Of a DNA stretch of 56,471 nucleotides, positions 1 to 56,471 are shown piece by piece. A model generated the notes under the pieces. The model made no database searches and was not told the DNA's origin. It was given only the letters and a program-made list of their open reading frames with translations. A program made the translations under genes and the position numbers. Source of the stretch: an uncultured Clostridia bacterium (lineage in GTDB: Bacteria; Bacillota; Clostridia; Oscillospirales; Acutalibacteraceae); NCBI GenBank assembly GCA_944384815.1, contig CALWUW010000030.1, positions 1 through 56,471 on the forward strand, read 5' to 3'. Position 1 is the stretch's first letter. The number at the start of each line of letters is the position of its first letter.

Positions 1-81
1 AACCGAAAACCCGCATTCCCAAGCCATTTTTTCGGCTTCGTTTGGGCTTTCCGTTTGCCCCGTTCCTCACGGCGCTTGACT

Positions 82-110
82 ATAATACCAAATCCACACA
101 CGAATGTCAA
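82..110 (-). promoter_or_regulatory. Sigma-A type promoter reading off the left edge
   Basis: On the minus strand a perfect -35 box TTGACA (plus 105-110) is followed by a 17-nt spacer and a -10 box TATTAT (plus 82-87). It would drive a transcript leaving the window to the left. The first 80 nt downstream show no ATG with a good ribosome site, so the product lies outside the window. Confidence 0.7.
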
Positions 111-365
111 TACCTTTTTTAAAAAAACTTTTGATTTTTTTACTTTTTCTTTTTTTGCCCCCTTTTTTCCCGGTTTTTTCCCTTTTTCTTAAACCCTTTG
201 TATTTTCCTTCCTTTTTTCTACTTTCCGTTCCTTTTTGATACCTGATAAAGGCATCTTATTTTCTTTCTTTGCCCCTGTTTAGTTGGATACATTTTCTCC
301 AAAGCAGTGATTTTTTCGAAAAATTTAAAGGCGGCAAATCTTTAAAGCAATCTGTAAAACAAGGA

Positions 366-397
366 AAGGAGGATCCTCCATGCAGAGGGTCCTCCTT
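366..397 (-). terminator. Rho-independent terminator of the SPxTG surface protein gene
   Basis: A 13-bp stem (366-378 with 385-397, one G-U pair) closes a 6-nt loop and is followed on the minus strand by a T-rich stretch. It lies 40 bp past the stop codon of the gene at 438-2090. Positions 111-365 hold only AT-rich, lysine-codon-like homopolymer sequence with no gene that I can support. Confidence 0.75.
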
Positions 398-437
398 CGT
401 TTCAACTTAACGCTTTACTTTATCAATCGGTCCGTTT

Positions 438-2090
438 TTACTTAGCGCAGGTTTCCTTCTTCCGGGAAAGAACTACCGCACTGGCGCAAAGGGACAGGAA
501 CGCTACTGCCATCACAATCCAAATCGGATTGTTTCCTTCACCGGTTTCCGGGGATCCGGAAGGTGTATCCTCATCGGGAATCTCCTCGGTTCCGGAAGAA
601 GTAGGCGGTGTGGAAGGCGTAGACTCTTCCGGGATTTCTTCCAAAGTGGTATTCACAACGGTTACGGATACTTCCGGCCGATCCACTGTGAAGGCAATGG
701 TGCCCTCAGCGCCCTCATAGCCTTCGGGAGCCGCAATTTCTTCCAGGAAATACTGGCCGTAAGGAAGGTCTGCTACTACAAAGCTGCCATTCTGGGAAAC
801 AAATACGGAAGCTGCTGCTTTGTCGGTTACCCACTGTCCGTTGCTCAGATAAACCGCGCCGTCCGCTGTTGTTTTGCCCACTACAAACTGTGCGCCATCC
901 ACAGCCGCGCCGTTTTCGTCCACCTTGTTAACGGTCAGATCGCCATCCACTCTTTCTAGCGTAATGGCGTTATAATATCCAAACTTATACTTTTGATATT
1001 GGTTATTCATCTCCGGGCCATTGAGTGCGAACGCCATATCAAAACTTACACTGGAACCATCTGCAAAGGAATCCATAGTGATTAAATTTTCAAAATACGA
1101 ATCCGCTTCTGCAAAAGCGGCCTTTCCCTGCAAATAATCGGCAACAGTATGACTCAATGTATATGCATTGCAGATTCCAATTGGAGTAACAGTACGGTCA
1201 TAATTGGGATTTAATTTTCCCAGATTCTCTTCACCATAAACAAAGAAAAACAGGCGGCTGTAAAAGTAATCATGTGTAAAGGCGGCAATTTCCTCTTCGG
1301 GCCATTTGATTTGTGCCTTCAACTGGTCATTGCTTCCCACTGTCACATACAGATACTGATTCAGCCAAGGATATTTTTCGACCATAGCATTAAGTTGTTC
1401 TTCCGTAACCGAATAAATTCCATTCTTCGCATTACAAGAAGAAAACATCGTATTACTCAAATTATCCTTGTCCGCCACCAAGTCTTCCCAGGAATCATAT
1501 CCGTATAAATCCGCCAAATATTCAGAAAGGCTTGCATATCCTTTTTGGGCCAATGCGTCATAAATGCCGCACATCATTTCAAATGTTACCTGCGTTTCTC
1601 TAGAGACACCAAATATATCTTTATAAAAATATTTAGGAAGCATACTTCCTACATTGACAAGAGCAAGATATTGTCCATCGTACCCCAAAACAGGAAGCAA
1701 CGCCCCACTCTCCAATGTACCGAAAGTTTCATCCACATCCGGCGGAGCCAGCACAAAGCTACCCGCTTTGTACTGATACAGATGACCAGAATGATTAGTA
1801 ATGTTAACCTTAATGTTTTGGGTACCGCCAGGCATATACGTCAGGGAATTCATTTCCATGAGAATATCGCTGATAGCTAAAACCTGATCTCCTTCCGCCT
1901 CAGCAGTAATTTCCAAATCAATAACAGCTGTATCTCCTTCCATCTTTGTGCTGACATTTACTGCAGAAGATGTTTTCTCATATTTTACAGTGCAGGTTTC
2001 CTGTGGAATTTCCGTGGCAGAAGCTGTAAGGCAGCTTCCCATCAACATAATCCCCGTTAAAAACATAGCGGCTATTTTTCTAAGTTTCAC
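438..2090 (-). CDS. SPxTG-anchored surface protein with a SpaA/Cna-B-like domain
   Basis: This 550-residue exported protein is probably attached to peptidoglycan by a sortase. It starts at GTG with a GGAAGAG ribosome site. Residues 1-26 are a signal peptide ending ASA. Residues about 30-370 are not recognised. Residues about 385-485 form a Cna-B/SpaA-like prealbumin fold (GDLTVNKVDENGAAVDGAQF, then LPYGQYFLEEIAAPEGYE), typical of pilins and adhesins. A Pro/Ser/Thr/Glu linker leads to the sorting signal: SPETG, a hydrophobic helix, then a basic tail SRKKETCAK. SPxTG rather than LPxTG is the class used by sortase B of Clostridioides difficile. No sortase gene is in the window. It appears monocistronic with its own terminator. 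An adhesin role is inferred. Confidence 0.8.
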   Translation of the reverse strand: MKLRKIAAMFLTGIMLMGSCLTASATEIPQETCTVKYEKTSSAVNVSTKMEGDTAVIDLEITAEAEGDQVLAISDILMEMNSLTYMPGGTQNIKVNITNHSGHLYQYKAGSFVLAPPDVDETFGTLESGALLPVLGYDGQYLALVNVGSMLPKYFYKDIFGVSRETQVTFEMMCGIYDALAQKGYASLSEYLADLYGYDSWEDLVADKDNLSNTMFSSCNAKNGIYSVTEEQLNAMVEKYPWLNQYLYVTVGSNDQLKAQIKWPEEEIAAFTHDYFYSRLFFFVYGEENLGKLNPNYDRTVTPIGICNAYTLSHTVADYLQGKAAFAEADSYFENLITMDSFADGSSVSFDMAFALNGPEMNNQYQKYKFGYYNAITLERVDGDLTVNKVDENGAAVDGAQFVVGKTTADGAVYLSNGQWVTDKAAASVFVSQNGSFVVADLPYGQYFLEEIAAPEGYEGAEGTIAFTVDRPEVSVTVVNTTLEEIPEESTPSTPPTSSGTEEIPDEDTPSGSPETGEGNNPIWIVMAVAFLSLCASAVVLSRKKETCAK

Positions 2091-2223
2091 TTTTCTCTTC
2101 CTTTCTTTTTTATCTAAAATAAATACCTTTTACACGAACACGGACATGTCTTCGTGCAACCAATCTCTTTGTTATCACTATACCCCCTCCAAGTCACACG
2201 TGGGTCACAAAACGTTTTTTCAC

Positions 2224-2258
2224 AAAAAAAGTGAGGCGATTTTCTCGCCTCACTTTTT
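2224..2258 (-). terminator. Bidirectional terminator
   Basis: A 9-bp perfect stem GTGAGGCGA/TCGCCTCAC (2231-2239 with 2245-2253) is flanked by A7 on the left and T5 on the right, so it can work in both directions. It sits just past the stop of the acetyltransferase gene at 2282. Confidence 0.85.
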
Positions 2259-2281
2259 CGTCTCTGTTTTTCTGGAGATTC

Positions 2282-2866
2282 TCAAATTTTCCGGAGCTTT
2301 TCAAACGCTTCCCGTGTCATGCTGTATTCCGTTTGATCGTATACCGCTCCGTTCCAAAGTCTGGCCGATCCTGGCAGTTCTCCGGTTTTTCGGAATCCGG
2401 CTTTCTCGATCACCCGCCGGGAACGAAGGTTAAAGGGGAAATGCCGCACAATGATCTCCTCCAACCCGGCTTCCTCAAAGCTCCAGCGAAGCAGCTCCCG
2501 GACCATTTCCGTGGCATATCCCTTGCCCCACCAGGCCGCCCCCAGTGCGTACCCCAGCATACGAAACGTGCAGGGATCCTTCCCCGGCTGGGGATGCAGG
2601 CCCACCGATCCAATCAGTCGCCGGCTTTTTCTCTCTTCCACCGCCCAAACCTGTTTTTCCTGGATAAACCCCTGGAGCACGTCCCAGGTTTCCTCCGGGT
2701 CGTCATGGGGTTTCCAGCCGGCAGGCGGTCCCACCCGGGGATCCCGGGCATAGTCGAAAAACGCATCCAGATCTTCCTGGCAAAAAGGGCGAAGCACCAG
2801 ATTTGGGGTGACCAAAACCGGCAGAGAAGCCGTTTCCCCGGCTGTTTTTCCAAAAAATCCGCCCAA
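2282..2866 (-). CDS. GNAT acetyltransferase, RimJ/RimL-like
   Basis: This is a predicted acetyl-CoA dependent N-acetyltransferase of about 195 residues. It has the RimJ/RimL layout: an N-terminal beta strand LVTPNLVLRPFCQEDLDAFF, a central AVEERKSRRLIGSVGL, the acetyl-CoA loop LGAAWWGKGYATEMVRELL, and the C-terminal NLRSRRVIEKAGFRKTGEL (motif B). The most convincing start is a TTG at 2866 with AGGGAGGGG six bases upstream. A longer TTG start at 2884 has no good site. The gene follows the MATE exporter by about 36 bp on the same strand, so the two are probably co-transcribed and may form a drug-resistance-like pair. The substrate (protein N-terminus or small molecule) cannot be told. Confidence 0.85.
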   Translation of the reverse strand: MGGFFGKTAGETASLPVLVTPNLVLRPFCQEDLDAFFDYARDPRVGPPAGWKPHDDPEETWDVLQGFIQEKQVWAVEERKSRRLIGSVGLHPQPGKDPCTFRMLGYALGAAWWGKGYATEMVRELLRWSFEEAGLEEIIVRHFPFNLRSRRVIEKAGFRKTGELPGSARLWNGAVYDQTEYSMTREAFEKLRKI

Positions 2867-2902
2867 ACAGCACCCCTCCCTCAACGCATTTCCAAAACGC
2901 CG

Positions 2903-4303
2903 TCAAACCTTCTCCTGGGTTTCCGGCGGCGCCGTTTTTTCCGGTTCCTTCTGCTGGGGGGATAAAAGCTTCTTATGCCGCGCCAGCCAGATGCACACGG
3001 TGACCAAAGCCGCCGTGGTATCCGCAATGGGCTCCGCCCAGTAGATTCCATCCACTCCCATAAACAAAGGAAGGGCCAAAGCCAAAGGAATCAGCAGCAG
3101 GATTTTTCGAAGCAGCGCGATAAACATACTGGTTTTCGCCTGCCCCAATCCCACAAAGAACGTCTGGCAAGCCATCTGGGCGCCGAAAATCCAAACGCCG
3201 GCAATAAAAATCGGCAGCTTCTCCGTGGCCAGATTCACCAGCTGGGTATCGCTGCTGAACAGCCGCACCAGCAGGCCGGGAAACAGCATGGTAAACCCGC
3301 AGGCAAGGACGGTAAAGGTCAGCACGATTCGCAGCAGATTTTTAAAGCACTGGTAAACCCGGTCATACTTCCCCGCGCCGTAATTATAACTGAATACCGG
3401 CTGTACCCCCTGGGTAAATCCCTGAGTCGGCATGGTAAACAGCTGCATGATGCTCAGAAGGATGGTCATGCTCCCTACATACAGATCGTTTCCATAGCGC
3501 TGCAGACCGGTATTCAAGGTGATCTGCACCAAACTCTCCGTGCTCTGCATAATAAACGGCGCCATTCCTAGGGCGGCGATCCGCTTTACCAGTTGGCTGT
3601 GGAGCCGAAGCTTCTCCCTGCGGATCCGGATCACGCTTCTTTTGCTGCAGAGAAACAGGAGCACCCAGAGAGCGGAAGCCGCCTGGCTGATAATGGTAGC
3701 CAGTGCCGCGCCCTTGACTCCCATGTTCAGCGCAAAAATAAAAATCGGGTCCAGGGCAATATTCAGCACAGCCCCGATCAAAACGCTGAGCATAGCCATG
3801 GTGGCATTTCCCTGAGCGCTGATATAGGTATTCAGGCCCAGAGCGATCTGCACAAACAGTGTCCCCCAAAGATAAATGGAAATATAATCCATGGCGTAGG
3901 AAATACTGTTGGCGCTGGCCCCGAAAGCGTAAAGCACAGGCTCCTTAAAGATCTGAAACAGCACCGTCAGGCTCACGCTGAGCAGCAAAACCAGAGAAAC
4001 GGAATTTCCCAAGATCCGTTCCGCCTCTTCCCGGTTCCCCCGCCCCAGCTGGATGCTGGCTAAAGGCGCCCCGCCCATCCCGGCAAAGGCCGCAAAAGCG
4101 GAAACGATCATAATGATGGGAAAACAAACCCCCACTCCCGTCAGAGCAATGGACCCCTCATCCGCAATGTTTCCAATATATACCCGATCCACAATATTGT
4201 ACAGCATGTTGATAAACTGCGCTGCCACTCCGGGAACCCCCAGCCGGAGAAACAATTTGGGTATACTTTGGCTGCCCAGTTCCTCATCCTTAGCCACTGC
4301 CAT
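2903..4303 (-). CDS. MATE family multidrug/cation antiporter
   Basis: This 466-residue integral membrane protein has about 12 hydrophobic segments in two similar halves, as in MATE (multi antimicrobial extrusion) exporters, which couple drug efflux to Na+ or H+. Family features are the N-terminal GVPGVAAQFINMLYNIVDRV and the repeat-like TQGVQPVFSYNYGAGKYDRV in the second half. AGGAG lies nine bases before the ATG at 4303, whereas the ATG at 4312 directly abuts it, so 4303 is preferred. It is the first gene of a probable two-gene unit with the downstream GNAT. The substrate is unknown. A second, only distantly similar MATE gene lies at 39234-40811. Confidence 0.92.
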   Translation of the reverse strand: MAVAKDEELGSQSIPKLFLRLGVPGVAAQFINMLYNIVDRVYIGNIADEGSIALTGVGVCFPIIMIVSAFAAFAGMGGAPLASIQLGRGNREEAERILGNSVSLVLLLSVSLTVLFQIFKEPVLYAFGASANSISYAMDYISIYLWGTLFVQIALGLNTYISAQGNATMAMLSVLIGAVLNIALDPIFIFALNMGVKGAALATIISQAASALWVLLFLCSKRSVIRIRREKLRLHSQLVKRIAALGMAPFIMQSTESLVQITLNTGLQRYGNDLYVGSMTILLSIMQLFTMPTQGFTQGVQPVFSYNYGAGKYDRVYQCFKNLLRIVLTFTVLACGFTMLFPGLLVRLFSSDTQLVNLATEKLPIFIAGVWIFGAQMACQTFFVGLGQAKTSMFIALLRKILLLIPLALALPLFMGVDGIYWAEPIADTTAALVTVCIWLARHKKLLSPQQKEPEKTAPPETQEKV

Positions 4304-4409
4304 TGTTTCCATCTCCTATATGTAAAATTATGACAAGTATAGCACAGTCCCTGAAAATTTGCAAAACGTTCGCTTTCGCAAAACGCCGTTCATTGGCAGA
4401 GACCGCTGT

Positions 4410-4437
4410 AAAAAAGCTAGCCAAGAGCTAGCAAAAA
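4410..4437 (-). terminator. Terminator of the threonine aldolase gene
   Basis: GCTAGC (4416-4421) pairs with GCTAGC (4427-4432) around a 5-nt loop and is followed on the minus strand by six Ts. It lies 55 bp past the stop codon of the gene at 4488-5543. Confidence 0.75.
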
Positions 4438-4465
4438 AGCTGTGGGAAAAGCCGCCAAAAGGCCT

Positions 4466-4495
4466 TCAGAAAGCTATCAGAAAGCCGTCAGAAAG
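4466..4495. repeat. Three copies of TCAGAAAG at 11-bp spacing
   Basis: TCAGAAAG occurs at 4466, 4477 and 4488, the last copy overlapping the end of the threonine aldolase gene. It is one of many short phased arrays in the window. Confidence 0.6.
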
Positions 4496-5543
4496 ACAAA
4501 GCCTCCATCTTCCGCCGCAGATCCTGTAAAAATTCTTCCACCGCGGAAGCTGGCGTCATAAAGGAGCAGACCAGCCGAATACAGGTGTGGCTTTCGTCCA
4601 CGGCCCCCATGGTTTCAAAGGCATAGTCTTTCTCCATAGCCTGCAGCAGCGCGTTTTCCAGAATGGGAAACTGCTGATTGCTGGGGGATTCCTCCAAGAA
4701 GGGGATTCCCAGTTCCTCCAGCCCCTTCCGAAGGGCCATGGCTCTTTGGTTTTCCTGCCGGCCGATCTCATAAAGCAGCTTCTCCCCTGTATCTCCGGGC
4801 TGGAACAGGGTAAGAAACTGCAGGCCCAAAAGTCTGCCCTTGGCCAAAAGCGCTCCTTTTTGCTTCACCATATAGGCAAAGTCCCTTGCCAGTTCCGGCT
4901 CGGAAAACACCAGCGCTTCCCCGAAAAGGGCGCCGCTTTTGGTGCCTCCGATGGTAAATACATGGCAAAGGTTTCGCAGATCTTCCAGCGTCACACAGCT
5001 CCCTTCTGCGCAAAGAGCGGAAGAAAGCCGGGCTCCGTCCAGGAAAAGATACAGATCCCGCCGGTCGCAAAGCTCCCGCAGCGCCTGGATCTCCTCTTTG
5101 GTATATACCGTCCCCACCTCCGTGGCGTTGCTGATATATAAAAGCCGGGGCTTGACCATATGATGATCGGTATACCCCTGCAAAAGCGTCTCCACCCGCC
5201 GGGGCGTCAGCTTGCCGTGCTCCGGCAGCACGGTAAGGATCTTATGGCCTGTGGCTTCCACAGCGCCGGTCTCATGGGTGTGGATGTGAGCAAGCTCCGT
5301 TCCCACAGCGCATTCATGGGGCCGCAGCAGGGCGGAGATAGCCAGAAGATTGGTCTGGGTGCCGCCGGTGAGAAAATAAATCTCCGCCGGACCTTTCAGC
5401 TCCTGCCGGATGGCTTCCCGGGCCTGCCGGCAATAGGGGTCCTCCCCGTAGCCCACCGTCTGCTCTCCGTTGGTGCGCACCAGCACCTGCAGGATCTTTT
5501 CATGGCAGCCCTCGCTGTAATCGTTTTTAAAACTGTATTTCAT
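4488..5543 (-). CDS. ltaE: Low-specificity L-threonine aldolase (beta-eliminating lyase family)
   Basis: This is a predicted PLP enzyme splitting L-threonine or L-allo-threonine into glycine and acetaldehyde. At 351 residues it has the usual family length. The fold-type I landmarks are in order: the N-terminal YGEDPYC, FLTGGTQTNLLAIS (phosphate site), HIHTHETGAVEATGHKI (ring-stacking His), YLFLDGARLSSAL (Asp to the PLP nitrogen) and FTIGGTKSGALFGE, whose Lys about 202 is the Schiff-base residue. The ATG has GGAAAGGAAG at good distance. The preceding gene recQ ends about 90 bp upstream on the same strand, and a terminator follows. Specificity within the aldolase/lyase family cannot be fixed by eye. 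Confidence 0.88.
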   Translation of the reverse strand: MKYSFKNDYSEGCHEKILQVLVRTNGEQTVGYGEDPYCRQAREAIRQELKGPAEIYFLTGGTQTNLLAISALLRPHECAVGTELAHIHTHETGAVEATGHKILTVLPEHGKLTPRRVETLLQGYTDHHMVKPRLLYISNATEVGTVYTKEEIQALRELCDRRDLYLFLDGARLSSALCAEGSCVTLEDLRNLCHVFTIGGTKSGALFGEALVFSEPELARDFAYMVKQKGALLAKGRLLGLQFLTLFQPGDTGEKLLYEIGRQENQRAMALRKGLEELGIPFLEESPSNQQFPILENALLQAMEKDYAFETMGAVDESHTCIRLVCSFMTPASAVEEFLQDLRRKMEALSF

Positions 5544-5633
5544 CTTTTTTCTTCCTTTCCGACAACCAGTCTGCTAACCGGTTTCCCGTTTCTGTTTTGC
5601 CAAAGCCTCGGGAAAACCTTTCCTTATGTACCT

Positions 5634-7490
5634 TTATAGACTTTCTTCCTTTTCTTCCCGGCACTCCTGCCGCAGCAGCTCCAAAAATTCTCTGCCGAAC
5701 CGTTCCAGCTTGGAGGGAGTGCTTCCGGGAATGTCCAGAAAAGCTTCGGGGGTGGTGGGGCAGCGCTCCGCCATTTCCCGAAGGGTCTGGTCGCTGTATA
5801 TAGTATAGGGAGGCACGCCCAGCCGGGCCGCCCAGGCGTCCCGCTTTTTCTTCAGCCGGACAAAACGCTGGGTTTCCTCTCCCGAGGCTTTGGGCCGTTG
5901 TTCCTTTTCCCGCAGCAGCTTGGAGGCGCTTCTTCCCAGCCGCAGCCGGGGGAATTCCTCCTGGGTCCGCACCAGGTACCCCTGCTGCAAAAGCTCTTCC
6001 AAAAGGCTTCGAAGGGCCATGGAAGATTTCCCCCGGAAGGCGCCGAATTCCGGAAGCCGCTCCAAGCCCAGCGTCTCTCCCTCCTCCCAGATCTCCCCGG
6101 AAAGCAGGGATTGGATCCGGCGAAGGCCATAGCGCTGGCCGGTTTTCCGGATCAAAGAAAGAACCACCCGGGCCTCCTTTTTCCACCGCTCCTGCTCCGC
6201 CGGGTCCTCTCCCAGGCAGTTTCCGCAATTTCCGCAGCGCAAAGGCGCCTTTTCGCCGAAGTATTTCAAAATTTCCCGGCGCAGGCAGCCACTGCAGGAA
6301 GCGTAAAAGGACATACGGCTCAGCTTTTCCAGCTCCTGCTGCCGCCGGGTCTCCCGCTGTTCCGGGGTATATTCCGGGTTCAGTTCCAGATTTTTTTCCA
6401 GCAAAAATCGGCAAAGCCCCAGATCGCCGGGAGAAAACAGAAGGATGCACTCCGCCGGTCCGCCGTCCCGCCCGGCACGGCCGGCCTCCTGGTAATAATT
6501 TTCCAGATTCATAGGCAGATTGTAGTGGATCACATAGGAAACATTGGATTTGTCGATCCCCATGCCAAAGGCGTTGGTGGCCACCATCACCCGGCAGCGG
6601 TCGAACAGAAAATCTTCCTGATTCCGATGCCGCACCTCATCGGGAAGGCCGGCGTGATAAGGAAGGGCTTTCACCCCCGCTTCCTGCAAAGCCTGCACCA
6701 GAGCATCGGTATTTTTTCGGGTGCCGCAGTAAACGATCCCCGCCCGCTCCGGATGCTTCGCCGCATAATCCAGCACAAAAGCGGTTTTGTCTCCGGGTCG
6801 TTTCACGGAAAAAAACAGATTGGGTCGGTCAAATCCGGTGGTAAGAATACAGGGATCCTGCAAACAAAGCTGCCGGAGGATGTCCTCCTGCACCTGTCGG
6901 GTGGCCGTAGCAGTAAAGGCCGCCGCCACCGGCCTTTTAGGAAGGGCCTGCAAAAAAGGGGCGATCTGCAGGTAGCTGGGCCGGAAATCCTGCCCCCACT
7001 GGGAAATGCAGTGGGCTTCGTCCACCGCCAGAAGGGAGATCTCTGCCTGCCGGGCAAACTCCAAAAACCGTTCCGTTAAAAGCCGTTCCGGCGCTACATA
7101 AATGATTTTATACATTCCCTGCCGGGCGTTGCGCAGGGCGGCCACAAACTGCCCGGGAGTCAGGGAGCTGTTCAGGTACGCCGCCCGTATGCCGGACTGA
7201 TTCAGCGCCTGCACCTGATCCTTCATCAGGGAAATCAAAGGGGAAACCACCAGGGTGATCCCCGGAAACAGCACCGCGGGAATTTGGTAGCATACGGATT
7301 TTCCCGCCCCGGTGGGCATAACCGCCAGAGCGTCCCGGCCGGAAAGAATGGATGCCACCACCCGTTCCTGCCCCGGCCGGAATGCGTCATATCCGTAATA
7401 CTGCTTCAGCGCCTTCAGAGCCTTTTCCTTTATTTTTCTTGTTTCTCCCATACCGCCTGTATTGCCCACACCGTCCATATGGCCTGCCAT
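5634..7490 (-). CDS. recQ: ATP-dependent DNA helicase RecQ
   Basis: This is a 3'-5' superfamily 2 helicase for recombination repair and fork restart. It is 618 residues long with all RecQ parts: Walker A MPTGAGKSVCYQ, DEAH box with aromatic-rich loop DEAHCISQWGQDFRPSY, motif VI QEAGRAGRDG, the zinc cluster (CSGCLRREILKYF then CGNCGNC), a winged-helix RQC region, and a C-terminal HRDC-like domain (LRLGRSASKLLREK to LERFGREFLELL). The first about 13 residues (MAGHMDGVGNTGG) look like translated leader. The first ATG abuts GGGAGGA, so translation may begin at the ATG five codons in. An octamer tract lies just upstream. Confidence 0.95.
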   Translation of the reverse strand: MAGHMDGVGNTGGMGETRKIKEKALKALKQYYGYDAFRPGQERVVASILSGRDALAVMPTGAGKSVCYQIPAVLFPGITLVVSPLISLMKDQVQALNQSGIRAAYLNSSLTPGQFVAALRNARQGMYKIIYVAPERLLTERFLEFARQAEISLLAVDEAHCISQWGQDFRPSYLQIAPFLQALPKRPVAAAFTATATRQVQEDILRQLCLQDPCILTTGFDRPNLFFSVKRPGDKTAFVLDYAAKHPERAGIVYCGTRKNTDALVQALQEAGVKALPYHAGLPDEVRHRNQEDFLFDRCRVMVATNAFGMGIDKSNVSYVIHYNLPMNLENYYQEAGRAGRDGGPAECILLFSPGDLGLCRFLLEKNLELNPEYTPEQRETRRQQELEKLSRMSFYASCSGCLRREILKYFGEKAPLRCGNCGNCLGEDPAEQERWKKEARVVLSLIRKTGQRYGLRRIQSLLSGEIWEEGETLGLERLPEFGAFRGKSSMALRSLLEELLQQGYLVRTQEEFPRLRLGRSASKLLREKEQRPKASGEETQRFVRLKKKRDAWAARLGVPPYTIYSDQTLREMAERCPTTPEAFLDIPGSTPSKLERFGREFLELLRQECREEKEESL

Positions 7491-7496
7491 TCCTCC

Positions 7497-7528
7497 CTGA
7501 TGGATGTCTTGATGTTTTGATGGTTTCC
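7497..7528. repeat. Octamer tract upstream of recQ
   Basis: Four 8-bp units in phase (CTGATGGA, TGTCTTGA, TGTTTTGA, TGGTTTCC) fill the gap between recQ and the dipeptidase gene. The same 8-bp phasing can be followed, more weakly, into the first codons of recQ. Confidence 0.55.
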
Positions 7529-7535
7529 CCTTTTT

Positions 7536-8984
7536 TTACCACTGCTCTTTCTCCAGCCCGATCAGCCCCATGCACAGGATAACAGCCGCTTCCAGCAAAT
7601 CATCCAAAAGCAGAGCTTCGTCCGGCTGGTGGCCGCCTCCGTGGCCCGGAGGAAACAAAGCGGAATCCTTTTCCCTTCCCGGGAAGCTGGGACCAAATGC
7701 CAGAGCCCGGGGAAGCTTTCGGGCATAGGTGCCGCCGCCCATGGTATAGGGCTCCCGCTGTTCTCCTGTGATACGGTTATAGGTTTCCGTTAAAATGCGC
7801 ACCGCCGGATGCTCTTTGGGGAAGTGATTGGGGGCGCTGTCCCGCACATGGGCAAGGGAAAATCCCAGAGGCTCCGCCAGAGAAGTGATCTGCTGCAGGA
7901 TCCAGGTGGAAGAAACCGTCACCGGATAGCGAATATTAAAATGCAGACGCAGCCGGCCGTTTTCCTCTTTGTGGCACAGGCTGGCCGCGCAGGTCAAAGC
8001 CCCGGACTCCTCATCCTGGCAGGCGATTCCAAGGCCCCGGCCCTCCGTGGATTCTCCGGCTTCCGCAATGAACCGCAAAAGCGCCTGATCCTCTTTTTCC
8101 AGAAGTCCCGCTTGCAAAACGCCGTTTGCCAAAAGCACCAGAGCGTTCTGCCCTCCCTGGGGAAACGCCGCATGGGCCGAAACGCCAAAGGCCCGGATCC
8201 CAAAACATTCCAAACACTTTCCGGGATTTTCCGGATCCTCCATAGTGTCTTCCGTTACGGCAAACCCTTCCGGAAGGCGGGAAATTCCCTCCTGCACCCG
8301 GGGCGTTTTCCACAGCCGGAGAAATGCCTGATCCGGAATCATATTGCTGGCGTTGCCGGCGGTAATTTCCAGCACGTCCCGGGAGAAGGGACGGGAAGAT
8401 TCCAGCCAGATTTCCAGGATCCCTTTCTCCCCGTAGCAAACCGGGAACCCGCAGTCCGTTACAATGGAAAGCTTGGGGCAGGGATAGTGGGACGCATAGT
8501 ACTCCACATCCTCCATGCCCCGCTCCTCATCGCAGCCGAAGAACACCCGCAGAGGATACGGCGTGTCCACCCCCAGCTCCTTCAGGCATTTTACCGCGTA
8601 CAGCGAGGCGATCAGCGGCCCTTTATTGTCCTCCGCGCCTCTGCCGATGAGATAACCGTCTTTCAGCAAAGGCTTTTCCGGAGGAAAGATCCAGTGATTT
8701 CCCAAAGGGACTACATCCAGATGTCCCCAAAGGCCGATACACTGCTGCGCGTCCTCCTCCCGGCCTTCCAGCCAAAGGGCGCCGCAGTGGCCCTGATAAT
8801 TTTTTCCGGAAAATCCGTGCCGGGCGCCGATGCGAAGCATCTCTTCCAGAGCCTCCCGGCAAGGCGATCCGTAAGGAGGTTCCTCCTCCGGCCGGGACAC
8901 GCTGATGATCTTCAGCAGCCGGAGAATATCTTCCGCCATTTCTTCCCGATGCTCCTGCATCCACCGGCGAATTTTCTGTTCCAT
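7536..8984 (-). CDS. M20 family dipeptidase (PepV/Sapep-like)
   Basis: This is a predicted cytoplasmic dizinc dipeptidase of 482 residues. The M20 metal centre is visible: GLWGHLDVVPLG (His and catalytic Asp), GRGAEDNKGP (bridging Asp), GCDEERGMEDVEYY (catalytic Glu pair), IVTDCGFPV, and the C-terminal GGGTYARKLPRALAFGP with GHGGGHQPDE. The inserted lid region and the length fit the PepV branch, which releases amino acids from dipeptides. The ATG at 8984 has AGGGGAG seven bases upstream. The in-frame ATG at 9020 has no site and lies in a 10-bp repeat tract. No terminator separates it from recQ. Confidence 0.88.
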   Translation of the reverse strand: MEQKIRRWMQEHREEMAEDILRLLKIISVSRPEEEPPYGSPCREALEEMLRIGARHGFSGKNYQGHCGALWLEGREEDAQQCIGLWGHLDVVPLGNHWIFPPEKPLLKDGYLIGRGAEDNKGPLIASLYAVKCLKELGVDTPYPLRVFFGCDEERGMEDVEYYASHYPCPKLSIVTDCGFPVCYGEKGILEIWLESSRPFSRDVLEITAGNASNMIPDQAFLRLWKTPRVQEGISRLPEGFAVTEDTMEDPENPGKCLECFGIRAFGVSAHAAFPQGGQNALVLLANGVLQAGLLEKEDQALLRFIAEAGESTEGRGLGIACQDEESGALTCAASLCHKEENGRLRLHFNIRYPVTVSSTWILQQITSLAEPLGFSLAHVRDSAPNHFPKEHPAVRILTETYNRITGEQREPYTMGGGTYARKLPRALAFGPSFPGREKDSALFPPGHGGGHQPDEALLLDDLLEAAVILCMGLIGLEKEQW

Positions 8985-9022
8985 GTTTTTCTCCCCTTTC
9001 GTCAGGCTTTCCTGTGACATTT

Positions 9023-9062
9023 CTTGCGTTATCTTGCGTTATCTTGCTTTATCCTGTTTCAT
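9023..9062. repeat. Four 10-bp tandem units upstream of the dipeptidase gene
   Basis: CTTGCGTTAT twice, CTTGCTTTAT, then CCTGTTTCAT, in exact 10-bp phase, directly upstream of the dipeptidase ribosome site. Confidence 0.75.
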
Positions 9063-9176
9063 TTTTTGATTATACTGCGTTTTTCCCCTGGGAGAAACCC
9101 TCCCCGGAAATAAAAAACGCCCTTTTTGCACAGCGTTTCTTTCCAAAGCGCCGGTTTTTCCAATTTTCCCCCATAA

Positions 9177-9211
9177 AAACGCAGCACCCGCTGGATGCGG
9201 ATGCTGCGTTT
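9177..9211 (-). terminator. Hairpin terminator between the dipeptidase gene and a gene remnant
   Basis: A 10-bp outer stem (9177-9186 with 9202-9211) and a 4-bp inner stem CCGC/GCGG are followed on the minus strand by TTTTT. It would end transcripts coming from the remnant and acetyltransferase at 9267-10012. Confidence 0.7.
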
Positions 9212-9266
9212 AGGCAAATGAAAACATCAAAGAGGCGGCAAATATTTCTCAAACCTTATGTGTCTG

Positions 9267-9510
9267 CTATAAGCCTTTGTGCGTTAATTTTCGAAAAATT
9301 TGAGCACTTTTATCGCCGCTTTTTTCTAAATATTTAAGAATAGCAATATCCCGAGCTTTTATATAGGTGAATTGGTAGTTGATTGGTTTTTGTTTATGCA
9401 AAAGGGAGCTACACTCCTTAGCAGAAACCCATATTACCTGATTTTGATTTTCTATTTCAACAAAACATTTTCTATGATCAACCGTTATAGATAGATGAAA
9501 TAGCGTTCCA
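9267..9510 (-). pseudogene. Probable 3' fragment of an unrecognised gene
   Basis: A frame stays open for about 80 codons to a TAG at 9267-9269. It overlaps the end of the acetyltransferase gene in another frame and reads like protein (for example FVEIENQNQVIWVSAKE, then DIAILKYLEKSGDKSAQIF). No start codon with a ribosome site was found, and the upstream part is replaced by the acetyltransferase gene. I read it as the surviving end of a gene cut by recombination. The family is not recognised, and a chance open frame is possible. Confidence 0.35.
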
Positions 9511-10012
9511 GAATTTCTCCATTTTCATTTACGGTTTTGTCAAAAACACCACCGCAAGCAATTATCGTCTTTCTGCTTGCTTCATTTTCAACAGCACAAG
9601 TTATGAGAACCTTTTCTAATTTCCGTTTTTCGCATTCCTTTAAACAAAGTTTCAACATTTGCGTTGCATATCCTTTTCTTCTTTCAAAAGGTCTAACGCC
9701 ATACCCAATATGTCCGCCAAATTGAGCAAGATAGTCATTAAGATAATGCCGAAAATTTATCATTCCCAAGATATATTTCTCGTTCTTCCGAACCATCATA
9801 AATTGTTCGTTCTCTACCCAATTCGAATTTGGCACTGTCTCCTTGTTTTCCATTAGTTTACAACACCTTATCCAAGCTTCTATGTTGTCAAATTTCCTTA
9901 AACCGCTATCTCCGTTGAATTGGCCTCCATTTTGCATTACTTCGTTACGATAGCTACAAATTTCATCCAAATACTCAATTGATGGCTTTACAAGCACTAA
10001 ATTTTCCACCAT
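9485..10012 (-). CDS. GNAT family N-acetyltransferase
   Basis: This 175-residue predicted acetyltransferase has the acetyl-CoA loop region GYGVRPFERRKGYATQMLKLCLKECEKR and the C-terminal VENEASRKTIIACGGVFDKTV. The N-terminal SIEYLDEICSYRNEV and YILGMINFRHYLNDYLAQFGGHIGYG match a GNAT branch common in Clostridia (often annotated as predicted acetyltransferase). GGAGGTG lies four bases before the ATG and seven before an in-frame GTG, so either may be used. Its AT-rich, Asn/Lys-rich coding differs from the GC-richer genes on both sides, which suggests acquisition. The substrate is unknown. Confidence 0.85.
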   Translation of the reverse strand: MVENLVLVKPSIEYLDEICSYRNEVMQNGGQFNGDSGLRKFDNIEAWIRCCKLMENKETVPNSNWVENEQFMMVRKNEKYILGMINFRHYLNDYLAQFGGHIGYGVRPFERRKGYATQMLKLCLKECEKRKLEKVLITCAVENEASRKTIIACGGVFDKTVNENGEILERYFIYL

Positions 10013-10222
10013 AGCACCTCCGAATAAAAATTATTTTCTACATTTCAATACAACGCATACAGCGCAGAATCATCTAAACATGTAACCTTTTGTGTAGAAT
10101 AAGAGATAAAAAACTCAAATAGCCTATTGGGAAGATTTCAAATTCTAGCCCCCGTTTTTCTTCCCATCTTCCCCCTAACACCGGCCAACAGCGGAAATAT
10201 ACCCAGCTTTTCCCAAAAAGCT

Positions 10223-11329
10223 TCAGGGCTTTTCCCATACAAGGAGCGGGATCCGCATTTCCTCTTCCGTCAGGCCGCCATGGGTGGAGACCCATCTTTC
10301 CTGGCCAAAATAAAGGGAAAAATCCTGGACGGCTATAGCCAGCAGATCTCCCAGCATAGACCGGAAAAGGGGATGATGGTTTCCCGTGCCGAAAAGATTT
10401 TTGCCCAAGGCTTCTTCCATGGGCATCAACAGAAATTGATCGCCGAATTCTTTTTTGAATTCCCGTTCAAAGGTCTCCCTTTTCCCTTCCTTTATAAAGA
10501 AGTTCAGAGCTCTGGGTTCCAGGGATGGCAGCCGCACCAGGCAATCGCACAGGTTGGGATAGTCCTGCAGCACGGCATACCGGGTATCCACATGCCCATG
10601 GTCCGCCGTAATAAACAACAGTGTATTTTCCAGCCGGTCCGCCAGGCAGCTGATGGTCCTCTCTATATCTTCCAGCGCTTCTTTTACAAGATCCGATCCG
10701 CATCCGTGACGATGCAAAAGGTCATCCGGCTGATTCCAATATGCGTAAATATATTTGGGGTCCGGCTCCCGGCACAGCTGCTCAATGCCGCAGCAAATCT
10801 CCTCCAGATTTTTGGGATAGGGCTCCAAAAACGGCATGCGCGCATATGCCTTTCCGCCGGCTTTGCGGATGGTGACGGTAATGTCCTTATAGGGGGTAAG
10901 GGTCCACGCAACGGGATAATCCGCCGCCGGATCCATTGTTCCCTGAAGGGTATTTCGAAACACCGTAACGTTTTGGCCCACTTGCGGATAATAGCAGTCC
11001 CATCCCAGCCAACTGTGCTGGCAGGGCTGCAGGCCGGACATGGCAGAGGTTGTGGCGGCAACCGTGGTGGATAAAAATACCGACTGATACACTCCCGCAA
11101 GATGGCTCCGGAAGGGCCCGTGGGCATCCAGCAGTTTTTCCAGAACAAATTGGCCCATCCCGTCCAAAAGAAAAACCACGACATTTTTATAGTCTTTTTG
11201 TAAATAGGGATCCGCAAGGGAAAGGGTCTTTCCCACTGTAGGCAAGTTCCATTTTTTTAGGATGGAATTGGGCAAATTGGCGATACAGTTTTCATAATCG
11301 GGCCAAACCCATTTTTTCGGCTCTTTCAT
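10223..11329 (-). CDS. Alkaline-phosphatase superfamily phosphodiesterase/nucleotide pyrophosphatase
   Basis: This 368-residue soluble protein has the metal-binding layout of type I phosphodiesterase/nucleotide pyrophosphatases: FLLDGMGQFVLEKLL (first Asp), STTVAATTSAMSG (nucleophile Thr region), NQPDDLLHRHGCGS (Asp/His), ITADHGHVDT (Asp-His) and the final STHGGLTEEEMRIPLLVW (His). No signal peptide or membrane segment is seen, so it probably acts in the cytoplasm on a nucleotide or sugar-phosphate diester. The ATG at 11329 follows GAGGAGGCG at eight bases. Upstream lie a heptamer tract, a terminator-like hairpin and a strong promoter, so expression may be controlled by attenuation. The exact substrate is not known. 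Confidence 0.85.
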   Translation of the reverse strand: MKEPKKWVWPDYENCIANLPNSILKKWNLPTVGKTLSLADPYLQKDYKNVVVFLLDGMGQFVLEKLLDAHGPFRSHLAGVYQSVFLSTTVAATTSAMSGLQPCQHSWLGWDCYYPQVGQNVTVFRNTLQGTMDPAADYPVAWTLTPYKDITVTIRKAGGKAYARMPFLEPYPKNLEEICCGIEQLCREPDPKYIYAYWNQPDDLLHRHGCGSDLVKEALEDIERTISCLADRLENTLLFITADHGHVDTRYAVLQDYPNLCDCLVRLPSLEPRALNFFIKEGKRETFEREFKKEFGDQFLLMPMEEALGKNLFGTGNHHPLFRSMLGDLLAIAVQDFSLYFGQERWVSTHGGLTEEEMRIPLLVWEKP

Positions 11330-11365
11330 CACTTCCGCCTCCTCTCTTTGCAAGCGGTAAACGCC

Positions 11366-11407
11366 CACCGGCCACCGGCCACCCGCTACCGGACACCGGC
11401 CACCGGT
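11366..11407. repeat. Six heptamers CACCGGC-type in the phosphodiesterase leader
   Basis: CACCGGC, CACCGGC, CACCCGC, TACCGGA, CACCGGC, CACCGGT in exact 7-bp phase. The tract lies between the leader hairpin and the ribosome site of the gene at 10223-11329. Confidence 0.85.
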
Positions 11408-11415
11408 AATCCAGG

Positions 11416-11551
11416 CAAAAAGAACAGCCCAGGCTGTTCCTTCCTAAGAAGCAAGGCTGCCCGGGCAACGCTGTTCTTCTTGATAAAATCGGAAGAGATC
11501 GTCCCCTAGACTTTCGGCTTCCGCGTAATTTTTCCTTTTATAGTATATTGT
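11416..11551 (-). promoter_or_regulatory. Structured leader with a two-state terminator, possible riboswitch or attenuator
   Basis: On the minus strand, GAACAGC (11439-11433) pairs with GCTGTTC (11428-11422) to give a hairpin followed by TTTTT, a standard terminator. The same GCTGTTCTT arm can pair instead with AAGAACAGC (11478-11470), which would prevent the terminator. Further upstream, CGGAAG and CTTCCG close another arm over about 34 nt. The leader starts at a strong promoter and ends about 90 nt before the start codon. I matched it to no riboswitch class known to me (no T-box, TPP, SAM, FMN, ykkC or ZTP core seen). Confidence 0.5.
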
Positions 11552-11580
11552 ATTATACTGCTTGTCCTGCGCCTTTGCAA
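11552..11580 (-). promoter_or_regulatory. Sigma-A promoter of the phosphodiesterase leader
   Basis: The -35 box TTGCAA (11575-11580) and a perfect -10 TATAAT (11552-11557 on the minus strand) are separated by exactly 17 nt. Confidence 0.75.
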
Positions 11581-11637
11581 ATTTTAAAAGGAGACTTTTG
11601 TTTTTGATAGAATTGAGGGTTCAAACCCTGAGAAACA

Positions 11638-11680
11638 AAAAGCACAACATGGAACTGTAATTTCTCAACGTTGTGCTTTT
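11638..11680 (-). terminator. Hairpin terminator downstream of the AraC gene
   Basis: An 11-bp perfect stem AAAAGCACAAC/GTTGTGCTTTT (11638-11648 with 11670-11680) lies about 40 bp past the AraC stop. It is preceded by GGGTTCAAACCC, which resembles a tRNA T-arm. A related hairpin lies on the other side of the gene at 12723-12767. Confidence 0.65.
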
Positions 11681-11721
11681 ACTGTCAAGCGGCTATAAAA
11701 AAGACATTCTTGGGGTTTTAT

Positions 11722-12621
11722 TTATAATTTTTTTATTGGCCTTAAAACCTGATAACCTCGATCCTTCCACATATGTCTTTGATAATCTTGACATAACGTT
11801 TCATTCCATTCATACCCCATTGATTTGGGATCAAAATTCCATGCAAGGTCCTCAACGCGTCTCATTACCTCACCGTTATCCCGGAGATAGTCATATTTCG
11901 GATGGCCAAAAACCAAATAATAGCTTTCCGGAATATCTCGTACTTCAAATTTTGGAGGTACGACACCTGAATAGTCTGACGGGACTCCTGTGCCGTAGAA
12001 ATACCCTTTAGTTCCACCCTGATAATACCATCCCGCATGGTGTGACCAAACAACCGGATGCTGAAATGGTATAAAGCTTTCCAAAATACCTTCAATTTCA
12101 TCAAAATCAGGACGTCTTTCAAAATCCCAGTACCCTTTCGCATTCAAATCATATAATCCAATAAATCTGTGTGCAGGAATATGTTCTACCCATATCTGCG
12201 GACTGGTTAAAATGTTTTCACTCATTTTGACAACCCCTTTTACAATATAATGAGAAGGATTCAGAACGACTTTCCGTATGGGAAGCGGAATTGGAACAGG
12301 ATATTTTCTGTATACAGATGGTGTACATCCATATGTATACTGGAAAGCCCTCGTCAGGGCTGCCTGTGACGAATATCCATATTCCAAAGCTATATCGATG
12401 ATTGGCTTTTTTGTATCTCGGACTTGTATAGTTGCGTGATACAGGCGTCTCCCGGCTAAATATTGTTTTAATGTCATGCCGACTACAAGGCGGAACTGAC
12501 GTGAACAATAAAATTTCGAATAATGCAGAGATCGAGAGATGCTGTCAAGTGTAGGATTTTCCGTTATATGTTCCTCTATAAAATCAATCATCTTCTGAAC
12601 TTCGTAATTCCACTCATACAT
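11722..12621 (-). CDS. AraC family regulator with GyrI-like effector domain
   Basis: This 299-residue protein has the DNA-binding half first. Residues about 8-105 hold two helix-turn-helix units (PTLDSISRSLHYSKFYCSRQ and IIDIALEYGYSSQAALTRAF, ending TPSVYRK), as in the MarA/Rob/SoxS group. Residues about 135-295 form a GyrI/SOUL-like small-molecule binding domain (HIPAHRFIGLYDLN, YYLVFGHPKYDYL). Rob-like fusions of this type sense lipophilic compounds or drugs and activate efflux or stress genes. AGGAGGTG precedes the ATG by seven bases. No divergent target gene is next to it. It is AT-rich and flanked by two similar hairpins, which suggests a mobile cassette. Confidence 0.88.
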   Translation of the reverse strand: MYEWNYEVQKMIDFIEEHITENPTLDSISRSLHYSKFYCSRQFRLVVGMTLKQYLAGRRLYHATIQVRDTKKPIIDIALEYGYSSQAALTRAFQYTYGCTPSVYRKYPVPIPLPIRKVVLNPSHYIVKGVVKMSENILTSPQIWVEHIPAHRFIGLYDLNAKGYWDFERRPDFDEIEGILESFIPFQHPVVWSHHAGWYYQGGTKGYFYGTGVPSDYSGVVPPKFEVRDIPESYYLVFGHPKYDYLRDNGEVMRRVEDLAWNFDPKSMGYEWNETLCQDYQRHMWKDRGYQVLRPIKKL

Positions 12622-12722
12622 ACGCTTTCACCTCCTTCTGAACTATATTATACTTAAACATAATCATGATGAGCTTTACATAAGTTGCAGTAAGTAGAGA
12701 GTAAAAATATCATAAATAAAAC

Positions 12723-12767
12723 AAAAAGCACAACACAAGAGTTTGACCCTACAATGCTGCGCTTTTT
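12723..12767 (-). repeat. Second GCACAAC hairpin upstream of the AraC gene
   Basis: AAAAAGCACAACA (12723-12735) pairs with TGCTGCGCTTTTT (12755-12767), the two mismatches being G-U pairs only in minus-strand RNA. The first 15 bases match those of the hairpin at 11638, and an AGAGTTTGACCCT segment recalls the T-arm-like motif there. Confidence 0.45.
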
Positions 12768-12902
12768 CTTGTATCCCACCCAAAAAAAGTAACACCGTCT
12801 CTTCGCCTTGCGTCACCCATTCTTTCAGTTTTCCAAATACTAGCCAGTAAAAACAGCGATTTGCCACATGGAGACAAGCGATATTTAAAAACGGTTCTGA
12901 TG

Positions 12903-12939
12903 AAGAAACGGATGCATAAATCTTATGCATCCGTTTCTT
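12903..12939 (-). terminator. Strong terminator of the RRXRR-like gene
   Basis: A 17-bp perfect stem AAGAAACGGATGCATAA/TTATGCATCCGTTTCTT with a 3-nt loop, eight bases past the stop codon at 12947. Confidence 0.85.
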
Positions 12940-12946
12940 ATAAGTC

Positions 12947-13651
12947 TTATTTTACGATTTCTGCTCCTGCTTTGACAAACATCTGCTGAGATGCTTTTCT
13001 TATAACATCTTCTGCAAATTCATTAGGATACCTGGAAAGAGTATCTGTCAATTGCTTTAATTTAAGAATATCATCCGATAGCTCTTTAGGTTTCAAATCA
13101 TCATACATTTTTTCAAGGAATTTTAATGTTTGCTGATTTGTAGCTTCCCGTGACGCCACAATGGTTTTAATTGCATCTCCACGAGAAGTATCGCAGCCAT
13201 TCATTCCCGGCTGCGCTGCTTCCATATTTCCAACAGTGGCGATTGCCTCGTGAAGAAACGCTGTGTCATTGATGATCTTATCAATTCTTGTCAGCACATA
13301 CTCCATTGATAACGTTGGCACCTTAGAATTGCCTTCTGATTCTGACGCTGTTCCAGCGGCGGCATCTTTAGCCACTCTTCGTCTGACGATTTCTCCCACA
13401 TCAGCCTGTGGATTTTCCTGCAGGACTCGGTTGATTTCTTCGTTCATGCCTATATCGTCAATAACTGAATGATTGCTCATAACATTATCCTCCAAAATAG
13501 TATTTGGCGGACACGCAAGGCATATCTTGTTTTCTGATACAAAGCGTGCCCTGCCATTTTTAACAAGCCCTTTGGCTCTTTTTGGATAGGTCGCTTCATA
13601 TTCATTGCCCTGTTCATCGACAACAATAACGTTTTTTGCGATGGGTATCAT
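12947..13651 (-). CDS. Unknown protein with an RRXRR-like N-terminal module
   Basis: The frame encodes 234 residues. Residues 1-45 (VIVVDEQGNEYEATYPKRA, then KGLVKNGRARFV) resemble the RRXRR module found at the N-terminus of IscB-type and other HNH proteins, in which a V-x-x-G-x-x-L/Y pattern is followed by PxRAxxLLxxGRA. No HNH or RuvC motifs follow. Instead comes an acidic, coiled-coil-like region (residues about 60-234) of unknown function. The first ATG directly abuts GGGG, while a perfect GGAGG lies eight bases before the internal ATG at 13480 (MSNHSVIDD), so a shorter 177-residue product is likely as well or instead. It is moderately AT-rich, lies in an accessory stretch, and has its own terminator. 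Confidence 0.7.
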   Translation of the reverse strand: MIPIAKNVIVVDEQGNEYEATYPKRAKGLVKNGRARFVSENKICLACPPNTILEDNVMSNHSVIDDIGMNEEINRVLQENPQADVGEIVRRRVAKDAAAGTASESEGNSKVPTLSMEYVLTRIDKIINDTAFLHEAIATVGNMEAAQPGMNGCDTSRGDAIKTIVASREATNQQTLKFLEKMYDDLKPKELSDDILKLKQLTDTLSRYPNEFAEDVIRKASQQMFVKAGAEIVK

Positions 13652-13686
13652 CCCCTTTTTTATTCGATTTTCGGCAACTGTGGATA

Positions 13687-13710
13687 ATAACCTGTAGTAC
13701 TACAGGTTAT
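13687..13710. promoter_or_regulatory. 24-bp perfect palindrome upstream of the RRXRR-like gene
   Basis: ATAACCTGTAGT is followed directly by its reverse complement, with no loop. It lies 36 bp before the start codon. This fits an operator for a dimeric regulator better than a terminator. The rest of 13711-14049 is gene-free accessory DNA with no other feature I can name. Confidence 0.5.
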
Positions 13711-14049
13711 GTTTTTTGTGATGGGTGTCTTCCCAGATCCACATGCAAATGATAGCATGATCACGAAAAAGAGTCAAGCAGTTTACTCCCTCAACGCTTT
13801 AACAATTTGAAGTGTTTTTATGGGATGAAACCTCTAAAACCATATAAATCAAGGACATAATAAAACCGTCCATTTAAAATCCACGTTTTTCCTATGGCTA
13901 ACCGGGAGAAAATAACGGATTCCCGTCATCCCGGCTTTCCCACCCTTGCTTCGCTCCGGTGCCGGTTTGCGCGGAAAGAATACCTCCGGCGGCTGGTATT
14001 TTTTTACTTAATCCTTCTCAGGGTTCGAATCGCTTCTGGGTAAAAGAAC

Positions 14050-14097
14050 AGAGCCGATGCAAAAAGCATCGGCTCTTCACTGGCCCGCCCGAAGGGA
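14050..14097. repeat. Decayed copy of the tRNA-Arg 3' junction
   Basis: A T-arm-like TCAGGGTTCGAATC at about 14014, an 11-bp hairpin AGAGCCGATGC/GCATCGGCTCT (14050-14060 with 14066-14076) and GGCCCGCCCGAAGGGA (14082-14097) appear in the same order as at 14200-14285. There the 16-bp GGCCCGCCCGAAGGGA at 14270-14285 is the real 3' end of tRNA-Arg. The copies are 188 bp apart. This pattern fits recombination or integration at the tRNA. Confidence 0.5.
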
Positions 14098-14231
14098 TGA
14101 CAGCGCAGCGGCTTTGCCTTGCGCTGCCTGTCCTCGCAGCAAAGCTGCTTCAGACTTCGCGGCTGAAAACGTGCCGCAGGCATGTTTTCTTAACGCCGCT
14201 CACCCTCTCAGGGTTCGAATCCCTCCCAACG

Positions 14232-14267
14232 AAAAAACAGCTCTCACAAAAGTGAGAGCTGTTTTTT
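14232..14267 (-). terminator. Terminator of tRNA-Arg
   Basis: A 16-bp stem AAAAAACAGCTCTCAC/GTGAGAGCTGTTTTTT (14232-14247 with 14252-14267) around AAAA, directly after the tRNA CCA end on the minus strand. Confidence 0.85.
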
Positions 14268-14268
14268 T

Positions 14269-14345
14269 TGGCCCGCCCGAAGGGATTCGAACCCCTGACC
14301 TCCAGAATCGGAATCTGACACTCTATCCAGCTGCGCTACGGGCGG
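14269..14345 (-). tRNA. tRNA-Arg (anticodon CCG) with encoded CCA
   Basis: The minus strand gives a full cloverleaf. The acceptor CCGCCCG pairs with CGGGCGG (7 bp), followed by TA, a D-arm GCGC-AGCTGGATA-GAGT, an anticodon arm with 7-nt loop TTCCGAT (anticodon CCG, reading CGG), a short variable loop, the T-arm AGGGG-TTCGAAT-CCCTT, discriminator G and a genome-encoded CCA. It is followed by a strong terminator. An apparent protein frame over this region is spurious. Confidence 0.93.
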
Positions 14346-14470
14346 ATAAAAGCAGCCCTTAAAAGACTGCCTATATATTATATACATATAAAAAAGAAAA
14401 AGCAAGCCTAAAAGTGAAAAAAACAAATTTTTCTGCTCATCCATGCCGGCCGCCGGCCATGGCAAAGTCC

Positions 14471-15310
14471 TCAGTCCTCCTGTGGATCCTGCATCAGCTG
14501 CCGATAGATCTCGCCTTTTTTCTGGCCGGTCTCCTGGGCAGCCTGGCGTGCGGCCTGGGAAGCACTGTACCCCTGCTCCAAAAGGGCTCTGGCCAGCTGC
14601 AAAGCGTCCTGGGCTGTGGCCTGGGGAATCTCTTCCTCCCGGGCTCCCTGGAGCACCAAAACAAATTCGCCCCTGGCGCTGCCGTCCCCAAACCGGGCCA
14701 CCGCCTGGGAAAGGGTGGTGCGGATCACTTCTTCGTGGACCTTCGTCAGCTCCCGAACCAGCGCAATGGGTCGATCCCCCAGGCAGCGGTAAAGGTCTTC
14801 CAGCGTAGCCGCCAGCTTATGGGGCGCTTCATAGAATACCATGGTCCGCTTTTCCCCCCGGATCTCTTCCAGATGCTCCCGGCGGCTTTTTTTGTTTACG
14901 CTTAAAAATCCCTCAAAGGTAAAACGCCCTGTGGGCAGACCGGAAACCGCCAGGGCGGTTATAACGGCGCTGGGCCCGGGAACCACCGTCACCTGGATCC
15001 CCTGCTCCGCGCACTGGGCCACCAGCATCTCCCCCGGGTCGGAAATGGCCGGCATTCCCGCATCGGAAACCAGCGCACAGGTTTCCCCGTTTTGGATCCT
15101 CTGGCAAATATACTGGCCCTTCTCCCGCTTGTTGTGCTCGTAATAGCTGATCAGGGGCTTTTTGATCTGAAAATGGTTCAGAAGCTTCAGGGTGACACGG
15201 GTATCCTCCGCGGCGATAAAATCCGCCTGCTCCAATGCTTCCGCCGCTCTGGGAGAAAAATCCCCTAAATTTCCAATGGGCGTCCCTACAACAATCAGTT
15301 TCCCGCTCAC
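14471..15310 (-). CDS. rsmI: 16S rRNA (cytidine1402-2'-O)-methyltransferase RsmI
   Basis: RsmI 2'-O-methylates C1402 in the 16S rRNA decoding centre using SAM. The 279-residue protein shows the tetrapyrrole-methylase fold: N-terminal LIVVGTPIGNLGDFSPRA, EDTRVTLKLLNHF, SYYEHNKREK, LVSDAGMPAISDPGEMLV, the SAM loop VPGPSAVITALAVSGL, FEGFLSVNKKSRREHL and FYEAPHKLAATLEDL. The start is GTG, overlapping the TGA of trmN6 in GTGA, with AAGGGG upstream, so the two are translationally coupled. The order holB-ricT-trmN6-rsmI matches the yaaT/yab cluster of Bacillus subtilis. Confidence 0.95.
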   Translation of the reverse strand: MSGKLIVVGTPIGNLGDFSPRAAEALEQADFIAAEDTRVTLKLLNHFQIKKPLISYYEHNKREKGQYICQRIQNGETCALVSDAGMPAISDPGEMLVAQCAEQGIQVTVVPGPSAVITALAVSGLPTGRFTFEGFLSVNKKSRREHLEEIRGEKRTMVFYEAPHKLAATLEDLYRCLGDRPIALVRELTKVHEEVIRTTLSQAVARFGDGSARGEFVLVLQGAREEEIPQATAQDALQLARALLEQGYSASQAARQAAQETGQKKGEIYRQLMQDPQED

Positions 15311-16059
15311 AGTCCGTTTCCCCTTCCTTCCCGATAGGCCCCGTAGATCTCCAACATTTCCGGAGAAAAACTGCCTTCCTTTTCCACCAGCAAAACCGGC
15401 TGGACTTCCATGCCGGGCTTTCCGCCTCTGCGGCTTTCCAGCAGAAACAAAAACGGCGCTTTTCCTTCCCGCTGCTGTACCAGCCGCAGCCGCTTGGGTT
15501 CCAGCCCGTGCTTTCCTAAAATAGCCATACATTCCGCCAGATATTCCGGCCGCTGGCAGCAGCAGAACCGTCCCCCCCAGCGAAGAAACAGCCGGGCTGC
15601 CCGGGCCACGTCCTCAAAGGTGCACATTCCCTGATACCGTGCGGTTTTCCGGCTTTCTGCGGAAGCCGGGTCCCCTCTTCCTTCCGGTGTATAAGGAGGA
15701 TTGCAGGCCATGCGGTCCAGGCTGCCGGGCTCTATCCGTTCCCGGAGAAGGGCCGTGTCCCGAAGGTCACCGTTCAAAACCCCGATCTTTTCCTCCAGCC
15801 CGTTGGCCTCTATGCTCTCCCCCAGCAGTTCCGCTCCCTGGGGCTGGATCTCCACCCCCCAAACGTGGCCGGGCTCTCCCCGGTCACACCAAAACAGAGG
15901 GATGGTGCCGCAGCCGGTGCCCAGATCCGCGCACCGCTCTCCCTTTTTGGGCATGGAAAACCACGCCAGCAGCAGCGTGTCCGTGTTGAACCGATGCTCC
16001 CGGGAAATTCGGACTCTGGTTTTGGCGGAAAGCCTTTCCCAGCTTTTTTCCGTCTGCAT
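15307..16059 (-). CDS. trmN6: tRNA1(Val) adenine-N6-methyltransferase family (TrmN6/YabB)
   Basis: This is a SAM-dependent N6-adenine methyltransferase of 250 residues, predicted to modify A37 of tRNA1(Val). It shows the N-terminal FNTDTLLLAWFSMPKKGERC, SAM motif I DLGTGCGTIPLF, the acidic GVEIQPQGAELL, and the catalytic NPPY in RMACNPPYTPEGRGDP. AGGAGGG precedes the ATG by seven bases. It overlaps rsmI by four bases. Family assignment is firm, while the exact tRNA target is taken from the family and gene order. Confidence 0.9.
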   Translation of the reverse strand: MQTEKSWERLSAKTRVRISREHRFNTDTLLLAWFSMPKKGERCADLGTGCGTIPLFWCDRGEPGHVWGVEIQPQGAELLGESIEANGLEEKIGVLNGDLRDTALLRERIEPGSLDRMACNPPYTPEGRGDPASAESRKTARYQGMCTFEDVARAARLFLRWGGRFCCCQRPEYLAECMAILGKHGLEPKRLRLVQQREGKAPFLFLLESRRGGKPGMEVQPVLLVEKEGSFSPEMLEIYGAYREGRGNGL

Positions 16060-16070
16060 TTCTTTCCCTC

Positions 16071-16133
16071 CTGTTTTCTGTTGCCTGCTGCTTATTGCTT
16101 GTTTCCGGCTACCGTTTCCTTACCGGCTTTTGC
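16071..16133. repeat. Nine heptamers upstream of trmN6
   Basis: Units such as CTGTTTT, CTGTTGC, CTGCTGC, TTATTGC, TTGTTTC, CGGCTAC and CGTTTCC follow in exact 7-bp phase for 63 bp, directly upstream of the trmN6 ribosome site. Confidence 0.6.
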
Positions 16134-16262
16134 CTTTATTCTTTCCGCCGCCCGGCTGTTTCCGCCGCCGGCTTTCCTCTTCTTTATCGTTTTCCTTTTC
16201 CGCTTCTATCCGTGCGCCCGGATATTTATAACCTGTATACTCTTACACAACACACGCACGCA

Positions 16263-16302
16263 ATCCGTGTACCCGCATCCCCGCATACTTGCATACCTGT
16301 TT
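16263..16302. repeat. Five octamers between ferredoxin and trmN6
   Basis: ATCCGTGT, ACCCGCAT, CCCCGCAT, ACTTGCAT, ACCTGTTT in exact 8-bp phase. No gene is seen between 16060 and 16340. Confidence 0.65.
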
Positions 16303-16340
16303 ACTGGGGATCCCAAATTAGGGAAAGCAAAGAAACGAAA

Positions 16341-16373
16341 AAGAAGGCGGGGCGTCAGCCGCTCCGCCTTCTT
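16341..16373 (-). terminator. Terminator of the ferredoxin gene
   Basis: A 13-bp stem (16341-16353 with 16361-16373, one G-U pair) is followed on the minus strand by TTTTT. It begins 15 bp past the ferredoxin stop. Confidence 0.85.
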
Positions 16374-16387
16374 CCTCATTCTGATCC

Positions 16388-16558
16388 TTATTCCTGAGAA
16401 GGAGCTCCTACAGGGCAGGTCTCGGCGCAAGCGCCGCACTCGGTGCACAGATCAGCGTTGATTACATACTGACCGTCGCCCTCAGAAATAGCCTCTACGG
16501 GGCAGCCTGCTGCGCAGGCACCGCAGGAAATGCAAGCATCGGAAATTACATATGCCAT
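16388..16558 (-). CDS. 2[4Fe-4S] ferredoxin, clostridial type
   Basis: This 56-residue electron carrier begins MAYVISDACISCGACAAGCP. Two Cys motifs, CxxCxxCxxxCP (CISCGACAAGCP and CTECGACAETCP), each bind a cubane cluster, and the short acidic linker EAISEGDGQYVINADL is typical of clostridial low-potential ferredoxins. GGAGGTG lies eight bases before the ATG. A terminator follows, and the gap to ricT (about 145 bp) suggests its own promoter. It would serve as a general donor or acceptor for pyruvate:ferredoxin oxidoreductase, hydrogenase or Rnf. Confidence 0.95.
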   Translation of the reverse strand: MAYVISDACISCGACAAGCPVEAISEGDGQYVINADLCTECGACAETCPVGAPSQE

Positions 16559-16702
16559 GAAAACACACCTCCATATTCCAAACCAAACACATTGGCTTTT
16601 ATGTGTCCTATTTTATCATAAAATTGCAAAAAAGCAAGGTACAGGAAAAAAATTCTTGCCGCTGTCCTCGCAAGGATCCCGCCGGCCTTCTTCTCCTGGT
16701 TT

Positions 16703-17599
16703 TTACTCTTTTTCCAGATCCTTCAGCTGCTCCAATTCTTCCCGGTTGACGCTGATCTTCCCTGAGCGCAGCACTTTTACCTCCTGGACAAAATACGTGC
16801 GGCTCATGGTATCCTGGTCGCTGTCCAGCTTAATCTGCAGCCTTCCGGTCAGCAAATTCACATCCGTTACCACGCCCCGCCCGTCCCGGGTCATCACCAG
16901 AGAGTTCACCGTGGGCGTATTCCGGAGCAGATCCTGGTAAGCCTCCTGCTCATATTTCAGGCAGCACATCAGCCTCCCGCAGGTTCCGGAGATTTTTACC
17001 GGGTTCAGGGAAAGCCCCTGTTCCTTGGCCATTTTAATGGAAACCGGCTGAAACCCGCCTAAAAACGTGGAGCAGCACAAGGGCCGCCCGCAGACGCCCA
17101 GCCCTCCCAGCATTTTGGCCTCATCCCGCACGCCGATCTGCCGAAGCTCGATCCGGGTGCGAAATACGGACGCCAGATCCTTCACCAATTCCCGGAAGTC
17201 CACCCGGCCGTCCGCAGTGAAATAAAAAAGGATCTTAGAGGCGTCAAAGGTATATTCTACGTCCACCAGCTTCATATCCAGCTTGTGGGCCGCAATCTTC
17301 TTATTGCAAATGGCAAAGGCATTTTTCTCTTTCAAAGCGTTCTCCGCCACTTGTGCCAGGTCTTCCGCCGTAGCTGCCCGGATCACCTTTTTCAAAGGCT
17401 GGGAAATACTGGATTCCGGCACGTCCCGTTTTTCCATGGCTACCTCGCCGCATTCCACGCCCCGGGCCGTTTCCACAATTACCTTTTCCCCCAGACGGAA
17501 CGTGGCGTCCTCCGGATCAAAATAATACACCTTGCCTACATTCTTAAACCGAACCCCGATCACCGGAGTGGTCAGAACAACCGTATCCAATTCCGACAT
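16703..17599 (-). CDS. ricT: RicT/YaaT, PSP1-domain regulator
   Basis: This 298-residue PSP1-domain protein is homologous to Bacillus RicT (YaaT), a part of the RicAFT complex that binds Fe-S clusters and promotes RNase Y mRNA processing and sporulation phosphorelay. Landmarks are VIGVRFKNVGKVYYFDP, VETARGVECGEV, and the conserved Cys-rich core GGLGVCGRPLCCSTFL and ISGTCGRLMCCLKYEQ. AAGGAGG precedes the ATG. It lies 39 bp downstream of holB, as in the Bacillus cluster, though the usual partner genes ricA and ricF are not in the window. Confidence 0.95.
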   Translation of the reverse strand: MSELDTVVLTTPVIGVRFKNVGKVYYFDPEDATFRLGEKVIVETARGVECGEVAMEKRDVPESSISQPLKKVIRAATAEDLAQVAENALKEKNAFAICNKKIAAHKLDMKLVDVEYTFDASKILFYFTADGRVDFRELVKDLASVFRTRIELRQIGVRDEAKMLGGLGVCGRPLCCSTFLGGFQPVSIKMAKEQGLSLNPVKISGTCGRLMCCLKYEQEAYQDLLRNTPTVNSLVMTRDGRGVVTDVNLLTGRLQIKLDSDQDTMSRTYFVQEVKVLRSGKISVNREELEQLKDLEKE

Positions 17600-17638
17600 A
17601 CCGTCCTCCTTTATACTGCCGCATTTCCCGGCAAAAAA

Positions 17639-18520
17639 TCATCGCCCTGCGGCGGACCGAAGCCTGGCGCACAGCGTTGTAACCAAAAGCCCGGCGTTGG
17701 CGTTGGCTTCCAGCTCCCGTTTCGCCTTCTCCGCCGCTTCTTCCAGCCGGATCAGCCCGGCTCTTGTCAGCTGGCGGCTCAGCTGTCGGGCCGGCTCTTC
17801 CATGCCGGAAAGGCAGACCGTCCCGCCGCCCCGAAGCACACACGCGTCCCGAAACAAAAGCCCCAAAAGCTCCAAAACCTTTTCCAGCGCTTCCTTATTT
17901 CCGATCAGCGGCGCCGCCCCATACAAAAGCTCCGCTTCTCCAGGAAGGCAAAGCGCTTCCACCATTTTCCGGGCCGTTTCCTCACAAAAAGAGGTAAAGG
18001 ACGGGGCCTGCTGGGGCAGCCGGATGCTTTGCACCCGGGAACACACCGTATCCAGAAGCTGGCTCCCGGAAGGAGCCGTTAAAAGAAAAAACACGCCGGA
18101 AGGGGGTTCCTCCAGAATTTTCAGCAAGGCGTTCTGGGCCTGGGCCGTCATATCCTGCGCCTCTAAAAGCACATACACCTTTCGTTGGGCCTCATTGGGT
18201 CGGATAAAGGCTTCTCCCCGGATTTTGCGGATCTCGTCCACCCGCAGCGCCGGCCCTTTCTCCCCGCCTGCCACATACAGATCCGGATGCCCGCCGGCCT
18301 GCACTTTCCTGCAAGCCCCACACGTTCCGCAAGGAAGAGATTCGCCGGCCTTTCCGAAGGAATCGCATAAAGCGGCCTGGGCCAGCAGCATCCCCAGGCT
18401 GACACGCAGCTCCGGGGACGCACCTTCCAATAAAAGAGCATGCGGAAGCCGGCCGCTTTCGAAAAAGCCTGCCAGCTCCCGTTGATTCTCCATATTCAGT
18501 GATAGGCTGCCAAAATTCAT
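17639..18520 (-). CDS. holB: DNA polymerase III delta' subunit
   Basis: HolB is the delta' subunit of the clamp loader. The 293-residue protein has the AAA+ layout: LPHALLLEGASPELRVSLG in place of a canonical P-loop (delta' does not hydrolyse ATP), the zinc module CGTCGACRKVQAGGHPDL, VDEIRKIRGEAF, NALLKILEEPPSGVFFLLTA (sensor region) and the SRC motif VCSRVQSIRLP. The ATG at 18520 is preferred over a GTG two codons upstream. The leader is an octamer pair TCCCACTG. It lies between darA and ricT on one strand. Confidence 0.9.
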   Translation of the reverse strand: MNFGSLSLNMENQRELAGFFESGRLPHALLLEGASPELRVSLGMLLAQAALCDSFGKAGESLPCGTCGACRKVQAGGHPDLYVAGGEKGPALRVDEIRKIRGEAFIRPNEAQRKVYVLLEAQDMTAQAQNALLKILEEPPSGVFFLLTAPSGSQLLDTVCSRVQSIRLPQQAPSFTSFCEETARKMVEALCLPGEAELLYGAAPLIGNKEALEKVLELLGLLFRDACVLRGGGTVCLSGMEEPARQLSRQLTRAGLIRLEEAAEKAKRELEANANAGLLVTTLCARLRSAAGR

Positions 18521-18662
18521 TCCCACTGTCCCACTGTCCTTCGGCTTCTTTTTAAATTTCCCGCCCGAGCCGGAGGCACGGACCCGCCGGAAGGCTTCCC
18601 TGCATATTTTGTCCGGAAAGGCAAAAACCCATCCTCTTTTATACAGGGATCTTAGGAACCCA

Positions 18663-18986
18663 TCAAACTTTCTCGAAACGATCTACGTTCAGAACAAAGA
18701 TCGTAGCGCCGCCCACCGTGACAGAAACAGGGAAAGAAGTATACATTCCCACATCCATGGAGGTGGTGTTAGGCACCAGCTGGGTTCTGCGGCTGCTCTG
18801 CTTGGAGATCACTTCGATCACCTTATCCACTTTTTCATCCGGAACGCCCACGATAAACGTTGTATTTCCTGCCTTCAAAAAGCCACCGGTGGTGGCCAGC
18901 TTGGTAGCATAAAAGCCATTCTTCGTCAGAGCAGAAGAGACCATATTGCTGTCATCATTGCTTACGATCGCCAAAACCAATTTCAT
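18663..18986 (-). CDS. darA: Cyclic di-AMP receptor DarA (PII-like)
   Basis: This is a 107-residue trimeric PII-like protein that binds c-di-AMP. The sequence shows the family's conserved start MKLVLAIVSNDDSNMVSSAL, the short glycine-rich T-loop TTGGFLKAGNTTFIVGVPDE, KQSSRRTQLVPNTTSMDVG (B-loop region) and the C-terminal VTVGGATIFVLNVDRFEKV. It matches the usual length. GAGGGGG precedes the ATG. Like yaaQ of Bacillus it lies directly upstream of holB and ricT. Its downstream partner in Clostridia is not settled. Confidence 0.95.
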   Translation of the reverse strand: MKLVLAIVSNDDSNMVSSALTKNGFYATKLATTGGFLKAGNTTFIVGVPDEKVDKVIEVISKQSSRRTQLVPNTTSMDVGMYTSFPVSVTVGGATIFVLNVDRFEKV

Positions 18987-19161
18987 AACGGGATCCCCCT
19001 CTTCAGTATAGAATACCGCTTTCCTATATGTATATTTACGTTAATAGAAAGCTTCTGTGGAAATAGTATACCATAAACTGTGTAAAAATGCCATAGGGAA
19101 TCCTTAAATCTTTATAAAATTCGCAAAAATGTCAAAGGATTTCCTTCTGTAAGAGCCTATA

Positions 19162-19193
19162 AAAGCAGCCGCCCCAGTCGGGGCGGCTTTGTT
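19162..19193 (-). terminator. Bidirectional terminator after the LCP gene
   Basis: GCCGCCCC (19168-19175) pairs with GGGGCGGC (19180-19187) around AGTC, with T-rich flanks on both sides. It lies 40 bp past the LCP stop. Confidence 0.85.
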
Positions 19194-19226
19194 TTTTCTG
19201 CCTTAAATATTTTAAAATCGGAAGAA

Positions 19227-20297
19227 TCAGTTCAGAGGCTCATCGATCTCGTAGATAAAGGAAATCAGTTCCTGCCGGCAATCATCCAGATGAGGCACCA
19301 AAACGGAGGATTTCCATCCGCTAATATACACATCGTTTCTGGCGTCGTAATCACCGTCCCCGGGAATGCGGCATTCTTCCAGATCATAATTGAGATATTC
19401 CAGCGCATTTCCCGCAAGCCCCAGAATCTCGCCTTTCTGCAGATTGGTGGTCACCAGATTCAGCGTATTATACAGCACGTTGTGAATGGTCATCAGATCC
19501 GAGGATTTAAACTTATTTACAATGGACGTGATCACGTTTCTCTGCCGCTGGGTCCGTTCAAAATCGTCTCCGATTTTCCGGATCCGGCTGTATTCTCTGG
19601 CCTGGGCACCGTTCAAAAGGTGGGTTCCCTCCGTCAGATTGGGCTCTGCCTCGTAGCAGTAGCGATTGATATAATCCGCTTCGCCCTGGGTCAGGGTGAT
19701 CTCCACGCCGCCCATGGCGTCAATGATCTTTGTGAAGTCGCTGAAAGCCACTGTTGCCCATCGGTCAATATCCACTCCGAAATTGGCCTCCAGCGCTGTG
19801 ATCAAGCCGGAAGGTCCTCCCACGGAGTACGCTGTATTGATACGGTTGGGCTCGGAAAGCCCGGGAATGGTCACATACATATCCCGCATAAACGAGGTCA
19901 TCTTCAGCTTTTTGTGCCGGGTATCCAGAGAAAGCAGGATCATGCTGTCCGTTCGGCCCACATCGTTTTCCTGGTAGTCATCCACGCCCATTATCAAAAT
20001 ATTGACAATGGCATCGTCATGGTGCAGACCGTTCACCAGCTTCACCTCTCCGGACTGGGTCACGCCTCCTTGAGAGGCGCCGGATTCTACGGAAGAATCA
20101 GCAACTGTGCTGGAAAAGAGACCGTTTCCGGAATCATCGTCTTCTACAAAATTGATCCGGCTAAGCATCACTTCTCCGTAAATGCACACGCCGCCGGCAA
20201 AAAGAAACACAATACTCAGCAGAAGAATTCCAATATTCCGAACCAGTATTTTTCTGGGAGTCTTCCTGCGCACTTTCGCTTCCTTATACCGCCCCAT
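19227..20297 (-). CDS. LytR-CpsA-Psr (LCP) family cell wall polymer ligase
   Basis: This 356-residue membrane-anchored enzyme is predicted to transfer undecaprenyl-linked polymers (teichoic acid or capsule) to peptidoglycan outside the cell. It has one N-terminal transmembrane helix (residues about 22-44) and an extracellular LCP domain: VNILIMGVDDYQENDVGRTDS (catalytic Arg-Thr-Asp), TSFMRDMYVTIPG, RINTAYSVGGP, MGGVEITLTQGEADYINR and the Arg-rich REYSRIRKIGDDFERTQRQR. AAGGAG precedes the ATG at 20297. The gene is monocistronic, followed by a terminator. Confidence 0.93.
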   Translation of the reverse strand: MGRYKEAKVRRKTPRKILVRNIGILLLSIVFLFAGGVCIYGEVMLSRINFVEDDDSGNGLFSSTVADSSVESGASQGGVTQSGEVKLVNGLHHDDAIVNILIMGVDDYQENDVGRTDSMILLSLDTRHKKLKMTSFMRDMYVTIPGLSEPNRINTAYSVGGPSGLITALEANFGVDIDRWATVAFSDFTKIIDAMGGVEITLTQGEADYINRYCYEAEPNLTEGTHLLNGAQAREYSRIRKIGDDFERTQRQRNVITSIVNKFKSSDLMTIHNVLYNTLNLVTTNLQKGEILGLAGNALEYLNYDLEECRIPGDGDYDARNDVYISGWKSSVLVPHLDDCRQELISFIYEIDEPLN

Positions 20298-20542
20298 ATT
20301 CAAACTCCTTCCTGAGGAAACACATCTTTCGTGTATCCTTATGCATGCCGTCTTTTTTCATTCATATTTCCCGAAAAAAAGGCGTCGATTTGTTCCTTAA
20401 CCATCCGATACATTTCCAAAAGGGATACGCACCGGAAAATTCCCCGTATTTTGGCGAATTTCGACTGCTATTATAACACACCCATCCTTTGAATAATTAT
20501 CTTTTGGCGAATTAACAAAATTGTTATAATCCTTACAAAGAT

Positions 20543-21145
20543 TTATTTATTTTCCTGAAACAGCCGTTCCTGCTCGTCCACTGTCAGGCTATAGGAAGGA
20601 AGAAATTCTTTTAGAAAGCAATCCGCTTCCGGAAGATTCATCGCCGTCAAAGAATCGCGGATGCTTTCCTCCGCTTTGAGAAAATCCCGGTTTCCCCCTT
20701 TTCGTTCCTCCATGCATTTAATAAGAGCGGAGATCTTGTCCGCCGCTTTCACAAGCTTCATGATCTCCTCACCTCCCTCTTCCCGGAGAAGAGGGGCATA
20801 ATCCTGCCGGAGGTCTTCCGGCAGGCCCTCCAAAAGCCTCTGCCGGGCCGCTTCTTCCACCCGCCCGTATTCTCCCCGGATCGCCGGGCTGAAATACTTC
20901 ACCGGCGTGGGCAGATCCCCAGTGATCACCTCCGGCGCGTCATGGAACAGTGCGAAAAGAGCCGTCTGCTGGGGGGAAACATTTCCCCCGAATCGCCGGT
21001 TTCGCAAAACCGCCAGCGCATGAGCCACCACGGCAGTTTCAAAACTGTGTTCCGAAAGGGTTTCGCTGCGGGTATTCCGCATAAGCCCCCAGCGAAAAAT
21101 ATATTTCATTCGGGAAAGCATGGCAAAAAAAGGAGAAGATCGCAT
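20543..21145 (-). CDS. yfbR: HD-domain 5'-deoxynucleotidase, YfbR family
   Basis: This 200-residue metal-dependent phosphohydrolase removes phosphate from deoxynucleoside 5'-monophosphates. YfbR marks are FRWGLMRNTRSETLSEHSFE (catalytic His of the HD fold), FALFHDAPEVITGDLPTPVK (HD pair plus the family's TGDLPTPVKYF signature) and LVKAADKISALIKCMEE. GGAGG precedes the ATG. It is transcribed away from the YfhO gene. A nucleotide-pool cleaning role is inferred from the family. Confidence 0.92.
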   Translation of the reverse strand: MRSSPFFAMLSRMKYIFRWGLMRNTRSETLSEHSFETAVVAHALAVLRNRRFGGNVSPQQTALFALFHDAPEVITGDLPTPVKYFSPAIRGEYGRVEEAARQRLLEGLPEDLRQDYAPLLREEGGEEIMKLVKAADKISALIKCMEERKGGNRDFLKAEESIRDSLTAMNLPEADCFLKEFLPSYSLTVDEQERLFQENK

Positions 21146-21359
21146 GGTGTTTCCTCCATTTCCAAGCCGCGTTTTCGCAGACGCTGCGGTAAGCGGCCGA
21201 ACTTGTTGTTCTTTGGCTGTTATTGTATCACGTTCCTTTTCTTTTTTCCACAGAAAGCTTTTCCCAGAAAGATGAAATTCGCCTTTCGCTTCCCATCTTT
21301 TCTTTCTTGTTTCTTTTTCAAACTCTTCCTCTTTTTTCCTTTTTCTTTTGTTCCATCTG

Positions 21360-21368
21360 TGCTATACT
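21360..21368 (+). promoter_or_regulatory. Extended -10 promoter element before the YfhO gene
   Basis: TGCTATACT is an extended -10 element (TGnTATACT) with no clear -35. It would give a leader of about 225 nt that includes the heptamer tract at 21494. Apart from these elements, 21146-21595 holds no gene that I can see. Confidence 0.4.
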
Positions 21369-21493
21369 GTTATTGTTTGGATCAGAGAAGCGGGCATGGG
21401 CAAATCCTTTCGCCCTGAATACCCATTGAAAGATTCCCCTCTTCCCTGCCTGCGCCGGGTTTGCCAGCGCTTAACCGCCGATTTTCAAAATTC

Positions 21494-21549
21494 CGTCAAA
21501 CGGTAAATGGTAAATGGTAAACGGCAAACGGCAAACGGCGGACGTTTAA
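21494..21549. repeat. Heptamer tract CGGTAAA/CGGCAAA upstream of YfhO
   Basis: CGTCAAA, CGGTAAA, TGGTAAA, TGGTAAA, CGGCAAA, CGGCAAA, CGGCGGA, CGTTTAA in exact 7-bp phase, 47 bp before the YfhO start. The reverse complement GTTTGCC/GTTTACC is the unit found at 38025-38052, and CCGTTTG at 31582 is the same word. Confidence 0.9.
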
Positions 21550-21595
21550 AAGTAAGCCATGCAAAAAAAGAGACTAAAAAACATGAGGTGACCCT

Positions 21596-24199
21596 ATGAA
21601 CATTCGGTCCTTACGGGAGAAACTGGACGGCAACTGCTATGCGAAAACCTTTTGGATAGGGCTTTTGGCAGCCTTTCTGCTGTTTATTCCCTTTATTCTG
21701 GTGGATCAGGGATTTTTCCTGTTTTACGGGGATTTTAATGTGCAGCAGGTTCCTTTTTACCAGATGTGCCATGACGCCATTTGGTCCGGGGATGTAAAGT
21801 GGAGCTGGACCACGGATCTGGGCGCTAATTTTATCGGTTCCTACACCTTCTATCTTTTGGGAAGTCCCTTCTTTTGGCTGACCCTCCCCTTCCCCAGCCA
21901 GGCGGTGCCGTACCTCATGGGGCCTTTGCTGATGCTGAAATTCGCCTGCGCCGGCCTTACCGGCTGCATTTACCTGCGCCGGTATGTAAAGGATCCTTCT
22001 TCCGCGGTTTTAGGCGGCCTTTTGTATGCTTTTTCCGGTTTTCCCGTATACAATATCTTCTTCAATCATTTCCATGAGGCCATCATCGTTTTCCCCCTGC
22101 TTTTGTGGGGGCTGGATGAATATATGGAAAAGCGCCGCAGGGGCGTTTTTGCCTGCATGGTTTTTCTTTCCTGCTTTGTAAACTATTATTTTTTCACCGG
22201 CCAGGTGATGTTCACTTTGATCTATTTCTTCCTGCGGATGTTCTCCCGGAACTGGGAGCTGAATCTTCGGGATTTTCTGCTTTTGGCCTGTGAAGCGGTG
22301 CTGGGGGTTTTGTGCTCCTGCGTGCTGCTGATCCCCACCGTCCTGGCCGTGCTGCAAAACCCCCGGGTGGACAATGCCCCCCAGGGCTGGAGCGCTCTGC
22401 TCTATGGCTGGAACCAGCGGTATATCCACATTTTGGAGTGTTTCTTCTTCCCGCCGGATATTCCCGCCCGCCCCAATTTCACCCCGGAAAGCGAAGCCAA
22501 ATGGGCTTCTTTGGGCGCCTGGCTGCCTTTATTCAGCATGGCGGGCGTCATCGCCTTCTTAAAGAAAAATCTGGGACACTGGCTGCGCCGTCTGATCCCT
22601 TTGCTGTTTCTTATGGCGCTGGTGCCCATTCTCAATTCCGCCTTCCAGCTGTTTAACGCCAGTTACTATGCCCGCTGGTATTATATGCTGACGCTGATGA
22701 TGTCCGCCGCCACCGTGCTGGCTCTGGAAGATGCCAAAGCCCCCTGGCACAGCTCCATCCGCTGGACCTTGGGCATCACTCTGGGCATTGCCCTTCCCAT
22801 CGGACTGATGTGGAAGAAAAACACCCAGGACGGCAAGACCTGGTATACCTATGGCCTGGAGCAATATCCCACCCGGTTCTGGAGCTATGTGGCCATTGCC
22901 CTTTTAAGCCTTCTGCTGCTGGTGATCGTGCTTCGCTACCGGAAGCAAAACTGGCGCCGCTTCATGCGGTACGCCACCCTTTCCACTCTTTTGATCTCTT
23001 TGCTGTACGGCACGTTTTTTATCGCCTTGGGAAAAACCCAAAGCGACAGCACACGAAACCATCTGATTCCCTACTGCCTGAACGCAGGAGGAAATATTTC
23101 CCTTCCGGATACGGAAAACTGCCGCATCGACGTTTACGACGGTATGGACAACCAGGCCATGTACTGGCAGATCCCCACTATTCAGGCTTTCCACAGCATT
23201 GTCCCCGGTTCCATTATGGAATTTTATCCTACCATCGGGGTCACACGGGATGTGGGTTCCCGGCCCCAAACCGACGTATACGGTCTGCGGGGGCTTACCT
23301 CCTGCCGTTGGCTGTTTGATCCTGTGCGCACCGGCGGATCTTTCGGAGGGGCGGAAAAAAATACCCCTCTGATGCCCGGATGGACCTATTACGACACCCA
23401 AAACGGATTTGATATTTGGGAAAACCAATATTACATCCCTATGGGCTTTTCCTATGACTATTATGTAACGGAAAGCGAATATAACGCCCTTCCGGAGAGC
23501 CAGCGCCACCTTCTTCTGCTGAAAGCCCTGGTTCTTTCCCCCGAGCAGGTGGAGACCTACGGTGCCCTTTTGCAGCACCTGCCCATGAGCCAAACTTCAG
23601 AAAGCACATACAGTGAGAACCTTGTGGCTACCTATACGGAAGAAGCCTATTATCAGGACTGCCTGGACCGCCGCAGCATGGCCTGCACGGATTTCTCCCG
23701 GGATAACGACGGATTCACCGCTTCCTTCACCGGGACTCGGGAACGTCTGGTGTTCTTCAGCGTTCCCTGGGAAGGCGGCTGGAGCGCCACTGTCAACGGG
23801 GAACCTGTGGAAGTGGAAAAAGTGAACGTCGGCTTTATGGCCGTAAAAGTTCCCGCAGGCAGCAGCACCATCCGCTTTTCCTACACCACCCCCGGTCTGG
23901 CGCTGGGCGCCCTTGTAACAGTGCTGAGCGCGGGGCTTCTGGTGCTGTATGTATTCCTGACCCGGAAATGGGATAAAAAAAGAGGTCTCGCCTCTGTTTC
24001 TCCCGCCTCCTCTGTCTCCTCTGTCTCCTCTTCCGGAGCGGCTCCTTTTTCTCCTCTTCCCTCTTCTCAGGAGGCTCCTTCCCCCCAGGAAGACTTCCAG
24101 AGCAGCCAGGAATATCAAAACTTCCAAGACGACCATAACAGCCATAACAGCCATAACAGCCAAAACAGCCATGATTTCCAAGATATACAAAATCCTTAA
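21596..24199 (+). CDS. YfhO family membrane glycosyltransferase-like protein
   Basis: This 867-residue polytopic membrane protein belongs to the YfhO family (GT-C fold). These use polyprenyl-phosphate sugars to decorate lipoteichoic acid or other wall polymers on the outer face. About 12 hydrophobic helices fill residues 20-480. GDFNVQQVPFYQM near residue 47 holds the acidic loop expected for the donor site. Residues about 485-770 form an extracytoplasmic domain, followed by one more helix (about 775-795). The tail is low complexity: Ser/Val, then a period-9 tract giving HNS repeats at 24133-24177. AGGTG precedes the ATG. The GT2 gene directly downstream could supply its lipid-linked sugar. 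Confidence 0.9.
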   Translation: MNIRSLREKLDGNCYAKTFWIGLLAAFLLFIPFILVDQGFFLFYGDFNVQQVPFYQMCHDAIWSGDVKWSWTTDLGANFIGSYTFYLLGSPFFWLTLPFPSQAVPYLMGPLLMLKFACAGLTGCIYLRRYVKDPSSAVLGGLLYAFSGFPVYNIFFNHFHEAIIVFPLLLWGLDEYMEKRRRGVFACMVFLSCFVNYYFFTGQVMFTLIYFFLRMFSRNWELNLRDFLLLACEAVLGVLCSCVLLIPTVLAVLQNPRVDNAPQGWSALLYGWNQRYIHILECFFFPPDIPARPNFTPESEAKWASLGAWLPLFSMAGVIAFLKKNLGHWLRRLIPLLFLMALVPILNSAFQLFNASYYARWYYMLTLMMSAATVLALEDAKAPWHSSIRWTLGITLGIALPIGLMWKKNTQDGKTWYTYGLEQYPTRFWSYVAIALLSLLLLVIVLRYRKQNWRRFMRYATLSTLLISLLYGTFFIALGKTQSDSTRNHLIPYCLNAGGNISLPDTENCRIDVYDGMDNQAMYWQIPTIQAFHSIVPGSIMEFYPTIGVTRDVGSRPQTDVYGLRGLTSCRWLFDPVRTGGSFGGAEKNTPLMPGWTYYDTQNGFDIWENQYYIPMGFSYDYYVTESEYNALPESQRHLLLLKALVLSPEQVETYGALLQHLPMSQTSESTYSENLVATYTEEAYYQDCLDRRSMACTDFSRDNDGFTASFTGTRERLVFFSVPWEGGWSATVNGEPVEVEKVNVGFMAVKVPAGSSTIRFSYTTPGLALGALVTVLSAGLLVLYVFLTRKWDKKRGLASVSPASSVSSVSSSGAAPFSPLPSSQEAPSPQEDFQSSQEYQNFQDDHNSHNSHNSQNSHDFQDIQNP
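24133..24177 (+). repeat. Period-9 coding repeat in the YfhO tail
   Basis: CCATAACAG is repeated in 9-bp phase for five units, encoding HNS triplets. A second short period-9 run (TCTGTCTCC) lies near 24010. The period keeps the reading frame, unlike the 7-8 bp tracts between genes. Confidence 0.85.
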
Positions 24200-24311
24200 A
24201 ACAAAAACAGCCCATAACTGCCTTTACCTGCCCAAACAGCCCATAAAATCCGGCCCGGGAAGTTCCCCCGCCGGCTTTATAGAACGCATTACAGAAAGGA
24301 CGGTCGTCCCT

Positions 24312-25325
24312 ATGGCCGATTTTACATTTCCCCCTGTGGTGTACCTTGTAATTCCCTGCTATAACGAGGAAGCGGTTCTTCCCGAAACCGTCCGGCAGCT
24401 TACCCTGCAAATGGAATCTCTCCAGAAAAATGGCCTGGCTGCCCCTCAAAGTCGGATGCTTCTGGTGGACGACGGCAGCCGGGATCAAACCTGGAAGCTG
24501 ATCTCCGATTTTTGCCGGGAGAACCCCTGGGTCTGCGGCTTAAAGCTGGCCCACAACCGAGGGCACCAGAACGCCCTTCTGGCCGGCCTGATGGAAGCCC
24601 GGCTCCATGCGGACTGCGCCATCAGTCTGGACGCCGATTTGCAGGACGACATCGGTGTGCTTCGGGATTTTCTTCAAAAGTACCGGGAAGGCTGCGATGT
24701 GGTATACGGAGTGCGCAACAGCCGGAAAAAGGATACGTTTTTCAAACGGACTACCGCCCAGGGTTTCTACCGGATGATGAAGCTTCTGGGGGTGGACGTG
24801 GTCTACAACCACGCGGATTACCGGCTGATGAGCCGCCGGGCGCTGGATGCCCTTTCCGAATATAAGGAAGTGAATCTGTTTTTGCGGGGGATCGTTCCCC
24901 TGATCGGATACCGAAGCGACTACGTATTTTATGAGCGCCATGAGCGCTTTGCGGGAGAGTCCAAATACCCTCTGAAAAAAATGCTTTCCTTCGCTTTAGA
25001 CGGCATCACTTCCTTCAGCGTAAAGCCCCTGAAAATCATCTCCAATCTGGGGATCCTCCTTTCCCTGTGCAGTGTTGCCGGGCTTTTGTACGCTCTGATT
25101 TCTCATTTCGTAGGGTATACCGTGGCTGGATGGACCGCCATTGTCTGTTCCATCTGGCTTTTGGGCGGCATCCAGCTGCTTTGCATCGGCGTAGTGGGAG
25201 GATATGTAGGCAAGATCTATACGGAAGTAAAGGCCCGGCCCCGCTTCCGGATCGAAGAGAAGCAAGGCTCCCTTCTGCCCCTTCCTTCTCCGGAACCGCA
25301 AAAGGAATCCGATACTCACCCGTAA
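24312..25325 (+). CDS. GT2 polyprenyl-phosphate glycosyltransferase (GtrB/DPM1-like)
   Basis: This 337-residue enzyme is predicted to move a sugar from a nucleotide donor to undecaprenyl phosphate at the inner membrane face. The GT-A domain shows VVYLVIPCYNEEAVLPETV, MLLVDDGSRDQTW (UDP-sugar Asp), LAHNRGHQNALLAGL, the DxD-type SLDADLQDD and a C-terminal ERHERFAGESKYPLKKML. Two transmembrane helices (residues about 240-305) follow, as in GtrB. The start at 24312 follows AAAGGA. An open extension upstream overlaps the YfhO end and has no site. The gene lies 112 bp after the YfhO gene on the same strand, so they probably act together in polymer glycosylation. Confidence 0.9.
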   Translation: MADFTFPPVVYLVIPCYNEEAVLPETVRQLTLQMESLQKNGLAAPQSRMLLVDDGSRDQTWKLISDFCRENPWVCGLKLAHNRGHQNALLAGLMEARLHADCAISLDADLQDDIGVLRDFLQKYREGCDVVYGVRNSRKKDTFFKRTTAQGFYRMMKLLGVDVVYNHADYRLMSRRALDALSEYKEVNLFLRGIVPLIGYRSDYVFYERHERFAGESKYPLKKMLSFALDGITSFSVKPLKIISNLGILLSLCSVAGLLYALISHFVGYTVAGWTAIVCSIWLLGGIQLLCIGVVGGYVGKIYTEVKARPRFRIEEKQGSLLPLPSPEPQKESDTHP

Positions 25326-25464
25326 GGGAACCTTTTTCCCGTTTTGCATGGACAACCCCAGGAAAACCGTGTATAATGTAGCTTGATCTGTCTTTTGCCG
25401 GAGCAGCATCCGGCGAAAGCGTTATTTTCCGGCCTTTTGGCCTTGATACGGAGAGTGAATCAAA

Positions 25465-26664
25465 GTGAAGCACAGCAATAGACTGAAACGCGCCGCAGCC
25501 TCTGCTTTGGCCGTTCTTTTTCTGGCAGGCTCCTGGGCCTGCAGCAGCGCAGACCACACATGGGCTATGAAAAGAGGGGGAACCACCATCCCCATCGGAG
25601 CCTTTGTGTATAATTTCTACGCTTCCACCCAATACGCTTCCTATCAGGAGGGCGTGGACAGTTCTGTTCCCGTTCTGCAGCAGCAGATCGACGGCATGGC
25701 CGCAGAGGACTGGATCCGTCAGGATGCTATTTCTTCTACAGAAAATATTTTTGTAATGAACGATCTGATGGAAGAGCTGGGGCTTTCTCTTTCCAAGGAA
25801 GACGAGGCCCAGATCGAAACCAACGCCAATGCCGTTTGGAGCCAGGTGCCGGACAATGTGAAAAAGGACGTGGCCAAGACCTCCTATATCCTGGCGGTTT
25901 CCCGGCTGAACTACCAGTCCAATTTGGTTTTCCGGGCGATCTACGATACGAACGGCACCGAAGCCGTTCCTCAGCAGGATCTGGAAAACTATGTCACCGA
26001 GCATTACACGGATTTCAGCTACATTTACGCCCCCTTCTACAATTCGGATTTTGAAGTGTTGGAAGATAAGGAAAAAGAAGATTTGAAAGAGCAGTTGGAA
26101 GGCTATGTGGAGAAAATCCAAGACGGCTCCATGACCATGGAAAAAGCTGCCGAAGCCTATGAGGAAAGTTCCGAACGCTCCGATACTTTGGAGGAGATCA
26201 CGGCGGATCTGGAAGGCTCCGGATACCCGGAATCCATGCTGGAGGCTCTGGAAGAAATGAAAGCCGGAGAAGTACGGTTCCTGGATCTTTCCGAAGATTC
26301 TTCCGGATATATGATCCTCTATAAAAAAGACATTGCCCAGTCCGCTAAAACCTGGCTGGAAGACGACGATAATCGCCTGAGCATCCTTCTGGAGCTAAAG
26401 GGCGAGGAATTCCAGGATATGGTGGAACAGCGCAGGGAAGCTCTTTCTGACGTGGAATACAACATGGACGCTATCAACGCTTATCGCGCTTCCGGCTATT
26501 ATACCTTTGTTCCCCCGTCTTCTTCCTCTTCTTCGGAATCCTCCTCCGGCGCTTCTTCCCAGGGAACATCTTCCTCTTCTTCGTCAGAAACCGCTTCCGG
26601 CTCGTCCGGTGCTTCTTCCCAAGAAGCTTCTTCCGCAGCCTCATCGGCCTCCTCGGAAGAATAA
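25465..26664 (+). CDS. PrsA/SurA-like exported foldase with Ser-rich tail
   Basis: This 399-residue exported protein has the layout of PrsA/SurA folding helpers: an N-terminal helical chaperone region (residues about 40-150, with LGLSLSKEDEAQIE) and a parvulin-like stretch (about 185-300, YVTEHYTDFSYIYAPF, then MLEALEEMKAGEVRFLDLSEDSSGYMILYKKD). Catalytic activity is uncertain because the parvulin core is poorly conserved. The signal sequence LAVLFLAGSWACSSA has a Cys, but SWAC is a weak lipobox, so lipidation is uncertain. Residues about 355-399 are almost all Ser, Ala and Glu. The start is GTG with GGAGAG. A terminator follows. Confidence 0.75.
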   Translation: MKHSNRLKRAAASALAVLFLAGSWACSSADHTWAMKRGGTTIPIGAFVYNFYASTQYASYQEGVDSSVPVLQQQIDGMAAEDWIRQDAISSTENIFVMNDLMEELGLSLSKEDEAQIETNANAVWSQVPDNVKKDVAKTSYILAVSRLNYQSNLVFRAIYDTNGTEAVPQQDLENYVTEHYTDFSYIYAPFYNSDFEVLEDKEKEDLKEQLEGYVEKIQDGSMTMEKAAEAYEESSERSDTLEEITADLEGSGYPESMLEALEEMKAGEVRFLDLSEDSSGYMILYKKDIAQSAKTWLEDDDNRLSILLELKGEEFQDMVEQRREALSDVEYNMDAINAYRASGYYTFVPPSSSSSSESSSGASSQGTSSSSSSETASGSSGASSQEASSAASSASSEE

Positions 26665-26744
26665 CCCCCTGCGGCTCTTGCGGAAGAACGCTGCTTGCTG
26701 TTTAGTTGTTTAGCTATTTGCAATTTGGAGTTTTCATAACAGAC

Positions 26745-26780
26745 AAAGGTTCCCCCGGCAAAACCGGGAGGACCTTTTTT
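26745..26780 (+). terminator. Terminator of the PrsA-like gene
   Basis: AAAGGTTCCCCCGG and CCGGGAGGACCTTT form an interrupted stem followed by a T run, about 80 bp past the stop codon. Confidence 0.8.
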
Positions 26781-26803
26781 CTTGAATATTTTCCGGAGTA
26801 TTC

Positions 26804-26840
26804 AAAAACACGGCGGGGAGCAAATCCCCGTCGTGTTTTT
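26804..26840. terminator. Second hairpin in the convergent gap
   Basis: AACACGGCGGGGA pairs with TCCCCGTCGTGTT around GCAAA, with As before and Ts after. It could end transcripts from either side. Confidence 0.7.
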
Positions 26841-26902
26841 GCTTCTTTCCATAAGCCCCATTGCCCCTGTTTGCCTGCTTGCCGACGTTCGCCGTTGGCG
26901 TG

Positions 26903-26973
26903 GCCATCGAGGCACCGAGGCGTTGAGCGCTGGGCTGTCGAGCTGTCGAGCCATCAAGCCATCGAGCCATTCG
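26903..26973. repeat. Octamer tract GCTGTCGA/GCCATCGA
   Basis: GCCATCGA, GGCACCGA, GGCGTTGA, a 7-bp unit, GCTGTCGA twice, GCCATCAA, GCCATCGA and GCCATTCG follow one another in the convergent gap before the gene at 27009. Confidence 0.8.
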
Positions 26974-27008
26974 TCATCCGTCAGCGCTCCTTCCGGCTTT
27001 CCCGAAGG

Positions 27009-27323
27009 TCATTCCCGTCCTTTGGAAACGCGTTTATACACTACGATTTCCGGATCCGAACCCTGATCCCCGTATTCGCAGACCAAAAGGTATCCGTCCC
27101 CGGCCGCCAACCCGTAACACCGCTGGCTGCCTTTTTTGCACAGTTCCGCTCCGTAATAGGTTTTGGAATCATCCAAAAGGCGGATGGTTTTCCCGCTGGG
27201 CAGGGTGTACTCCAGATTGATAAAATCCCCGGGAAGGCAGTTCAGATGCGTCACCGGGTCCATATGGGGAATTTGCAGCGCATTGAACATCCGGATCCAT
27301 TCTTCCTCCGTAAAGGTGTGCAT
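27009..27323 (-). CDS. Unknown small protein
   Basis: I do not recognise this 104-residue soluble protein. It has no signal peptide or membrane segment. The composition is protein-like, with a helical start (FTEEEWIRMFNALQIPHMDP) followed by strands (INLEYTLPSGKTIRLLDD, CYGLAAGDGYLLVCEYGDQG, EIVVYKRVSKGRE), and three Cys residues. A perfect AGGAGG lies eight bases before the ATG, so it is very likely real. It sits about 105 bp downstream of the HtrA gene on the same strand, separated from it by an octamer tract. Confidence 0.65.
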   Translation of the reverse strand: MHTFTEEEWIRMFNALQIPHMDPVTHLNCLPGDFINLEYTLPSGKTIRLLDDSKTYYGAELCKKGSQRCYGLAAGDGYLLVCEYGDQGSDPEIVVYKRVSKGRE

Positions 27324-27375
27324 CCCTTCTCCTCCTATCCTTGTGTGTACCTGCTATGGTCCCGTTGCTGCGGGT

Positions 27376-27423
27376 CTGTGTGTCTGTGTACCTGTATGTC
27401 TGTATATCTGTATATAACGCTGT
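27376..27423. repeat. Octamer tract CTGTGTGT/CTGTATAT
   Basis: CTGTGTGT, CTGTGTAC, CTGTATGT, CTGTATAT, CTGTATAT, AACGCTGT in 8-bp phase, between the HtrA gene and the small gene at 27009. Confidence 0.8.
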
Positions 27424-27428
27424 GTGTT

Positions 27429-29075
27429 TTACTTTTGGGTCTCGCCTTTATCTTCCAAAAGGATCACCGAATATTCCGCTTCCTTTTCTTCCTGGGTGTG
27501 ATAAATCTTTAAAACCACCGTATCTCCGGCCTGATGACCGGCCAATACCGCATACAGATCATTCAATGTCTCCATGGTCTCTCCGTCGGCTTCCAGGATC
27601 CAGTCGCCCTCCTGGGCTTTCCCATACAGATTGGACTCCGGATCCACGCTGTCCAGCAGCAATCCGTCTTCCGTCTGGCGAACGGTAATGCCCAAACGTC
27701 CCCGTCCGGCCACATATCCCTGGGTGATCAGATTATCAATAATGGACTTTACCTGGCTGATAGGAATGGCAAATCCCATTCCTTCGTAGCTGGTGGAAAC
27801 GATTTTGTTGGAGTTGATCCCTACCACCTGGCCGCAATCATTTACCAAAGCACCTCCGGAATTTCCCGGGTTAATGGCGGCGTCCGTCTGGATATAGGTC
27901 AGCGTGCTGCTGCTTAAGGGACGATTCAAAGCGGAAACAAAGCCGCCGGTAAGGGAGCTGGCGTAGCTCATGCCTCCGGGGTTTCCTATGGCATAAACCC
28001 AATCCCCCACTTCCAACTGGGAAGCGTCTCCCAGCACAGCAGGCACCAAACCCTCAGCGTCAATACGCAGCACAGCCAGATCGCTGTATTTGTCATAACC
28101 GATCACGGAAGCCACATATTCCGTGCCGTCATACAGCGCTACGCTGACAGCGTTGGTCTTGGAATAATTCAGCACATGGGCATTGGTCAGGATCAAACCA
28201 TCGGAGGACAAAATGATCCCGGAACCTTCGCTGAGGCCGTACCCCTCCACCAGAGTGTTGACGCCTACTACGCTTTGCACCACATCCTTATAGATTTGCT
28301 TGGCGCTGCGTTCTTCCGGCTCCCGGGGCTGGATGACAATGCCCGGATAGTCCGCCGCCGGGGCATCCGAGGGCTTTTCTCCCTCCGGAAAATCCGGCAC
28401 CTGGCTGTCCTGAGGGGGCTGGGAGGATTCCGGGCTCTGGGAGCTTCCGGTCTCCGGCACATAAGAGCCTCCGGCGTAGGAAGAAGCCAGCGACACCATT
28501 ACCACTAAAAGCCCTACGGCAATGACCATCAGAATTCCCAGGAACACCCGATACCCCACTTCTTTTTTCCGGGCTTTTCTCTGGGGATCCGGCCTCCCGG
28601 AAGCAGGGACATAGGGCGGGTAGGGATAATAGGGCGGATACGGAGGATAGGGCGTATAGCTGCCGTCCTTTTCCCGATTCACTCTTCCGTTGTCCTGAGG
28701 ATAGCCAGGGTATATCGGCTGGCCAGGCTGCCCAGGCTGACCGGGATGACCGGGTTGACCAGGAATTTGGGCGTATGGCGGATACGGATACGGCCAGGGA
28801 GGTATTTGCCCCGGCTGCATCGGTGGCATCGGCTGCATCGGCGGCACAGGCGGCACAGGCGGCATGGTCTGACCAGGCTGCTCCATGTGCTCTGCCGGCT
28901 CCATCGGCTCCACTGGGATTCCGGTATCCTGTTCCCGGTTCTGGTTTTCCTCTGCCGGAAAATCTTCCGGCTTCCGGTCATTTTCCGAAACATTCCCCTG
29001 CGGGGCGTTCAAAAGGCTTTCCTGGGGTTCCTGGGTATAAGGTTCCATGTCCTTATTGTTTTTTGGCTGGTTCAT
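27429..29075 (-). CDS. htrA: HtrA/DegP-type membrane serine protease with PDZ domain
   Basis: This 548-residue surface quality-control protease has a long cytoplasmic Pro/Gln/Tyr-rich N-terminus (residues about 50-165, with a GQP period-9 repeat), then one transmembrane helix (about 176-197). An extracellular S1C protease domain follows with His about 300 (LTNAHVL), Asp about 332 (YSDLAVLRID) and Ser about 406 (NPGNSGGAL). A PDZ domain (about 455-540, RLGITVRQTEDGLLLDSV) ends the protein. It lies downstream of a response regulator and histidine kinase on one strand, the same functional set as CssRS-HtrA of Bacillus, which reacts to misfolded secreted proteins. The Pro-rich extension is much longer than usual. 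Confidence 0.93.
   Translation of the reverse strand: MNQPKNNKDMEPYTQEPQESLLNAPQGNVSENDRKPEDFPAEENQNREQDTGIPVEPMEPAEHMEQPGQTMPPVPPVPPMQPMPPMQPGQIPPWPYPYPPYAQIPGQPGHPGQPGQPGQPIYPGYPQDNGRVNREKDGSYTPYPPYPPYYPYPPYVPASGRPDPQRKARKKEVGYRVFLGILMVIAVGLLVVMVSLASSYAGGSYVPETGSSQSPESSQPPQDSQVPDFPEGEKPSDAPAADYPGIVIQPREPEERSAKQIYKDVVQSVVGVNTLVEGYGLSEGSGIILSSDGLILTNAHVLNYSKTNAVSVALYDGTEYVASVIGYDKYSDLAVLRIDAEGLVPAVLGDASQLEVGDWVYAIGNPGGMSYASSLTGGFVSALNRPLSSSTLTYIQTDAAINPGNSGGALVNDCGQVVGINSNKIVSTSYEGMGFAIPISQVKSIIDNLITQGYVAGRGRLGITVRQTEDGLLLDSVDPESNLYGKAQEGDWILEADGETMETLNDLYAVLAGHQAGDTVVLKIYHTQEEKEAEYSVILLEDKGETQK
28717..28770 (-). repeat. Period-9 coding repeat in the HtrA N-terminus
   Basis: Six 9-bp units (GGCTGGCCA, GGCTGCCCA, GGCTGACCG, GGATGACCG, GGTTGACCA, GGAATTTGG on the plus strand) encode the GQP/GHP repeats of HtrA. 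Confidence 0.85.
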
Positions 29076-29146
29076 ATTCTCTCCTCAATTCTGCGGTTTC
29101 TGGCTTATGCTGCTTTGCCGCAAACGATTTCCCGAAAACGGCGCTG

Positions 29147-30775
29147 TTAATCCGAATTTCCTTCCCGGGGAGGTGTTTCCGCCTCCGGATTTTCCTGCTT
29201 ATCCGGTGCTTCCTCAGGGGAAGAACCGGCTTTTTCCGGTATTTTTCCTGCCGATGCTGCTACTCTCTTTTTTTCTCCCGATTTTTTCCCTCGGGAATTG
29301 TTCTTCCCTTCCTTCTGCCGGTTTCCCTCGCTTTGAGCGGGCAACCAAAAGGCAAACTGACAATATTCGTTTTCTACACTGGTGGCGGTGATTTCTCCGC
29401 CATGGAGCCGGATAATGGTGCGGACAATATACAATCCTAACCCCATACCGGTTTTATCCTTGCTTCTGGACTTATCCGTTTTATAGAACCGGTCAAAGAT
29501 CATGGCCAATTCATCCGAAGGGATCCCGGCGCCGCTGTTGCGGATCACAAACCAGACGCGCCCCTCTTCCTTCCGGATCCGCAGGTCGATATATCCCTGA
29601 ACATCCGTAAATTTTACCGCATTCTCCACCAAATTGTAAATCACCTGATAGATCATGTCCGGATCTCCGTCCACAAAAACGCTTTCCGCCTCTTCCAGAC
29701 CCCGAATATCCAGCTTCTTTTCCTCAATGGGCTTTTCAAAGGTCAGCAAGGTGTTGAACACTGTGGACATCAAGTCAAACCGGGCTGTGCGGATATGCAG
29801 TTCCCCGCTGTCGATCCTGGAAAGATCCAGCATGGTCCGCACCAACCGGGAAAGACGCTTCACTTCCTGGGAAACGATCCGCAGATACTGCCCCTGCTTT
29901 TCCGAAGGAATGGTCCCATCCAGGATGCCGTCGATAAACCCGGCAATGGTAGTCATAGGCGTTTTCAGCTCATGGGAAACATTGGCGATAAAATTCCGCC
30001 GGACGTTTTCGCCGCTGGCCAAAGAGCTGGCCATGTTGTTAAACGCCACCGCCAGCTGCCCGATCTCATCCTGGCTGGAAACCGGCACCCGAATGGCAAA
30101 ATTTCCCTCTCCAAAGCTTTTGGCCGCCACGGCCATGTCCCGCAAAGGCCGCACCAGATTATAGGAATACAGCCACACAATGCAGAAGGACACCATAAAC
30201 GCCGCCACCGCCGCCAAAAGGAACATCTGCACCAAGTTGGAACGATATTCTCCGAAAGCCCGGAACGTGCAGGCGGCAAACACAGCCCCCACCTGCTTGA
30301 TCGTTCCCTCTTCCTGGATCTCCAAAGGCACGCCTACAATATAGCAGGGTGCCTCATACATCCCTCCCATATTGCTTTGCCCAATGTACCGGTTGTTCAG
30401 CGCCTTCTCCATCAGTTCCTGAGGAACTACCTGGATCTCCGGCGCGGGATTATTGGCAAACACGGAAGCGATGATATTGCCGGAGCTGTCGGTAATCAGC
30501 AGGTCGGCATCAATATTTTCCGAAAAAGCCGCCATAAAGCTCCGGATATTCACCCCGTCCTCTGAGGAGATCACATATTGCCCTTCCCCTATCTTTTCCG
30601 TGTTTCGGGCGGCAATGGCCGCTACACTTCTGGCGTTTTTCTCTAACAAAATTTGTTTTTCATCCTGCCAGTTAGCGGCGGTAAAGGAAAGCATCACCAA
30701 CCCCAAAAGGAAAAAGCTGATGAGAATGGTAAAGGATGTAATTTTAAGATACTTTCTGAATAAACTTTTTTGCAC
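29147..30775 (-). CDS. Sensor histidine kinase (HAMP, HisKA, HATPase)
   Basis: This 542-residue membrane kinase is the partner of the response regulator encoded directly upstream. Domains in order: transmembrane helix 1 (about 15-35), an extracytoplasmic sensor (about 36-180), helix 2 (about 181-203), HAMP (about 204-256), HisKA with phospho-His about 268 (ANVSHELKTPMTT) and a HATPase domain with N box (VIYNLVENAVKFTD), G1 (NSGAGIPSDE), F box (IFDRFYKTDKSRS) and G2 (GMGLGLYIV). A charged Lys/Glu/Pro tail of about 60 residues follows. The start is GTG with GGAGG nine bases upstream. A 17-bp hairpin lies between it and the regulator gene. Confidence 0.95.
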   Translation of the reverse strand: MQKSLFRKYLKITSFTILISFFLLGLVMLSFTAANWQDEKQILLEKNARSVAAIAARNTEKIGEGQYVISSEDGVNIRSFMAAFSENIDADLLITDSSGNIIASVFANNPAPEIQVVPQELMEKALNNRYIGQSNMGGMYEAPCYIVGVPLEIQEEGTIKQVGAVFAACTFRAFGEYRSNLVQMFLLAAVAAFMVSFCIVWLYSYNLVRPLRDMAVAAKSFGEGNFAIRVPVSSQDEIGQLAVAFNNMASSLASGENVRRNFIANVSHELKTPMTTIAGFIDGILDGTIPSEKQGQYLRIVSQEVKRLSRLVRTMLDLSRIDSGELHIRTARFDLMSTVFNTLLTFEKPIEEKKLDIRGLEEAESVFVDGDPDMIYQVIYNLVENAVKFTDVQGYIDLRIRKEEGRVWFVIRNSGAGIPSDELAMIFDRFYKTDKSRSKDKTGMGLGLYIVRTIIRLHGGEITATSVENEYCQFAFWLPAQSEGNRQKEGKNNSRGKKSGEKKRVAASAGKIPEKAGSSPEEAPDKQENPEAETPPREGNSD

Positions 30776-30793
30776 GCCGGTATTCCTCCATAC

Positions 30794-30831
30794 GCAGATT
30801 CCCGTTTCCTCCTTAGGAAACGGGAATCTGC
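30794..30831 (-). other. Intercistronic hairpin between response regulator and kinase
   Basis: A 17-bp perfect stem (30794-30810 with 30815-30831) with a 4-nt loop lies 18 bp before the kinase GTG. No T run follows, so it is not a standard terminator. It could set mRNA stability or the regulator-to-kinase ratio. The minus-strand loop region contains AAGGAGG, a second potential ribosome site that would be hidden in the stem. Confidence 0.7.
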
Positions 30832-30850
30832 TTTTCTGCTAAACCGCAGG

Positions 30851-31540
30851 TTACTCTTTCACTTCGAATTTATACCCTACGCCCCATACGGTTTTCAGCG
30901 CCCATTTATCCGAAACGCCTTCCAGCTTCTCCCGCAGCCGCTTCACATGCACATCTACCGTGCGGCTGTCCCCATAATAATCAAATCCCCAAACTTCGTC
31001 CAGAAGCTGGTCCCGGGTAAATACCCTGTTGGGGTTGCTGGCCAGGTGATAGATCAGTTCCATCTCCTTGGGAGGGGTATCCACCTGTACGCCGTTGACC
31101 CGCAGTTCGTAGTTGGTAAGATTGATGGAAAGTTTATCGTATTTGACTTCCTTCACAGCGTCGCCGTTATTCTTTCCCAGACGCCGGAGAACGGCCTTAA
31201 TTCTGGCCACCACTTCTTTGGCTTCAAAGGGTTTCACCACATAATCGTCCGCTCCCAATTCCAGGCCCAGCACTTTATCAAACACTTCGCCTTTGGCGGT
31301 AAGCATAATAATGGGGCACTGGGAACGCTTGCGGATCTCCCGGCAAACCTGCCAGCCGTCCAGTTCCGGCAGCATAATATCCAGAAGGATCAGATCCGGG
31401 TTTTCCGCGTCAAACACGCTCAGCGCCGCCCGGCCATCGTTGGCGATCACCACTGTATATCCTTCTTTTTCCACATACAACCGCAGCAGTTCGCAAATAT
31501 TTTGATCGTCATCCACCACTAGGATTTTTCCAGATTCCAT
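30851..31540 (-). CDS. OmpR family response regulator
   Basis: This 229-residue transcription factor has a receiver domain (residues 1-120) with the acidic pocket VVDDD, phospho-acceptor Asp 54 (LILLDIMLPELDGW), the switch Thr in IIMLTAKGE and Lys in YVVKPF. A winged-helix DNA-binding domain follows (about 135-229; PPKEMELIYHLASNPNRVF, DSRTVDVHVKRLREKLE). The ATG at 31540 has AAAGGAGAG. A 39-codon open extension upstream only translates the repeat tract. It is the first gene of the regulator-kinase-htrA operon and probably activates htrA in response to envelope stress. Confidence 0.95.
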   Translation of the reverse strand: MESGKILVVDDDQNICELLRLYVEKEGYTVVIANDGRAALSVFDAENPDLILLDIMLPELDGWQVCREIRKRSQCPIIMLTAKGEVFDKVLGLELGADDYVVKPFEAKEVVARIKAVLRRLGKNNGDAVKEVKYDKLSINLTNYELRVNGVQVDTPPKEMELIYHLASNPNRVFTRDQLLDEVWGFDYYGDSRTVDVHVKRLREKLEGVSDKWALKTVWGVGYKFEVKE

Positions 31541-31560
31541 ATACGACTCTCCTTTGTTTT

Positions 31561-31634
31561 CCGTCTGCCGTCTGCCGTCTGCCGTTTGCCGCTTACTGGG
31601 TTTCCTGTTTGCCTGTTTACCCGTTTGCCTGTTT
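31561..31634. repeat. Heptamer then octamer tract upstream of the response regulator
   Basis: CCGTCTG three times, CCGTTTG and CCGCTTA (7-bp phase, 31561-31595) are followed by TCCTGTTT, GCCTGTTT, ACCCGTTT, GCCTGTTT (8-bp phase, 31603-31634). The change of period within one tract is notable. Confidence 0.9.
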
Positions 31635-31872
31635 CCGGCTTTACGGCACTCCAGCACTCCTCTTGTTCCCTATCTTATCTCAGTATACGGGAAGAAAAAG
31701 CAAAAAGGATGAATTTTCCATGAAAGATTTTGAACAGGCTGTAAAATCCGGAGATTTTCCGCTGTTTTTGTTAGTATACCACAATTTTGGACTCCCGCCA
31801 AATGCTTTCTTGTTTTGTCCTTCCCTTTTTTCGACATTTTTTAAATAATCTTTGAATTTCAAACTATTTCTA

Positions 31873-31901
31873 TAGACTTCCCCATTTTAACGTGGTATAC
31901 T
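31873..31901 (+). promoter_or_regulatory. Promoter of the marR-degV pair
   Basis: TAGACT (31873-31878), a 17-nt spacer and TATACT (31896-31901) match sigma-A boxes in 4 and 5 of 6 positions. The start codon lies about 70 bp downstream. Confidence 0.6.
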
Positions 31902-31972
31902 AGCCCTCGTACCTGCAGCGAACCTGACTCTGCATTTCACTTTTCATGTCCGCAACGGAAAGGAGCGCCGCT

Positions 31973-32518
31973 ATGAATCCTTCGGCTCACGAATCCATCA
32001 ACCGTTTTTTGATCGAAAATTTTAATTTTATTCTCCGGGCGGAAGAACGGGCGTTATCCCATTACCAAAACGCTCTTTTGTCCGTAACGGAATTTCATGT
32101 TTTGGAAGCGGTTTCCCTGGGGCAGGAAGAATCCCGGAACACCATGGGGGAAATCGCCCGAAAACTGGGGATCACCATGGGATCCCTGACCACTGCCGTA
32201 AAAACCCTGGAAAAAAAAGGGTGCCTGCTGCGCCTGCGCAGCTCTCCGGACCGTCGGATCGTCCGCCTGGAGCTGACAGAAAAAGGAAAGTCCGCCAACC
32301 AATACCATCAGGCTTTTCACACAGCTATGGTCTCCGCTGTGGCCCAAGGGCTTTCCCCGGAGCAGCTTGCGGTTCTGACCCGTTCTCTGGAGCTTTTATC
32401 CGCCTATTTTTCTCGCGCGGGAAGCGCCGGCTTTTCCTTTCCCTTAGAGGAAAATACGAAAGCCGCCCCTGATGCTCTCCCGCCGGATCCCGGAAAGGAA
32501 GATGCCATTTATGGTTAA
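31973..32518 (+). CDS. MarR family transcriptional regulator
   Basis: This 181-residue winged-helix regulator has FHVLEAVSLGQEESRNTMGE, IARKLGITMGSLTTAVKTLE (recognition helix) and the wing LLRLRSSPDRRIVRLELTEK, as in MarR/FabT-type repressors. The ATG at 31973 follows AAAGGAG by eight bases. Its end overlaps the start of degV by eight bases, so the two are co-translated. Because DegV proteins bind fatty acids, a FabT-like role in lipid control is an attractive guess, but no fab genes are nearby. Confidence 0.9.
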   Translation: MNPSAHESINRFLIENFNFILRAEERALSHYQNALLSVTEFHVLEAVSLGQEESRNTMGEIARKLGITMGSLTTAVKTLEKKGCLLRLRSSPDRRIVRLELTEKGKSANQYHQAFHTAMVSAVAQGLSPEQLAVLTRSLELLSAYFSRAGSAGFSFPLEENTKAAPDALPPDPGKEDAIYG

Positions 32519-33356
32519 AATTGTACTGGACAGCACAACGGACATTTCTCCCCGGGAAGCCCGAGAACTGGGGGTATATGTAGCGCCCCTGACGGTCACC
32601 ATTGACGGAAACGAATATCGGGATGGGGTAGATCTTACCCCCGCGCAGTTTTTTGAGAAACTGCAAACCTGCAAATCCATCCCTACCACCAGCCAGGTCA
32701 ATTCCGCCGGGTTTATGGATCTTTTCAAATCCCTGCTTTCAGAGCCGGAGGATGAGATCCTGGGGATTTTCATTTCTTCCCGTCTCAGTGGGACCTTTCA
32801 GTCCGCCTCCATTGCCCGGAACACCTTCCCCCGGCACAGCATTCACCTGGTGGACAGCGGCAGCGGCTCCTTCGGCACGGACCTTCTGGTGCGGGAAGCG
32901 CTGCGGCTTCGGGATCAGGGCTGCAGAGCTGAAGAAATCGCCCGGGAACTGAATCGGATCAAAGACCGTGTCCGGATCCTGGCCACACTGGACACGCTGA
33001 AATTTCTTCTGAAAGGCGGCCGCCTTTCCCCCACCTCCGCCATTGTGGGAACTTTGCTCCATGTAAAACCCATTATGGGCGTCAGCGGCGGAAAAATCGA
33101 AGTGGTGAAAAAGGTCCGGGGAACAGCAGCAGCCCACGCCTGGATCGCTTCCTACCTTTCCCAGGGAAAGATCGACCCCCGCTATACGCCCCGGCTGGGT
33201 TCTGCTCAGTGCCCGGAGCTTCTCCGTTCTTTTACACGCTGCCTGAAAGAAAAAGGCCTTTCCCCGGAATCCTGGGGGCATACGGATATTGGCGTGGTCA
33301 TCGGCACCCATACGGGCCCCGGCTGTGTGGGCGTAGCTTACATAGAGCGGCCCTGA
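32511..33356 (+). CDS. DegV family fatty-acid-binding protein (FakB-like)
   Basis: This 281-residue soluble protein resembles DegV/FakB, which holds a fatty acid for phosphorylation by FakA. It has the N-terminal VKIVLDSTTDISPREARELG, the short TTSQVNSAGFMDLF, ISSRLSGTFQSA (carboxylate-binding Ser region), LVDSGSGSFGTDLLVREAL, LLKGGRLSPTSAIVGTLLHV and VKPIMG, and the C-terminal VVIGTHTGPGCVGVAY. The ATG at 32511 overlaps the end of marR. An octamer array begins exactly at the stop codon. No fakA gene is in the window. Confidence 0.92.
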   Translation: MVKIVLDSTTDISPREARELGVYVAPLTVTIDGNEYRDGVDLTPAQFFEKLQTCKSIPTTSQVNSAGFMDLFKSLLSEPEDEILGIFISSRLSGTFQSASIARNTFPRHSIHLVDSGSGSFGTDLLVREALRLRDQGCRAEEIARELNRIKDRVRILATLDTLKFLLKGGRLSPTSAIVGTLLHVKPIMGVSGGKIEVVKKVRGTAAAHAWIASYLSQGKIDPRYTPRLGSAQCPELLRSFTRCLKEKGLSPESWGHTDIGVVIGTHTGPGCVGVAYIERP

Positions 33357-33611
33357 GCCTCTGAGCCCCTGATTCCTTGGGTTTCTTGGTTCCTTGGTTT
33401 CATTGCTCCCTGGTTCTCTGGTTCTCTGCTCTTTTCGTTCCATACTTTTGCGAACCTGTGAACCTGTGAACCTGTGAACCTGTAATTCTGTAATCTTGTA
33501 ATCTTGTGAGCTTGTGAGCCGGTGATCTTGTGATCTTATAGTCTTATAATCTTGTGGTTTTGTGCATTCACGGCTTCACGGTTTAACGGCTTCACAGCTT
33601 CGTGGCTTTAT
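33355..33611. repeat. About 32 phased degenerate octamers
   Basis: Starting at the degV stop codon, 8-bp units follow one another for 257 bp with a single 1-nt slip at 33379. Examples are GAGCCTCT, GGTTCCTT, GGTTCTCT twice, GAACCTGT four times (33452-33483), AATCTTGT, GAGCTTGT, GATCTTGT, GATCTTAT, GGCTTCAC and GGCTTTAT. Neighbouring units are more alike than distant ones, as expected from serial slippage. The gap 33357-33738 holds no gene, only this array and the terminator. Confidence 0.9.
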
Positions 33612-33641
33612 AATTTCCTGCTTCCGGTTTTCCGGTGCAAC

Positions 33642-33679
33642 ACAGAACCCCTCCGAGCGCTGGCCCGGAGGGGTTCTGT
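33642..33679. terminator. Bidirectional terminator in the convergent gap
   Basis: A 14-bp perfect stem ACAGAACCCCTCCG/CGGAGGGGTTCTGT (33642-33655 with 33666-33679) is followed by a T-rich run on the plus strand. It separates degV from the convergent membrane protein gene. Confidence 0.85.
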
Positions 33680-33738
33680 TTCTTCTACTTTTTCTGCTTC
33701 CTAAACGCTTATTTTTCCGAATCCGTCTTGGGAACTAC

Positions 33739-34602
33739 TTATGAAACAGTTCCTGAAGCCGTTTTTGGTTTCCGTTTCCGGAAAACGAAAACCGTGAAAA
33801 ATACCGCCACACAGAATAAAATTACATATACTGTGTCTTCCCACTGCCATATGGACACATCCAGATCCTGGGAACGGTAAATCCCTGCACTGCGCATCAT
33901 CCTATCGGCGAAAGTCACCTTTTCATAGAGGAATTCTTCCTTGGAACGCCCCATTTCATCCTGAGAAATCGCATCCTGGTATTTTTGCCGTATAGAATCG
34001 TACTGGTCATAAGCGGCCCATTCCACCGCCAGCAGGTCATCCAGCTTTACATAATAATACGGAGCCGCCAATGCCTTTTCCTGCTCTTCCTCTGAAAGGG
34101 GGTCGATGCCATTTTCCGGCACATCCGCTTCCTCCGCTGTCAGGAAGGGGCGAACCCAGCGCCAGCCTTTTTCATAGGTGGGGTAACTGGTGCTGCCGTA
34201 TCCCATAACGGTCTCTCCCCAGCTTTCCAGGCGAATATACAGCGGCGTGCCCTGGGGGATCTCCCGTTCCAAAACCTTGCTTCCCCCTTCATTCCGGTAA
34301 TAGCGAATGGTGCGAGGCGCCTTCACTACATTGGGCGCATCCCCCACTTCCGGATCGCCAATGGAGCCCAATAGAGTCAAGCTCATTCTTTCAACTCTTT
34401 CAAAGTCTATCTCCTCTATGGGAACATTGTCTTCATACTCCGACACCCCGCTTTCCGCATAGGAAAACCGGCTGTTCAGTTCTCTCTGATACTGGCTCCG
34501 TTGAATTCGTCCGCCTACCTGAAACGCCAGCAGACCCAGAAACACCAACGAAAGCAGCCCGGAAATCCCCCGAAGGATCTTACGCACTCTCTCCTTTTTC
34601 AC
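33739..34602 (-). CDS. Unknown membrane protein, partner of the secreted protease
   Basis: This 287-residue protein has an N-terminal transmembrane helix (residues about 12-30), an extracytoplasmic acidic domain (about 31-255) and a C-terminal helix (about 257-275) with a basic tail FRKRKPKTASG. Both ends would be in the cytoplasm and the middle outside. The family is not recognised. The GTG start follows AGGAGG by eight bases, in a leader almost the same as that of the protease gene 16 bp upstream, so the pair is co-transcribed. It could hold, activate or restrain the protease. That is inference from position only. Confidence 0.75.
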   Translation of the reverse strand: MKKERVRKILRGISGLLSLVFLGLLAFQVGGRIQRSQYQRELNSRFSYAESGVSEYEDNVPIEEIDFERVERMSLTLLGSIGDPEVGDAPNVVKAPRTIRYYRNEGGSKVLEREIPQGTPLYIRLESWGETVMGYGSTSYPTYEKGWRWVRPFLTAEEADVPENGIDPLSEEEQEKALAAPYYYVKLDDLLAVEWAAYDQYDSIRQKYQDAISQDEMGRSKEEFLYEKVTFADRMMRSAGIYRSQDLDVSIWQWEDTVYVILFCVAVFFTVFVFRKRKPKTASGTVS

Positions 34603-34618
34603 TGTGATCGCCTCCTTT

Positions 34619-35854
34619 TTAGCTTGTCAACGGAGTAAATCCAGCATCAATAGCATAACCTATGGGAGATGTAAACATTGTATTACTGGATGGATTTTTT
34701 CCGCTTACATTCCCCAAAATTTCATATACTGAGCCACTTCTCATCGTATAAACACTTCCGCCGCTATCCCCCTGATCAATGGCTGTTGTAGATGTAGAAT
34801 TTTGCATGAGAGATCTAATCAATCCTCTGATATAATATTTTATTGATATTCCATTTTCGTCTCTGTAGTAAACCGTTTGATTTTTAGCTGTTATTTGTCC
34901 CCAAGAGTAGCCTGTAGCAGAACCATACTTATATACTGTAGTTCCTTCCGGATAAGAAGATGTTACCCCCGTAATTGGAACTGTAGATGTTGCGTTCCGA
35001 ACCCTATTGTTCCTAGTAAAATTACTCGTATTAAGTCTTACAATTGAAAAATCTCCTAAGGAATTAATTGTCATATCACCTTCTATTACATTCGCCCTTG
35101 CAAAGACAACGGTTCCAACTTCCATATTTGAACGATAAAACTTTTGATTATTACTGACGAAATGTCCAGCCGTTAAAATTGCAGGATAGCCACCATACGT
35201 TCCTGCAATACACATAGTATATATTGCACCACTCTGTGATCCTCTATTAATCCTGTCACCTCCATAAATTGTTTGTGCACACATCTCGGCTCCTGGACTT
35301 TCTTCTATCAAAAATTTTCCTGTATACTCCAGTAAGCGTACATCCTGGGATAGAGATTGATAGTCCTCTGGATACACATAAATAATGAATCGATTTTCAC
35401 TTTGATCCACACCATACGATGCAATTTTATACTCTTTCGCTAATTCTGTAGCCAAAACTTCTAATTCTTCCAAATCTTCTAACGAGTACAAAACATCTTC
35501 AAACATTATATTGGGAGAATTCCCGCCCAAGGCTCTGTAGCGAGATTCCATTGCAGGTGTTCTATTTACCAACTGAACAACTAGTTTGTCACCATCTACA
35601 TATTCTCCTCCATATTCTTCTACATACAAACTCTCTAATAGACTGGATCGTTTTTTGTTCGCCATTAAATTTTTTTCTAGAGTCTCGTAGGTGTCTAAAA
35701 CAGGTGCTTGCCGGCTTAATGCTTCCTTGATCTCCACAGGAAAATCCTCTGGAGATTCAATTGCTTGTGAGGGAGAAGCACCAAAGCCTGAAACAACCAC
35801 CGTTAAAACCATACCTAACGCCAGCGCTTTTACTTTCTTCGTTAATTTTCTCAC
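34619..35854 (-). CDS. Secreted chymotrypsin-fold serine protease, streptogrisin/alpha-lytic-like, with propeptide
   Basis: This 411-residue exported protease has a signal peptide (about 1-31, ending SQA) and an acidic propeptide-like region (about 32-190, DVLYSLEDLEELEVLATELA). An S1 domain follows with His in YPAILTAGHFVSNN, Asp in LGDFSIVRLNTSN and Ser in AIDQGDSGGSVY. The QGDSGG motif and long pro-region recall streptogrisins and the alpha-lytic protease group rather than HtrA. GTG start with AGGAGG. The coding is far more AT-rich than the flanking genes, which suggests transfer. It heads a two-gene operon with the membrane protein at 33739. The substrate is unknown. Confidence 0.85.
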   Translation of the reverse strand: MRKLTKKVKALALGMVLTVVVSGFGASPSQAIESPEDFPVEIKEALSRQAPVLDTYETLEKNLMANKKRSSLLESLYVEEYGGEYVDGDKLVVQLVNRTPAMESRYRALGGNSPNIMFEDVLYSLEDLEELEVLATELAKEYKIASYGVDQSENRFIIYVYPEDYQSLSQDVRLLEYTGKFLIEESPGAEMCAQTIYGGDRINRGSQSGAIYTMCIAGTYGGYPAILTAGHFVSNNQKFYRSNMEVGTVVFARANVIEGDMTINSLGDFSIVRLNTSNFTRNNRVRNATSTVPITGVTSSYPEGTTVYKYGSATGYSWGQITAKNQTVYYRDENGISIKYYIRGLIRSLMQNSTSTTAIDQGDSGGSVYTMRSGSVYEILGNVSGKNPSSNTMFTSPIGYAIDAGFTPLTS

Positions 35855-36009
35855 TACAATCGCCTCCTTTATAATTATAATAATTTTTCTGATTTAATAT
35901 TATCATTTTTTAAAATATCTATCAATAACAAAAATATACAATAATTTATTTCTTTTTTATTTATTATATATAGTTCTCATTTAACATTTTATGAATCTGC
36001 ATGAAAAAA

Positions 36010-36040
36010 CCGGGCGGTCTCCTTTAAGAAAGCCGCCCGG
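36010..36040 (-). terminator. Terminator of leuCD
   Basis: CCGGGCGG (36010-36017) pairs with CCGCCCGG (36033-36040) and is followed on the minus strand by TTTTTTCAT. It lies 54 bp past the leuD stop. Confidence 0.8.
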
Positions 36041-36093
36041 CTATCGTTTCCGGTAATTCTATTCGCGTATCCGGATATTCGTACATAGGGATT

Positions 36094-36576
36094 TTACTTG
36101 GAAATGCTGTTCAGCAGGCCGCCCTTCCGGATCATCTCCTGGATAAAGGGAGGGAACGGCTGCGCCTGGTAGGTTTTTCCGGTGGTCAGATTGGAGATCA
36201 GCCCGGTGTCGAAATCCACGGAAACCTGATCTCCCCCGGTGATGTTCTCCGCCGCCTCCGGGCATTCCAGAATGGGAAGGCCGATGTTGATGGCGTTGCG
36301 GTAGAAAATCCGGGCAAAGGTGGACGCGATCACACAGGAAATCCCGCTGGCCTTAATGGCAATGGGCGCATGCTCCCGGGAGGAGCCGCAGCCAAAATTC
36401 TTCTGGGCCACCATAATGTCCCCGGGCTGCACCTTCCGGATAAATTCCTTGTCGATGTCTTCCATGCAATGGGCGGCCAGCTCCTGGTGGGAGGCTGTAT
36501 TCAGATACCGGGCGGGAATGATTACATCCGTATCCACGTTATCTCCGTATTTATGTACTGTTCCTTTGGCGTTCAT
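36094..36576 (-). CDS. leuD: 3-isopropylmalate dehydratase small subunit
   Basis: LeuD completes the aconitase-like isomerase that turns 2-isopropylmalate into 3-isopropylmalate in leucine synthesis. The 160-residue swivel domain shows [38 protein letters not shown] (substrate loop GSSREHAP) and [17 protein letters not shown]. The short form pairs with the 420-residue LeuC type found next to it. AGGAGG precedes the ATG, 12 bp after leuC. leuA and leuB are not in the window. Confidence 0.95.
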
Positions 36577-36588
36577 GCTGCTTCCTCC

Positions 36589-37854
36589 TTATTCAAACAA
36601 ACAGGCGGGATCTGTAATGTAGCCGGTCACGGCACTGGCCGCCGCCACCGCCGGGCTGGCCAGATACACTTCGCTTTCCACATGGCCCATGCGGCCTACA
36701 AAGTTCCGGTTGGTGGTGGAAATGGCCCGCTCTCCCTTGCCTAAAACGCCCATATGGCCACCCAGACAGGGGCCGCAGGTGGGCGTGCTGAACACGGCGC
36801 CCGCTTCCACAAAGATCTCCGCCAAACCTTCCCGGATGGCCTGGAGATAGATGTTCTGGGTCCCGGGGATGATAATGCACCGCACATGGGAAGCGACTTT
36901 TCTTCCCTTAAGGATCTCCGCCGCTGCCCGCAGGTCTTCCATGCGGCCATTGGTGCAGGAGCCGATCACTGCCTGATCCACCTCCACCTGGCCTACCTGG
37001 TCAATGGTGCGGGTATTCTCCGGCAAATGAGGGAACGCCACTGTGGGCCGCAGAGTATCCAAACAGATCTCCACCACGGAATCGTAAACCGCGTCCGGAT
37101 CCGCTGTATAGATCACCGGCTCTCTCCGGAATCTTCCCTTGCCGTATTCCAGCGTCACCTGATCCACCGGGAAAATGCCGTTTTTCGCTCCAGCCTCAAT
37201 GGCCATATTGGCAATGCAGAGACGGTCATCCATGGAAAGGCTGGCCACGCCTTCCCCGGTAAATTCCAGGGATTTGTACAAAGCGCCGTCCACACCGATG
37301 GTTCCGATCAAATGCAGGATCACGTCCTTGCCGCTGACCCATTTGGGCAGTTTCCCCGTCAGCTTTACCTGAATGGCAGAGGGCACTTTGAACCAGGTCT
37401 CCCCGGCGATCATTCCCGCCGCCATGTCCGTGCTGCCCACGCCTGTGGAGAAAGCGCCCAGCGCGCCGTAGGTGCAGGTATGGGAATCGGCGCCGATAAT
37501 GCAGTCTCCAGGCACCACGATGCCCTGCTCCGGCAAAAGAGCATGCTCAATGCCCATACGGCCCACATCAAAGAAATTTTCGATCTGGTATTTCTGGGCG
37601 AAATTCCGGGTCTGGCGGCACTGCTCCGCCGCTTTGATGTCTTTGTTGGGGGTAAAGTGATCCAGTACTAAGGCAATACGGCTTTTGTCAAATACAGAGC
37701 AAGCGCCGCATTTTTCAAACTCATTGATAGCCACCGGGGACGTAATGTCATTTCCCAAAACCATATCCAGCTTGGCCTGGATCAGCTGCCCGGCTTCTAC
37801 CGATTCCAGCCCGGCATGCGCGGCCAGAATTTTCTGCGTCATGGTCATTCCCAT
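36589..37854 (-). CDS. leuC: 3-isopropylmalate dehydratase large subunit
   Basis: LeuC is the [4Fe-4S] subunit of isopropylmalate isomerase. The 421-residue form belongs to the shorter archaeal/clostridial-type branch. The cluster cysteines are in [14 protein letters not shown] and [13 protein letters not shown]. Other marks are [35 protein letters not shown] and [18 protein letters not shown] lies seven bases before the ATG. The leader contains a 16-bp palindrome (37974) and a hairpin with heptamer loop (38006), candidates for control of the leu genes. Confidence 0.95.
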
Positions 37855-37892
37855 GTAAAATCCTCCTTTTCGCCCGCAGGCGGTGTTCCCTT

Positions 37893-37936
37893 GGCTTTTA
37901 GCTTTTGGCTTTTTACTTTTTGCTTATAGCTTCACG
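37893..37936. repeat. Degenerate 7-8 bp tract before leuC
   Basis: GGCTTTTA, GCTTTTG, GCTTTTTA, CTTTTTG, CTTATAG, CTTCACG: a loose 7-8 bp tract just upstream of the leuC ribosome site. Confidence 0.5.
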
Positions 37937-37973
37937 CCATAGCGTTATTATGCCACAGCTCTTGCGGAAAGAA

Positions 37974-37989
37974 TGTATCATATGATACA
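37974..37989. promoter_or_regulatory. 16-bp palindromic operator-like site upstream of leuC
   Basis: TGTATCATATGATACA is a perfect palindrome, flanked by TTGCGGAAA on the left (37962) and again on the right (37994). It fits a site for a dimeric helix-turn-helix regulator of leuCD. No such regulator is next to it. The Crp/Fnr gene at 38603 is the nearest candidate, but the site does not match a Crp or Fnr consensus. Confidence 0.5.
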
Positions 37990-38005
37990 ATCTTTGCGGA
38001 AACAC

Positions 38006-38069
38006 CCCGGGCTGCGGTGTGATCGTTTACCGTTTGCCGTTTACCGTATAGCACACACCGCAGCCCGGG
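38006..38069 (-). other. 16-bp perfect hairpin whose loop is a heptamer tract
   Basis: CCCGGGCTGCGGTGTG (38006-38021) pairs perfectly with 38054-38069. The 32-nt loop consists almost only of GTTTACC, GTTTGCC, GTTTACC and GTATAGC in 7-bp phase (38025-38052). It is downstream of the small membrane protein gene and upstream of leuC. The T run on the minus strand is weak, so a terminator role is possible but not certain. Confidence 0.75.
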
Positions 38070-38104
38070 TCGGATGAATGGGAAAATCCGGCGAAAACTT
38101 TCGT

Positions 38105-38356
38105 CTATTTCTTGTTTTCCTTATTTTCTTTCCGTTTCAGGAAAACCAAAAGCAGCAACCCTAAAAACAGCACTGCCAAAATCACAGCGCCGGTTTCCCA
38201 CAAACCGGCATACCAGGGAGCAGACCCCATGGCATACAGGCCCGGATGGCTTCTGTAGTCCAAATATCTTGCCAGAACCGTGCCCAGAAACACCCCCGCG
38301 GCGCTTCCCATTGCCACATAAAGCCAAAAGCGGATCTTCTTTACCTTCTTTTCCAT
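38105..38356 (-). CDS. Small two-helix membrane protein
   Basis: This 83-residue unknown protein starts at ATG 38356 with GGTGGGGG upstream. It has two hydrophobic helices (about 9-30 and 53-75) joined by a loop RYLDYRSHPGLYAMGSAPWY, and a charged tail LKRKENKENKK. The architecture suits a small inner-membrane accessory protein. No family is recognised. It is read divergently from the Crp/Fnr gene, from which it is separated by hexamer and octamer tracts. Confidence 0.65.
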   Translation of the reverse strand: MEKKVKKIRFWLYVAMGSAAGVFLGTVLARYLDYRSHPGLYAMGSAPWYAGLWETGAVILAVLFLGLLLLVFLKRKENKENKK

Positions 38357-38441
38357 GTTCCATTCCCCCACCTATAAAATCCCAACAGGCAACAGGCGGC
38401 GTTGAATTTTTCCTGAACCCAACGTGGCCCCTAACACGAGT

Positions 38442-38477
38442 CCTTATCCTTGTCCTTATCCTAATCCTAATCCTGAT
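38442..38477. repeat. Six hexamers CCTTAT/CCTAAT
   Basis: CCTTAT, CCTTGT, CCTTAT, CCTAAT, CCTAAT, CCTGAT in exact 6-bp phase, in the divergent gap. Confidence 0.85.
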
Positions 38478-38524
38478 ACAAGCCCCAGCATCCGCCATAC
38501 AACATCCGAACTGCCCTGATGGCG

Positions 38525-38584
38525 CCTGCTTGCCTGCCTGTTTGCTTGTTTGCCTGTTTCCTTGTTTGACCACTTGCCTGTTTT
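38525..38584. repeat. Octamer tract CCTGTTTG upstream of the Crp/Fnr gene
   Basis: CCTGCTTG, a half unit, CCTGTTTG, CTTGTTTG, CCTGTTTC, CTTGTTTG, ACCACTTG, CCTGTTTT in 8-bp phase, ending a few bases before the ribosome site at 38586. The same word occurs at 31603-31634. Confidence 0.85.
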
Positions 38585-38602
38585 ACAAAGGAGCGATACG
38601 TC

Positions 38603-39265
38603 ATGCCTTTTTCTCAGCGGGAGAAAAGTCATCCTTTTTCTTCTATTTCCCAGGAAAACCCCTGGCTGATTCTGGAGGAGACCCAGCCCATCAAGCTTTA
38701 TGGCCCTAATCAGCTGGTCTATCTGCAGCAGGAGACGGCCCAGCAATTTTACTATCTGAAAAGCGGAAAGGTGCGGATCTTTCTTTCTTCTCCGGAAGGG
38801 GAGGAAAAGACCCTGTCTTTTGCCGGCCCCGGCAGCCTTTTGGGAGAAGCCTCCTTTTTCGACGGCCGGCCCCGGGTTTCTTCCGCCCGAACCCTTGTAA
38901 AATCGGAGATCATTACCGTCACCGGGGAGGTTCTGCTGCAATGCTTCCGCCAAAATCCGGAGCTGGCCATGGAGCTTTGCCGCTACCTTTCCGGCACCAT
39001 CCGAATGCTTTCCGCCCAAGTGGACAGCATGGCTTTCCAGCAGGCGGATCAGCGCCTGGCGGAGCTTTTGCTGCAGCTGGAAGAAAACGGAACCGTCACC
39101 GCTACCCATGAGGAGCTGGGAGCCCTGATCGGGGTCAGCCGGGTGACGGTAAGCCGGGTTCTGGGAGCGTTCACCCGCCGGGGCTGGATCTCCACCGGCT
39201 ATGGGCAAATTGTTCTCCTTCAGCCCCAGCGTCTTACTGGCTTTTCCCGGCCTTGGAAGCCGTAA
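38603..39265 (+). CDS. Crp/Fnr family transcriptional regulator
   Basis: This 220-residue regulator has a cyclic-nucleotide-binding-like sensor domain (about 30-140: FYYLKSGKVRIFLSSPEGEEKTL, GPGSLLGEASFFDG), a dimer helix, and a winged helix (about 170-215: THEELGALIGVSRVTVSRVLGAFTRRGWI). No N-terminal Fnr-type Cys cluster is present, so it is not an oxygen sensor of the Fnr kind. The effector is unknown. AAGGAG lies nine bases before the ATG. Its 3' end overlaps the convergent MATE gene by 32 bp. Confidence 0.92.
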   Translation: MPFSQREKSHPFSSISQENPWLILEETQPIKLYGPNQLVYLQQETAQQFYYLKSGKVRIFLSSPEGEEKTLSFAGPGSLLGEASFFDGRPRVSSARTLVKSEIITVTGEVLLQCFRQNPELAMELCRYLSGTIRMLSAQVDSMAFQQADQRLAELLLQLEENGTVTATHEELGALIGVSRVTVSRVLGAFTRRGWISTGYGQIVLLQPQRLTGFSRPWKP

Positions 39266-40811
39266 CCTTAGAAGCCTTGGTAGTTTTGGAGGAATCCGTT
39301 CCGGGCTGAGTATTGAGCCAGCGCCAGAAAAACACCATCATGGGGATACACACCAGCGTGGTCAGCACATCCGCCGCCGCCTGGGTGATCTGCACGCCTG
39401 TCAGCCCCAGCCAGGGAGGCAACACAAGGATCAGAGGAAGGAAAAAGATTCCCTGCCGGGCGGAGGAGAGAAAGGACGCGGAAAGAGAACGCCCCAACGC
39501 CTGAAACGCCATGTTCCCAATCACCGTTAAAGGAGAAAGGGGAAGCACCAGGCACTGAGCCCGAAGGGCAAACGCCCCGATCTCGATCACTTTTGGGTCG
39601 TCCTTTCGGAACAGCGCCATAATTTCCGGCGCAAAAATAAACCCTATAGCTCCCAAGGCAGTGAGAAGCAGAGTCCCGGCAATCAAACAAAACCGGATGG
39701 CCTGCTTTACCCGGTCTTTTCGCCCGGCGCCGTAGTTGTAGCCTGCCACCGGCTGGAAGCCCTGGCCGAAACCAATCATCACCGAAAGCACAAACATAAA
39801 GATCCGCCCTACAATGGACATCGCCGCCACGGCCTCATCCCCATAAACCGCCGCGCTGCGGTTCAGGGCCACGGTGGCAATGCTGGACAGTCCTTGCCGG
39901 CAAAGAGAAGGAAATCCCGTTTTGAAAATGGACCAGTAAACAGAGATGTGCCGGGCCGCCTGAGAAAACCGCACATGCACCAGGCTCTTTCCCCGGACAA
40001 ACCAAAACAGCAAAATGCAGAAGCTGGCCACTTGGCTGATCATGGTGGCAATGGCCGCTCCGGAGATTCCCATATTCAGCGTAAAAATAAACAAGGGATC
40101 CAAAGCGATATTCAAAAGGCCTCCAAGGCCCAGCCCCACCATGGAAAGCACCGCTCTTCCCTGGGAACGCAGCAGGTTATTCAGCACAAAGGAAGCACAC
40201 ATCACCGGCGCCGCAAATAAAATATACAAAGCATATTCCTTTGCAAAAGGAAGAATGGTAGGGGTGGCGCCTAAAAGCCCCATCAAAGGATCCAGGAACA
40301 AAAGCCCCAGAACCGTCAGCAAAATGCCGATGAACAAAGCGGCATAAAAGGCCCCGGCAGCGGTTTCCTCCGCTTTTTTCTGCTCCTGCCGGCCCAAAAA
40401 CCGGGAAACCATGCTGCCGGCTCCCATTCCCAACGTGAATCCTACCGCCTGGATAATGGCCATCAGCGAAAATACGATGCCCACAGCGCCGGCGGCGCTG
40501 GTCCCCAGCTGAGAGACGAAAAACGTATCCGCCATATTGTAAACCGACGTTACCAGCATACTGATCACCGTAGGGATGGCCATTTTGGTCACCAGCAGCG
40601 CAACGGGTTCACCGGTCATTTTCTCCAGCTGTGCCTTCTGAGCCTCTCCGAAAGACGCCTCTTTTCCTCCCGGCGCTCCGGATGTTCGTGTTTTTTCCCT
40701 TTGCTTCTGTTGTTCCTTTTCTTCCCTGCTCTCCTGTTTATCCTGTCTTCCCTGTTTTCCTTGTTTTTCCTGTTTTCTTTGTTTTTCCTGTTTTTTTTGC
40801 TTTCCCAACAC
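39234..40811 (-). CDS. MATE family efflux transporter with Lys/Gln-rich N-terminus
   Basis: This 525-residue antiporter has a MATE domain (residues about 65-505: VALLVTKMAIPTVISMLVTS, YNMADTFFVSQLGTSAAGAV, SRFLGRQEQKKAEET, GFGQGFQPVAGYNYGAGRKDRV). The first about 60 residues are almost only Lys, Gln, Glu, Gly and Arg and are encoded by a period-9 DNA tract. Translation probably starts at a GTG with GGAGG (40811), so this tail would be made. It would be cytoplasmic and highly basic. A shorter start near MTGEPVALL is possible. The substrate is unknown. Confidence 0.9.
   Translation of the reverse strand: MLGKQKKQEKQRKQEKQGKQGRQDKQESREEKEQQKQREKTRTSGAPGGKEASFGEAQKAQLEKMTGEPVALLVTKMAIPTVISMLVTSVYNMADTFFVSQLGTSAAGAVGIVFSLMAIIQAVGFTLGMGAGSMVSRFLGRQEQKKAEETAAGAFYAALFIGILLTVLGLLFLDPLMGLLGATPTILPFAKEYALYILFAAPVMCASFVLNNLLRSQGRAVLSMVGLGLGGLLNIALDPLFIFTLNMGISGAAIATMISQVASFCILLFWFVRGKSLVHVRFSQAARHISVYWSIFKTGFPSLCRQGLSSIATVALNRSAAVYGDEAVAAMSIVGRIFMFVLSVMIGFGQGFQPVAGYNYGAGRKDRVKQAIRFCLIAGTLLLTALGAIGFIFAPEIMALFRKDDPKVIEIGAFALRAQCLVLPLSPLTVIGNMAFQALGRSLSASFLSSARQGIFFLPLILVLPPWLGLTGVQITQAAADVLTTLVCIPMMVFFWRWLNTQPGTDSSKTTKASKVTASKAGKSQ
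40742..40803 (-). repeat. Period-9 coding repeat at the MATE N-terminus
   Basis: CCTGTCTTC, CCTGTTTTC, CTTGTTTTT, CCTGTTTTC, TTTGTTTTT, CCTGTTTTT, TTTGCTTTC (plus strand) in 9-bp phase encode KQE/KQG/KQK triplets. The word is close to the CCTGTTTG octamer of the gaps, lengthened to nine. Confidence 0.85.
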
Positions 40812-40890
40812 CTGCTCCTCCTTTTTCTGGAACCTTTCTTCTATTCTTTCCCGATTTTTTGTTTTTTGTCACCCATCTTTTTAAAAAGGT

Positions 40891-40920
40891 GCCGCCGCTC
40901 TCTTTGGGGAGAGCGGCGGC
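40891..40920 (-). terminator. Terminator of ilvD
   Basis: GCCGCCGCTCTC (40891-40902) pairs with GAGAGCGGCGGC (40909-40920) and is followed on the minus strand by ACCTTTTT. It lies 20 bp past the ilvD stop. Confidence 0.9.
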
Positions 40921-40939
40921 GTATTGCATTCCATAGCTT

Positions 40940-42595
40940 TTATTTGGAGAACACAGCTCCCTGGGAACCGCTGCCCACCATCCGGGCATACCGTTTCAAA
41001 TATCCCGTCAGCTCCTTTTCCTTGGGCTGCCAGGCTTCCTTCCGGGCCTGCATCTCTTCCGGGCTGATGCAAAGGGTCAACGTCCGGTTGGTGATATCCA
41101 CATTGATGGTATCCCCTTCCCGGATCAGCGCAATGGGACCGCCGGCCGCCGCTTCCGGAGAAACATGCCCCACAGCGGCGCCTCTGGTTGCGCCGGAGAA
41201 CCGGCCGTCAGTGATCAGCGCTACGCTGCTGCCCAGTCCGTTTCCGATCAAGGCGGATGTGGGCGTCAGCATTTCCCGCATTCCGGGACCGCCCTTGGGC
41301 CCTTCGTAACGGATAACCACCACATCTCCGGGCTGGATCTTTCCGCCCAAAATCGCCGCGGTGGCTTCTTCCTCGCTGTCAAAGCAGCGGGCAGGGCCGG
41401 AATGTTGCATCATCTCCGGAGCCACAGCGCCCTGCTTTACCACGGCGCCCTCCGGAGCCAGATTTCCTTTCAGAACGGCGATGCCTCCATCCTGACGGAA
41501 GGGATCTTCCAGACGACGAATGATCTCCCCATCCGCTTCCGGAGCCGCCGCCAGACGATCCGCCACCGTGCCGCATACCGTGGGGATGTCCATATGGATC
41601 ATGCCCTTCCGGGAAAGTTCCTTCATCACCGCAGGGATCCCGCCCACACGGTTCAGATCCGTAATAAACACCTGGCTGGCAGGATTGAGTTTGCAAAGCT
41701 GAGGCGTAGTGCGGCTGATGGCGTCGATGCCGTCAATATCCAGAGGCACGCCCATTTCATGGGCAATGGCCGTTAAATGCAAAACCGAGTTGGTAGAACA
41801 GCCCAAAGCCATTTCCGAACGCAGGGCGTTCTGGAAAGCCTTTTCCGTCAAAATACAGCTGGGGCGCAGATCTTCCTCTAAAAGCTTCAGCACCTGCTCG
41901 CCCGCTCGTTTGGCAAGAGCCAGACGATCCCCGTAAACCGCGGGAATGCTTCCGTTTCCGGGAAGGGCCATACCCAGAGCTTCCGTCAGGCAGTTCATGG
42001 AATTGGCGGTATACATACCGGAGCAGGAGCCGCATCCGGGGCAAGCGCTTCTTTCCAGGGCATCCAGTTCCTGCTGGTCGATTTTGCCTGCGGCATAGCT
42101 GCCTACGGCTTCAAACATCTCCGAAAGACCAAACCGGGTGCCGTTGTGCTCTCCGGGGAGCATGGGGCCGCCGCTGACGAAAATACAGGGCAGGTTCAGC
42201 CGGCAAGCCGCCAGCATCATGCCGGGAACGATTTTGTCGCAGTTGGGCACAAACACCACCGCATCCAAAGGATGGGCCGTGAGCATAACCTCGATGGAAT
42301 CAGCGATCAGCTCCCGGGAACAAAGGGAATATTTCATTCCCTTATGGTTCATAGCAAGGCCGTCACATACGCCGATGGTGTTGAATTCAAAGGGAACGCC
42401 GCCGGCGTTGCGGATGCCGGCTTTCACCGCTTCCCCGATCTCCCGCAGGTGCCGATGCCCGGGGATATAATCGCTGGCGGAGTTCACCACTGCCACAAAG
42501 GGGCGTTTCATCTCCGCGTCCGAGATTCCCAAAGCCCGCAGCAGCGAGCGATGGGGGGCTCGGGTATACCCTTCTTTTAAAAGATCACTTCTCAT
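40940..42595 (-). CDS. ilvD: Dihydroxy-acid dehydratase
   Basis: IlvD dehydrates 2,3-dihydroxy-3-methylbutanoate and its isoleucine homologue to the 2-oxo acids in branched-chain amino acid synthesis. The 551-residue protein has the Fe-S cysteines in [20 protein letters not shown] and [52 protein letters not shown] and the C-terminal [25 protein letters not shown] lies eight bases before the ATG. It is followed by a terminator and is not contiguous with leuCD, which lies about 3 kb away beyond the MATE and Crp genes. Confidence 0.96.
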
Positions 42596-42696
42596 AGTTC
42601 TTCCCTCCGTAAAATCAGCCTATGGCCCACAGTCCACGGCTTCCGCGCTCTATTCCATACAGCGCAGAAGACAAACCGGGGCTCTGCCTGAAAAAT

Positions 42697-43422
42697 TTAT
42701 TGCGAAACCTCCGATTCCGCCTGCTGGGCGGTTCCCGGATCCTGTATAAAGGCTTCCAGCAATTCTTTATTCGCCTGGACAAATTGGTCCATTTCTTCCT
42801 TGTCTTCTTCCTTGACGTCCGGGAAAGAGCGGATATAGAAGCTGAAATCCTCCAGCAGAACGCCGTATTTCATGCTTTGCACCGCCGGGAGATCTTTCAG
42901 CGCCACCGGCTCCTTATCACTTTCCGTTTCCTCAAAAACCACGCCCAGCTCCAGATCGCAGTAATCCGCGCAAACCGGATCCAGAATAAAGATCACGCTT
43001 TTATTGGACTGCACGTCTCCGGATAGACGAACCATATTGGCCGTCTGCAGCTGCGGATCCACGTTGGCGGCTCCGGCGCCCAAAGCCAGGTCATAGGTTT
43101 CCACCTTCACCTTCACCTGCCCGTCCCCGTTCAGGTCCTTGGCATAGGGAACGATTTTCCCTTCCAGCTCTGAGACGCATTCCGGAGGCGTGTAGGAATT
43201 GTCGGTAAGAAACGCGATCACGTAATCCGGTTCCACTTTGGTGACAACGCTGTAGATTCCTCCGCCGATCAGCGCCGCTATGCAAATGCCCACGATCACA
43301 TGCTTGGTATGATAGAACCAAAAGTTCTTCCACTTATCCTTTTTTGTCACCAGCTTAATTTCTTTTTCCCGATTGTGAATTTCATCCTCTCCTGCATGAA
43401 GAAGATATTGTTCTCTTGCCAT
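42697..43422 (-). CDS. Unknown membrane-anchored extracytoplasmic protein
   Basis: This 241-residue protein starts at ATG 43422 with GGGAG upstream. It has a charged cytoplasmic N-terminus (residues 1-35, rich in Lys/Glu), one transmembrane helix (about 37-60, HVIVGICIAALIGGGIYSVV) and an outside domain with VIAFLTDNSYTPPECVSELE, KDLNGDGQVKVKVETYDL (EF-hand-like acidic loop) and KSVIFILDPVCADYCDLE, ending in an acidic helix. The layout recalls substrate-binding-like lipoprotein domains, but no family is recognised. A structured leader of about 180 nt and an extended -10 promoter precede it. Confidence 0.75.
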   Translation of the reverse strand: MAREQYLLHAGEDEIHNREKEIKLVTKKDKWKNFWFYHTKHVIVGICIAALIGGGIYSVVTKVEPDYVIAFLTDNSYTPPECVSELEGKIVPYAKDLNGDGQVKVKVETYDLALGAGAANVDPQLQTANMVRLSGDVQSNKSVIFILDPVCADYCDLELGVVFEETESDKEPVALKDLPAVQSMKYGVLLEDFSFYIRSFPDVKEEDKEEMDQFVQANKELLEAFIQDPGTAQQAESEVSQ

Positions 43423-43509
43423 TGTATCACTCCCTGGCGTTCTTTGGGGAAATTTTCTGCCTTTGTGATTTTGCCCGTGAAAACCCGCGAAGCACCGAAA
43501 ATTTTTCCC

Positions 43510-43600
43510 GTTCCCCCAATGCAAGGGGTCGCAGGGGAAAACTCCCTTGGAGGTTGTTTCCCCCGGCTGTCCGCAGCCGGATCCATCTCCCTGCGATTGG
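43510..43600 (-). promoter_or_regulatory. Candidate structured leader RNA
   Basis: On the minus strand, arms CCGGCTG/CAGCCGG (43563-43569 with 43574-43580) and GGGGAAA-C/GTTTCCCC (43534-43542 with 43556-43563, inner CTCC/GGAG) are enclosed by TCGCA/TGCGA (43529-43533 with 43592-43596). A small CCCC/GGGG hairpin follows. This is a junction of stems 90-180 nt before the start codon of the gene at 42697. I matched it to no known riboswitch. Confidence 0.4.
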
Positions 43601-43603
43601 TTT

Positions 43604-43612
43604 ATTATAGCA
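43604..43612 (-). promoter_or_regulatory. Extended -10 promoter of the gene at 42697
   Basis: On the minus strand TGCTATAAT is a perfect extended -10, with no good -35 box. The transcript would carry the structured leader. Confidence 0.6.
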
Positions 43613-44058
43613 CACTCCCCATGGGTTTGCATTACGAAATTATAAACTTCGTGGAGAATCTTCCGGATTTTCCGGGATTTTTCACCAAAAAATTTGCCTT
43701 TTCTTTCCCCTTTCCAAGGAAAGGATGGTTTTCCGTTGATTTCCAGCTGGATTCAAAAATATCTTCCGTTCTTAACTATTTAGAATATGAAACCGAAAAC
43801 CTCTCCTTCGCCTCTTTGCGAGCTATTTTTGTTTAATTTCTCAGATAAGAATTATAGACAAAAAGTTTTTATAAACTCACGTAAAACCAGCTTTATTAAA
43901 GGTTTTCGCATATTTTTGTATACCTTAATGTATTTTCGGTGCAAGGTGATTTTGAGGTTGGGCGTCATTTTGCCTTTGTCGTGCTACGGGGTAAAAACAA
44001 AGCAAACATTGAGATTCAAAATCTTGACTGTTAAGGCAATTACTCTCACAACTAAAAG
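43613..44058. other. AT-rich gap without a recognisable gene
   Basis: A small palindrome CCTTTCC-AA-GGAAAGG lies near 43710 and an AAAACC/GGTTTT hairpin near 43880. The rest is AT-rich sequence with no frame that looks like protein. It marks the start of an accessory stretch running to 44830. Confidence 0.5.
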
Positions 44059-44412
44059 TTATTTATCTTCTATGTGCGCCAGTTCCGGATTTTTTATATA
44101 GTTTCCATTGTTGTCTTTTCTGAAAGGAAGCACCGTTATCACCGCATCATTGTTTATTAACCCATACACATGAGGGTAAAATCTTCCACAATTATCTCCA
44201 TCTTCATAACGTACCTCTGCTTTTAATTTATTCTCATCAATGCAAAGCAACACCAGTTCTTCTTCAATGTCTTTGAAATTTGAAGCAACACGCCAAAAAT
44301 ATTCAGCGGTTGAACAATGTATAAATCCGGAAATTTGAATATCTCGTTTCCCCCAAGCAGTTTTATTTTTTCTTTCTTCCCAAATTCTTTTTTTCATACA
44401 ATGTAAAATCAT
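44059..44412 (-). CDS. DUF952 domain protein
   Basis: This 117-residue protein shows the DUF952 pattern: ISGFIHCSTAEYFWRVASNF, a middle LVLLCIDENKLKAEVRYED and GRFYPHVYGLINNDAVITVLPF. This small fold is related to ADP-ribosyltransferase-like domains, and its biochemical role is unknown. The ATG at 44412 has GGAGG eight bases upstream. An in-frame upstream extension has no site. The gene is AT-rich and alone in an accessory stretch. Confidence 0.85.
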   Translation of the reverse strand: MILHCMKKRIWEERKNKTAWGKRDIQISGFIHCSTAEYFWRVASNFKDIEEELVLLCIDENKLKAEVRYEDGDNCGRFYPHVYGLINNDAVITVLPFRKDNNGNYIKNPELAHIEDK

Positions 44413-44729
44413 ATACAATTTCCTCCACAAAATCTTATTTCTTAATTCTAATGATAGCACAAAAGCGCAAATAGTCCAATGACTCTGTTGCGTTTAAATA
44501 ATATCAGAATTATTTTTCTCAAATACAATCTAAATCTGTTTGCTTATATCTTTTTGCGTTCTCACAAAACATTCAGCACAATTTGATTGCCAAGGTATCA
44601 AACAACATTGTAGTCCTAAAATCCTAAACAAACCAAAAAGTCATATTTGCAATACGCTTTGTGATTTATTATTTTGTGCCAACTTAAAATCAATTTTATT
44701 TTGCAGAATTGTTTACATTTGTTTCAAAA
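44413..44729. other. AT-rich gap upstream of the paralogue array
   Basis: No gene, repeat array or RNA was recognised here. Base composition is clearly more AT-rich than in the array genes that follow. Confidence 0.5.
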
Positions 44730-44758
44730 TTGAAAGATTTGTTGATTTATTTTATGCT
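44730..44758 (+). promoter_or_regulatory. Promoter of the four-gene paralogue array
   Basis: TTGAAA (44730-44735), a 17-nt spacer and TATGCT (44753-44758), about 70 bp before the first gene. No terminator is seen between the four genes, so one transcript is likely. Confidence 0.55.
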
Positions 44759-44829
44759 ATATGGTAAAATATTTTCGAAATCAGAACTACATTATCCCTT
44801 CCAATTTGCGGCTACGGAGGTGTACTAAA

Positions 44830-45375
44830 ATGAAATTTTTCAAAGCCCATCCTAAGCTTCGAATCGTGATCCCGGTAATCCTGGTGGTTTTGGTGGCCGC
44901 CGGGGGCATCTGGGCTCTCTATTCCCCCCAGCTTCGGCTGAAGCTGACCCATGGCTGGGGCTGCTCCCAGATCGCGGAAATCACCTTTGAGGAAGAGTCT
45001 TCCACCTTTCTTGTTTCTCAAACAGGAGATTCTCTTTATGTGGACACTCTCACCAAAAACAATATGGGGATTCCTCAGCTGGGCATCCCTTCCATATCTT
45101 CCCAAGGCTGGAGCTTTGGTTCCGGCGTTTCTATGGAGACGCCTCAGGATACAGACACGCAGTTCACCAATCTTTCCGTGCTGGTTCGCTGGGTGGACGC
45201 TCCGGGGACGGAGCAGACCTTCCCGGTGGAGGAGCCTGTGGAGATCCAGGTGCGCTATTACCCTGTAGGAGACCGCACTTTGGAAGCTGTCCTGTTCCGC
45301 ACGGAAGACTCGGACTATTCCGGTTCCCAGTGGCAGATGGACAAAGCCTATGAACTTCTGGGAGAAGCTTCCTAA
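44830..45375 (+). CDS. Array paralogue A, unknown membrane-anchored protein
   Basis: This 181-residue protein is the first of four tandem homologues. A basic start (MKFFKAHPKLR) leads to one transmembrane helix (about 12-32). An outside domain follows with the shared core HGWGCSQIAEITFEE, a variable part (about 58-110), the near-invariant VLVRWVDAPGTEQTFPVEEP, VRYYPVGDRTLEAVLFRTED and the end MDKAYELLGEAS. GGAGGTG precedes the ATG. The helix (RIVIPVILVVLVAAGG) differs from that of B-D, but the C-terminal part is nearly the same as in D. The family is not recognised. Confidence 0.8.
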   Translation: MKFFKAHPKLRIVIPVILVVLVAAGGIWALYSPQLRLKLTHGWGCSQIAEITFEEESSTFLVSQTGDSLYVDTLTKNNMGIPQLGIPSISSQGWSFGSGVSMETPQDTDTQFTNLSVLVRWVDAPGTEQTFPVEEPVEIQVRYYPVGDRTLEAVLFRTEDSDYSGSQWQMDKAYELLGEAS

Positions 45376-45466
45376 AAACGTTTGCTTCCATACCCTTGCA
45401 ACTTTCCGCCTGTCCAAATGTTAACCTGTTGATCTTTCTGCTTTTCAAGTATGGAGGTGTAGGAAC

Positions 45467-46048
45467 ATGAATTTCTTCAAAACCCACCCTAAGCTTTGGA
45501 AAAGGAGCCTGGCGGTTCTGGTAGTTTTGATAGTCGCCGGGGGCATCTGGGCTCTCTATTCCCCCTGGTTTCGGCTGAAGCTGGAGCATGGCTTGGGCTG
45601 CTCCCAGATCACGGAAATCACTTTTAAAGAAGGGGTTCCTCCTGCTCTTATTTCCCATTCGGGAGAAGATCTTTATGTAGATTTTCTTTGGAAAGACGAA
45701 CGGGGAATGCCGGATCTGTCGTCGGGTTTTTTTGTAGAAGAACGTGGTTGGAGCTTGGGGATAGCATCTTATCTGTTACCCATAGAAGGTAAAGAAAGTG
45801 CCAAAACCGTTGATACTGACCTTGCCGTGCTGGTCCGGTGGGTGGACGCTCCGGGGACGGAGCAGACCTTCCCGGTGGAAGAGCCTGTGGACATCCAGGT
45901 GCGCTATTACTCTGTCGGGGACCGCACTGTGGAAGCTGTTCTTTTCTTTCAGGAAGATGACAACTGGAAATATTCAGAGTCCACGAATTATTTCGACATA
46001 CAGTGGAATATCGACAAAGCCTATGAACTGCTGGGGGAAGCTTTCTAA
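45467..46048 (+). CDS. Array paralogue B, unknown membrane-anchored protein
   Basis: This 193-residue homologue of A, C and D has the N-terminus NFFKTHPKLWKRSLAVLVVL, shared with C and D, and a transmembrane helix (about 12-32). LGCSQITEITFKEGVPPALI is shared with C. The variable middle (about 75-120) is unique, then comes the invariant RWVDAPGTEQTFPVEEPVDI. The C-terminal part (FFQEDDNWKYSESTNYFDIQ, then WNIDKAYELLGEAF) is of the B/C type. GGAGGTG site as in all four. Function unknown. Confidence 0.8.
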   Translation: MNFFKTHPKLWKRSLAVLVVLIVAGGIWALYSPWFRLKLEHGLGCSQITEITFKEGVPPALISHSGEDLYVDFLWKDERGMPDLSSGFFVEERGWSLGIASYLLPIEGKESAKTVDTDLAVLVRWVDAPGTEQTFPVEEPVDIQVRYYSVGDRTVEAVLFFQEDDNWKYSESTNYFDIQWNIDKAYELLGEAF

Positions 46049-46118
46049 AGAGTCCGTTCCTTTTTATAGGCTTTGAATTTTCTGCCTTTCTATCCTTTGG
46101 CTATGGAGGTGTACTGAC
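46049..46118 (+). repeat. 70-bp spacer duplicated before array genes C and D
   Basis: The spacer from the B stop to the C start is the same as 46695-46764 (C stop to D start) except about one base near the ATG. It includes TTTTTATAGGCTTTGAATTT and the GGAGGTG ribosome site. Confidence 0.92.
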
Positions 46119-46694
46119 ATGAATTTCTTCAAAACCCACCCTAAGCTTTGGAAAAGGAGCCTGGCGGTTCTGGTGGTCCTGGCAGTGGCCGGGGGCATCT
46201 GGGCTCTCTATTCCCCCCAGCTTCGGCTGAAGCTGACCCACGGCTGGGGCTGCACCCAGATCGCGGAAATCACTTTTAAAGAAGGGGTTCCTCCCGCTCT
46301 TATTTCCCATTCGGGAGAAGATCTTTATGTGGATTTCCTTCAAAAAGACCAGCGGGGAATGCCCGATCTGTCGTTGGGCTCTTCTGGAGAGGACCGTGGT
46401 TGGACTTTTGGACTAGCTCCTTTGCTTCGTTTCCCCCAGGACGGTATAATATCTGTTACCACTAGCCTTGCCGTGCTGGTCCGGTGGGTGGACGCTCCGG
46501 GTACGGAGCAGACCTTCCCGGTGGAAGAGCCTGTGGACATCCAGGTGCGCTATTATTCCGTGGGGAACCGCACGGTGGAAGCCGTCCTTTTCTTTGGGGA
46601 AGATGAGGACCCGAGGAACTCGAAGCTCACGAATTATTTCAATGTACGGTGGAATATCGACAAAGCCTATGAATTGCTGGGAGAAGCTTCCTAA
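46119..46694 (+). CDS. Array paralogue C, unknown membrane-anchored protein
   Basis: This 191-residue homologue begins like B and D. GCTQIAEITFKEGVPPALIS and LYVDFLQKDQRGMPDLSLG follow the B pattern. A unique middle GEDRGWTFGLAPLLRFPQDG is followed by the invariant RWVDAPGTEQTFPVEEPVDI and a B-like end (FFGEDEDPRNSKLTNYFNVR, then WNIDKAYELLGEAS). The 70-bp spacer before it is nearly the same as the one before D, which points to a recent duplication of the whole unit. Function unknown. Confidence 0.8.
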   Translation: MNFFKTHPKLWKRSLAVLVVLAVAGGIWALYSPQLRLKLTHGWGCTQIAEITFKEGVPPALISHSGEDLYVDFLQKDQRGMPDLSLGSSGEDRGWTFGLAPLLRFPQDGIISVTTSLAVLVRWVDAPGTEQTFPVEEPVDIQVRYYSVGNRTVEAVLFFGEDEDPRNSKLTNYFNVRWNIDKAYELLGEAS

Positions 46695-46764
46695 AGAGTC
46701 CGTTCCTTTTTATAGGCTTTGAATTTTCTGCCTTTCTATCCTTTGGCTATGGAGGTGTACTAAC

Positions 46765-47310
46765 ATGAATTTCTTCAAAACCCATCCTAAGCTTTGGAAA
46801 AGGAGCCTGGCGGTTCTGGTGGTCCTGGCAGTGGCCGGGGGTATCTGGGCTCTCTATTCCCCCTGGTTTCGGCTGAAGCTGACCCACGGCTGGGGCTGCT
46901 CCCAGATCGCGGAAATCACCTTTGAAGAAGGGCCTGCCACCTTTCTTGTTTCCCAATTGGGGGAAGAGCTTTATGTGGACTTCCTTCAAACAGATGAGCG
47001 AGGGATGCCCTATCTGCTGTCGGGCTTTTCTTCAGAGGGTTGGACTTTTGGACACGGGGCATATATCCCGCCCCCAAAAAATGAAAAATCTGGTCCTATT
47101 ATTAGTTTGGATGTGCTGGTTCGCTGGGTGGACGCTCCGGGGACGGAGCGGACCTTCCCGGTGGAAGAACCTGTGGACATCCAGGTGCGCTATTATTCCG
47201 TAGGGGGCCGCACTTTGGAAGCTGTCCTGTTCCGCACGGAAGAGGCGGACTATTCCGGTTCCCAGTGGCAGATGGACAAAGCCTATGAACTTCTGGGAGA
47301 AGCTTCCTAA
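46765..47310 (+). CDS. Array paralogue D, chimeric unknown membrane-anchored protein
   Basis: This 181-residue homologue has a B/C-type N-terminus (NFFKTHPKLWKRSLAVLVVL). From about residue 55 it switches to A-like sequence (EEGPATFLVSQLGEELYVDF) and it ends as A does (FRTEEADYSGSQWQMDKAYE). The block GTERTFPVEEPVDIQ between is common to all. It is therefore a mosaic, best explained by gene conversion or unequal crossing over within the array. A terminator follows at 47353. Function unknown. Confidence 0.8.
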   Translation: MNFFKTHPKLWKRSLAVLVVLAVAGGIWALYSPWFRLKLTHGWGCSQIAEITFEEGPATFLVSQLGEELYVDFLQTDERGMPYLLSGFSSEGWTFGHGAYIPPPKNEKSGPIISLDVLVRWVDAPGTERTFPVEEPVDIQVRYYSVGGRTLEAVLFRTEEADYSGSQWQMDKAYELLGEAS

Positions 47311-47352
47311 AGAGTTCAACGCCTTTTCCCTTGATTTTTCTTCCTTTTGCAT

Positions 47353-47395
47353 AAAAGCTTCCGCCCTGGGGATTTTTCCCAGGGCGGAAGCTTTT
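47353..47395. terminator. Strong bidirectional terminator after the array
   Basis: An 18-bp perfect stem AAAAGCTTCCGCCCTGGG/CCCAGGGCGGAAGCTTTT (47353-47370 with 47378-47395) followed by a T-rich run. It serves the array (plus) and probably the TPM gene (minus). Confidence 0.92.
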
Positions 47396-47443
47396 TCTTT
47401 CTTGATAACTATGGCAGCCATAAAAATACAAGCGGCAAGGGCT

Positions 47444-48262
47444 TTAATATTTTCCCCCGCCTCCCCCGTGCCTGGCGCCGGAAGAGCTTCTATGGGTGCT
47501 GCTTCCGCCCCCGCCGGAGTTTTGCTTGGGTTTGGCCACCCGGGAAACATTCCGGTAAAGGAACAGTTCCCGGCTGGACGTAAGGTTCATGCTGCCCGGG
47601 CGGATATAATGATCCGCTTCCCTTCGTCCGCGAACGGTATCCAGCTGGCTTTTCAAAACCGCTACCACCGCCAAAGCCGCAAAAAGCCCCAGAACCAGGC
47701 AAATGGGAATGGCCACCCAGGAAAGCGGTTCCCGGGGCAGGGAGTCCACATCAAAGGGCTCTCCCGTCTTGGCCTGAGTGATAAACGCGTCGCACTGCCG
47801 GGCGAAGGTCTCATAGGCTTCCTTGTTTTCTCCCTGAGCCAGGAAGGGCTTGATCTGCTCCCCTATGTACTGAATGCCCGCATCCGTAAAGGCTTCGATG
47901 CCCTCCCCCCGGGTGGTGATCCACCAATCCCGCTGCTGAGGGCTGTGAAGCAGCAGCACGCCGCTGCGCTGGCTGCCCTGGCCGTAACCGCCGTAGTCGA
48001 AGAAATCATCCGCATACACCATGGGGCTTTCCCCCTCCAGGCTGTACACGGTGACCACCACCACGTCCATTTCCTGCCGAAGGCTGATTTCATTCAGCAG
48101 GGAAAGCAATTCCTTTTCTTCCGCATCCGTCAGCAAATCCGCCTGATCCATCAGCCGGGGGGCTGGACCTGCGCCGGTTATTTCCGCCAGCACCGGCATG
48201 GAAAGAGACAAACTCAGCAGCAACATAAGCCCCAACCATAGGGCCATGGCCTTTCTTTTCAT
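47444..48262 (-). CDS. TPM domain membrane protein (YgcG-like)
   Basis: This 272-residue protein has a signal sequence (about 5-27, ending LAE), a TPM domain (about 35-165: LMDQADLLTDAEEKELLSLL, MDVVVVTVYSLEGESPMVYA, DDFFDYGGYGQG, GVLLLHSPQQRDWWITTRG), a transmembrane helix (about 180-205) and a tail ending SSTHRSSSGARHGGGGGKY. TPM proteins of this layout help assemble or repair membrane complexes or act as phosphatase-like domains, and the exact role is unknown. AGGAGG precedes the ATG at 48262. It is 14 bp downstream of the zinc-ribbon gene, clearly one operon. Confidence 0.88.
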   Translation of the reverse strand: MKRKAMALWLGLMLLLSLSLSMPVLAEITGAGPAPRLMDQADLLTDAEEKELLSLLNEISLRQEMDVVVVTVYSLEGESPMVYADDFFDYGGYGQGSQRSGVLLLHSPQQRDWWITTRGEGIEAFTDAGIQYIGEQIKPFLAQGENKEAYETFARQCDAFITQAKTGEPFDVDSLPREPLSWVAIPICLVLGLFAALAVVAVLKSQLDTVRGRREADHYIRPGSMNLTSSRELFLYRNVSRVAKPKQNSGGGGSSTHRSSSGARHGGGGGKY

Positions 48263-48276
48263 TCTCTTCCCCTCCT

Positions 48277-49371
48277 TTAAAGCACGCCCAGCAGCCACAA
48301 AAGCCAGGCGCCGCCGTAGGCTAAAGCGGTGACCGCCGCCGTTACTCCCAACGCCCAGCGAAAGGCCGCCTTTTTATCCATAGGCAGATTTCCTACGAAT
48401 TTCCCTGTCTGTCCGTTCATGGCAAAGGTGTATTTTTGTCCGTTCCAGGTGGTGTTCAAAAGCCACACCGGGAAAAGAGCATACCGGGCTTTCCCTCCGG
48501 AAAGATGCACATGGGCCTCCTCAGGGATCACCGAGCTGTACCCGGTGATGGTGTTCATAAACGCCTGCCGGGCGGAAGCACGAATGCGTTCGTTGGCTGT
48601 TTCGGCGCTTTCCTTGGCTCCTACGTCGTATCGGTCTGCCAGATATCCGGAAAGATACGCCGTCTGAAAGTCCACCGCCTCCCCAAAATCATACGGCTCC
48701 AGGGACTGCATCAGGTCATCGGCCATTTTAGAAGAACCGTCCACCGGCACTTTCTGGAATCCCATAGTGCCTCCCCGGTACACCGCAAAATACTGGGTCT
48801 CCGTATAGCGATAATCCCGGTCGCTCCAGGTGCGGACCCGGGTGGCCCGGCAGCGCAGCTGGGTTTCGGTATCCGCGTCAAACAGCCAGAAGGGAACATA
48901 CACTCCCTTCACTTCATCCAGATGATTTTCGTCTTTAAACACCTTGGGCAAAAGCCGTTTCCCGGAAAAATGCTTTTTAAGGCCCTGCTTGGCGGCGTTT
49001 TTATCCATCTTAAAGGGAATGACGAAGTCCGGCCGCAAATCCCCGGAAACCTGCTGGGTCATCACCACAGGGTTATCGCAATAGGGGCAGAAGGAGGCGG
49101 CGGTGGTGGCATCCGTTAAAATCTCCCCACCGCAGGAGCTGCAAATATAAGAGCGCAGCTGCTGTTTTTCCTGCTCCTGCCAGGCGTTTCCTTCCTGCTT
49201 TTCCCACTGAACCGAGCTTTCGTCGTCCCCCTGCAGCTCCTGCTCGTATTCCTTCAAAGTCTCCATCTCAAATTCCGTGTCGCAGTAAGGACATTTCATT
49301 TTCTGCAGCTGGCTGTTAAATTCAACAGCTCCCCCGCAGCAAGGGCACTTATACTGCTGTAGCTCCGCCAT
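48277..49371 (-). CDS. Zinc-ribbon membrane protein (TFIIB-type zinc finger)
   Basis: This 364-residue protein has two zinc ribbons at the N-terminus (YKCPCCGGAVEFNSQ with MKCPYCDTEF, then YICSSCGGEIL with SFCPYCDNPVV). A beta-rich region follows (FVIPFKMDKNAAKQGLKKHF, VKGVYVPFWLFDADTETQLR, ALFPVWLLNTTWNGQKYTFA), then one C-terminal helix. Proteins of this type are common next to TPM genes in Bacillota and are thought to be membrane-associated, possibly with phage-shock-like functions. This is inference from context. The ATG at 49371 has GGGAG. The leader is an 11-unit heptamer array. Confidence 0.8.
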   Translation of the reverse strand: MAELQQYKCPCCGGAVEFNSQLQKMKCPYCDTEFEMETLKEYEQELQGDDESSVQWEKQEGNAWQEQEKQQLRSYICSSCGGEILTDATTAASFCPYCDNPVVMTQQVSGDLRPDFVIPFKMDKNAAKQGLKKHFSGKRLLPKVFKDENHLDEVKGVYVPFWLFDADTETQLRCRATRVRTWSDRDYRYTETQYFAVYRGGTMGFQKVPVDGSSKMADDLMQSLEPYDFGEAVDFQTAYLSGYLADRYDVGAKESAETANERIRASARQAFMNTITGYSSVIPEEAHVHLSGGKARYALFPVWLLNTTWNGQKYTFAMNGQTGKFVGNLPMDKKAAFRWALGVTAAVTALAYGGAWLLWLLGVL

Positions 49372-49420
49372 TTTCCCACTCTCCCTTGTATTGGGCCCCA
49401 TACCCATACTCTTTTATTCC

Positions 49421-49497
49421 CGGTTTCGTTTTCCCAGTTGCCGGCTGCCGGTTCTTGGCTGCCGACTTCCGGGTTCCGGCTCCCGGTCCCCGGTTTC
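49421..49497. repeat. Eleven phased heptamers upstream of the zinc-ribbon gene
   Basis: CGGTTTC, GTTTTCC, CAGTTGC, CGGCTGC, CGGTTCT, TGGCTGC, CGACTTC, CGGGTTC, CGGCTCC, CGGTCCC, CGGTTTC in unbroken 7-bp phase. The first and last units are identical. Confidence 0.85.
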
Positions 49498-49648
49498 GCG
49501 CCTTTCCCTTTTCGCTTTCCCCTGCCGGGGGAGCTACCTCTCCTTTTTTCAAAGGACGGGAAGGCTTTTTTCTGATTTTATCATACCATAGGACAAAGAA
49601 ACCTTCAAGCCAGCCGGTTCCGCCGCCCATTAAAATTCCCAGAAAAAA

Positions 49649-49682
49649 CAAGGGCCGTCGGGATATCCCGAAAGCCCTTTTC
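49649..49682 (-). terminator. Terminator of the EamA gene
   Basis: AAGGGC pairs with GCCCTT, with an inner TCGGG/CCCGA stem. It begins about 15 bp past the stop codon, with T-rich sequence on the minus strand. Confidence 0.7.
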
Positions 49683-49696
49683 TCCAATTTTCGGAA

Positions 49697-50110
49697 TCAC
49701 ACCACCATGATCAGGGTCCCCAAACCGATCAAAATGCAGCCGATAAAAGACTTTACGGTAAATTCCTCATGAAGGAACACAAAGGCCAGGATCAAAGTGA
49801 TCACCACGCTGAGCTTATCAATGGGAACCACCTGGGAGGCATTCCCCAGCTGCAGCGCTTTGTAGTAGCAAAGCCAGGAAGCGCCGGTGGCTAATCCGGA
49901 CAGGATCAAAAACAGCCAGCTTTTTCGGCTGATGTCCCAAATTCCTCCTTGAGTATGGGTGAGAAACACCATGCCCCAGGCCATGATCACCACCACAACC
50001 GTGCGAATGGCCGTAGCCAAATTGGATCCCACCCCTTCGATCCCGATTTTCGCCAAAATGGATGTAAGGGCCGCGAAAACCGCTGACAACAGTGCAAATA
50101 CCAGCCACAT
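49697..50110 (-). CDS. Small EamA/DMT-type transporter
   Basis: This 137-residue membrane protein is half the length of a usual EamA transporter and has about five hydrophobic segments (FALLSAVFAALTSILAKIG, AIRTVVVVIMAWGMVFL, WLFLILSGLATGASWLCYYK, VVPIDKLSVVITLILAFVFL, KSFIGCILIGLGTLIMVV). Single-EamA proteins form dimers and move small metabolites or metals. The ATG at 50110 has GGGGGA. A long hairpin with a T run lies about 25 bp before it, so transcription may be attenuated. The substrate is unknown. Confidence 0.88.
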   Translation of the reverse strand: MWLVFALLSAVFAALTSILAKIGIEGVGSNLATAIRTVVVVIMAWGMVFLTHTQGGIWDISRKSWLFLILSGLATGASWLCYYKALQLGNASQVVPIDKLSVVITLILAFVFLHEEFTVKSFIGCILIGLGTLIMVV

Positions 50111-50133
50111 AAAAATCCCCCTGCCTCTTTTGG

Positions 50134-50169
50134 AAAAAGCGGACAATCTCCGGGAGATTGCCCGCTTTT
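50134..50169 (-). terminator. Terminator or attenuator in the EamA leader
   Basis: A 16-bp stem (50135-50150 with 50154-50169) with a 3-nt loop has one U-G pair only in minus-strand RNA and is followed there by TTTTT. It lies about 25 bp before the EamA ATG. It may end the surface protein transcript or control EamA. Confidence 0.7.
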
Positions 50170-50308
50170 ATTCGAATGCTTATAACTCTTTGAAAAATTT
50201 TAATCCACTTGGCTTCCCGGTTTGTCCTCCGGCTGCCCCGCTGCGCAAAAGGATTTGGGTTTTATAAGGGAGCCCTCCTGCGGAATTTCTCCCTTGCCGT
50301 CACCTTTT

Positions 50309-50384
50309 CGGTTTACGGTTTAAGGCTTACGGAATGCCGCTTGTTGCGCGCTGTGAGACTCACCACTCACAGCTCACAACTCAC
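50309..50384. repeat. Two heptamer tracts between EamA and the surface protein
   Basis: CGGTTTA, CGGTTTA, AGGCTTA, CGGAATG (50309-50336) and GACTCAC, CACTCAC, AGCTCAC, AACTCAC (50357-50384), each in 7-bp phase. No gene lies in 50170-50443. Confidence 0.75.
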
Positions 50385-50443
50385 AGGAAAATCGGAAAGG
50401 CTCTTGCAATCTCCCAAAATAATCGAATTCTTTGGAAATACCC

Positions 50444-53400
50444 TTAGTGATGGTACTCTTTCTTTTTCCCCATAGTGTATGCGGCTGTTCCCGCCAGACC
50501 GGCGCCGGAAATCAGCAGAAGCGCGACCCAAAGCCAAGGCGTACCGCTTTCGCCGGTCCCCGGAGAACCGGCGCTTTCATCGTCTTCCGAAGAAACAGCG
50601 TTCTTAACGGTAAAGGCTGTTTCCGCTGTTCCGTTTTGGAATACAAGGGAAAGCGTATGCCGGCCTTCCGCAAGAGTCTCCAGGTAAGAAGGCTTCAGCG
50701 TAACAATGGTGCTGCCTTCTTTCGCTTCATAGTTCTCCGCTGCCAGCTCTTTGCCGTCCACCAGAACCTTCACGAAATCCGCAAACGCGCCGTTGGAGGT
50801 AACCGTCAGACCTTCCTGACTTCCTTTTTCCCAGGCAGCATCTGCGCCCTGGATAATGGAAGGCAGCTTAGGCAGAACCGTTTCTTCCAGAGAGATCTCA
50901 TCTGCTCCCTGGGCATCCAGGAAATATTTTCTGCAAACGGAGCAGTGCCAGTATTCTATGTTGCCCTCCGCAGAAGCGGTAGGATCTTTGGCTTCTACTT
51001 TGACCAGCGTATGCCCCAAAGCTTCTCCATAAGGAGCTCCGCAAAGCGAGCACTTGGCTTCTTCCGTGCAGGTAGCGGTGCCGCCGCTGTGATGATTGCA
51101 AATCACCACGCCGTTATTGATAAAGGTTCCCAGAATGTTCACCGTACCGTTATTCGTCAGAGAAACGCCTTCGGGCAAAGTCAGGGAAGCTCCTTCCAAA
51201 ATCGTCAGCGTATAGCCCTGAGGAATTTCCAAATTTTCTTCCAGCTCTACCGTGCCGTATACGGCGCCTTCCGTTCCCTCAAAAATAATGCCGTTCCAGG
51301 TTCCGTCGGTTTTGCCGCTTTGGTCGCCGATGCTGCTGGCAAAGATCACGGCGTTTCCGTCTGCCCCTGTGGCAAATGTGCCGTTGCCGCTGTCAGCTCC
51401 GCCGCCAATGCCGGCACCGCCCGATCCGCTTTGGGCGTTTACAATGCCGCCGTTAATGGTGATGGTGCCGCCATTTCCAAAGTAACCGCCGCCGATGCCG
51501 GCGCCGCTGCTATTCACAGCACTGGTGGCGAAAATTTTTCCGCCGTTAATGGTAACGCTTCCGTTGCTGCGCTGAACCTCATCCCCACCGATGGCCGCGT
51601 TTGACCAAGACGTACTGGAAGCAACAAGGCTGCCCATATTTTCACCGGAAGACTGGGCATAGATCGTCAGGCTGTTGCCCTCTGTTACGGAAATGCCTTC
51701 CCTGGCCGTAAGAGTGACCCCATCCTCCAGAATCAGCTTCACATCTCCGCTTACGGAGACCCGATCCTCTAAGGTCACATCTTCCCGTACTACATACCAA
51801 CCATCGCTCCAGGAAAGAGTGCTGCTCCCTACCTGTCTGTAATTTTCCGTTACCATATGAATCTGGCCTTTTTCATCCAGATAATAGCAGCCGTCCTCAA
51901 TGGGAAAACCTTCAATGCGGATGCTGGGTTCCACATCAACGCCTCCCAGATCCAGCAGGATTCCGTTGTTTTCAAGAACGGTATCCGGCATTTCTCCGGA
52001 AAGGATCACATCTTTCAGACCAATGGTCACTCCTACCTCGATCCGAGGAGCATAGTGGATCACCCGCAAATTTCCGTTTTCAATGAGCAAAGTCCCCCGC
52101 CAGGGAAATTCCATGAATAAAACCGAAAATCCTCCTAAATCCAAAACGGAACCTTCCGGCAGCAAAGAGACAGGAGGAAAGATTTCGTCCGTTTCCTGAA
52201 GAAGGGTCAGCTTTCCGCCGATCTCCTCCCATTGGTTTCTTGCGTCATACAAATCTTCGTAGTATGTTACGGTTCCGTCCGGAGCAGTAACGGAAGCCAC
52301 TGCCTTTGTATATTCCGCCTGAATCACTACGCACGCATCCGGCATGGTGAAACGGGTGGTAGCCTGAGAAGCGTCCAGCACCTGCACGTTATTTCCTATT
52401 TTCACTGTCCATTGGGAAAACATATATCCTTCTTCCGGGGAATCGGCTGTAATCGTTATGGTTTCTCCGGCTTTCACATCCCCGGAAAAGCTTCCGTTTT
52501 CCACTTCCAGATACGGTTTGCTATGGACGGTTCCGTCAACCCCTGTAACGGTGCCGTTATTATAAATATTGCCATTGTTCACGATCTGACCCTTGTTGGT
52601 AAAAGTCACCCCCGGGGCTACGATCAACGAAGAGCCTTCCGGAATGGTCAGGGTTTTTCCGGGATCCAGCTGATAATCCTCTTTCAGCTCAAAATCCCCT
52701 TGAATGGTCATGGAATTTTCTTCTTCTACAATGGCCCCCGCCATCAATTTCCCATCGTTCACCGTGGCGTCCCGCAGAATCACCCGGTTTCCGGAGGCAT
52801 TGCCGGCGCCTCCGATATTGCCTCCGCCACAGTTTACTGTAGCATTTTCAATCAGGATCATTCCATTATCGGTGCCTTCTTTATCCTGCCAGGAAGCCGT
52901 ACCGATGGCAGCGTTTCTTCCTTCTTGACTCCCGGTAATATTGATGGTGCCACCCAAAATTCGAATATCTCCGTAAGGCAAGGTATACTGACTTCCGATC
53001 ACCGCGCAGTACGCGGCGGAACCGCTGTTGTTAATGGAAGCATTCAGAGTTCCGTTTCCCATTATGGTAAGGGACGCACCCTGAGGAACACGGATAGCGG
53101 AAGCTTCTCTTCCCCCCTGCAGGGAATTTACCGTTCCATCCGCCAGAACCAACGTGGCGGATGCTCCGGATTGCAGTTCCACAGCGTTTTTGAACCAGTC
53201 TTCTTTATCACGGTTTCCTGTGTATCCGTCAAGAGTGATGGTTACATTCTTCACGTTTTCCGGCACTAAAATGGTGTATTTGCTGCCGTCCCCGGAAAGG
53301 GTTACGTTAGCCCCGTCTTTCAGCGTCACCGTGCCGTCCTGCACCTGGTAACAATCTTCATCTTCCGTACGGATCACAAAGCTGCCTTCCACGGTAAAAT

Positions 53401-53497
53401 CCGCTGCAAAAGCAGTCGCCGGCAGCATTCCCAGAATCAAAAGGGCTGACAAAAACACAGCCAGCACCCGATTCCGAAAATTTTCTTTCATGTACAT
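50444..53497 (-). CDS. Large SPxTG surface protein rich in beta-helix-like repeats
   Basis: This 1017-residue cell-wall protein has a signal peptide (about 1-30, ending AFA). Long stretches of short strand repeats follow (LTIMGNGTLNASINNSGSAA, GGTINITGSQEGRNAAIG and VTINGGKIFATSAVNSSGAG, typical of right-handed beta-helix adhesins). A Cys pair region resembles a small zinc/GHT module (CTEEAKCSLCGAPYGEALGH with HCSVCRKYF), then comes an Ig-like X2 region. The sorting signal is SPGTG, helix, GKKKEYHH. AAGGAGG lies nine bases before the ATG at 53497. It shares the SPxTG signal class with the gene at 438. Adhesion or carbohydrate binding is inferred. Confidence 0.85.
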   Translation of the reverse strand: MYMKENFRNRVLAVFLSALLILGMLPATAFAADFTVEGSFVIRTEDEDCYQVQDGTVTLKDGANVTLSGDGSKYTILVPENVKNVTITLDGYTGNRDKEDWFKNAVELQSGASATLVLADGTVNSLQGGREASAIRVPQGASLTIMGNGTLNASINNSGSAAYCAVIGSQYTLPYGDIRILGGTINITGSQEGRNAAIGTASWQDKEGTDNGMILIENATVNCGGGNIGGAGNASGNRVILRDATVNDGKLMAGAIVEEENSMTIQGDFELKEDYQLDPGKTLTIPEGSSLIVAPGVTFTNKGQIVNNGNIYNNGTVTGVDGTVHSKPYLEVENGSFSGDVKAGETITITADSPEEGYMFSQWTVKIGNNVQVLDASQATTRFTMPDACVVIQAEYTKAVASVTAPDGTVTYYEDLYDARNQWEEIGGKLTLLQETDEIFPPVSLLPEGSVLDLGGFSVLFMEFPWRGTLLIENGNLRVIHYAPRIEVGVTIGLKDVILSGEMPDTVLENNGILLDLGGVDVEPSIRIEGFPIEDGCYYLDEKGQIHMVTENYRQVGSSTLSWSDGWYVVREDVTLEDRVSVSGDVKLILEDGVTLTAREGISVTEGNSLTIYAQSSGENMGSLVASSTSWSNAAIGGDEVQRSNGSVTINGGKIFATSAVNSSGAGIGGGYFGNGGTITINGGIVNAQSGSGGAGIGGGADSGNGTFATGADGNAVIFASSIGDQSGKTDGTWNGIIFEGTEGAVYGTVELEENLEIPQGYTLTILEGASLTLPEGVSLTNNGTVNILGTFINNGVVICNHHSGGTATCTEEAKCSLCGAPYGEALGHTLVKVEAKDPTASAEGNIEYWHCSVCRKYFLDAQGADEISLEETVLPKLPSIIQGADAAWEKGSQEGLTVTSNGAFADFVKVLVDGKELAAENYEAKEGSTIVTLKPSYLETLAEGRHTLSLVFQNGTAETAFTVKNAVSSEDDESAGSPGTGESGTPWLWVALLLISGAGLAGTAAYTMGKKKEYHH

Positions 53498-53682
53498 ACC
53501 AAAAAGCCTCCTTCGCATATATAGGGAACCTAAAACAGGCATGCCATTTCTGTGGATAGTTTTTTCTGCTTTTTTCGAATAGGTTTCTAAAATCTAACCT
53601 GCATTATTATATCGTTTTAAAGCATATTTTTAATTTTAATAGAGAACTTTTACTCCTTTTCACCATCAATGAAAAATGTTTT

Positions 53683-53862
53683 TTACGCTACGCAAAAAAT
53701 ACCGCAAGCTTTGGAATAGAGCTGATATCCGGAAAAGACAAATCTCTCCCATTTGGACACAGCTTTATCCGTAACGCCCATTTTTTCTGCAAGATCAAAC
53801 TGCGTCATTCCTTTCTCTTTGCGCAATGCTGCAACCCTATTTCCAAAAGTCTTTTCTTTCAT
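53683..53862 (-). pseudogene. Frameshifted XRE-type regulator remnant
   Basis: The protein begins as a normal Cro/C1 helix-turn-helix (KTFGNRVAALRKEKGMTQFD, then LAEKMGVTDKAVSKWER). Directly after WER the sequence continues in another frame with the expected DLSFPDISSIPKLAVFF, ending at a stop. A 1-2 base loss after the recognition helix therefore breaks the gene, and the rest is missing. An ATG at 53862 has GGAGG 11 bases upstream. Confidence 0.75.
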
Positions 53863-54241
53863 TGCTTTATTCACTCCTCCGCTGGGATGATTGCATTGTA
53901 CCATTTCTTCCCTTCCATACGTAATTTACCGGTAGTTTGCATCGATGGACCTATAGTTTAGCTGGGCAAGAAATAACAATTCATCATGGAAATTTCTGAA
54001 GAATAGACGGATAGCTTAAATGGTTAGGTGGAGTCTCAACAAAAAATCTATCATACAGTATACATGAAAAAACGTTAAAGATCGCAGCAAAATAAATTTA
54101 TGTTATGAATATCTAATCTGTAAATACCTTCGTAAAGTTGAATCAATCTCAACGAACGCGTCATTGCATTTTCATATTCTTATAGCTATGATTATAGCAA
54201 GAGATGGGTACCCCTCTATACCTAGTTCGGAGGTTATTGCT
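53863..54241. other. AT-rich gap
   Basis: No gene or RNA is recognised. The stretch lies between a broken and an intact XRE regulator gene and includes the leader of the latter. Confidence 0.4.
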
Positions 54242-54856
54242 ATGCTATATCTGTCAGAAAACTTAAAAAAGTATCGCATAATAAAAAATTTAACCCAAGA
54301 AGATGTTGCAGAATATTTAGGTGTAACGGCACAAAGTGTGTCCAAATGGGAACGGGGGGGTTCTTATCCAGATATTACTTTCCTACCTGCATTAGCAAAT
54401 ATTTTGGAAACCAGTATTGATTTACTCATTGGTATGGATACGATTAGATCCGAAGAAACAAGATGGAGGATTCATGAAAAAGCTATAGCATATCAGCGAA
54501 ACGGAGAGTATGATTCTGCAGAAAAAATATATCGGGATGCGCTTTTGATCTATCCCAACAAACCTGGAATGATTCTTGGGTTAGCCTGTACGTTGGCGTT
54601 AAAAGGAGAAACCATCCAAGCCATAGAACTTATGGAAAAAGGACTGCCGCTATCCATCAATGAAAAACAAAAATCTACGATAAGGGCGACCTTATGCTTC
54701 TTATATTTAAAGGCAGGCAACGAAGATAAGGCCAGGCGACTTGCATCGGAATTGCCACATACAAGGGAAAGCAGAGAAGTAATCCAGCCACTTATCCAAC
54801 AAGGACTTACCGATTTGCAAATTGATGAAAATATAAAAAATCTACTTCTTGGATAA
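54242..54856 (+). CDS. XRE family regulator with TPR-like C-terminus
   Basis: This 204-residue protein has a Cro/C1 helix-turn-helix (about 1-65: LKKYRIIKNLTQEDVAEYLG, VTAQSVSKWERGGSYPDITF) followed by tetratricopeptide-like helices (about 75-190: AIAYQRNGEYDSAEKIYRDA, MILGLACTLALKGETIQAIE, ATLCFLYLKAGNEDKARRLA). The layout recalls peptide-sensing or metabolic regulators of Clostridia. The ATG at 54242 has CGGAGG eight bases upstream. A terminator follows. Ligand and targets are unknown. Confidence 0.88.
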   Translation: MLYLSENLKKYRIIKNLTQEDVAEYLGVTAQSVSKWERGGSYPDITFLPALANILETSIDLLIGMDTIRSEETRWRIHEKAIAYQRNGEYDSAEKIYRDALLIYPNKPGMILGLACTLALKGETIQAIELMEKGLPLSINEKQKSTIRATLCFLYLKAGNEDKARRLASELPHTRESREVIQPLIQQGLTDLQIDENIKNLLLG

Positions 54857-54925
54857 AGGTCATTCTTATTTTACCTTCTTTCTATGAACGCTATTTCTTA
54901 AATTGCTATTTCTTAAACGAACATA

Positions 54926-54958
54926 AAAAGAGCCGTTTCGTTATGGGACGGCTCTTTT
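54926..54958 (+). terminator. Terminator of the XRE-TPR gene
   Basis: AAAAGAGCCGT (54926-54936) pairs with ACGGCTCTTTT (54948-54958). The following stretch to 55113 holds a short open minus-strand frame (CKKWRYSECESFGLNFKVID) without a start, perhaps a gene scrap. Confidence 0.8.
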
Positions 54959-55113
54959 CTTCTGTAAACAACAAAGTTTCACCATTTGCTTTTCATCTAT
55001 TACTTTGAAATTCAAACCAAAGCTTTCACATTCGGAATATCTCCATTTTTTACAGCAGCATCCACACGGATTTTAAACATTGTAGTGACCTATGCAATAC
55101 CTTTCAAATAAAA

Positions 55114-55144
55114 GCCCCGATAAAGCGTGCAGCTTCCTCGGGGC
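55114..55144 (-). terminator. Terminator of the XRE membrane regulator gene
   Basis: GCCCCGA (55114-55120) pairs with TCGGGGC (55138-55144), with TTTT on the minus strand. It begins about 20 bp past the stop. Confidence 0.75.
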
Positions 55145-55166
55145 ATAAATTGCCTGAAAAATGCTT

Positions 55167-55676
55167 CTACCTTTTCTCTCGTGTCAAAACAGCCCCAACA
55201 ATTGCTCCAATCAGGACAATCGGTGCTAATCTTACCAACAGCCACTCCAATGCGTGAAAGCCTACCCCCATAACTGCGGTTTCGGGTTTACTGTAATCCC
55301 ATCCCAAATATGGACTGTTCAGCACAAATATAACCGCAAAAGCAATTACAATAAGCGCACACAGTGAGATAAAGCCCCAATGAAATATCTTACGTGTCGT
55401 TGTTTTTCTTTGGGCGAACTGGAAGTTGATCACCTCCAGCTTTTCGGAAATCACTTTTAAATCATCCGGCTTTGGCTCATCAATCGTTTCTCCAAGCAAA
55501 GTGCTTACGGGAGTCTCTAACACTTCTGATAGGGAAATGAGCATATCGGAATCCGGGACGGACAAACCTTTCTCCCATTTTGAAATTGTCTGCCGTACTA
55601 CATTTAACCTTATAGCGAGTTCTTCCTGGGAAAGTCCTTTTGACTTTCTGATAGATCTAATATTTTCACTTAGCAT
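55167..55676 (-). CDS. XRE family regulator with membrane helices
   Basis: This 169-residue protein has a Cro/C1 helix-turn-helix (about 1-62: IRSIRKSKGLSQEELAIRLN, VVRQTISKWEKGLSVPDSDM) and two transmembrane helices (about 98-118 FISLCALIVIAFAVIFVL, about 145-165 LLVRLAPIVLIGAIVGAVL). Such membrane-tethered XRE proteins are common beside transporters or toxin-antitoxin-like units in Clostridia, but no partner gene is next to it. AAGGTGG precedes the ATG by nine bases. It is AT-rich and part of the right-hand accessory stretch. Confidence 0.9.
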   Translation of the reverse strand: MLSENIRSIRKSKGLSQEELAIRLNVVRQTISKWEKGLSVPDSDMLISLSEVLETPVSTLLGETIDEPKPDDLKVISEKLEVINFQFAQRKTTTRKIFHWGFISLCALIVIAFAVIFVLNSPYLGWDYSKPETAVMGVGFHALEWLLVRLAPIVLIGAIVGAVLTREKR

Positions 55677-55783
55677 TATGGATAACCACCTTTCTTTCGG
55701 TCGTTACCTTTATCATATATAAGAAAAGCTGTTGCGGCAAGCAACGTATATTAACATTGGATATGTTAATGGCAAGCTTGCTC

Positions 55784-56227
55784 CTATATGTTTTTTCGCA
55801 AGTAAATCATATCTATCAGCTTCACACCACCATCATAAATCGGGTGGTCATAATTATCAGCAAAGAAGTTCTTAATAATATGAGAACGGATAAAACCACA
55901 CTTTTCATAAAATGGGATTGTTGATGGGCTGTCACCTGTTCCCACCTGCAATATCGAATAATCACTCTTATATTTTTTGATAATAAACTCTATCAATGCT
56001 CTACCGTAGCCCTTCCCGTGAAACTGTGGGTCTGTGGCAATATTTTTTATTTCAAGCACGCCGCCACCGACATCTAACACAACACATTCTGCCTTGACTC
56101 CGTCATCCTCTAAAACATACATTGTCCCATTTGTAAGATATCGGTCTATCATATTTTCCTGTTCATCTGCCAATAATAGTAAATTAAGATATTGTTTTTT
56201 ACCTTCTTTTACTTCTTTAATATCCAT
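55784..56227 (-). CDS. GNAT family N-acetyltransferase
   Basis: This 147-residue acetyltransferase has an N-terminal MDIKEVKEGKKQYLNLLLLA, MYVLEDDGVKAECVVLDVGG, the acetyl-CoA loop IATDPQFHGKGYGRALIEFI and the C-terminal IPFYEKCGFIRSHIIKNFFA with DMIYL. The start at 56227 has only a weak GAAGTGAG. A longer in-frame extension to 56329 runs through a hairpin and has no site. AT-rich. The substrate is unknown. It is placed where a MetRS gene is cut, so it may have arrived with that rearrangement. Confidence 0.85.
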   Translation of the reverse strand: MDIKEVKEGKKQYLNLLLLADEQENMIDRYLTNGTMYVLEDDGVKAECVVLDVGGGVLEIKNIATDPQFHGKGYGRALIEFIIKKYKSDYSILQVGTGDSPSTIPFYEKCGFIRSHIIKNFFADNYDHPIYDGGVKLIDMIYLRKNI

Positions 56228-56258
56228 AGTTCTCACTTCAATATTGTTTTCTTTTATT

Positions 56259-56291
56259 AAATGGGCAATCCCAATAAGGGACTGCCCATTT
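56259..56291 (-). terminator. Hairpin after the truncated MetRS end
   Basis: AAATGGGCAATCCC (56259-56272) pairs with GGGACTGCCCATTT (56278-56291), with one U-G pair in minus-strand RNA. The following T run is short. Confidence 0.6.
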
Positions 56292-56301
56292 CTTCCGTTC
56301 A

Positions 56302-56471
56302 TCATGCGATTTTTCCGGCTTTGAAGCACACCCGGTTTAATACAGCTTCGCAGGCCAGAACCTTCACCGCCCGGAAATCGGACTTGGAGAAGGTGTCGAA
56401 ATCCACCGTCTCTTCAAACAGTGGTTCGATTTCCACCTTGGAAAAATCGATTTTTTCATCCTGAACCTGGA
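56302..56471 (-). pseudogene. Truncated 3' end of a tRNA-binding (MetRS C-terminal type) gene, running off the right edge
   Basis: The minus frame from the window edge reads EKIDFSKVEIEPLFEETVDF, then DTFSKSDFRAVKVLACEAV. This matches the start of the OB-fold tRNA-binding domain found at the end of clostridial methionyl-tRNA synthetases and in CsaA-like proteins. Where the family goes on with a PKSKKLL-like strand, this frame gives LNRVCFKAGKIA and stops (56302-56304). The OB fold is therefore cut after about 20 residues. Most of the gene lies outside the window, so whether an intact copy exists cannot be seen. Confidence 0.6.

Follow-up and report, generated by a model that had tools for sequence, protein, structure and literature searches.

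A drifting octamer array between convergent genes is one of many 7-9 bp tandem arrays in an uncultured Clostridia bacterium

Between two convergent genes of an uncultured Clostridia bacterium (Acutalibacteraceae) lies a tract of about 32 degenerate octamers, and the question raised by this locus is how such a tract arose and whether it is peculiar to its place. The window analysed here, the whole of a 56,471-nucleotide stretch of contig CALWUW010000030.1, holds the array at positions 33353-33608, as delimited by a match-segment scan and lag tests. Its left edge touches the stop codon of a plus-strand gene at 32511-33356, in an ORF open from 32472, which is called degV-type here after the name given to it in an earlier sequence-only reading of this DNA. 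On the other side is a minus-strand gene at 33739-34602, identified from its ORF and without an NCBIfam match in a family scan. Between the array and this convergent gene stands a strong GC-rich hairpin (14 + 2 pairs) with a T-rich tail behind it (33642-33679). Its sequence and predicted fold make it a likely transcription terminator, although a pattern scan picked up the stem in part only.

The sequence-only reading had divided 257 bp, beginning at the degV stop codon, into some 32 units of 8 bp with a single slip. This division stands: the repeated segment starts at 33353 where the ORF ends at 33356, 28 gapless units run from 33387, and the few units before them are offset by one base, which places a 1-nt phase slip near 33379-33387. 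Autocorrelation against shuffled sequence, proposed in that reading as a check, gives a lag-8 self-match of 0.683 for 33355-33611, far above the 0.282 ± 0.028 of dinucleotide shuffles (z 14.5; reached by 0 of 1000). Further peaks are found at lags of 16, 24 and 32 (0.606, 0.532 and 0.507), while lags of 4 and 12 are depressed (0.170 and 0.159). The gradual drift described from the letters is equally apparent, as neighbouring units are 0.685 identical compared with 0.472 ± 0.037 when unit order is shuffled (0 of 20000), and identity declines with separation to 0.32-0.39 at 9-12 units apart (0.375 at ten). The most homogeneous part of the array is a run of four identical GAACCTGT units at 33452-33483, reported by TRF with 100% matches.

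The array is thus real and well beyond chance. Chance origin is ruled out by the 1000 shuffles and by a Markov-3 randomised copy of the window, which yielded no arrays at a laxer threshold. A CRISPR array is ruled out as well, since the 8-mers are contiguous and, as had been remarked, lack spacers. Positions 33000-34000 have no Rfam match at the gathering score (best 22.7 bits against 55, for known families only), which rules out a known RNA gene. With its period of 8 the array falls among the tandem units of 1-11 nt that characterize long simple sequence repeats (LSSRs) of prokaryotes, and its length exceeds chance expectation as modelled on the array and the window rather than on the genome. 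When 33440-33620 was searched against the bacterium's own genome, one other place was matched, weakly (E 0.002).

The array is absent from the corresponding place in a relative. In a congener, the best orthologue of the window's degV-type gene is 66% identical (L009, L057) and retains the upstream genes found in the window, namely a MarR-type regulator and a putative response regulator and sensor kinase. No array lies behind this orthologue, and in the stretch of the congener's degV locus that was read the convergent gene at 33739-34602 has no match. The lack of a significant lag-8 peak over shuffled controls, or the same order conserved in relatives as a coding or RNA gene, had been named beforehand as grounds for abandoning the interpretation of the array as a product of slippage. 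Neither applies: the lag-8 peak stands far above the shuffles, and the congener's degV has no array.

The sequence-only reading treated the array as a single locus, and in this respect it has to be revised: the array is the longest period-8 member found of a genome-wide class. With one detector applied throughout at a minimum score of 16, the window alone contains 13 intergenic short-period arrays, 33353-33608 included, and five more in genes. Those in intergenic DNA include 7-bp arrays at 11362-11406, at 21498-21544 and, upstream of a leuC-like gene named from its ORF only, at 37891-37932, as well as 8-bp arrays at 26934-26970, 27368-27415 and 38527-38586, the last of which has periods of 8 and 16. 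A 9-bp array at 40714-40806 either overlaps the beginning of a MATE transporter gene or immediately precedes it, depending on the start codon, which is uncertain. On the 5' side of a response-regulator gene, named from its ORF, a 7-bp array of CCGTCTG (31556-31594) is followed directly by an 8-bp array of GTTTGCCT (31601-31660), and the units of the two are related as if one base had been inserted. These adjoining arrays, with periods one apart, suggest that a unit which gains a base can found a new period. A 10-bp array (TCTTGCGTTA) at 9022-9062, directly 5' of the minus-strand ORF 7536-9020, is one of two period-10 intergenic cases in the genome sample. At 45467-47310 are consecutive ORFs of 193, 191 and 181 amino acids, perhaps tandem paralogues, and two of the three have a 9-bp repeat in common (46160-46183 and 46806-46829).

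The source assembly comprises 2,004,496 bases in 37 contigs and is 92.6% complete. A sample of 1,052,747 bases of it was searched. Contig C36 (222 kb) contributed 220 kb to this sample, C12 100 kb, C15 80 kb and C13 40 kb; the window was included, as was at most the first 20 kb of every remaining contig. Genes were called with a simple script, so that the line between genes and intergenic DNA is only roughly drawn, and an array that crosses from one 20-kb stretch into the next may have been divided. This sample holds 168 intergenic arrays, 143 of which have a period of 8 (66), 7 (49) or 9 (28), with 25 of other periods. The predominance of heptamers typical of LSSRs is not seen, period 8 outnumbering period 7 and lag 8 being the highest. 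A median array measures 51 bases and 6.2 copies; at 256 bases the window array is the longest in the sample except for a 400-base 18-bp array that the gene caller placed outside genes. From the 81 arrays on C36 and 87 elsewhere in the sample, a rough extrapolation gives 250-300 arrays for the whole genome.

Drift is general among these arrays: pooling those of period 8 gives an identity of 0.756 between neighbouring units and 0.377 between units eight apart. The units themselves are largely unrelated: allowing for rotation and strand, consensus units are distinct in 126 of the 143 arrays of period 7-9. The class is therefore not one dispersed element, and a shared repeat with the same unit at many sites, of the TAACTGA or STRR type, is ruled out. 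Between arrays the units are slightly more alike than random (3.2% of 8-mers within one mismatch against 1.3%) and more A/T-skewed than random k-mers (0.667 against 0.552, p 0.0002), so sequence is not entirely irrelevant. Growth driven by hairpins is not favoured as a general cause, given that self-complementarity is slightly lower in the consensus units than in random ones (p 0.018).

A lag spectrum of perfect matches, scored as runs at least nine bases long per kb, gives the sizes involved. In intergenic DNA of the source genome the values are 0.274, 0.396 and 0.157 at lags 7, 8 and 9, compared with 0.009-0.030 at lags 4-6 and 0.039-0.061 at lags 10-11. Lags 16, 14 and 18 are also raised (0.178, 0.109 and 0.113), as multiples would be. 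Inside genes the corresponding values are 0.0 at lag 7, 0.004 at lag 8 and 0.047 at lag 9, and 48 of the 49 arrays found there have periods divisible by three, as do LSSRs in genes and all 11 in-gene arrays of the other genera sampled. The size spectrum and the in-frame periods are what is expected of a largely sequence-indifferent duplication filtered by reading-frame selection.

For comparison, two congeners (G001 and G002) were used together with the dnaA regions of 40 genomes, each of a different further genus and each sampled as a single stretch of 6.9-20 kb (753,020 bases in total, with one run of N omitted). Arrays number 727 per Mb of intergenic DNA in the source genome (168), 63 (4) and 18 (1) in the congeners and 100 (16) in the other genera, where 5 of the 16 have a period of 7-9. 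In any context, eight arrays of period 7-9 occur across the 40 dnaA regions; the matched 20-kb dnaA region of the source genome has seven arrays, all of period 7-9, and the richest of the 40 genera has four of any period. Runs at lags 7-9 amount to 0.031-0.047 per intergenic kb in the congeners and 0.025-0.038 in the other genera, and over lags 4-30 reach at most 0.072 and 0.114, respectively, the latter being highest at lags 6 and 21. Within genes, lag-9 runs amount to 0.015 and 0.010 per kb in the congeners and to 0.038 in the other genera, the last being near the source genome's own value, and arrays number 59.6 per Mb in the source genome, 18.5 in the other genera and 0 in 196 and 193 kb of the congeners. 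A 50-kb stretch around oriC of E. coli K-12 contains no arrays. The burst is thus genome-wide in the source species and is not found in the sampled relatives; the 40 genomes may have bursts outside the sampled dnaA regions. One congener does contain a perfect ten-copy octamer (CTCTTGAT) at the start of G001 contig C26 (L013, 1-82), so the process is not wholly absent there, and the assembly may have broken at this point inside a longer, young array. As to whether arrays break the assembly of the source genome itself, among the contig starts examined only that of C17 began in a repeat, of 18 bp (L082, 1-249), which on reading by eye apparently codes for a collagen-like repeat.

Orthologous gaps between genes indicate the direction of the change. 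Gaps on ten sampled contigs were compared with the sampled parts of the congeners, the relatives' gaps being projected from alignments. The comparison kept hits of at least 45% identity and half coverage whose pairs have the same orientation, with gaps of 40 bases or more in the source genome and between -200 and 3000 in projection. Array-bearing gaps (n = 26) are a median of 130.5 bp longer than in the congeners, and -3.5 bp when array bases are left out; 16 are longer here and 10 are not. Array-free gaps (n = 32) are 61.5 bp shorter here, with 8 longer, and the length difference between gaps with and without arrays has a one-sided p of 0.0055. The comparison suggests that the arrays represent net insertion in the source lineage.

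Arrays are not spread evenly over the chromosome. Their density per intergenic base is heterogeneous between contigs (chi2 182, df 36): it is 0 for the 100 kb sampled from C12, reaches 1.8 per kb on C36 and exceeds 2 on C13 and C37. DnaA is encoded at C36:21138, and along this contig array density declines with distance from dnaA (Spearman -0.67, p 0.023, 11 stretches). The array-dense contig C33 matches the congener contig to the left of dnaA through two proteins, 87% and 49% identical. In the congeners themselves the dnaA regions are array-poor, with one array in 60 kb and none in 48.9 kb. A mixed bin, in which array-rich and array-poor contigs come from two organisms, is not favoured because arrays occur at low density on many contigs. 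Tetranucleotide distances from the window are unhelpful for this question, as the ranges for the genome's own stretches (0.088-0.269) and for the congeners (0.120-0.217) overlap.

Taken with a probability of about 0.77, the array at 33353-33608 is one product of a lineage-specific mutational process that combines duplication of 7-9 nt, slippage, substitution and purifying selection. According to this reading, an intergenic stretch of 7-9 bases would be tandemly duplicated; slippage between the copies as DNA is synthesized would then lengthen the array by entire units, so that each array keeps its own period. Homology would guide this slippage of 7-9 nt. Substitutions would accumulate meanwhile, leaving near units alike and far units unlike. 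The process would strike many unrelated sequences across the chromosome, and purifying selection would tolerate arrays within genes only where the unit length is divisible by three. Unit slippage with substitution would produce the features observed: drift, stable phase, net insertion, and unrelated units and differing periods from one array to another. No selected function of the window array itself is needed. The combination of slippage and point mutation put forward in the sequence-only reading gains support from the same features, together with the in-frame periods in genes and the lack of an RNA family; that the copying step is slippage, in replication or repair synthesis, is what we infer from them. 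Counting against slippage is that in its plain form it predicts neither the sharp 7-9 peak nor the regional clustering. A bolder and quite tentative version is that a size-selective micro-duplication activity, either carried by the species or released there by loss of a brake, would copy 7-9 bases, with a mode of 8, anywhere in the chromosome and most strongly around the origin. Drifting octamers would in this way be remaking the intergenic DNA.

The sharp peak could be explained differently if the arrays were scars of staggered cuts, in which an enzyme making ends staggered by 7-9 bases, either a transposase that leaves target-site duplications or another nuclease whose cuts are filled in and joined, struck repeatedly. 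Target duplications of 8-9 bases are common among transposons, and a peak at 7-9 without 4-6 or 10-11 resembles a stagger length. Cuts of mixed size, however, would mix periods of 7, 8 and 9, whereas the window array keeps a period of 8 over 28 units, and the arrays grow beside themselves, which needs homology; this explanation is accordingly considered improbable. Less probable still is that the array is a selected regulatory or structural element, such as a spacer between convergent genes that binds protein or acts as RNA, or a tract for phase variation. It occupies the convergent gap between the degV-type gene and the gene at 33739-34602, lying between the degV stop and the terminator-like hairpin, and both its RNA and the other DNA strand fold modestly better than shuffles (z -2.53 and -2.57). 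Such a role is difficult to reconcile with units that are largely unrelated between arrays and with the lack of an array behind the congener's degV. Nor does the placement of the class suggest it: 100 arrays are in tandem, 29 in divergent and 25 in convergent gaps, with 14 at stretch ends, roughly following the gap bases available (116986, 46927 and 26030, respectively). The arrays have no strand preference beyond background either: the coding strand is the A-rich one for 58 of the 88 arrays in tandem gaps and for 190 of 297 array-free gaps, so there is no signal of strand-directed growth. The A-rich strand is the plus strand in 31 of 55 arrays to the right of dnaA and 6 of 10 to the left.

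Loss of mismatch repair might drive the burst in a manner compatible with duplication and slippage, since without MutS or MutL slippage between diverged copies would not be rejected. MutS1 is not found in the 92.6%-complete genome and is present in both congeners, each of which also has one MutL match over the cut-off where the source genome has none. The family is represented by 150 genomes that are 90% complete or better, and MutS1 has a match (E 1e-100) in 147, two of them, G008 and G151, only by pieces under the family cut-off; the exceptions are the source genome, G034 and G087. In a congener mutS1, mutL, miaA, miaB and a putative yggS are clustered. Against this, searches of the source assembly, run in part without a positive control, gave no match for miaA or the putative yggS neighbour, and for miaB only matches of 35-36% and one very weak one, read as paralogues. 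With the neighbouring genes missing too, the block appears to be absent from an incomplete assembly rather than lost, and the mutS1/mutL neighbourhood is probably a missing contig. The other two genomes without a MutS1 match have few arrays in the little that was sampled: in G087 there are periods of 5, 9 and 21 in 20 kb of L153 and a period of 12 in 12 kb, and in G034 none in 4.7 kb. MutS acts on loops of about 4 nt or less. Mismatch-repair loss is given a low probability as the driver; with its whole neighbourhood missing from the assembly, the failure to find mutS1 and mutL says little either way. PolA does not explain the burst, as it is found in the source genome and in G001 and is not found in G002.

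Arrays of this general kind are known. Cyanobacterial STRRs are genome-dispersed intergenic heptamer arrays, and the arrays described here resemble them in being intergenic and dispersed over the genome. Heptamers of Xanthomonas and Nostoc (GGGAATC and GGGGA(T/C)T) are likewise dispersed, but they have a shared, G-rich, quadruplex-capable unit (PMC4692102), and no unit is shared here. LSSRs (Mrazek et al. 2007, as reported in PMC4679880 and PMC4692102) have units of 5-11 nt and are patchy in prokaryotes; heptamers are reported to be the commonest in most genomes, with multiples of three in genes. Their proposed cause is slippage with a unit size set by polymerase contact (PMC4679880). Like LSSRs, the present arrays are short-unit repeats beyond chance, patchy between lineages and in multiples of three within genes; unlike them, the peak lies at 8, with 7 and 9, in place of 7. 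They are also strongly degenerate and regionally clustered, features which LSSR-rich genomes may also have. In marine Beggiatoaceae, 169 intergenic sets of TAACTGA direct repeats are reported from one draft genome (PMC4679880), a number similar to that found here. Their unit, however, is one conserved heptamer in two to six copies, whereas the present arrays almost all differ in unit and have a median of 6.2 copies. Prokaryotic satellites are described in PMC6749651 as species-patchy and in many cases locally born, with some bacterial families derived from hexamer or heptamer repeats; the short class of that survey has units of 10-30 nt, and few species exceed 4 per Mb. Compared with the satellites described there, the arrays here have shorter units, of 7-9 nt, and are far denser, though a different detector was used. 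Among the matches listed in the open-licence literature there is no account of octamer-centred arrays in the family of the source bacterium. The kind is known, and the octamer mode, degeneracy, unrelated units and regional pattern make these arrays a new variety of it.

That bacterial repeats of 5-11 nt have preferred unit sizes is an old observation for which a cause, invoking 7 nt and polymerase contact, is only proposed (PMC4679880). Many independent arrays, mostly of 7-9 nt, beside two array-poor congeners offer a natural comparison for the polymerase or repair difference responsible, and the arrays show one way in which intergenic DNA expands and is turned over. Should a size-selective micro-duplication activity prove to exist, knowing its enzyme would reveal how the step size of long-unit slippage is set. 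A probable coincidence of sequence concerns the window array itself. Two viral contigs, which have no other 7-9 bp array at the loci concerned (L174 and L175), carry identical perfect 14-copy arrays of the octamer present at 33452-33483, at 910-1026 and 12544-12658, respectively, with matching flanks; the octamer common to the window and these contigs is probably a product of chance.
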